From a virus, in IMG/VR virus record IMGVR_UViG_3300027881_000095, positions 1 through 22,043 of that record: a DNA stretch of 22,043 nucleotides; one strand, given 5' to 3'. The notes beneath the pieces are model-generated. The model worked only from the letters and a program-made list of their open reading frames with translations, was not told the DNA's origin and ran no database searches. Positions within the stretch are counted from its first letter, which is position 1. Every line of letters begins with the position of its first letter. Both the position numbers and the translations under genes were made by a program. This document shows, one piece after another, positions 1 to 22,043 of this stretch.

Positions 1-2
1 AG

Positions 3-332
3 CCCAAGGCGCCAGCCAAGGCCAAGGCCAAGGCCAAGGCCAAGGCCAAGGCAGGCAACGGAGACGTGGCGAGAGAGATCCGCGAGGCTGTGACCAATAT
101 TGCCGCATCAAAGACGGTCGACCGCCTGTTCCCTGCAAGCATGGAGACGAGCGGCACAAGTGGGAAGGTGCTCGCGGTCTGCAACACCGCCAACGAGTGC
201 CACACCCTGGAGGAGCTGAAGGAGCACTTCGAAGAGGTGGCGACATTGAAGAACCAGATGCCAGAGAAAGAACAACAGTTCGCAAACAAGATCTTCAAGA
301 AAGAAAGGGACAGAATCAATGCAACTGCTTGA
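3..332 (+). CDS. C-terminal part of an Ala-Lys-repeat protein (5' truncated)
   Basis: The reading frame is open to the left edge, so the true start lies outside the window; a GTG at 66 is in frame but the frame continues upstream through it. The visible part begins with Pro-Lys-Ala-Pro and then about six Ala-Lys pairs, a basic, flexible, histone-H1-like linker. A helical, charged C-terminal half follows. Its last 45 residues (around THTLEELKEHF and a final KIFKKERDRI) resemble the short helical tail often found at the end of phage recombination or replication enzymes. That resemblance is inferred from pattern only. The basic linker could bind nucleic acid or join a missing N-terminal catalytic domain to this tail. 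The function cannot be named from this fragment. The gene overlaps the next by 14 bases. Confidence 0.7.
   Translation, partial: PKAPAKAKAKAKAKAKAGNGDVAREIREAVTNIAASKTVDRLFPASMETSGTSGKVLAVCNTANECHTLEELKEHFEEVATLKNQMPEKEQQFANKIFKKERDRINATA
15..50 (+). repeat. (GCCAAG)6 tandem hexanucleotide repeat
   Basis: Six exact copies of GCCAAG lie in frame and encode the Ala-Lys repeat of the truncated gene at the left edge. All copies use the same codons (GCC, AAG). A perfect short tandem array like this can change copy number by replication slippage, which would lengthen or shorten the basic linker without breaking the frame. Confidence 0.9.
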
Positions 333-504
333 ACAAATGCTGATGAGCGCGATTGACATGGTGCACGACTCGCAGGTCGGGCGCGTCACGACGATGAAGA
401 AGGAGGCGCTCGTGGAGATCATCCCTTGCGACCTCACAACGGCAGAGGTGATCGACCCAGTAGAGGTGATCGGAAGGGAGGATTGCGATGAAAGCGAAGT
501 ATGA
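319..504 (+). CDS. hypothetical small acidic protein (61 aa)
   Basis: This small ORF overlaps the end of the Ala-Lys-repeat gene by 14 bases and the next gene by 17 bases, in line with the dense packing of the module. A purine-rich GAAAGGGA lies just before its ATG and may serve as the ribosome binding site. The product is a short protein with an amphipathic N-terminal helix and an acidic C-terminus (final residues EDCDESEV). No motif is recognised. Its position in front of a helix-turn-helix gene suggests an early accessory protein, but this is inference. It is supported mainly by reading-frame continuity and spacing. Confidence 0.5.
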   Translation: MQLLEQMLMSAIDMVHDSQVGRVTTMKKEALVEIIPCDLTTAEVIDPVEVIGREDCDESEV

Positions 505-745
505 GCGAGACGAGTTTTTCGGGATCCAAGAGCTGTCGGAGCTGTTCGGGAGGAGTGAAGAGACCGTCCGGGGATGGCTGCGGAAGGGAGAAATGAAGAA
601 GATCCCACAGTGGACCAAGATCGGTGCGCTATTCAGAAAGCGCAAGGACGAGGGTGACGTCGGGGCAAAGGGCCAGCCGATCCTGGTCAAGAAAGAGGAC
701 TTTGGACGCTGGTGTGAGGAGCATGGACTCGATGCCGAAGCGTAG
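488..745 (+). CDS. helix-turn-helix DNA-binding protein, excisionase-like (85 aa)
   Basis: The N-terminal half has a MerR/excisionase-type helix-turn-helix at about residues 11-33 (IQELSELFGRSEETVRGWLR). A basic linker follows, and then a short closing segment (ILVKKEDFGRWCEEH) like the wing and last helix of small phage excisionase-type proteins. A good Shine-Dalgarno (GGGAGG) sits about 6 bases before the ATG. Proteins of this size and fold act as transcription regulators, excisionases or replication accessory factors. With no integrase in view, a regulator or replication role is more likely than excision. The gene overlaps the preceding small ORF by 17 bases and the following one by about 20 bases. 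Confidence 0.75.
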   Translation: MKAKYERDEFFGIQELSELFGRSEETVRGWLRKGEMKKIPQWTKIGALFRKRKDEGDVGAKGQPILVKKEDFGRWCEEHGLDAEA

Positions 746-938
746 ATGGCGGAAAGACAAGGGCTTCGTCAGCTTCCTCCTCGCGCAGGAATACATCGTG
801 CGCGAGGGGGAGAAGCTGAAGCCCAGCCTGACTGACGGGGTGATCCTTTATATGTTCGAGAGCTGGGTCGCAGCCCGAGAGCCCCAGCTTTTAGACCAGC
901 AACTCAGCCTGCTGGACAAGACGGGAGGTGACCGGTGA
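723..938 (+). CDS. hypothetical protein with basic N-terminus (71 aa)
   Basis: The frame is open from 624, but the upstream part lies inside the helix-turn-helix gene and looks like out-of-frame translation. The likely start is ATG 723 or ATG 732: a GAGGAG at 716-721 is best spaced for ATG 732 (about 10 bases), while ATG 723 is very close to it. The product has a basic start (MPKRRWRKDKGF) and then helical, mixed-charge sequence. No known domain is recognised. Its place among small DNA-binding genes and its basic N-terminus fit a nucleic-acid-associated accessory protein, but this is a guess from context. Its stop is shared with a GTGA, followed by a 56-base gap that holds only a 13-codon ORF. 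Confidence 0.55.
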   Translation: MDSMPKRRWRKDKGFVSFLLAQEYIVREGEKLKPSLTDGVILYMFESWVAAREPQLLDQQLSLLDKTGGDR

Positions 939-994
939 GCGACACGCATAAAGCGCCGCGAGCAGGATACGCTTGAGGCTGATGGAGGCGACGA

Positions 995-1357
995 ATGATG
1001 ACTTCAATCGCGTTGGCGGCAGAGGCCATGGGGGTGGGGGTGCGAAGCCTGACGGTACAGGTGGCGACGGGCCGCTACCCGGGCAGGAAGGTTGACGGGC
1101 GCTGGTATCTGCCGACATGGTTCATCCGATCTTACGAGCCGGCGAGGGTCCGGCATCCTCCGCGCCTCGCATTCATTGAGATCGGGGCAACCAGGCTGAC
1201 CTACGCCTTCACAACAAACAACGAGAGACGGGTATGGCTCAGGAGCGCGAGCCGGTGGGCCGAAGACCGCGAAGCAATCGTTGGCTTGACCAGCCCGCAG
1301 GACAGCTCGGACGAAGATCGGATATGGTCCTTTTGGACTCTGAGGACCACAAAATGA
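995..1357 (+). CDS. HTH-containing hypothetical protein (120 aa)
   Basis: A GGAGG at 984-988 lies 6 bases before ATG 995 (and 9 before ATG 998), so either ATG of the pair may be used. The first 50 residues look like a small excisionase/MerR-type helix-turn-helix: ALAAEAMGVGVRSLTVQVATG, then a GRKVDGRWYLP wing and a helix. The remaining 70 residues are not recognised. They contain a beta-like stretch (LAFIEIGATRLTYAF) and a tryptophan-rich end. The stop overlaps the ATG of the replication-initiator-like gene as ATGA, so the two are probably translationally coupled. A role in replication or early gene regulation is inferred from this coupling. Confidence 0.6.
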   Translation: MMTSIALAAEAMGVGVRSLTVQVATGRYPGRKVDGRWYLPTWFIRSYEPARVRHPPRLAFIEIGATRLTYAFTTNNERRVWLRSASRWAEDREAIVGLTSPQDSSDEDRIWSFWTLRTTK

Positions 1358-2193
1358 CGGACGAAAGGAACCACGAAATGGACACACCGCTGTATATATT
1401 TAGGTCCAACGCTTCTGTTGGAGCTCGATTGCTTTGCGCGTACTTGTGGGGCTTCGCCAGGCCTGGGAAGGAGCGGGCATGGCCAAGCAATGAAACGATC
1501 TGCTCAGACCTCGGAATTTCACGACGCACTGCGCAACGGCTGATCAAAGAGTGCACGGAAAAGGGGCTGTTCTTGGTTGGTGAAACGCCCGAAGGACCAT
1601 GCGGGTTCCACCTCAATGTTGAGAATGCCGCGACAGATTTGACGCGAGGGGCGACAGATTTGACGCGGCCCGCGACAGATTTGACGCAGGAGGCTCTTCT
1701 TAAAGAATTGAAGATAGAATTAGAAGATGTGGTACAAAAAGATCCTGATAGTGAGAAACCGAAAAAGAAGCCGAAGAAGCGCCGAGAGCAGACCGATGAA
1801 GCGTGGGATGCGTATGTCGGGAAGCCCTACCGAGATGACCCAAGCCTTTTGGCCCACCTCAAAGCCCGATTCCCCGCGTATGATGGGCTCAATGGGCGCT
1901 TGGCCTTTGATGAAGTAATCGGCGATGCGAAGCGGTGGTGGATGGGCGCACCTTCAGGCAAGGCCTGGATCGATCCTGCCGGCCTCATCAAGTGGTTCTC
2001 ACGCGATTACCAGCGCGTGCGGTGGAGCTTTGAGAAAGACAATGCGGGGACGGGCAACACCGTGGTTCCGACGCTTCGACCGGACAGAACGGTCTCTCGA
2101 GACCCGCTGAGGGAATCTCTGTTTGATGAAAGCGAGAGGGTCGACAAAGACTTTCGGGATCAATACCTCTCGGTCGTTCGAGGATCGAAATGA
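1354..2193 (+). CDS. winged-helix replication-initiator-like protein (279 aa)
   Basis: The start is taken as ATG 1354, which overlaps the previous stop and has TGAGGA 8 bases upstream. ATG 1378 (AAGGA upstream) is an alternative. The frame stays open back to 1234, but that part looks like out-of-frame shadow. Residues about 17-77 form a winged helix-turn-helix of the kind seen in phage replisome organisers (TICSDLGISRRTAQRLIKE, then GLFLV as the wing). Three copies of Ala-Thr-Asp-Leu-Thr follow at 93-113, then a Lys-rich linker near 135-144, then a Trp-rich C-terminal domain (RWWMGAP, AWIDPAGLIKWF). The probable role is to bind the replication origin and recruit host or phage helicase. The origin may lie within this gene, as in lambda O. 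The fold is inferred from pattern, and the downstream zinc-ribbon and SSB genes support a replication setting. Confidence 0.65.
   Translation: MTDERNHEMDTPLYIFRSNASVGARLLCAYLWGFARPGKERAWPSNETICSDLGISRRTAQRLIKECTEKGLFLVGETPEGPCGFHLNVENAATDLTRGATDLTRPATDLTQEALLKELKIELEDVVQKDPDSEKPKKKPKKRREQTDEAWDAYVGKPYRDDPSLLAHLKARFPAYDGLNGRLAFDEVIGDAKRWWMGAPSGKAWIDPAGLIKWFSRDYQRVRWSFEKDNAGTGNTVVPTLRPDRTVSRDPLRESLFDESERVDKDFRDQYLSVVRGSK
1630..1687 (+). repeat. three direct 16-bp iteron-like repeats, 21-bp period
   Basis: GCGACAGATTTGACGC occurs exactly three times, at 1630-1645, 1651-1666 and 1672-1687. The 5-base spacers differ. The 21-bp period equals about two turns of B-DNA, which would put the three sites on one face of the helix. 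Each copy is itself an imperfect palindrome (12 of 16 positions match its reverse complement). The copies lie in frame within the initiator-like gene and encode Ala-Thr-Asp-Leu-Thr each time with identical codons. The layout is that of replication iterons. Confidence 0.75.
1696..1761. other. AT-rich stretch next to the repeats, candidate DNA-unwinding element
   Basis: By hand count about one third of these 66 bases are G or C, in a window that is otherwise clearly GC-rich. The stretch starts 8 bases after the last iteron-like repeat and includes TTAAAGAATTGAAGATAG and TACAAAAAG. In lambda the O-bound iterons are likewise followed by an A+T-rich segment that melts first. Calling it an unwinding element is inference from position and composition. 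Confidence 0.45.
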
Positions 2194-2555
2194 TCGGGTG
2201 GAAGGGCAGCGAAGCGGCAAGGCAGTGTGTTTCGTGCCTAACGCACCGGCCACAAACAGACTTTTATCCGAAATGGAAGGGCTCAACGGTTCGCAACAAC
2301 ATTTGCTGTGAATGCCATCGCACAAGGCAACGCGAATACGCGCGCAAGTGCCGCGCACGGAAAAGATCCGAGGCGATCTCGGAACCACCCAAGGGAGACT
2401 GGCGCGATATGGCCTCAGAGCTCGCGAGAGGCGACCTAAAGGGCAAGCCCCTCTCCATCCATGTCCGGGTGGGCGCGCCATCATTCAAGGCCGTTGTGAA
2501 GCATCTGGTGGAATCCGGCCTATTGGACAACCCTGAGCGCTGGACGGACCCGTAA
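2190..2555 (+). CDS. zinc-ribbon protein, HNH-associated type (121 aa)
   Basis: The ATG overlaps the stop of the initiator-like gene as ATGA. The N-terminal region has two Cys-x2-Cys knuckles (C13/C16 and C39/C42). Between them lies the pattern CxxC...PxxxFYPK...CxEC, followed by REYAR. This is the zinc-binding module commonly found at the start of phage HNH or endonuclease-VII-like proteins (family knowledge). The His-Asn-His catalytic part is not seen. After residue 60 the protein is instead a short domain with KGDWRDMASELARGDLK and a C-terminal helix-rich segment (FKAVVKHLVESGLLD). It is therefore probably a DNA-binding accessory protein and not a nuclease. Coupling to the initiator gene suggests a replication or recombination role. 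Confidence 0.6.
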   Translation: MIGWKGSEAARQCVSCLTHRPQTDFYPKWKGSTVRNNICCECHRTRQREYARKCRARKRSEAISEPPKGDWRDMASELARGDLKGKPLSIHVRVGAPSFKAVVKHLVESGLLDNPERWTDP

Positions 2556-2568
2556 CGGCGGAGACCAT

Positions 2569-3084
2569 ATGGACCCATACGATCACGGACCCCTGGGTGC
2601 AGCTATATATTATTGCCTCAAAGATCTCGGGCCTCAGACAACAGTTGAGGTCGCGAGAAGAGTGGGTCGCAGCCGTAGCTGGACCTCTCGGTATCTGCGG
2701 CAGATGGTGGCCGACGGGACGATCTTTCGACAAAAGAAAGAGGGGGAAAGACAGATGTGTGTCTACGCACACCAGCTTGGAGACCGCCCCTGCAGCATCT
2801 GCGCGGAGCCCTGCACTACCGGGAGATACTGCCCCGAGTGCAAGCAGAGGTTTCGCCGAGATCGTCTACGCTTCCAAGCCGCAATTGCGCTTGCGGAAGA
2901 GGACCACTTGTCTGGCCGAGAAGTCTCGCCTACCCTGCTCGCTTCTAAGCTACGGGTGCCTCTTTGGGACTTCCGAGATCGGGAGGACCGCCAGCAAGAG
3001 GGGCTTGTATCGCATCTTCTTCGCCGGGGTTTTCTCAGCGATGAATGGGCCCACCGGGCCCGCAACGCAGTCGGCAGCGACTGA
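2569..3084 (+). CDS. winged-helix plus zinc-ribbon protein (171 aa)
   Basis: The start ATG 2569 has GGCGGAG a few bases upstream. Residues about 9-60 read as a winged helix-turn-helix (VEVARRVGRSRSWTSRYLRQ, then MVADGTIFRQ as the wing). Residues 75-91 hold a compact zinc ribbon with cysteines C75, C78, C82, C88 and C91 (CSIC...RYCPEC). The C-terminal half is helical and contains another short winged-helix-like run (TLLASKLRVPLWDFRDR...LVSHLLRRGFL). Such combinations bind DNA as regulators or replication accessory factors. It lies between the initiator-like gene and SSB with short gaps, so it probably belongs to the same early operon. The exact role is unknown. Confidence 0.6.
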   Translation: MDPYDHGPLGAAIYYCLKDLGPQTTVEVARRVGRSRSWTSRYLRQMVADGTIFRQKKEGERQMCVYAHQLGDRPCSICAEPCTTGRYCPECKQRFRRDRLRFQAAIALAEEDHLSGREVSPTLLASKLRVPLWDFRDREDRQQEGLVSHLLRRGFLSDEWAHRARNAVGSD

Positions 3085-3101
3085 CCACAAAGGAGCCACA
3101 C

Positions 3102-3491
3102 ATGGCAAAGGGCGTAAACAAAGTGATTCTGATCGGGAACCTCGGACGAGATCCCGAGGTGCGGCACACGCAGTCGGGGAAGGCCGTCGGCAAGCTGAAC
3201 CTGGCAATCAGCGAGCGAAAAAAAGAAGGCGATACGTGGGTGGACCACACCGAATGGGTGCGGGTCACGGTCTTCGGCAAGACGGCGGAGAACGCGGGGG
3301 AGTATCTGAGGAAGGGGAGGCAGGTCTATGTGGAGGGGCGCATGCAGACCAGCTCCTACAACGACAAAGACGGCAATGAAAAATGGTCCACCGAAGTAGT
3401 GGCCAATGAGATCGTTTTCCTGAGCGGCGGCAGGGAAGACCAAGGGCCCAGGGACAAGGGGCGGGGCTCAGGCGATGAGATGCCATTCTGA
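3102..3491 (+). CDS. ssb: single-stranded DNA-binding protein (129 aa)
   Basis: The product coats single-stranded DNA during replication and recombination. It shows the classic bacterial-type SSB start (GVNKVILIGNLGRDPEVR), an OB-fold of about 105 residues including WVRVTVFGKTAE, LRKGRQVYVEGR and the WSTEVVANEIVFL strand, then a short Gly/Arg-rich linker. The C-terminus DEMPF matches the acidic tip (D-D-x-P-F type) that binds partner enzymes. An AGGAG at 3091-3095 is well spaced for ATG 3102; the in-frame ATG at 3045 would add a non-homologous N-terminal stretch and is not preferred. The linker is shorter than in E. coli SSB, as is common in phages. The next gene starts 17 bases before its stop. 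Confidence 0.95.
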   Translation: MAKGVNKVILIGNLGRDPEVRHTQSGKAVGKLNLAISERKKEGDTWVDHTEWVRVTVFGKTAENAGEYLRKGRQVYVEGRMQTSSYNDKDGNEKWSTEVVANEIVFLSGGREDQGPRDKGRGSGDEMPF

Positions 3492-3723
3492 TCGTGTGGA
3501 GTACCTGGAGTCGGAGTTGCGAAAGCTCCGTCGGCTCCAGGCGCTTGTCGAGTCGGAGGTCCTGGGGAACGGCGATGCATTCAACGACCCTGAGGCGGTG
3601 CGCCGGGCCCTCCAGGACCTTCTTGTTGCACAGCGATGGGGGCGGATCTGGAAAGCCCTCGCGAGGCATTACCGATGGGCAAACGAAGTCGAGATAAGGG
3701 AGCCGCCTTTGAGCGCCGAGTAG
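3475..3723 (+). CDS. hypothetical protein (82 aa)
   Basis: The ORF begins inside the end of ssb (17-base overlap) and ends 49 bases into the nuclease-like gene, so both borders overlap neighbours. The ATG at 3475 lacks a strong Shine-Dalgarno. A GTG at 3496 is an alternative start that would remove most of the ssb overlap. The protein is helical and charged (VEYLESELRKLRRLQALVESEV, then ALQDLLVAQRWGRIWKALARHY), which suggests a coiled-coil hairpin. No family is recognised. It may be a small partner of SSB or of the nuclease-like protein, judged only from position. Confidence 0.5.
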   Translation: MRCHSDRVEYLESELRKLRRLQALVESEVLGNGDAFNDPEAVRRALQDLLVAQRWGRIWKALARHYRWANEVEIREPPLSAE

Positions 3724-4010
3724 CGAACATGCTAACGGAGGCCGGCCCGCCTTCGAGGCGCACGGGATATGAGCAGGCGCAGGATGCCAGCAACGCCCCC
3801 GACGTCGACACAGACGGCATCTTCTGGGTGGAATGCAGCTGTGGGAAGGGACCCAACATCCGCGCCAAGATGAAGCAGGCGCAGGAAGCATCGCCCAGCA
3901 CACAGTGGCCAACGGTGATCACAAAGCGAGACAGGGAGCCTGTTCTTGTCACGATGCTGGCGACGGACTGGTGCGATTTGATCAGCGAGTGGTGGGAGCG
4001 CCGCCACTAG
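3675..4010 (+). CDS. PD-(D/E)XK nuclease-like protein, catalytic Lys missing (111 aa)
   Basis: The start ATG 3675 has GAGG 8 bases upstream and gives the typical beginning GKRSRDKGAAFERRVANML. An in-frame ATG at 3636 has no ribosome binding site. The order of motifs matches the small phage PD-(D/E)XK family often labelled Holliday-junction-resolvase-like: E13 in the first helix, P42-D43-V44, then strand FWVE with E53, and the helix NIRAKMKQAQEA that usually follows. The motif is normally E-x-K; here it is E53-C-S55, with a lysine only at K58. The fold is therefore likely, but cleavage is uncertain: the protein may be inactive, use the shifted lysine, or act as a DNA-binding factor. Two extra cysteines (C54, C56) flank the changed position. 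Confidence 0.65.
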   Translation: MGKRSRDKGAAFERRVANMLTEAGPPSRRTGYEQAQDASNAPDVDTDGIFWVECSCGKGPNIRAKMKQAQEASPSTQWPTVITKRDREPVLVTMLATDWCDLISEWWERRH

Positions 4011-4055
4011 GGGCGCCCTTCGGCGCGACACAATGCCGCTGTGCTCTTCGATATC

Positions 4056-4220
4056 ATGGCAACCTGTCTTGTCGCGCTGATGTTCACAATAGTTGAACTG
4101 AAGGTTTACCGTTGGGCTGCGAAAGAGTTCGTGCGCGACGAGGAACATGAGGCGCTCAAGGACCGCACACTCGAGTTGGAGAAGCAGGTTGCCGGCCTCA
4201 CCGCTCTCTTGGACGACTGA
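4056..4220 (+). CDS. small membrane-anchored coiled-coil protein (54 aa)
   Basis: ATG 4056 opens a 54-codon frame; a GTG at 4041 would add five residues (MLFDI). The first 20 residues are hydrophobic (ATCLVALMFTIVELKVY), enough for one membrane helix. The rest is a charged coiled coil (EEHEALKDRTLELEKQVAGL) ending in Asp-Asp. The last base of its stop is the first base of the next ATG (TGATG), so it is coupled to the metallophosphoesterase gene. There is no clear Shine-Dalgarno; a small hairpin (GCGCC/GGCGC, 4013-4026) lies in the 45-base gap upstream. The topology resembles small phage lysis or membrane proteins, but the real lysis cassette is 7 kb away, so the role is unknown. Confidence 0.5.
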   Translation: MATCLVALMFTIVELKVYRWAAKEFVRDEEHEALKDRTLELEKQVAGLTALLDD

Positions 4221-5113
4221 TGCCCTGGATCACCGCAAACGAAGCCGCCAAAATCTTGGGCATCTCGCCCGCACAGGTCCGGCACCGGGACCGCTATCGC
4301 GCGACGCGTCGCAGAGATCCAGAGGACGGCCTGTGGCGCTACTGGGTGCCCGCCACCGGGGAGCCCGAGGCGCCTGGGGACCAGGGGACGCGCAAATCCA
4401 AGCCCGTGCTCATCGCTTCGATCTGGGACGTTCACATCCCCGACCACGATCCAGGGATATGGGAGACGTTCCTCGACTGGGGTGCAGACGCAAAGATCGA
4501 CTGGCTCATCATCGGCGGCGATTTTCTCGAAGCACAGTCCTGTTCGCAGCACGGCGACTTCCACGTGCCGGCGCTGCAGGACGACGTTGACGCAGGCCGC
4601 AAGGCGCTGGAGGAACTGCGAGAGGTCTTCCCTTCCCAGAGGATCTGCTTTTTCCCCGGAAATCACGAGACGCGACTGCAGCGCATCACCGGGTCTCGTT
4701 TGCCGCAGCATATCGGGGTGCTCGAGTGGCCGTCGCTGCTTGACCTCGAGAGCCTGAGGATCGAATGGGTTGAGGAGCCCCTGCGCGTTGGAGATGTTGC
4801 CTTTCTCCACGGCCAATACACCTCAAAATACCACGCGGCCCGCCACTTGGATCAATGGCGAACGAGCGTTTGTTACGGCCACACCCACCGCCCCCAGACG
4901 TTCTTCCGCGGGGTTGGGTTGGACGGAGCCTTGTTGTCTGCGCACGGGATGCCCTGTATGCGCACGCTGCAGCCGGACTGGCTTGGTGGCAGGCCTTCGG
5001 GTTGGGCACATGGTTGGGGGTACCACGTGTTGGACGGTGATGTTCTTCACACGCAGATGCTGGTCGCGAAGGGGGGACGCGTTGCCTTTGGGAGCCGGAT
5101 CTATGGAGGTTGA
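4220..5113 (+). CDS. HTH-metallophosphoesterase fusion (297 aa)
   Basis: Residues about 4-40 form a MerR/excisionase-type helix-turn-helix (ITANEAAKILGISPAQVRHR with a short Trp-rich wing). After a Pro/Gly linker, residues 62-297 are a calcineurin-like metallophosphoesterase with the full metal site visible: D70-x-H72, G100-D101, G147-N148-H149-E150, H197 and G220-H221-T222-H223. Family members are two-metal phosphoesterases acting on nucleotides, nucleic acids or phosphoproteins; the substrate cannot be told here. The gene ends 11 bases inside the large terminase gene, and no separate small terminase is seen. The helix-turn-helix suggests that the enzyme is brought to DNA, perhaps near the packaging site, which is inference. 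The start is fixed by TGATG overlap with the small membrane protein gene. Confidence 0.85.
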   Translation: MPWITANEAAKILGISPAQVRHRDRYRATRRRDPEDGLWRYWVPATGEPEAPGDQGTRKSKPVLIASIWDVHIPDHDPGIWETFLDWGADAKIDWLIIGGDFLEAQSCSQHGDFHVPALQDDVDAGRKALEELREVFPSQRICFFPGNHETRLQRITGSRLPQHIGVLEWPSLLDLESLRIEWVEEPLRVGDVAFLHGQYTSKYHAARHLDQWRTSVCYGHTHRPQTFFRGVGLDGALLSAHGMPCMRTLQPDWLGGRPSGWAHGWGYHVLDGDVLHTQMLVAKGGRVAFGSRIYGG

Positions 5114-6617
5114 GGACATCCCTGCCGGGGCGCTGGAGGAGATCGCCTCTGTCCTGACGATCACAGACCATGCGACGGGTGCACCTGTGCCGTGGGCCCC
5201 GAACGGCGAGCAGAGGAAGATGTGGCGGATGGGCCAGAAGCATCGCTTCGTTTACGCCCTGAAGCCAAGGCAGATCGGGATCAGCACGTCGCAGCTGCTG
5301 AAGGACCTGATCTTCACAGTTCACAACGCACAGCGTGGCGTCCCGGTCAACACTTGGCTGGTTTGGGACACGGACTCAAAGGCTCGCGACAAGCAGGAAG
5401 TCATCATGGACTTCGCTCGGCAGCTGCGCTTTGAGTTCATCAAGCGGGACAATCAGCTTCTTTTCCCGACGAGGGGGACGGACAAATACAGCGTGATCGA
5501 GGCCTTCACGGCTGGCGGCAAGCGTGCGGGTGCGGGGCTCTCCACGCACCGGATTCACATCAGTGAACTCCCGGCGTGGCAAGACGCCGCTGGGACATTT
5601 ACTTCGCTGATGCAGTGCCTGAATCAGAGTGGGCGGGCGGAGGTCGAGACCACGATGCTTTTGGGGTCCGTCTTGAGCAAGAGGCTCTGGTACGGCTGCC
5701 CAGAGAACGGTTGGGACCAGTGTTTCTTTTCTGTTGAGGACCACGACGAATACAAGCGTCCGGCCTCGGAGTTCAGACCGAACCACCCAGATCTGCCGCT
5801 CGACTTCCTGACCGAGGAGATGGGCTTCTCCTGCAGGGAGACGATGGCCTTCATTCAATGGGCCTATACGGCGCTCTGCGATGGCGACATCCACGCTCTT
5901 CTTCGCGAATACCCGAACACCCCAGAGAATGCTTTTGCGAGCGCGGACGGCCGCTGGGTCCGCAAGTCGCCCGAGGTCCTGCCTTCCACTGGGCATCGCG
6001 TCGGAGAGCACATGCTGGAGGTTTTCGTCCCGCCAGAGGAGACGTCAGGCCAGTGCACAATCGCGATAGACACGGCTGGTGGGCTGGGGAAGGACAGGTC
6101 TGCCATTGCGGTGATGGATCGCAAGGACAGCCGACTCTGCGCTACTTTCGTTGATGAGTGGGTCACGGTGGAGGGCCTGGTCCAGGTCGCGAGGGCGGCC
6201 CAGGCGCTCTACACGCACAGAGGGGACGCGGAGCATCCAAGGCTGGCTTCAACCCGGGTTCCCATTGCGATCATTGAAGACAACGGCATCGGGCAGGCAA
6301 CGGTGCAGGAAGCCGCCCGCGCGGGCCTTGTTTTTCGGGCGGTCCACCAAAAGGCTGGGACCACGTATTCCTGCCTGCTGAAGGCTCGTTTGGCCGTAGA
6401 GGCGGGGACTTGTCTGGGACCCTTGGAACTGACTGAGGAGTGCGACTCCTTGTCTGTCGATAGGGGCAAGTTCCGCGGACACAAAGATCTGCTTGTTTGC
6501 ATTGGTTTGTGCCTGCAGGACATATACGCCACCCGATTCCAGCCACCGCGAGAGGTTGAGGCTGGGGACGTTTTCAAGGCCGACCTTCGGACGAAGAGAA
6601 GATGGAGTAAATTCTGA
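5103..6617 (+). CDS. terL: terminase large subunit (504 aa)
   Basis: This is the ATP-driven motor and nuclease that cuts concatemeric DNA and packs it into proheads. ATG 5103 has GGGAG 8 bases upstream; the frame stays open to 4770 but that part is shadow of the phosphoesterase gene. The Walker A region is K54-PRQIGIST62, with the lysine at the front as in lambda-type terminases, not in the usual GK[ST] position. The Walker B-like strand is HRIHISELP with E155 as the likely catalytic acid. The C-terminal RNase-H-fold nuclease shows D323 (IAIDTAGG), the E392-D393-N pair (IIEDNGIGQ) and D462 (KDLLVCIGL). The length is normal for the family. It is followed immediately by a small gene and the portal, the usual packaging order. 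Confidence 0.92.
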   Translation: MEVEDIPAGALEEIASVLTITDHATGAPVPWAPNGEQRKMWRMGQKHRFVYALKPRQIGISTSQLLKDLIFTVHNAQRGVPVNTWLVWDTDSKARDKQEVIMDFARQLRFEFIKRDNQLLFPTRGTDKYSVIEAFTAGGKRAGAGLSTHRIHISELPAWQDAAGTFTSLMQCLNQSGRAEVETTMLLGSVLSKRLWYGCPENGWDQCFFSVEDHDEYKRPASEFRPNHPDLPLDFLTEEMGFSCRETMAFIQWAYTALCDGDIHALLREYPNTPENAFASADGRWVRKSPEVLPSTGHRVGEHMLEVFVPPEETSGQCTIAIDTAGGLGKDRSAIAVMDRKDSRLCATFVDEWVTVEGLVQVARAAQALYTHRGDAEHPRLASTRVPIAIIEDNGIGQATVQEAARAGLVFRAVHQKAGTTYSCLLKARLAVEAGTCLGPLELTEECDSLSVDRGKFRGHKDLLVCIGLCLQDIYATRFQPPREVEAGDVFKADLRTKRRWSKF

Positions 6618-7051
6618 TGGCCCTTACACACCGGCAGATGCTCGAGCAAAGCAGGCCGAACATGCGTGGATTCGGCAGCCTTGAAGGCCCCGCTAAATCC
6701 GAGAAGCGCCTTCGGGATGAGAAGTTCGCCTCGCTCCTGGACAAGATCGGATATGCGCTGCCGATTGCAGGCGGGGCATACGGTGCGTTCCAGGGCGGGA
6801 CCAGCGCCGGGCTCTTGTCGTTCCTTGCCGCGGGCGGCCCAGCGAGCCTCCCGGTCTCTGTTCCAGCGGGACTGGCTGGCATGGGGGCAGGAGCGGGCGT
6901 GGGTTACGGGCTCGGCAAGGCCGCAGGCCAGATGGGGCAGGTCGGGCTCCAGCACTACTCGGAGAAGAAGCGCTCCCCCTACGAAGACGAGGACCTTGAG
7001 CAGCAGGCCCGGATGCAGGCAGCAGCGGCGCTCCTTGGCGGGTACGTGTAA
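6617..7051 (+). CDS. Gly/Ala-rich glycine-zipper protein, hypothetical (144 aa)
   Basis: Both ends share bases with neighbours (TGATG at the terminase stop, TAATG at the portal start), so it is coupled to packaging genes. Residues about 46-112 are rich in Gly and Ala with repeated small-xxx-small spacing (AGGAYGAFQGG, GMGAGAGVGYGLGKAAG), typical of a glycine zipper and of membrane-inserting segments. The flanks are polar and charged: a basic N-terminus and an acidic YEDEDLEQQ segment near the end. Glycine-zipper phage proteins are often ejected and insert into the host envelope, or act as small virion proteins. Either role would fit, and neither is proven. No enzymatic motif is seen. Confidence 0.65.
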   Translation: MALTHRQMLEQSRPNMRGFGSLEGPAKSEKRLRDEKFASLLDKIGYALPIAGGAYGAFQGGTSAGLLSFLAAGGPASLPVSVPAGLAGMGAGAGVGYGLGKAAGQMGQVGLQHYSEKKRSPYEDEDLEQQARMQAAAALLGGYV

Positions 7052-8958
7052 TGGCAGAATTCAAGCGCGCGACAACTGACCACGTGGACTATGAGCTGAA
7101 GGACAACTCCCGAGGTGATGATGAGCCCACGACGGTTGGAGAAGTCTTCCAAGAGATGATGGACGCGGAAAAGGGTCTTTCTAGCATACGTGGGCGCGCA
7201 GTCCGCAACGAGCGTTTTGTATATGGTGAACAGTTTCGCGATTGGAACGACGACCTCCAGGCCTTTGAGGACATATACACACCTCAGGACATCCCGAACG
7301 TGCATCGCAATCTTCTTCGCTCTCTTTGGGCCACCTACAACGCGCGCCTGCTAGAGGATCGGCCGGACGTCCATGCATGGCCCACGCATGCGGACCCTGG
7401 CGACGTTGGGGCGGCGAAGGTTGCGAACGCCCTCATGAGTCACATGCACAGCGTCCAGGACCTGGACGATTTGATGTGGGAACTGATCGGGCATGCACAG
7501 TTTGCGGGCCAGGCAGCCATAAAGGTTGTTTGGGACCCCACGGCGGGGCCACTTTCCGAAGGCGCACCTGTTCAAGATCCTGAGACGGGGGAGATCACCC
7601 TTGAGGGGGCCGGGGAGCCCACGGGAGAGGTGCAGTGGGAGGTTGCCACGGTTTTCGATCTTGTTTCTGACAACAGCGTGCAGCATATCGAAGATGCGAA
7701 CTGGTGCTATTTTCGACGCTACCTCACGAAGCACCAAGCCAAGATCTTGATGATGGAGCAGGACATTGATGAGGAGCCGCAGGAGGTTTCCATCGAGGTC
7801 TGGGATGACGGCAATATGGAGTCGGTGTCAGCGGTCGAAATGATCGAGATCTGGTATCGCCCGAGCGCTCGCTTCCCAGAGGGCCTGTACGCAGTGATCG
7901 TGAGCGGCAACGTGGTTGAGGTGATGGATTTCCCATACGACCACGGGGAGCTCCCTGTTTCGGTGATGAAGCTATCCGAGAGGCGCGGTACGCCCAACGC
8001 GGGTCGCACGCACCTTGACGACGCTGTGATTATCCAGCGCCAGATCAACGAACTGGTCTCCAGCAAAGCCCGTCTTGTCCGAGAGTGCGGGGCCGTGCGC
8101 CTGATGGGGCCAGACAGCGTGATCGACAACCTGGAGGAGGGGAATCACACGATCAAGATCGCAGACCCCGGGCAGGCGAGCATGGTGAAGTGGATCGAAC
8201 CCCCTGCCGTGCCGTCGCTTCTCTCTGAGGAGCTGCAGGACCTGATCGGCGCTTTATACGCAGTCTTCGGGTTGAACGAGATGCTCACTGGTGCGGCGAA
8301 TATCAAGAGCGGGACGGCGGCGCGGACGATTGCCTACCTGAACAAGCTGGACAGCCAGAAGATCTCAGGCGCTGCGCGGTCTCTCGGGAAGGCCCTGCGG
8401 AGGGGCTGGAGGCAGACGCTTGCGCTGTCTCAGCAATACATCCACGAGCCCAGGCTTATGCAGATCGCCGGGCCCGGCAAGGTGTTCGAGACCATGTCTT
8501 TCCAGGGTGCGGACATTGGCGGTGTTGACGTGCGGCTTGAGCCGAGCAGCGGCATCGAGCGATATCGCGCGGAAGAGGTCGGGGACATTGAGCAGAGTGC
8601 ACAGGCCGGCTGGATTGACCCAGCCCGAGCCGGCGAACTGCGGGAGACAGGCCTTGAAGAGACCGCGGCAGAGACGATGGATTCCCAGAGAGTTCAAAGC
8701 CAGGTCATACAGGCCCTTCAGGGGCAACTCACGCCACCCATGCAGAACGTCTCCCCAGTCGCAGCCATCGAAGAGATCCAAGTCGCAATCGCCAGCGTGG
8801 CCGAAGAGCGTCCTGACATTGTTCCCTATCTTGAGCAGCTGCTCATGGCCTACCAGCAGATGCTTGCCCAGGCCCAGGCGCCCGTAGAGCAAGCACAGCC
8901 ACAGCCCACAGAACAACAGCCTTTTGAGGAGCCCCCGATGGGCTCAGGAGTTCAGTGA
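7051..8958 (+). CDS. portal protein (635 aa)
   Basis: The portal forms the dodecameric ring at one capsid vertex through which DNA enters and leaves. The call rests on size, position directly after the terminase, and a recognisable pattern: an N-terminal helical region (RGRAVRNERFVYGEQ), LYAVIVSGNVVEVMDFPYDHGELPV in the middle, DDAVIIQRQINELVSSKARL as the ring-forming helix, then LIGALYAVFGLNEMLTG and ARTIAYLNKLDS as typical portal clip/crown elements. The last 40 residues are Gln/Pro-rich and probably disordered (AQAPVEQAQPQPTEQ). The length suits podovirus-type portals. The TAATG start couples it to the preceding gene, and its stop overlaps the next start. Confidence 0.85.
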   Translation: MAEFKRATTDHVDYELKDNSRGDDEPTTVGEVFQEMMDAEKGLSSIRGRAVRNERFVYGEQFRDWNDDLQAFEDIYTPQDIPNVHRNLLRSLWATYNARLLEDRPDVHAWPTHADPGDVGAAKVANALMSHMHSVQDLDDLMWELIGHAQFAGQAAIKVVWDPTAGPLSEGAPVQDPETGEITLEGAGEPTGEVQWEVATVFDLVSDNSVQHIEDANWCYFRRYLTKHQAKILMMEQDIDEEPQEVSIEVWDDGNMESVSAVEMIEIWYRPSARFPEGLYAVIVSGNVVEVMDFPYDHGELPVSVMKLSERRGTPNAGRTHLDDAVIIQRQINELVSSKARLVRECGAVRLMGPDSVIDNLEEGNHTIKIADPGQASMVKWIEPPAVPSLLSEELQDLIGALYAVFGLNEMLTGAANIKSGTAARTIAYLNKLDSQKISGAARSLGKALRRGWRQTLALSQQYIHEPRLMQIAGPGKVFETMSFQGADIGGVDVRLEPSSGIERYRAEEVGDIEQSAQAGWIDPARAGELRETGLEETAAETMDSQRVQSQVIQALQGQLTPPMQNVSPVAAIEEIQVAIASVAEERPDIVPYLEQLLMAYQQMLAQAQAPVEQAQPQPTEQQPFEEPPMGSGVQ

Positions 8959-9323
8959 TGAAGAAGATCTTCACCATCTCTCTCGCCATCGTTGCCGCAG
9001 CGGCACTGGTGGTGGTTCTTCTCCCCCAGCGCGCGGAGGCACTTGACCAGACACTGCCCGTGTTGCGTGACGGCGCGGTGACGTGCGGTGTCACGGCAAC
9101 TGCGATCCATTCTGCACTCACAAGCAGCAACATCGCCTCGATGGCCTGCGAGAACCCAAGCGCCACATGCGTGCGCGTCGGTGGATCGTCCGTTGGGGCG
9201 GCTGGCGGCATCGCCTACGGGGACGCCTGCACGGGCGGGAAGATCTTATCAATGGACGTGGCGCGCGCCTGGTGCATCTCGTCGGCGCCCACGCCCCTCA
9301 CCTGCACATACGCCACAAGATGA
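8958..9323 (+). CDS. exported six-cysteine protein (121 aa)
   Basis: ATG 8958 shares its first base with the portal stop (TGATG); a GTG at 8955 would add one residue. The first 28 residues are a strong Sec-type signal peptide: MKKIF, a long hydrophobic core (TISLAIVAAAALVVVLL), and a likely AEA cleavage site before L29. The mature 93 residues carry six cysteines (43, 64, 71, 91, 106, 116), suggesting three disulfides formed outside the cytoplasm, in a Gly/Ser/Thr-rich probable beta-sandwich (CVRVGGSSVGAAGG). No lipobox is seen. It could be a secreted or surface protein acting during infection. Alternatively it could be a virion decoration protein, for which a signal peptide would be odd. The stop overlaps the next ATG, so it is coupled to the LamG-like gene. 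Confidence 0.75.
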   Translation: MKKIFTISLAIVAAAALVVVLLPQRAEALDQTLPVLRDGAVTCGVTATAIHSALTSSNIASMACENPSATCVRVGGSSVGAAGGIAYGDACTGGKILSMDVARAWCISSAPTPLTCTYATR

Positions 9324-11002
9324 ACTGGATCCTCGCAACAGTCCTGGCTGCCTCCGTCAGCGGAGGGGCCACATTCAAGGGCCAGCTCACAGTAGGCGCC
9401 AATACAGCTGGTGCCGCGTCGGGCACCGCTCCGGCTGCGGGCGGCGGTGGGGGAAGCACGCTTGCGCTTGCAACGCTGCGCTATAATGCGGACGACCTTA
9501 CGCTGGCGAACGGAGACAAGGTCTCCTCGTGGCCGTCGACTGGGACCTACACCGATGCGACAGCCACGCTCACCCAGGGGACAGCAGCGGCTCAGCCATC
9601 ATTCAACAACCAAGACGCCGAGATGACAAACAGCGTTTACCTTGACCAGCCGGGGGGAACGACGAGCCTTTGGATGAAAACAACTGGCCTTGCGACGCCC
9701 GTTCCATATCCCGCAATAATTTGCAGCCTGTACAAGGCGGACAGTGCAACCCCGAACCCAACTGAGCAACACATCTGGGAGGCGTTCGCTCAGCCAGGCG
9801 CAACGCAAAATCAACATGCTCATATCTACTATTGGCGAGGACTCGACTTCGAAAATCCCATGGTGACCGCACAGCGAAGCCACCACGCAGAGTGGTACTC
9901 CTACTGCATAGAGCTCAGGGACGGTGCGACGTCGAAGCTGGCGCGCAACGGGGAGCAGATAGCCCAGGGCACGTTCACTACGGGGCAAAACCAAATAGTG
10001 GATTTTTCCGTTGGAGGAATTCACAACGCGGCGACATTCTACTTCTTTTACAAATTCACCGGAAAGATCGCAGACGTCGCGATTTGGGGAGATATCGACA
10101 CTCTCGGGGTGAACCTGGCAGACGTATCGCGCGACTTTGCCGCAGAGCACAGCATCCCAAGGGCCAGCCCCCACCCAGACGAGCCCTACCCATACAACAC
10201 TTGGTCATCGACGACGGTTTGCGACAAATCCAACGAATACGGATGCGTCAGCGCATCGAATACTCCGCAGTCGGACGGCTGCTCAGTTCGACAGATTTTC
10301 CCCGAGGGCTCTGGTGCAGAGCCGACCAATACGAACTACGGCTCGACGGGGAACATCATGAATTGGACCTCAACCGGGCAGCAATATCAGCTTTGCGAGA
10401 CCGGCCCTGCGGACCTCGTCAACGGCCACCCACACATCTCCCTCCGACCCCCGACCGCCTCAGACCAGGTCGGCCTGACCGTCACCGGCGGCCTGCAGCA
10501 AAACCTTCTACAGCCCTGGTCCATCTGCATGACAATCAGAATCAACGCATATCCGGCCGTGGGCAACAAACGCTACCTGTTCACCGCGCTGAACGGAGGC
10601 GTACAGCATGAAGAGTGGTATTTCGAAAACGTCGGGGGGACCACCAGCCTAAACCTATGGGGGGAATCGAACGAACCAGCATGCGCCACCCCCCCAGGCC
10701 CCCCCTGCCAAATCGCAACCGCCATCGCGACGCCAGCGCTCGCCACATGGTCCGCGCTCTGCGTGCAATATGATGGCACGGGCTCGGAATGGGCGCTGAA
10801 GCAGCAGGGCCAGGCAGCCCAGACTGGCACATGGAACCCCGACCCCGCCCTCTATTACCACACCTCATACAGCCAGTTTTTTTTCGGAGATACCGGCGGA
10901 AGAAAAGCGCCAAACATGGACTTTACCAAAGTCTCGGTTTTCGGCACGGGAGTGGACACCGAGGCCATGGTTGAGTCCCTCGCAACCCAATACGGCCTAT
11001 GA
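9320..11002 (+). CDS. large LamG/lectin-like protein, possibly exported (560 aa)
   Basis: ATG 9320 overlaps the previous stop (ATGA); the frame extends to 9083 but only through shadow sequence. An N-terminal hydrophobic stretch (MNWILATVLAASVSGGA) may be a weak signal peptide. It is followed by a Gly/Ala linker. Two concanavalin/LamG-like jelly-roll regions can be read at about residues 50-270 and 340-558, each with the alternating strands and the IADVAIWGD or FTKVSVFG type closing strand common in LamG domains. Between them is a Cys-rich segment (VCDKSNEYGC, GCSVRQ). Such domains bind sugars, so a receptor-binding, capsid-surface or host-surface role is likely. Position between portal and lysis genes, next to a signal-peptide protein, is unusual for a tail fibre. 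Confidence 0.7.
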   Translation: MNWILATVLAASVSGGATFKGQLTVGANTAGAASGTAPAAGGGGGSTLALATLRYNADDLTLANGDKVSSWPSTGTYTDATATLTQGTAAAQPSFNNQDAEMTNSVYLDQPGGTTSLWMKTTGLATPVPYPAIICSLYKADSATPNPTEQHIWEAFAQPGATQNQHAHIYYWRGLDFENPMVTAQRSHHAEWYSYCIELRDGATSKLARNGEQIAQGTFTTGQNQIVDFSVGGIHNAATFYFFYKFTGKIADVAIWGDIDTLGVNLADVSRDFAAEHSIPRASPHPDEPYPYNTWSSTTVCDKSNEYGCVSASNTPQSDGCSVRQIFPEGSGAEPTNTNYGSTGNIMNWTSTGQQYQLCETGPADLVNGHPHISLRPPTASDQVGLTVTGGLQQNLLQPWSICMTIRINAYPAVGNKRYLFTALNGGVQHEEWYFENVGGTTSLNLWGESNEPACATPPGPPCQIATAIATPALATWSALCVQYDGTGSEWALKQQGQAAQTGTWNPDPALYYHTSYSQFFFGDTGGRKAPNMDFTKVSVFGTGVDTEAMVESLATQYGL

Positions 11003-11232
11003 GAAACCTACCATCCTGGGCTGCGGTCATCGTTGCCCTAATAGTTCCCCTGAGCGCCGCCGCTGCAACCTACATGGCCACCAGCGCCACGACCGAAGCT
11101 GACCTAAAAAGCGCTCAGGCTTCGATTGGTAAGCTCGAAGGACGCATTGAGGCCATCGACCAAAGGCAGCGCATCATCGAGCGCGACGTTGCCACGATCC
11201 TTGCCATCCTGAGAGGCATCTCCCCCCTTTGA
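10999..11232 (+). CDS. membrane/coiled-coil protein, spanin- or holin-like (77 aa)
   Basis: The start overlaps the LamG-like stop as ATGA. Residues 6-25 are a hydrophobic helix ending in AAAATYMATSA, which could be either a membrane anchor or a signal peptide. Residues 32-70 are a coiled coil (LKSAQASIGKLEGRIEAIDQRQRIIERDV). One N-terminal membrane helix plus an outer coiled coil is the layout of Rz-type inner-membrane spanins. Small holin-like proteins can look similar. It lies 3 bases before the endolysin, which supports a lysis role. No outer-membrane spanin partner with a lipobox was found nearby. Confidence 0.6.
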   Translation: MRNLPSWAAVIVALIVPLSAAAATYMATSATTEADLKSAQASIGKLEGRIEAIDQRQRIIERDVATILAILRGISPL

Positions 11233-11235
11233 GCC

Positions 11236-11802
11236 ATGACCGTTGACCACAGACCAGACCTTGCGGGCGACCTGCGACTTCACGACCAAAGAAAGAAGCC
11301 GATCCGCCACATCGTACTCCACCGGAACACCGTCTCGGACCTCTGGTTCAAAGACCACGTCAAAGATGAGAAGGAGCCCGTTGAGGCTGCGGCAAGCTGG
11401 TTCCAAGGGGCCGATTGGAGACTCTTTCCGTACCACTTCTTCATTGATCGGCCGACGCGAGACGGACAAAGCTCGATCACACAAGTGCAGACCCTCGACA
11501 CCGTGTCCCCCCATGCACACGGCGTGAATGGCACCTCCATTGGAGTCGCCCTCAACGTAGATGGCAGAAAGCGCATACCTCCACACGGCATGCAGATCGC
11601 AACGGTGTGGTTGCTGGCCCATCTTCTCGCCATACACCCAGAAGCCAGGATCGTCAGACACAGCGCCATAACGTCCAAGCAGTGCCCAGGGGATCGCGTC
11701 CCTGTGGAGCAGATGGCGGAGGATGCCCTCTTCTTTTCAGAACCATGCAGCCAGTCCGACCTAGAGGCGGCTGGGATCGTGGAGGCCAGAGAATGGAAGT
11801 AG
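11236..11802 (+). CDS. endolysin, N-acetylmuramoyl-L-alanine amidase (188 aa)
   Basis: The enzyme cuts the bond between N-acetylmuramic acid and the stem peptide of peptidoglycan at lysis. It belongs to the Amidase_2 (T7 lysozyme/PGRP-like) family. The zinc ligands are H29 (IVLHRN), H142 (RHSAIT) and C150 (KQCPGD), and K148 matches the catalytic lysine. The spacing H142-K148-C150 equals H122-K128-C130 of T7 lysozyme. The tyrosine in YHFFI (Y66) lies where T7 has its active-site tyrosine. There is no signal peptide, so a holin or similar must release it. The extra 30-40 residues at the C-terminus (after PGDRVPVEQM) are helical. T7 lysozyme also inhibits its RNA polymerase, but nothing here shows that function. 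Confidence 0.92.
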   Translation: MTVDHRPDLAGDLRLHDQRKKPIRHIVLHRNTVSDLWFKDHVKDEKEPVEAAASWFQGADWRLFPYHFFIDRPTRDGQSSITQVQTLDTVSPHAHGVNGTSIGVALNVDGRKRIPPHGMQIATVWLLAHLLAIHPEARIVRHSAITSKQCPGDRVPVEQMAEDALFFSEPCSQSDLEAAGIVEAREWK

Positions 11803-11987
11803 TAGATCTGCCGTCTCTGCTCACCGGCATGGTGGCGGCGTATGGCACACAGCTCGTTTGGATCGTGGCAAAGCTCTTCGTCAAATATAGGCGGGCGAAG
11901 GCGGCGAACACCCTGCCAGAGTGGGATGACCGCTTCTGGCGGGATGCTGACGATCTGGTGGACGAAATCAAAGGAGGCAAAAGATGA
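11793..11987 (+). CDS. holin-like small membrane protein (64 aa)
   Basis: The ATG at 11793 is preceded by GGAGG at 11781-11785 with 7-base spacing and overlaps the end of the endolysin gene. The frame is open back to 11607, but that part is endolysin shadow. The first 32 residues hold one hydrophobic helix (SLLTGMVAAYGTQLVWIVAKLFV), and the remainder is charged (KYRRAKAANTLPEWDDRFWRDADDL). One membrane helix with a charged cytoplasmic tail, right beside the endolysin, suits a small (class III-like) holin or another lysis accessory. The gene at 10999 is the alternative holin candidate. Confidence 0.55.
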   Translation: MEVVDLPSLLTGMVAAYGTQLVWIVAKLFVKYRRAKAANTLPEWDDRFWRDADDLVDEIKGGKR

Positions 11988-12187
11988 GCATTCCAGAGCA
12001 TATTGCGGAGATCCAGTTCCACATTGGGGATGAAGACCATGATGGCCAGGTGGACGTTGGGGCCACCGTCACGGTGCTTGGATACAGCATCGTGAACGTG
12101 CGGAAGAACGTGGACCTGGCAACGGCCTTCAGGCTCCTTGGGACCGTAAAGACCACGGGGTCCCGCATAAAGGACCTCCTGACGTAA
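11984..12187 (+). CDS. small protein with EF-hand-like Asp loop (67 aa)
   Basis: An AGGAGG lies about 8 bases upstream and the ATG overlaps the previous stop (ATGA), so translation should be efficient. Residues 16-24 read DEDHDGQVD, which matches the first nine positions of an EF-hand or dockerin-type calcium loop (D16, D18, D20, G21, V23, D24). The usual acidic residue at position 12 is Ala. The rest is a beta-rich core (ATVTVLGYSIVN) and a helical end. No family is recognised. The gene sits between lysis and scaffold genes, so it may belong to either group. Confidence 0.6.
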   Translation: MSIPEHIAEIQFHIGDEDHDGQVDVGATVTVLGYSIVNVRKNVDLATAFRLLGTVKTTGSRIKDLLT

Positions 12188-12216
12188 AGGAGCACCTCCG
12201 GCGGATAGCGTTTTGC

Positions 12217-12222
12217 AGGAGG
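12217..12222 (+). promoter_or_regulatory. strong Shine-Dalgarno of the scaffold gene
   Basis: AGGAGG lies 4 bases before the scaffold ATG in a 39-base gap, one of the few real gaps in the late operon. A small inverted repeat (GGAG/CTCC, 12189-12199) lies upstream. No sigma-70-like promoter was convincing in this gap. Confidence 0.7.
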
Positions 12223-12226
12223 AATC

Positions 12227-13096
12227 ATGGACGAACTAAGTGAAGCGACGGCGATGCTCGAAGAGGCCCGTGCCGGGGACGTACCCCAGCAGGACCCCAT
12301 CGAGACCCAGCCGGCTGAAGAAGTAGAAGCCGTAGAAACCGCAGCCGAGGAGGACCCGGAGGGGCCCATCTCGGAACCAACCGAGTCCGAAGAGATCGAA
12401 GCCCAGCCCCCTGAGGAGCCGGCCGATGAAGCAGCGGAGGATGAGGAGAAGCAGGAAGCATCCGGCCAAGATGAGCCAGAGCAACCGAGGAAAAGGTCAA
12501 CGTACCAGAGGATGAAGGGAAAGATCGAGGAGAAGGAAAAACAGGTAGTCGAGCTTCAGGATCGTGACCAGCAGTGGGCAGAGGTTGCCAATGGGTATCG
12601 ACTAGATGCCGAGCAAGCTCAGGCCGAAATAGAGCAACTCAGGCGAGCGCTCTCGGACTATGGGCACGAGGAACATTCAGACTCCGGCGAGCTGAGGGCG
12701 GCGAAGAAGGAGCTCCAAGAGCTTCGATTCAACGCTCAGACGCAAGAGGAGCACTCGAAGAAGCGCACCGAGAGAGAACAGCTTGCAGCGAGAGACCGTC
12801 TTGCGGAGCAATACGTGGAAGAAGCCACGGCACTTGGTGAGAAATACGGCGTTACACCTGCAGACATTCTCCTTGAGGCGAGCAGCCCCCGTGTTCAACA
12901 GAAGAAGATGAGCATGGAGCAGGTCGCAACCTACCTTTCAGCTATCTCCGGCGCCACGACCAAGAAGAAGCAACTCGAAACCAACCGCAAGGCACCGAAA
13001 CCCGCAGGGGGCAAGGGCCGCGCTAAAACGATCGACTATCCGGCAACCGTGGACGGAGCAACAGACTTCATCCTCGCCCGGAGAAGCGGAAACTAG
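12227..13096 (+). CDS. scaffolding protein (289 aa)
   Basis: Scaffolding proteins guide capsid assembly and then leave or are digested. This one is called from position directly before the major capsid gene and from sequence style. Residues about 20-87 are very acidic and Pro/Glu/Ala-rich, thus disordered. Residues about 95-200 are a long coiled coil (KGKIEEKEKQVVELQDRD, AQAEIEQLRRAL). The C-terminal 50 residues are Lys/Arg-rich (TTKKKQLETNRKAPKP), the usual place for the helix-turn-helix that binds the coat protein. No protease motif is seen, so self-cleavage is not indicated. The start has AGGAGG 4 bases upstream. Confidence 0.85.
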   Translation: MDELSEATAMLEEARAGDVPQQDPIETQPAEEVEAVETAAEEDPEGPISEPTESEEIEAQPPEEPADEAAEDEEKQEASGQDEPEQPRKRSTYQRMKGKIEEKEKQVVELQDRDQQWAEVANGYRLDAEQAQAEIEQLRRALSDYGHEEHSDSGELRAAKKELQELRFNAQTQEEHSKKRTEREQLAARDRLAEQYVEEATALGEKYGVTPADILLEASSPRVQQKKMSMEQVATYLSAISGATTKKKQLETNRKAPKPAGGKGRAKTIDYPATVDGATDFILARRSGN

Positions 13097-13105
13097 GAGG
13101 ATATC

Positions 13106-14287
13106 ATGGGGATAACGACGAGTGACGTGCTGCTGCTGGCGGCGCGCTACGGGGCAAAGAAAGTCGAGGAGCAGTCTGATCTGTCCGCGCCTTTCGCTGC
13201 CAAAGAGATGACAACGATCAAACAAGAAGGACAGACCGGGTACGTCACGATCAAGACGGGCGGATTGTCCTCGACACAGTTCCTTGCGGACGGGGCAGCC
13301 CTTCCAACGGGAAGCAACATTCAACCACTGCAGATGACTTATATTCCTCGGCACCTTGTGACGCGTTTGACGTTGCCACGAGGTGGATTGGAGCTTTGTA
13401 AAGACGTCAAAGATGGCGTGGCTCTGGTCATGGAGGAACTCGACACTGCTGCAAGTGACGTCGCCAGACAAAAAGGTCGCGCGGTGTTCACTTCGCAGAT
13501 CACGCTTGCTACCGAGTGTAGTGCCAACGCTGGCTCCTCGATCACCGTCAGCGACGCTCTTGGGTATCGCATCGGTGCTACGGTTACCCTTGGCTCTCAG
13601 GCAACTCCGGCAACCAGGGAGACTGCGGTTGTTGAGTCGGTTGACTTCGTGTCTGGCGTAATCACCTTTACGGCGGCGCTGCCTGTCTCCATCACCGGCC
13701 TCTCCGCCGCCGACGTCATCGCCTTCCTCGGCAACGCGGAAAGCAACTCTCCCGAGAGCCTTGACAACGTCACATCTGCCTCGGCGGACGTGTATGGCAA
13801 GTCTGCTTCGGACGCTGGCTTTGAAGAGTGGAAGGGAACGCAGGTCGCGTCCGGTGGTACCATCAGCACCGGCTCATTGCGTGAGATCCACGATCAGATC
13901 CGTATCCGACGAGGACAGGAGATCGATTGTGTCGTGACCAACCCGATTCAGATGACCAACTATCTGGATCTGTTCACCAGCAACGAGCGCTTTCAGCGTG
14001 GGGACGTTCTTGACAACTACGCCCTTCTGCCGACTTTTGACGGCAAGAAGTTCGTGGTTGACCCGAACTGCCCGCGGTCCAAGGCCTACCTTGTAAACAA
14101 GAAGGACGTTTTGATCCACGAGTTCCGAGCCTTTGGCCCGGTTGTCGACGGGGACAAGCGCTCCAGCGGTATGGGGGCGGCTATCGTCTCCCAGAATACA
14201 TTTAGCTGGGATGTCCAGATGCACGAGTCGATGAACCTCCGGGTTCTTCATCGCGCAGGCTGCGGCGCCCTGACTGGCTTGACCTGA
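13106..14287 (+). CDS. major capsid protein (393 aa)
   Basis: The main shell protein, presumably of HK97 fold. Evidence is position after the scaffold, AGGAGG 5 bases before the ATG (expected for the most abundant virion protein), length, and typical coat pattern: an early helix (VLLLAARYGAKKVEEQSDL), an acidic/hydrophobic N-terminal part, then LREIHDQIRIRRGQEIDCVVTNP, DGKKFVVDPNCP, KAYLVNKKDVLIHEFRAFGP and a C-terminal HESMNLRVLHRAGCG strand. Residues about 150-210 (GYRIGATVTLGS, VVESVDFVSGVITFTAALP) look like an inserted beta-barrel, similar in place and style to insertion domains of P22-like coats. It is probably made from the same message as the scaffold, 9 bases apart. Confidence 0.88.
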   Translation: MGITTSDVLLLAARYGAKKVEEQSDLSAPFAAKEMTTIKQEGQTGYVTIKTGGLSSTQFLADGAALPTGSNIQPLQMTYIPRHLVTRLTLPRGGLELCKDVKDGVALVMEELDTAASDVARQKGRAVFTSQITLATECSANAGSSITVSDALGYRIGATVTLGSQATPATRETAVVESVDFVSGVITFTAALPVSITGLSAADVIAFLGNAESNSPESLDNVTSASADVYGKSASDAGFEEWKGTQVASGGTISTGSLREIHDQIRIRRGQEIDCVVTNPIQMTNYLDLFTSNERFQRGDVLDNYALLPTFDGKKFVVDPNCPRSKAYLVNKKDVLIHEFRAFGPVVDGDKRSSGMGAAIVSQNTFSWDVQMHESMNLRVLHRAGCGALTGLT

Positions 14288-14293
14288 TAAACA

Positions 14294-14326
14294 GCAGGGG
14301 GGGGATCTAAACGGTCCCTCCCCTGC
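14294..14326 (+). terminator. strong hairpin after the major capsid gene
   Basis: A 12-bp stem (14294-14305 with 14315-14326, GCAGGGGGGGGA against TCCCTCCCCTGC) has one G-U pair and a 9-base loop. It starts 7 bases after the capsid stop. No clear U-run follows (the next bases are GGTGGTTATATG), so it is not a textbook intrinsic terminator. It could be a partial terminator, or protect the 3' end of the capsid message. It also lies directly in front of the next ribosome binding site. Confidence 0.65.
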
Positions 14327-14335
14327 GGTGGTTAT

Positions 14336-14725
14336 ATGATTCCATCTCCACGTTCCATTGGCAGGGTTGTGGCTCGAGAGTCTCGACGCTTTCGCTTTGG
14401 CCGCTACGGTCTCAAGGCAGACGTCAGGCCCACAAGGTGCTGCGTTGCCCAGGAGATCGCAATCAAGTTCACGCGCCTGATCCCGGGGCTTACGGTCATA
14501 GAGCCCTACGAGACCGTGGTCGCAGAGGTTGGTCCGCATTACCAGTGGCGCAACATCCGTCTGGCACAGAGGCACCCACAGGCCAAGATCATCGCCGCGT
14601 ATGAGCTCGCAAGGGCTTACGACCGGGCACAGCAAGAGGCAAAGAGCCGCGACCTCAACGAAGAGATCGAGGACTACGCAGCGCACCTGTTCGCAGATAG
14701 ACCCTTCATCAGCATGCCGAGGTAG
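14336..14725 (+). CDS. hypothetical virion-associated protein (129 aa)
   Basis: ATG 14336 follows the hairpin by 9 bases with a weak GGTGG as ribosome binding site. The N-terminus is strongly basic (SIGRVVARESRRFRFGRYG), the middle has beta-like hydrophobic runs (GLTVIEPYETVVAEVG), and the C-terminal 50 residues are helical and acidic (AAYELARAYDRAQQEAK). No family is recognised. Placed between the capsid and adaptor genes, it is probably a head-completion, capsid-cement or neck component. This is from gene order only. Confidence 0.55.
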   Translation: MIPSPRSIGRVVARESRRFRFGRYGLKADVRPTRCCVAQEIAIKFTRLIPGLTVIEPYETVVAEVGPHYQWRNIRLAQRHPQAKIIAAYELARAYDRAQQEAKSRDLNEEIEDYAAHLFADRPFISMPR

Positions 14726-14727
14726 AC

Positions 14728-15426
14728 ATGGGGTACACGCTCGGAGAGGCGAAAACGCGCATCCTCACAGACCTTCTGGACGATCCTGACAAGGTTCGCT
14801 GGGATGACGCTGCCGTTGTGCGAGCCGTCAGGCCTGCGATATCCAGATGTGCGAATCTGTATGTCTCTCACGGTGGGGATAAGCTGAGAGAGAACGCCAC
14901 ACAGGACCTCGGTGTTACCACCCCAGCAGGATCGTTTATCTGGGACGCGTGGGTAGGGTCGTCCCCCTCGGAGTGGATCGGCTCAAGGCATGTCTCGCTT
15001 GTCCACTCCAGCGGCGTTGAGCAGCCCCTGAAGGCGATCCGCCCACAGGACGCAAGGGTGAAATACACCGGCTCCGGCACCGTGAAGCAAAGTGTGATGG
15101 GCAAGCTGGTGTTCCCCACGGTTGACGCAGACTACCTTGTGTCGCCTTCGACTGGGGACGCAGGGAACGTCGGCGGTGCATTCGACGACTGGGTCTGTGT
15201 CACCGCTGCCCTCGACATGGAGTCCAAGGAAAGAGAAAAACCATCGAGAAGGCTGGAGCACCAGGAAGCAAGGCTCAGAGAGGCGGCGCTTGGGCAAATC
15301 AACAGCCCGGCAACGTCTAGGTTCCCAGGAAAGTCCGGCTTCCACCCTACGCTTTATTACGCCATAGACGAAACCGTGCTTGTGCACCCCTTCAACTACC
15401 GCATCTGCCAGCTATACATCCGGTAA
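14728..15426 (+). CDS. head-to-tail adaptor-like protein (232 aa)
   Basis: This protein probably docks on the portal and forms the upper tail or neck ring. Its N-terminal 50 residues (LGEAKTRILTDLLDD, VRWDDAAVVRAVRPAISRC) follow the pattern of gp6/gp4-type adaptors, in which a helix ends in Leu-x-Asp-Pro/Asp, then Trp-x-Asp, then a helical segment. The middle is beta-rich, and a later helix (VCVTAALDMESKEREKPSRR) matches the second half of such adaptors, where a long helix binds the portal. It starts 2 bases after the previous stop and ends in TAATG shared with the first beta-helix gene. Position downstream of the coat gene also fits. Confidence 0.7.
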   Translation: MGYTLGEAKTRILTDLLDDPDKVRWDDAAVVRAVRPAISRCANLYVSHGGDKLRENATQDLGVTTPAGSFIWDAWVGSSPSEWIGSRHVSLVHSSGVEQPLKAIRPQDARVKYTGSGTVKQSVMGKLVFPTVDADYLVSPSTGDAGNVGGAFDDWVCVTAALDMESKEREKPSRRLEHQEARLREAALGQINSPATSRFPGKSGFHPTLYYAIDETVLVHPFNYRICQLYIR

Positions 15427-16160
15427 TGTTTCAACGACCTCGGCGCCAGGTCCTCAACGCGCTGCAGCCCTCGCAGCACAAGGTAGAAGTGCGCAACGAG
15501 GGAGACTTTCTTCGCGGCATAACCACAGCACAGGAGAGATACGCCCGGCAGGACAAGACGATCCCCCCAGGCTTTCTCTTCGAGATCGTAGAGCCGCTCG
15601 TCATCACGAACACCATCATCATTCCGGTCGACACACCCGGCGTCACAGTGTGGTCCCCTGCAAGACTCTCGATCACGGCAACCAAAGATATGGACAAGCT
15701 CTTTGAGATCCGGGCCGAGAACTGCACCTTCAGCAACCTGTCCGTGAACGATACGAACGCCAAGGACATCGGCATGATGTTCCACCTGGCAGACACCGCA
15801 CGCTTCGCGACCATCGAGAACATCACGGCACATGGGCAGCGCTTCGTGGGTGGCAGCGCGACTCCACCCCAAAACACCGTGGTCTCCAACTGCCTCTTCG
15901 TCCTCAAAAGCTCCGGGTCTGTCCTAGAGCCTGCTGTCCTGGCGGGGTCAATCGGCAAGGTGGTGGACAATGTTGTCCCCAGGAGGATCGACTGCACCGG
16001 CCGTGAGACGGCGATCACGGGGAACGCGGTCCCAGGGATAACGGTTTATGGTGGGGGCGTGTCGGGCGCGTGCTCAATCGCCAACAATATGCTGAGTGGG
16101 TCCACCATTGACACTACTGGCGCAGCCTTTGGATGCGTCATCTCGGGGAACGTACCATGA
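15426..16160 (+). CDS. beta-helix protein 1, tailspike-like (244 aa)
   Basis: The start shares its first base with the adaptor stop (TAATG). After a short basic N-terminus (MFQRPRRQVLNALQPS), the protein has repeated short strands with Asn, Thr, Gly and Val at turns (TFSNLSVNDTNAKDIGMMFHL, NCLFVLKSS, SIANNMLSGSTIDTTG, CVISGNV), the look of a right-handed parallel beta-helix as in pectate lyases and tailspikes. It ends on a typical strand-turn, ISGNVP, without a cap domain. The beta-helix may continue functionally in the next protein. Enzymatic residues cannot be assigned. Likely role: tail-associated or capsid-surface sugar binding or depolymerase. Confidence 0.7.
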   Translation: MFQRPRRQVLNALQPSQHKVEVRNEGDFLRGITTAQERYARQDKTIPPGFLFEIVEPLVITNTIIIPVDTPGVTVWSPARLSITATKDMDKLFEIRAENCTFSNLSVNDTNAKDIGMMFHLADTARFATIENITAHGQRFVGGSATPPQNTVVSNCLFVLKSSGSVLEPAVLAGSIGKVVDNVVPRRIDCTGRETAITGNAVPGITVYGGGVSGACSIANNMLSGSTIDTTGAAFGCVISGNVP

Positions 16161-17305
16161 CGATTGCCGGGACAGACAAGGACATCGTCGCCGGGAGGAC
16201 CGGCAACACACTCTTCGTAGACGCACAATGGGGCGAAGACACTACGAAGGGACTGCGGGAATACTCAAACAGGCCCTTCAAAACCATCATGGCCGCAATC
16301 AACGCCGCTACCGCAGGGGACACGGTGTTCGTCATGCCCGGCGAGTACGATGAAGAGACCGGGGTTGACTGCAAGGACGGCGTCTCCATCGTGGGCCAAA
16401 GCCAAGACAAGTGCGTCATAACGGCCACACTCGTAGTCGCAGCCAATGAAGAAGTGGTGTTGATGGCTGAAAATATGACGCTACAGAACTTCACCATAAT
16501 CTCTGACCCAGACCCTGCACTGGTCGGAACAGGTCTCCGCTTCCCAGCCGGTGGGGCCAACGCGAACAGCACCGCCAGAAACATCACAATCAAAACAGCG
16601 GCAGGGAAAAACGCCAGCGGGATCTCAGACCAAACAACCACTGCGGGGCTAGGTTTCGACCGGTCTCGCGCGATGCTAGACAATGTCACCACTGCGGCAA
16701 GCGGGCTAACGAACGGGTACATCAAATCCGGCGTAGGCAGCACCGCGATACGAAACTGCACATTCCAGGGCTTCGTTGGATGCAGCATCGCGGCCGGAAC
16801 AGTTGACATCCGCGCATGCACCTTCATTGGATATCTCGGGTTCAGCGTCGGAGCAGGAGGAGCCGTCTACGTTGACCGGGGCACGACCTGGACGAACCTG
16901 ACAAACGCCGGAACCCTCAACCGAGCCGCGGGGTATCTCGCTGACGACATGGTGACCGTTCAGGCAACATCTGACATTGTCATAAACGCCGCAGACACGC
17001 TCCTCCTAACGCTTCCCCCAATAGCAGCAAACCAAAACCCCGTGCACGTCCACTTCACAACGGGCCTCGACCGTCCTGGAGTTGGCAACCGAGTTGGAAC
17101 ATTCAAGCTCTTCAGAGATGGCCTCGAAATAAACGTCCTGGACAGATACGAGCAACGCCTACGCACCGCAGACGACGAGTGGACCACCAGCATGCACTGG
17201 GTTGACGAGGCGCCCGGGAACACACCCGTCTACACAATCATGGCCACAGCGAGTGGCACCAACTACCGGGCACACTTCAACCGGCGAGCAACGGCAACGA
17301 TATGA
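16157..17305 (+). CDS. beta-helix protein 2, tailspike-like (382 aa)
   Basis: ATG 16157 overlaps the previous stop (ATGA); the frame is open to 16133 but an earlier start would only add shadow. Residues 17-75 (NTLFVDAQWGEDTTKG, RPFKTIMAAINAATAGDTVF) are the standard entry into a pectate-lyase-like beta-helix, followed by rungs such as GVSIVGQSQDKCVI and MTLQNFTIIS through about residue 250. Residues about 265-382 form a different, compact beta domain (VHVHFTTG, LFRDGLEINVLDRYEQRL, MHWVDEAPGNTPVYTIMA), like the small beta-sandwich heads at tips of tail spikes. A Cys in CKDGVSIVG and one in DKCVI may be buried. Likely a second tailspike or fibre component binding or degrading host glycans. Confidence 0.75.
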   Translation: MTIAGTDKDIVAGRTGNTLFVDAQWGEDTTKGLREYSNRPFKTIMAAINAATAGDTVFVMPGEYDEETGVDCKDGVSIVGQSQDKCVITATLVVAANEEVVLMAENMTLQNFTIISDPDPALVGTGLRFPAGGANANSTARNITIKTAAGKNASGISDQTTTAGLGFDRSRAMLDNVTTAASGLTNGYIKSGVGSTAIRNCTFQGFVGCSIAAGTVDIRACTFIGYLGFSVGAGGAVYVDRGTTWTNLTNAGTLNRAAGYLADDMVTVQATSDIVINAADTLLLTLPPIAANQNPVHVHFTTGLDRPGVGNRVGTFKLFRDGLEINVLDRYEQRLRTADDEWTTSMHWVDEAPGNTPVYTIMATASGTNYRAHFNRRATATI

Positions 17306-17559
17306 AAATCTACAGAATGCAAATCTGCGCATACTCTGGAGTGCCCACCGTTGACGAGGGTGAAGAGACCATTGTGACCGGCAACCAAGATCTCACCAGC
17401 CTCTGGGCCGAATACATGCTCATTGACGACGAGGGCCAGCCGACGCCCACCGTCAACGGCACTCACGTCAACCGCTTCCAGCTTGACTCCACGTTCGACC
17501 TGCCGCTTGACCAGCTCTGGCAGAGCCTCATTGCAACCATTGAGGGGCTGGAACAATGA
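17302..17559 (+). CDS. hypothetical protein (85 aa)
   Basis: Both borders are ATGA overlaps, so it is tightly coupled between the second beta-helix gene and the hub-like gene. The product begins with a beta strand (KIYRMQICAYSG), is acidic overall, and ends in a helix (LDQLWQSLIATIEGLEQ). No family is recognised. By position it is probably a small tail or fibre-attachment component or an assembly chaperone for the preceding spike, but nothing in the sequence shows this directly. Confidence 0.6.
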   Translation: MKIYRMQICAYSGVPTVDEGEETIVTGNQDLTSLWAEYMLIDDEGQPTPTVNGTHVNRFQLDSTFDLPLDQLWQSLIATIEGLEQ

Positions 17560-19034
17560 AGATCAACATTGCAGACATGACGCAGCGCAACATCCGAAAG
17601 CTCCCAAGCCAGGAGATCGGTGTGCGTCCTGGCTTCAGGCGGCTGTTCTCCGCTGGGGCTGGGCGAACGATTGTCTCTGCGTTCTCTGTGAAGAACATCC
17701 ACAGTGAGGAGGTCCGTCATTATATTGTCGATTCGGCGACAGATGAGACTGCCTTTGTGAGTGGCTCTGCCGACCCAAAGATCACGATCTATGACGAGAA
17801 CTTCGTCCCCTGGCAAGTCTACGACATTCGGTCGAACAAGCGCCCCTCGGTGGTGACGCATGCGGTCATCATTGACCAGATCATGATCTCCTCCCCTGAC
17901 TTCGATACCGTCTGGGGCATCGTAGGATCGGCCCTAACGCGCGCGGAGAAGGTGGACAGTGTCAACCCGGCGACAACGGCCTTAGACGTTCCACGTGGAA
18001 TCTGTGCGGCCTGGACGCATAGATGTGTCATCGCCGATGGCCCCAACATCTACGTTTCGGATGGCGTGACTCTGCAGGGCGGCTCCCCTCGCACGTTCGT
18101 GGCGTTCAACGTGCAGGCTGTGTCGGCTGGTCCCATCTACGGGATGCATGTCACCGCTGGCGGGAGCCTGGTTGTGTGTGCGACTGAGGGGGTCTTCGCC
18201 TTGCCTGAGTCTGCGAATGCTTCCGGGCAGATCGTGCTACCTGACTGGCAGAAGCTAAGCGACCACCAGACCCTCAGCTACAACAGCAGCGCCCACGCGC
18301 TCGGGCGTCTCTATGGCCTCACCCGCCGTGGTTTCGCCTTGATAGATCAAGAAATGGGCACCGAGGTCCCCCTGGACGACCCATATCAACCGCGAGGCTA
18401 CGGCCGCAGGGTTCAGAGGCCTGACTGGCGGGAGGGGCGGATTTACCCAACCCAGCGCGGGCCACTGTGCACGGACGAGGTGGGCGCATTTCACCTGGCA
18501 GACATCCATGAGAGCCAAAGGTCCTGGCACACCATGACCCACGACCAGGAAGAAGCGAAGGTTCGTGGCACACTGCGTCAAAGAGATGGCGACGAGCTGC
18601 TTGTGACGGAGCAGGGCGTTTATCGTTGGGAGGGCAACTTCGACGGGGTGACCGCCCTAGACTCGGAGAACGCGGACGAGGTCCAGGGTGTCGCCGCGCA
18701 CACTGTGCAGGCACCGCCAGAGTCGAGCCCAACCGTTCGATATCTGCACGTCGGAGCAGACAATACGTCTGGGAATATCCTCATGGCCCACCGCGGAACC
18801 AAGCGCGACGCACCAGGCAGCGGTACGCAGAGGGGGCTCGTGATCGGGACCAGCAGCTGGGACACGGGCGAGACATATATGCCGCCAGCACTGCGTAGTT
18901 TGCGTGGCGCTTACGCGGACCCCACCGACGATGTGGCCATTGAGGTTGGCGCCGAGAAGCCCCTCACGCGAATCAACACAGCTTGCGAGGTACAGGTCGA
19001 GGGAATCGACGTACAGCGCCCAACGGGTAGATAA
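17556..19034 (+). CDS. tail hub-like protein, beta-propeller-like (492 aa)
   Basis: The size (492 aa), the beta-rich repeats and the gene order (adaptor, spikes, then this) resemble the P22 gp10-type tail hub, which closes the tail channel and holds spikes. Repeating blade-like units can be read: KITIYDENFVPWQVYD, VIIDQIMISSPDFDTVWG, RCVIADGPNIYVSDGV, SLVVCATEGVFALPES, RLYGLTRRGFALIDQ, ELLVTEQGVYRWEG. These have the alternating hydrophobic strand and D/G turn pattern of beta-propellers. This is a pattern-level assignment, not a homology result. The ATGA and TAATG overlaps at its ends suggest coupled expression with its neighbours. Confidence 0.65.
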   Translation: MKINIADMTQRNIRKLPSQEIGVRPGFRRLFSAGAGRTIVSAFSVKNIHSEEVRHYIVDSATDETAFVSGSADPKITIYDENFVPWQVYDIRSNKRPSVVTHAVIIDQIMISSPDFDTVWGIVGSALTRAEKVDSVNPATTALDVPRGICAAWTHRCVIADGPNIYVSDGVTLQGGSPRTFVAFNVQAVSAGPIYGMHVTAGGSLVVCATEGVFALPESANASGQIVLPDWQKLSDHQTLSYNSSAHALGRLYGLTRRGFALIDQEMGTEVPLDDPYQPRGYGRRVQRPDWREGRIYPTQRGPLCTDEVGAFHLADIHESQRSWHTMTHDQEEAKVRGTLRQRDGDELLVTEQGVYRWEGNFDGVTALDSENADEVQGVAAHTVQAPPESSPTVRYLHVGADNTSGNILMAHRGTKRDAPGSGTQRGLVIGTSSWDTGETYMPPALRSLRGAYADPTDDVAIEVGAEKPLTRINTACEVQVEGIDVQRPTGR

Positions 19035-19525
19035 TGCCAACACCATTCACAAGCCCCATCTCTGCCACAGAGCTCCAGACCAACTTCGACGCACACACGT
19101 CTGCTTTGACCACGCAGGCCACGGAGGGCCAGAAGTACCAGCAGATGGAGGTCGAGGTTGACTTCCTCGGCTCCGGCACCGAGATCTTCACGCGCACCTG
19201 CGACTTCACTCCGCAGGATGACCTGGAACTGATCGCATTAGGCCTGAGCAAAGAGGGCGGGGTCGGCGGGATCCTTATCTCCCTAGAACTAAAGCAACAA
19301 GGCGACAGCACTGAGTACGCGCTCGACAAGGAGTGGAAGGTCTCGTTCACCACTGCAGGCCTTGGCGCAGAGCATTCAAGGACAGGGTTCATTGACCCAA
19401 CGGGAGATCGTCTCACGCTCAAGCGCGGGGTGACGTACTCCCTAGAACTCACAAGCGATACGGTCGCAGCTATAGACCGGGTCTATGGGTTTATCCTCCT
19501 GAAAAGCCGGAGGAGACGTAGATGA
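19034..19525 (+). CDS. beta-rich structural protein (163 aa)
   Basis: The start shares a base with the hub stop (TAATG). The first 30 residues are Thr/Ser-rich and helical (ATELQTNFDAHTSALTTQA), a likely attachment segment. Residues about 35-160 are a beta-sandwich-like domain (QMEVEVDFLGSG, GILISLELKQQG, GVTYSLELTSDTVAAI). The C-terminus is LLKSRRRRR; this arginine run is explained at least in part by the Shine-Dalgarno GGAGGAG of the next gene lying inside the last codons. No catalytic motif is seen. Probably a tail fibre, spike or capsid accessory protein. Confidence 0.55.
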   Translation: MPTPFTSPISATELQTNFDAHTSALTTQATEGQKYQQMEVEVDFLGSGTEIFTRTCDFTPQDDLELIALGLSKEGGVGGILISLELKQQGDSTEYALDKEWKVSFTTAGLGAEHSRTGFIDPTGDRLTLKRGVTYSLELTSDTVAAIDRVYGFILLKSRRRRR

Positions 19526-20460
19526 TATCCCTCATGCCCCACACGTTCCGCACGGGCGAGACGCTGGACCCGGAGCGCATCAACGACTCCCTCCTCGCGG
19601 CAGAGGTGGACGTGTCGGATGTGCTCGACCAGCGCTTCACGTACAGCCAGGCGGCGTATGATATCGGGGCTGTGACCCAGGCAGACACAGACGACCTCAG
19701 GAGCATCTTCCTGCAACTGCCGCCAGGTATCGCCCTCCAGGTTGTCGGGGTTGAGTTCATCTTCTACGAGAGCACGGGGGCCGTGCCCTGGACGATCACC
19801 CCCAGCATCACGGGCCTGCTGCCGGCCACCGCCACACCCACGGCAATCGACACGCGCACCGTTGCCATGTCTCGCGGCGTGGGGAACCTGGCGAACCTTG
19901 GCGGGCTGGGCGTGACCCTGTCTGCCCCTTCAGCTTCAACGATCTCCGGGGGGCGTATCATCGTGCACTTTCGCGGGGACAGGGGAGCCAATGCGGCGAA
20001 CTATAGGTCCTACAAGCCCATACAACTGAACGCGGGGAGCGCCGATACGGCCGCCGTCTTGGATGCAACATTGGACAATATCGGCACATCCGTGGCTGAC
20101 AGCGCGGCTGCAACTACAGACCTGCGCGTGCACTCCTACTCGAAGAGAAACATCCCGGCTGGCACTTATGAGTGGCGGCTCCCCTCTACGGGGGCGCGCT
20201 TCATATCGCTTCACACGTGGCTTTGCGCATCGGCAGGCAGTGTCAACTGGATCGTGAGAAACGAGGCTGCAGCGGGAGCGGTCGCCCAGTACACCGTTGG
20301 CAACGCCGCAGCCGGAACTGGGTCTACGGACTACAACAGCGCCTCCTCGGTGGTGACACAATCTCTGAACAACCCTCTAACCTTCGCCGATGACTGGACA
20401 GTTGAACTGGTGGTCACTGGCGGAGTAGAGCTTGCATATGCAGTGCTCTATTCGAGTTGA
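19522..20460 (+). CDS. tail fibre/collar-like structural protein (312 aa)
   Basis: The ATG overlaps the previous stop (ATGA) and has GGAGGAG about 8 bases upstream. The N-terminal 45 residues (HTFRTGETLDPERINDSLLAA) look like a short anchor segment found at the start of phage fibre proteins, where a helix begins with an Asn-Asp pair. The rest is two beta-rich domains: about 60-150 (ALQVVGVEFIFYEST, SGGRIIVHFRG) and about 160-312 (LRVHSYSKRNIPAGTYEWRL, FISLHTWLCASAGS, DDWTVELVVTGG). The product probably sits on the virion surface and contacts the host. Family identity is not certain. Confidence 0.6.
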   Translation: MISLMPHTFRTGETLDPERINDSLLAAEVDVSDVLDQRFTYSQAAYDIGAVTQADTDDLRSIFLQLPPGIALQVVGVEFIFYESTGAVPWTITPSITGLLPATATPTAIDTRTVAMSRGVGNLANLGGLGVTLSAPSASTISGGRIIVHFRGDRGANAANYRSYKPIQLNAGSADTAAVLDATLDNIGTSVADSAAATTDLRVHSYSKRNIPAGTYEWRLPSTGARFISLHTWLCASAGSVNWIVRNEAAAGAVAQYTVGNAAAGTGSTDYNSASSVVTQSLNNPLTFADDWTVELVVTGGVELAYAVLYSS

Positions 20461-20462
20461 AC

Positions 20463-21524
20463 ATGCCAAGCTACAAAGCCCTCTTTAATCAGTACGGGGA
20501 CCAGCCTCGCCAAAAGCAGCCCATGCAGATGGATGCGCTCAAGGCAGCACAGAGCAGCATGCAGCCTCGGACGCCTACGTCCAACAATGCGATGCAGGGG
20601 ATCGGAGCATCTGTGACCGCGATGCAAAGGGCGCAGCAGCTTGCGACACCGAAGGCTCAGGCCTACCGGCTGGCAGCGGCGCAGACAAAGGGACAGGGGC
20701 CGACACTGGCCCCGGGCGGCCCGGGTGGCAGCGTATACAACCCGATTGGTGAGCAGCAGATGCCGCCAGAGGTGCTGCAGCAAAGGAGCGCGTTCAGCTT
20801 CCCCGAGCCTCCAACGGACAAGCTCCCCCTGAACGAATACGCAGGTCAGGAGCCCCACCTCCCGAGCTTTCTCGACAAGGAATATACACCCCCGAGCCCA
20901 TACGGGGCTCCAGCGTCCATGGGCCCCACATCACCTCGCGAGGACTCCCCGTTCGATCCCCTTGCAGGCACCGATACCCCCGACATCATAGAGGAGTGGG
21001 CGAGACAACAGTTTAGTGGCCCCAGGGATCTGGAGGAGGAAACGGCCTACCTCGAGACTATGGGGGATCGGAACCTTGGACAGGCCCTGGCAGATGCTCG
21101 TGGCCGCTGGGGCGCAATGGGGCTCGGCGGCGCAGGGATGGCAGGCGAGGGAGACCTTGCCACCCAAATGGCACTGGCAACGTCGGGCAAGGTGTTCGAC
21201 CTAGAGCAAGCTGCCCGCGACGAGGCGCTGAGGAACGCCCTGGGTGCCTCTAGCATATACGAGGGCACGAGACGGGGTAATCTTGCCGACGAGGCCTTCA
21301 ACATGGGCGCGGACTTGATATACCCAGACCGCCACGACGTGCCACCGACGCGAGAAGAGGCGCTGGCAGAGGCCGAGAGGCAGATGGAGTTGATGGCCGA
21401 ACTCTCCGAGCGCATAGCCCGAGGTGAATTCGGGGACGACGAAACGACACCATATTGGAAGCCGGGCGGAGAGGGCCAGCGAGAGACTCTTCTTGACCTC
21501 AAGTCATATGGCTGGCCGGCCTAG
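20463..21524 (+). CDS. Pro/Gln-rich probable internal virion protein (353 aa)
   Basis: ATG 20463 lies 2 bases after the previous stop; a TTG at 20457 could add two residues. No strong Shine-Dalgarno is visible, so translation may depend on ribosomes finishing the upstream gene. The N-terminal 130 residues are Gln, Pro and Met-rich and look disordered (NQYGDQPRQKQPMQM, PPEVLQQRSAFSFPEPP). The remainder is acidic and helical (LEEETAYLETMGDRNLGQAL, ALAEAERQMELMAELSERI). A Gly/Ala-rich stretch around GAMGLGGAGMAGEG may insert into membranes. Style and position near the end of the tail genes match proteins stored in the head and ejected with the DNA in podoviruses, but this is inference. Confidence 0.55.
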   Translation: MPSYKALFNQYGDQPRQKQPMQMDALKAAQSSMQPRTPTSNNAMQGIGASVTAMQRAQQLATPKAQAYRLAAAQTKGQGPTLAPGGPGGSVYNPIGEQQMPPEVLQQRSAFSFPEPPTDKLPLNEYAGQEPHLPSFLDKEYTPPSPYGAPASMGPTSPREDSPFDPLAGTDTPDIIEEWARQQFSGPRDLEEETAYLETMGDRNLGQALADARGRWGAMGLGGAGMAGEGDLATQMALATSGKVFDLEQAARDEALRNALGASSIYEGTRRGNLADEAFNMGADLIYPDRHDVPPTREEALAEAERQMELMAELSERIARGEFGDDETTPYWKPGGEGQRETLLDLKSYGWPA

Positions 21525-21534
21525 CGAGGAAGCA

Positions 21535-22043
21535 ATGGGATACTCACAACTACTAGGACAGGCGGGCTCGGTATACGGGGCACGTCTTGCGCTCGAACAG
21601 ATGCGACGGGAGCGTGAAGCCCAGCGATATGCTGCGGTGAACCAGGCTCTTGGCACTGCAGTCGGCGGCACTGCGTCAGGCATGCTTAGCCTCGGACAGA
21701 TGCTTGACCAGATGGAGCAGCGATCACGCGCGCAAGATCGGGCGGCTGAGCAGCTGAAGTATGACCGGGGGCGGGCGGCTGAGCAGATGAGGTATGACCG
21801 GGGGCGGGTGGCAGCCGACAACCGATTCAAAGAGGACGAGGCTGCTGCCAGGTTCAACCTCGAACAGTTCGGGCTCGAGGATGCGAGAGCGGCGGCTAAA
21901 CACAAGGCAGAGGCTGAAGAGCGGCGGCACAGGGAAAGGCTGGCGGCTGAAGAGCGGCATCATGCACAGTCGATGGGGAAACAAAACATTGCTCTTGAGA
22001 GGTTGAAAGGGCGGACGGGCCGCAAGCCGGGAAGTATGACCCA
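21535..22043 (+). CDS. coiled-coil protein, probable ejection/internal virion protein (3' truncated)
   Basis: The frame opens at ATG 21535 (GAGGA 4 bases upstream) and runs past the right edge. ATG 21508 is an earlier in-frame start but has no ribosome binding site and overlaps the previous gene. The first 60 residues are a Gly/Ala-rich helical segment (LGTAVGGTASGMLSLGQ), and then a long helix follows with Ala, Glu, Gln and Arg (RRHRERLAAEERHHAQS), as in long coiled coils. An 11-residue motif is repeated (see the repeat entry). Large helical proteins at this position in podoviruses are often ejected to form a trans-envelope channel. The family is not certain because the C-terminus is missing. 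Confidence 0.6.
   Translation, partial: MGYSQLLGQAGSVYGARLALEQMRREREAQRYAAVNQALGTAVGGTASGMLSLGQMLDQMEQRSRAQDRAAEQLKYDRGRAAEQMRYDRGRVAADNRFKEDEAAARFNLEQFGLEDARAAAKHKAEAEERRHRERLAAEERHHAQSMGKQNIALERLKGRTGRKPGSMT
21739..21804 (+). repeat. 33-bp tandem repeat (2 copies, 11 codons)
   Basis: Two consecutive copies of an 11-codon unit encode RAAEQ-(L/M)-(K/R)-YDRG, at 21739-21771 and 21772-21804. Three bases differ or fewer. A third, degenerate copy (RVAADNRFKED) follows. The unit lies within a long predicted helix and probably arose by slippage or unequal duplication that preserves the frame. Confidence 0.85.

What the first reader, a model, noticed from the sequence alone, without database searches (positions are those of the whole stretch)
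8958..11002. Two adjacent predicted exported proteins between portal and lysis genes
The first has a strong Sec signal peptide with a clear cleavage site and six cysteines in its mature part. The second has a hydrophobic start, LamG-like sugar-binding folds and several cysteines. They are translationally coupled (ATGA) and precede the lysis genes. Virion proteins are normally assembled in the cytoplasm, so export signals here suggest a role at the host surface or periplasm: superinfection exclusion, receptor masking or envelope weakening. A simple alternative is that they are head-decoration or fibre proteins whose N-termini mimic signal peptides.
Basis: partly seen in the sequence, partly recalled or inferred. 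Interest (0 to 1): 0.55.

Follow-up and report, generated by a model that had tools for sequence, protein, structure and literature searches.

The report
Exported disulfide protein pair in phages
A group of tailed phages carries, in the middle of its head-building genes, a pair of proteins that look built to be sent out of the infected bacterium and locked by disulfide bonds, perhaps to cover or alter the surface that the phage attaches to.

Summary
gA (8958-9323) belongs to a family found directly after the portal gene in 17 of 23 clade contigs readable there, window included. All 17 pass a signal-peptide rule; gB follows in 15 of them and 13 pass, the window's gB failing on N-terminal charge alone. 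In 10 near-complete relatives, rule-passing genes cluster between portal and capsid: 20 of 58 against 10 of 429 elsewhere. Mature gA has an even number of cysteines in 16 of 16 members, and most come and go in pairs, predicting C43-C106, C64-C116, C71-C91. A family model of mature gA is a confident jelly-roll (pLDDT 89.9). Its signal-less relatives sit beside capsid or portal genes of other phages and have 0-1 cysteines. gB is highly variable: LamG-like, LamG plus GDSL esterase, or fibre-like. Most likely this is a late, exported pair that masks or edits the receptor. Export of gA is well supported; the function is inferred. Assembly onto virions after lysis is not excluded.

The parts
7051..8958 (+). 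portal protein, P22-like; its stop overlaps the start of gA by one base
   Evidence: PHROG 156 E 3.4e-27; Pfam P22_portal 28.4 bits, cut-off 26.1
8958..9323 (+). gA: 121-aa protein with export signal, member of a conserved family
   Evidence: translation; family in 17 of 23 readable clade contigs, window included
8958..9041 (+). gA signal peptide, residues 1-28, AEA|L cleavage site
   Evidence: rule with controls; Ala before the L[SA]NP-like mature start in 13 of 16 members
9042..9320 (+). gA mature domain: small all-beta jelly-roll, predicted disulfides C43-C106, C64-C116, C71-C91
   Evidence: AF2 from a 16-row family alignment, pLDDT 89.9, pTM 0.77; cysteine co-occurrence
9320..11002 (+). 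gB: 560-aa variable partner, ATGA-coupled to gA, 10 Cys
   Evidence: translation; a gene at the same place in 15 of 17 gA-bearing contigs
9320..9370 (+). gB hydrophobic N-terminus, weak signal peptide (no K/R before the core)
   Evidence: fails the rule on N-terminal charge; 13 of 15 gB pass
9653..10090 (+). LamG-like (Laminin_G_3) region of gB
   Evidence: E 1.8e-6, 22.2 bits, below the cut-off of 27.6; BLASTP to L087 and L100 gB; no hmmscan hit
10999..11232 (+). small protein with N-terminal membrane segment and coiled-coil-like rest; spanin or holin candidate
   Evidence: weak Rz-like PHROG hits, best E 0.033; passes the signal rule
11236..11802 (+). N-acetylmuramoyl-L-alanine amidase (endolysin)
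   Evidence: Pfam Amidase_2 E 7e-12
12227..13096 (+). scaffold candidate, Cys-free acidic protein between the pair and the capsid gene
   Evidence: position; phmmer relatives at the same place in L011, L013, L008, L019
13106..14287 (+). major capsid protein
   Evidence: PHROG 14242 E 2.5e-15

Best explanation
gA and gB are late phage proteins exported through Sec, cut by signal peptidase I, and folded outside the inner membrane with disulfide bonds. gA is a small, conserved jelly-roll related to head-module proteins of other phages. gB is a fast-changing recognition partner (LamG-like, LamG plus GDSL esterase, or fibre-like). Together they bind or edit the surface sugar or receptor that the phage uses, so that progeny do not stick to the producing cell and its debris and superinfecting particles are kept out. 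Shown here by sequence: conserved export signals (gA in all members, gB in most), paired cysteines, predicted fold of gA, variability of gB, absence of the pair from some close relatives. Inferred: late expression, that gA and gB act as a pair, that the target is the phage's own receptor, and that the result is receptor masking.
For: Signals: 17 of 17 gA and 13 of 15 gB pass a rule that passes 12 of 12 exported E. coli controls and 4 of 32 non-exported ones. gB proteins are mostly unrelated in sequence (11 of 105 pairs detectable, against 53 of 120 for gA and 136 of 136 for portal), yet all 15 have a hydrophobic core near the N-terminus: the signal is kept while the rest changes. Rule-passing genes: 20 of 58 between portal and capsid, 10 of 429 elsewhere in 10 records. 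Cysteines: even number in 16 of 16 mature gA and in 13 of 14 mature gB that have any, against 120 of 216 background ORFs. Alignment columns 23-108 (14 both, 2 neither), 52-121 (6, 10) and 51-98 (3, 13) show no single; 65-89 and 85-92 show one each, both in L024. Recognition modules: LamG hits in 8 and GDSL in 2 of the 15 records searched, one per record, all inside gB. Accessory nature: gA is missing from 6 of 23 contigs, all within one nested subclade and needing three changes on the portal tree.
Against: No host is known (two genome-contig scans gave nothing of use), so neither receptor nor envelope type is known. The window's gB and L020's gB fail the rule on N-terminal charge. L089 gB has an odd number of Cys (5), and counted full-length, with the signal, L008 gA (7) and L007 gB (5) are odd too. 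The exclusion proteins T5 Llp and T4 Spackle are described as early, while this pair sits among head and lysis genes. LamG modules also occur in virion proteins (PHROG 10356 'virion structural protein' hits L087 gB at 2.3e-8 and L020 gB at 1.4e-6). tblastn with three gA members found none in 50,697 phage records, so no cultured example is at hand. SignalP was not available; the signal rule is my own. Members are related, so counts are not independent.
Confidence: 0.45

Rival explanations
1. Periplasm-matured virion appendage. gA and gB are exported, folded and disulfide-bonded outside the cytoplasm, released at lysis, and then dock on finished virions as a late-added decoration and fibre.
For: Signal-less relatives of the gA domain lie directly after the capsid gene (L124, ctEqG8) or the portal gene (Streptomyces phage Speedwell gp9), and, by a weak fold match (E 6.7e-3), near an SGNH tail spike in Pseudomonas phage tf. 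gA and gB lie inside the head operon. Some gB look like fibres or LamG/GDSL tail modules.
Against: Would be a new assembly route for tailed phages; 6 of 23 clade contigs do without gA; the window also encodes beta-helix tail-spike-like proteins at 15426-17305 that do not pass the signal rule.
Confidence: 0.2
2. Ordinary virion proteins assembled in the cytoplasm, whose hydrophobic N-termini only resemble signal peptides, perhaps trimmed by a phage protease.
For: Position in the head operon; the gA domain has signal-less relatives in head modules. A paper on Porphyromonas phages reports capsid proteins with signal-like N-termini thought to be cut by the prohead protease (PMC10367356, passages).
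Against: Paired, even cysteines, while the three signal-less homologues found by sequence have 0 or 1 Cys; signals on 13 of 15 gB although most of their mature parts are not detectably related; no prohead protease turned up among the 20 of 34 window proteins scanned.
Confidence: 0.12
3. Envelope weakening or lysis aid: the pair, encoded just before the amidase, loosens the outer envelope or capsule from outside and helps release.
For: Adjacent and coupled to the lysis genes in the window; two relatives carry a GDSL esterase in gB; L008 and L010 add an exported protein with an HEMVH motif.
Against: Of 10 gB scanned only 2 show an enzyme domain (GDSL); the window's amidase has a recognisable relative near the pair only in L100 among the loci compared, so nearness to an amidase is not general.
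Confidence: 0.13

Closest known systems
T4 Spackle (PMC7677548, passages read)
   Same: Phage protein in the periplasm, localisation signal cleaved, small, disulfide-bonded, blocks superinfection.
   Different: Alpha-helical, early gene, inhibits the tail lysozyme; no partner like gB mentioned; gA is all-beta and lies in the head operon.
T5 Llp and Rtp45 superinfection-exclusion lipoproteins (PMC9586334 and PMC12685063, passages read)
   Same: Small periplasmic phage proteins acting at the receptor; Rtp45 has a disulfide; the T5 paper names preventing adsorption to lysed cell fragments as a purpose.
   Different: Lipid-anchored; gA has no lipobox cysteine at its cleavage site; no large variable partner mentioned.
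Small jelly-roll proteins of phage head or tail modules (ctEqG8 1287-1553, Streptomyces phage Speedwell gp9; by weak fold match Pseudomonas phage tf gp60 with its paralogue gp61)
   Same: Same domain by sequence (first two, linked through L124) or similar predicted fold (tf, BFVD rank 41, E 6.7e-3).
   Different: No signal peptide to the eye and 0-1 cysteines.
Bacillus Ena1B endospore pilin (7a02)
   Same: Disulfide-using jelly-roll of similar size: Z 7.1, rmsd 2.8 A, 80 residues, 16% identity.
   Different: Z below 8 may be only a common arrangement; gA has no cysteine in its first 14 mature residues.
LamG and SGNH/GDSL receptor-binding or tail-spike modules of tailed phages (recalled as a class)
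   Same: GDSL in gB of L020 and L023; Laminin_G_3 at or near the cut-off in gB of L020, L021, L022, L023, L087.
   Different: Here they follow an export signal.

Membership tests
Sec/SPase I exported proteins (gA) | basic N-region, hydrophobic core, small residues at -3 and -1 | tested here: met
   17 of 17 by my rule. SignalP not available.
Sec/SPase I exported proteins (window gB) | basic N-region before the hydrophobic core | tested here: not met
   charge 0, other parts of the rule met; 13 of 15 gB pass. Window gB is called exported by analogy only.
Disulfide-bonded extracytoplasmic proteins (gA) | cysteines paired across the family | tested here: met
   by co-occurrence and even counts, not by chemistry
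T5 Llp / Rtp45 type exclusion lipoproteins | lipobox with Cys at +1 | tested here: not met
   gA mature start is L29, no Cys near the cleavage site
T5 Llp / Rtp45 / T4 Spackle exclusion proteins | blocks superinfection | not testable with these tools
   needs a host and an assay
Small jelly-roll proteins of phage head/tail modules | shared domain | tested here: met
   gA profile finds the frame of L124 8311-8577 (E 9.4e-9), 75% identical to ctEqG8 1287-1550
Small jelly-roll proteins of phage head/tail modules | no export signal | tested here: not met
   gA carries one; the relatives show none to the eye
Small jelly-roll proteins of phage head/tail modules | present in the virion | not testable with these tools
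   needs virion mass spectrometry
Laminin_G_3 (window gB) | profile score over the curated cut-off | tested here: not met
   22.2 bits against 27.6; hmmscan of whole gB none. L020, L022, L023 pass, L021.
Ena1B-type disulfide-linked pilins | same fold | tested here: inconclusive
   Z 7.1
Ena1B-type disulfide-linked pilins | N-terminal connector with cysteines that link subunits (recalled) | tested here: not met
   no Cys in mature residues 1-14 of window gA

The most novel reading that the evidence does not exclude
Tailed phages that mature part of their virion outside the cytoplasm: gA and gB are exported, oxidatively folded in the periplasm, and joined to finished particles during or after lysis, gA docking on the head or portal vertex as its signal-less relatives may do and carrying gB as an exchangeable recognition arm.
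Probability: 0.18. Interest if true: 0.88.

Novelty: new variant of a known kind. Interest (0 to 1): 0.62.

Why it matters
The exported phage proteins I read about (T5 Llp, Rtp45, T4 Spackle) are single small proteins. Here a whole clade keeps an export cassette at one fixed place inside the head operon, built from domains that elsewhere lie in head or tail modules, with a conserved partner and a fast-changing recognition partner. It gives a defined system in which to ask how a phage stops its progeny from sticking to the cell that made them, or whether tailed phages can finish parts of the particle outside the cytoplasm. In the listings of seven paper searches (two returned nothing because all six terms were required) I saw no report of such a cassette; I read passages of only a few of those papers, and most subscription journals and all preprints are missing from that library.

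Tried and rejected
Direct relatives of gA and gB: tblastn in phages (two other gA members), pattern scans of viral contigs, Pfam and PHROGs, PDB sequences: nothing useful. gA's one weak PHROG hit (phrog_5807, E 0.042) covers the signal and the start of the mature part and was not used. Of the 16 mature gA scanned against PHROGs, eight families matched one member each, best phrog_30212 at 3.2e-4, without a description; one, at E 0.11, is called tail fiber protein. Single-sequence AF2 of gA was poor (pLDDT 51.2) and not used. Portal and capsid as single queries found nothing in viral contigs, capsid nothing in phages; portal alignments did (one search kept 80 of 259 relatives, and pattern scans find only part of what exists). 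Host search in genome contigs: no relative by portal, then by terminase one 7.7-kb contig of an uncultured Clostridia genome (26% over part of it), too weak to name a host.

Two halves of window gB as internal repeats: not significant (score 44, reached by 68 of 500 shuffles). gB sharing a domain with other window proteins: phmmer of the window proteins against each other listed none at E<=10. Foldseek against PDB gave no match at E<=0.001; cupin, nucleoplasmin and tectivirus rows are taken as general jelly-roll likeness. Streptomyces phage WheeHeim (a BFVD hit) is a tectivirus; passages of its paper (PMC6950372) did not tell what the hit protein does. Passages of PMC11436027 and PMC8144416 were read and not used.

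Rows left out of counts: L009 gA is split by a frame break; it was left out of the 16-row alignments and the parity count, but its first piece is in the 17 of 17. L014 ends 173 bases after the portal, L025 and L105 inside it; none was counted. L015 and L016 have identical portals, as have L014 and L019. L006 gB (no Cys, contig ends) is not in the 14. Searches covered 15 of the 17 gA-bearing records (not L006, L086). Besides the five column pairs, other gA cysteines (in L023, L087, L089, L100) stand in columns shared by one or two members and say nothing. Mature ends for the cysteine counts were set by me. In the E. coli control 44 features of 51 were used; elfC, insA4 (both cut), hyaA (twin-arginine), appX, gfcA, the tRNA and the insertion element were left out, and the class labels rest on the record's product names and my recall. 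Background ORFs are mechanical, not verified genes; of the 15 background ORFs that pass the rule, several lie in the same cassette. In one search the automatic gene and start choice does not count gA of L018, L021 and L100 or gB of L023, which lowers the inside number.
Full report
What is there. The window is a 22,043-base linear virus record of a phage with a P22-like portal (Pfam P22_portal 28.4 bits against a cut-off of 26.1; PHROG 156 E 3.4e-27). The order is terminase, 144-aa protein, portal, gA, gB, small membrane-anchored protein, amidase, two small genes, scaffold candidate, capsid protein, then tail-type genes. gA (8958-9323) starts one base inside the portal stop; gB (9320-11002) and the next gene each start with ATGA overlaps.

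Relatives. gA and gB alone found nothing useful in phage records, Pfam, PHROGs or PDB sequences. The portal did. An alignment of five portals and then closer ones brought in a clade of IMG/VR contigs. In a portal tree the clade is split from three outgroup phages (Shocker, Jasmine, ctEqG8) with 100/100 support. Of its 24 rows, window included, 23 can be read after the portal; 17 have gA there and 15 of these 17 have gB next. The six without gA lie in one nested subclade of 12 rows and need three changes; L009 and L011 are sisters on short branches (0.019, 0.038), yet L011 has an unrelated gene that fails the signal rule in place of the pair. So the pair is widespread across the clade but can be missing.

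Export signal. I wrote a simple rule (basic N-region, uncharged hydrophobic core, small residues at -3 and -1) and applied it without tuning. In 44 genes of an E. coli K-12 stretch it passes 8 of 8 exported and 4 of 4 lipoproteins, 3 of 23 cytosolic and 1 of 9 inner-membrane proteins. It passes 17 of 17 gA, 13 of 15 gB and 2 of 31 other window genes. The two gB that fail, the window's and L020's, have no net positive charge before the core. At the presumed start of mature gA (L[SA]NP or similar, placed by eye) 13 of 16 members have Ala at -1, and of these 11 have A or V at -3 and two have I: AEA|LDQT in the window, ANA|LSNP, VNA|LANP, ARA|LSNP; L006, L018 and L024 have no clean site there. Over 10 near-complete records, 20 of 58 genes between portal and capsid pass against 10 of 429 elsewhere (Fisher 1.6e-13, genes taken as independent, which related contigs are not).

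Disulfides. Mature gA is rich in cysteine (4.99 per 100 residues against 1.34 in background ORFs) and the number is even in 16 of 16 members (2, 4, 6 or 8); in mature gB it is even in 13 of 14 that have any, L089 (5) being the exception; in background ORFs 120 of 216. L008 gA and L007 gB each have one more Cys inside the signal, so their full-length counts are odd. Cysteine columns of the gA alignment come in partners: 23 with 108 (14 both, 2 neither), 52 with 121 (6, 10), 51 with 98 (3, 13), 65 with 89 (6 both, 1 single, 9 neither), 85 with 92 (5 both, 1 single, 10 neither). The single cases of the last two pairs are one protein, L024, whose two cysteines would pair with each other. For the window this predicts C43-C106, C64-C116 and C71-C91. 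Members are related, so these counts are not independent, but the 23-108 pair is missing together in L023 and in L100, which lie apart in the portal tree. Paired cysteines are what a protein folding outside the cytoplasm would show.

Fold and origin of gA. From the 16-row alignment AlphaFold2 gives mature gA as an all-beta domain with one short helix, pLDDT 89.9 and pTM 0.77. Against predicted viral proteins, 16 match at E<=0.001, 84 to 268 residues long, none with a function in its name. Against solved structures nothing passes that mark. The second look is led by the receptor-binding spike P1 of phage PM2 (Z 8.7, rmsd 3.4 A, 85 residues) and includes Bacillus Ena1B (Z 7.1, 2.8 A, 80 residues); jelly-rolls are common, so this shows fold only. 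Among the loci held, the gA profile finds one frame outside the clade, in L124 (E 9.4e-9): from its first ATG at 8311 it gives 88 aa, no signal, no Cys, and the capsid-like gene ends just before it. Its relatives are ctEqG8 1287-1553, the gene after the capsid gene (75% identity, 1 Cys), and Streptomyces phage Speedwell gp9, the gene after the portal (34.5% over part, E 2e-3, no Cys). Pseudomonas phage tf gp60, a weak match by predicted fold (E 6.7e-3, rank 41) that I identified by its length of 95 aa, and its paralogue gp61 lie near an SGNH tail spike and show no signal. So gA looks like a head-module jelly-roll that gained a signal peptide and disulfides, although the direction of change was not tested.

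gB. gB changes far faster than gA: 11 of 105 pairs are detectable by BLASTP, against 53 of 120 for gA and 136 of 136 for the portal. Of 10 gB scanned against Pfam, L020 and L023 end in a GDSL lipase domain (E 4e-17 and 3e-13), and L021, L023, L087 and L100 score for Laminin_G_3 (E 6.8e-7 to 0.015; only L021 over the cut-off); others look like fibre proteins by eye. Over 15 of the 17 gA-bearing records LamG hits occur in 8 (3 over the cut-off) and GDSL hits in 2, one per record and all inside gB. The window's gB has LamG likeness in its first half (E 1.8e-6, under the cut-off; BLASTP to L087 and L100); the second half is unassigned.

How it most likely works. Shown by sequence: a coupled pair, kept in most of a clade, with export signals on gA and most gB; disulfide-type cysteine pairs; a predicted jelly-roll gA; a variable gB, some with sugar-directed modules. 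Inferred: late expression from the position; action at the periplasm or surface; gA and gB acting together; binding or editing the receptor so that progeny do not stick to the producing cell and debris. A purpose of this kind is stated for exclusion proteins in the T5 paper (PMC9586334, passages). T4 Spackle (PMC7677548, passages) is a precedent for a cleaved, disulfide-bonded periplasmic phage protein, and Rtp45 (PMC12685063, passages) for a periplasmic phage protein with a disulfide that prevents receptor binding; no gB-like partner is mentioned in what I read. The chief rival is a virion part finished outside the cytoplasm; nothing here excludes it.

Limits. No host, no expression data, no virion data, no SignalP. 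The clade rests on metagenomic contigs. Scanned against Pfam and PHROGs: 20 of 34 window genes.

Known or new. Exported phage proteins as such are known; [quoted passage not shown] A fixed export cassette inside a head operon did not appear in the listings of my paper searches, which cover only an open-licence library. I file it as a new variant of a known kind.

Noticed in passing
L008 9268-9864 and L010 10027-10689: Signal-bearing, extremely cysteine-rich proteins (28 and 32 Cys) in the same cassette after gB.
   Followed up: partly
L008 9840-10391 and L010 10665-11216: Signal-bearing protein with a lipobox-like LVAGC and an HEMVH motif, suggesting a zinc-peptidase-like lipoprotein; motifs judged by eye (L008 sequence, L010 start).
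   Followed up: no
L009 8884-9277: gA is split by a break in the reading frame (sequencing error or decay) while the following gB stays open and keeps a signal; intact copies exist in relatives.
   Followed up: partly
L011 8855-9223, L012 8820-9308, L015 5661-6152, L017 8725-9114: Unrelated small genes that show no signal take the place after the portal in relatives that lack gA.
   Followed up: partly
L007 8801-9250, L020 7088-7438, L021 11168-11740, L100 10972-11595: A third gene with a hydrophobic, signal- or anchor-like N-terminus often follows gB; the proteins look unlike each other.
   Followed up: no
window 15426-17305: Two overlapping genes: the second scores for DUF1565 (E 4.3e-9) and tail PHROGs, the first only weakly for a beta-helix (E 0.068); likely tail spikes, neither passing the signal rule.
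   Followed up: partly
window 4220-5113: Metallophosphoesterase (PHROG 221 E 1.1e-25) with a weakly helix-turn-helix-like start, directly before the terminase.
   Followed up: no
record of L024 (G011) 30332-31906 and 34831-35286; record of L010 (G004) 29138-30280 in the orientation; L087 1376-1843; L100 4870-5406: Lipoprotein-like starts (for example LFFVACG, LLLSSCS, LLLMSC) in genes outside the cassette in some relatives.
   Followed up: no
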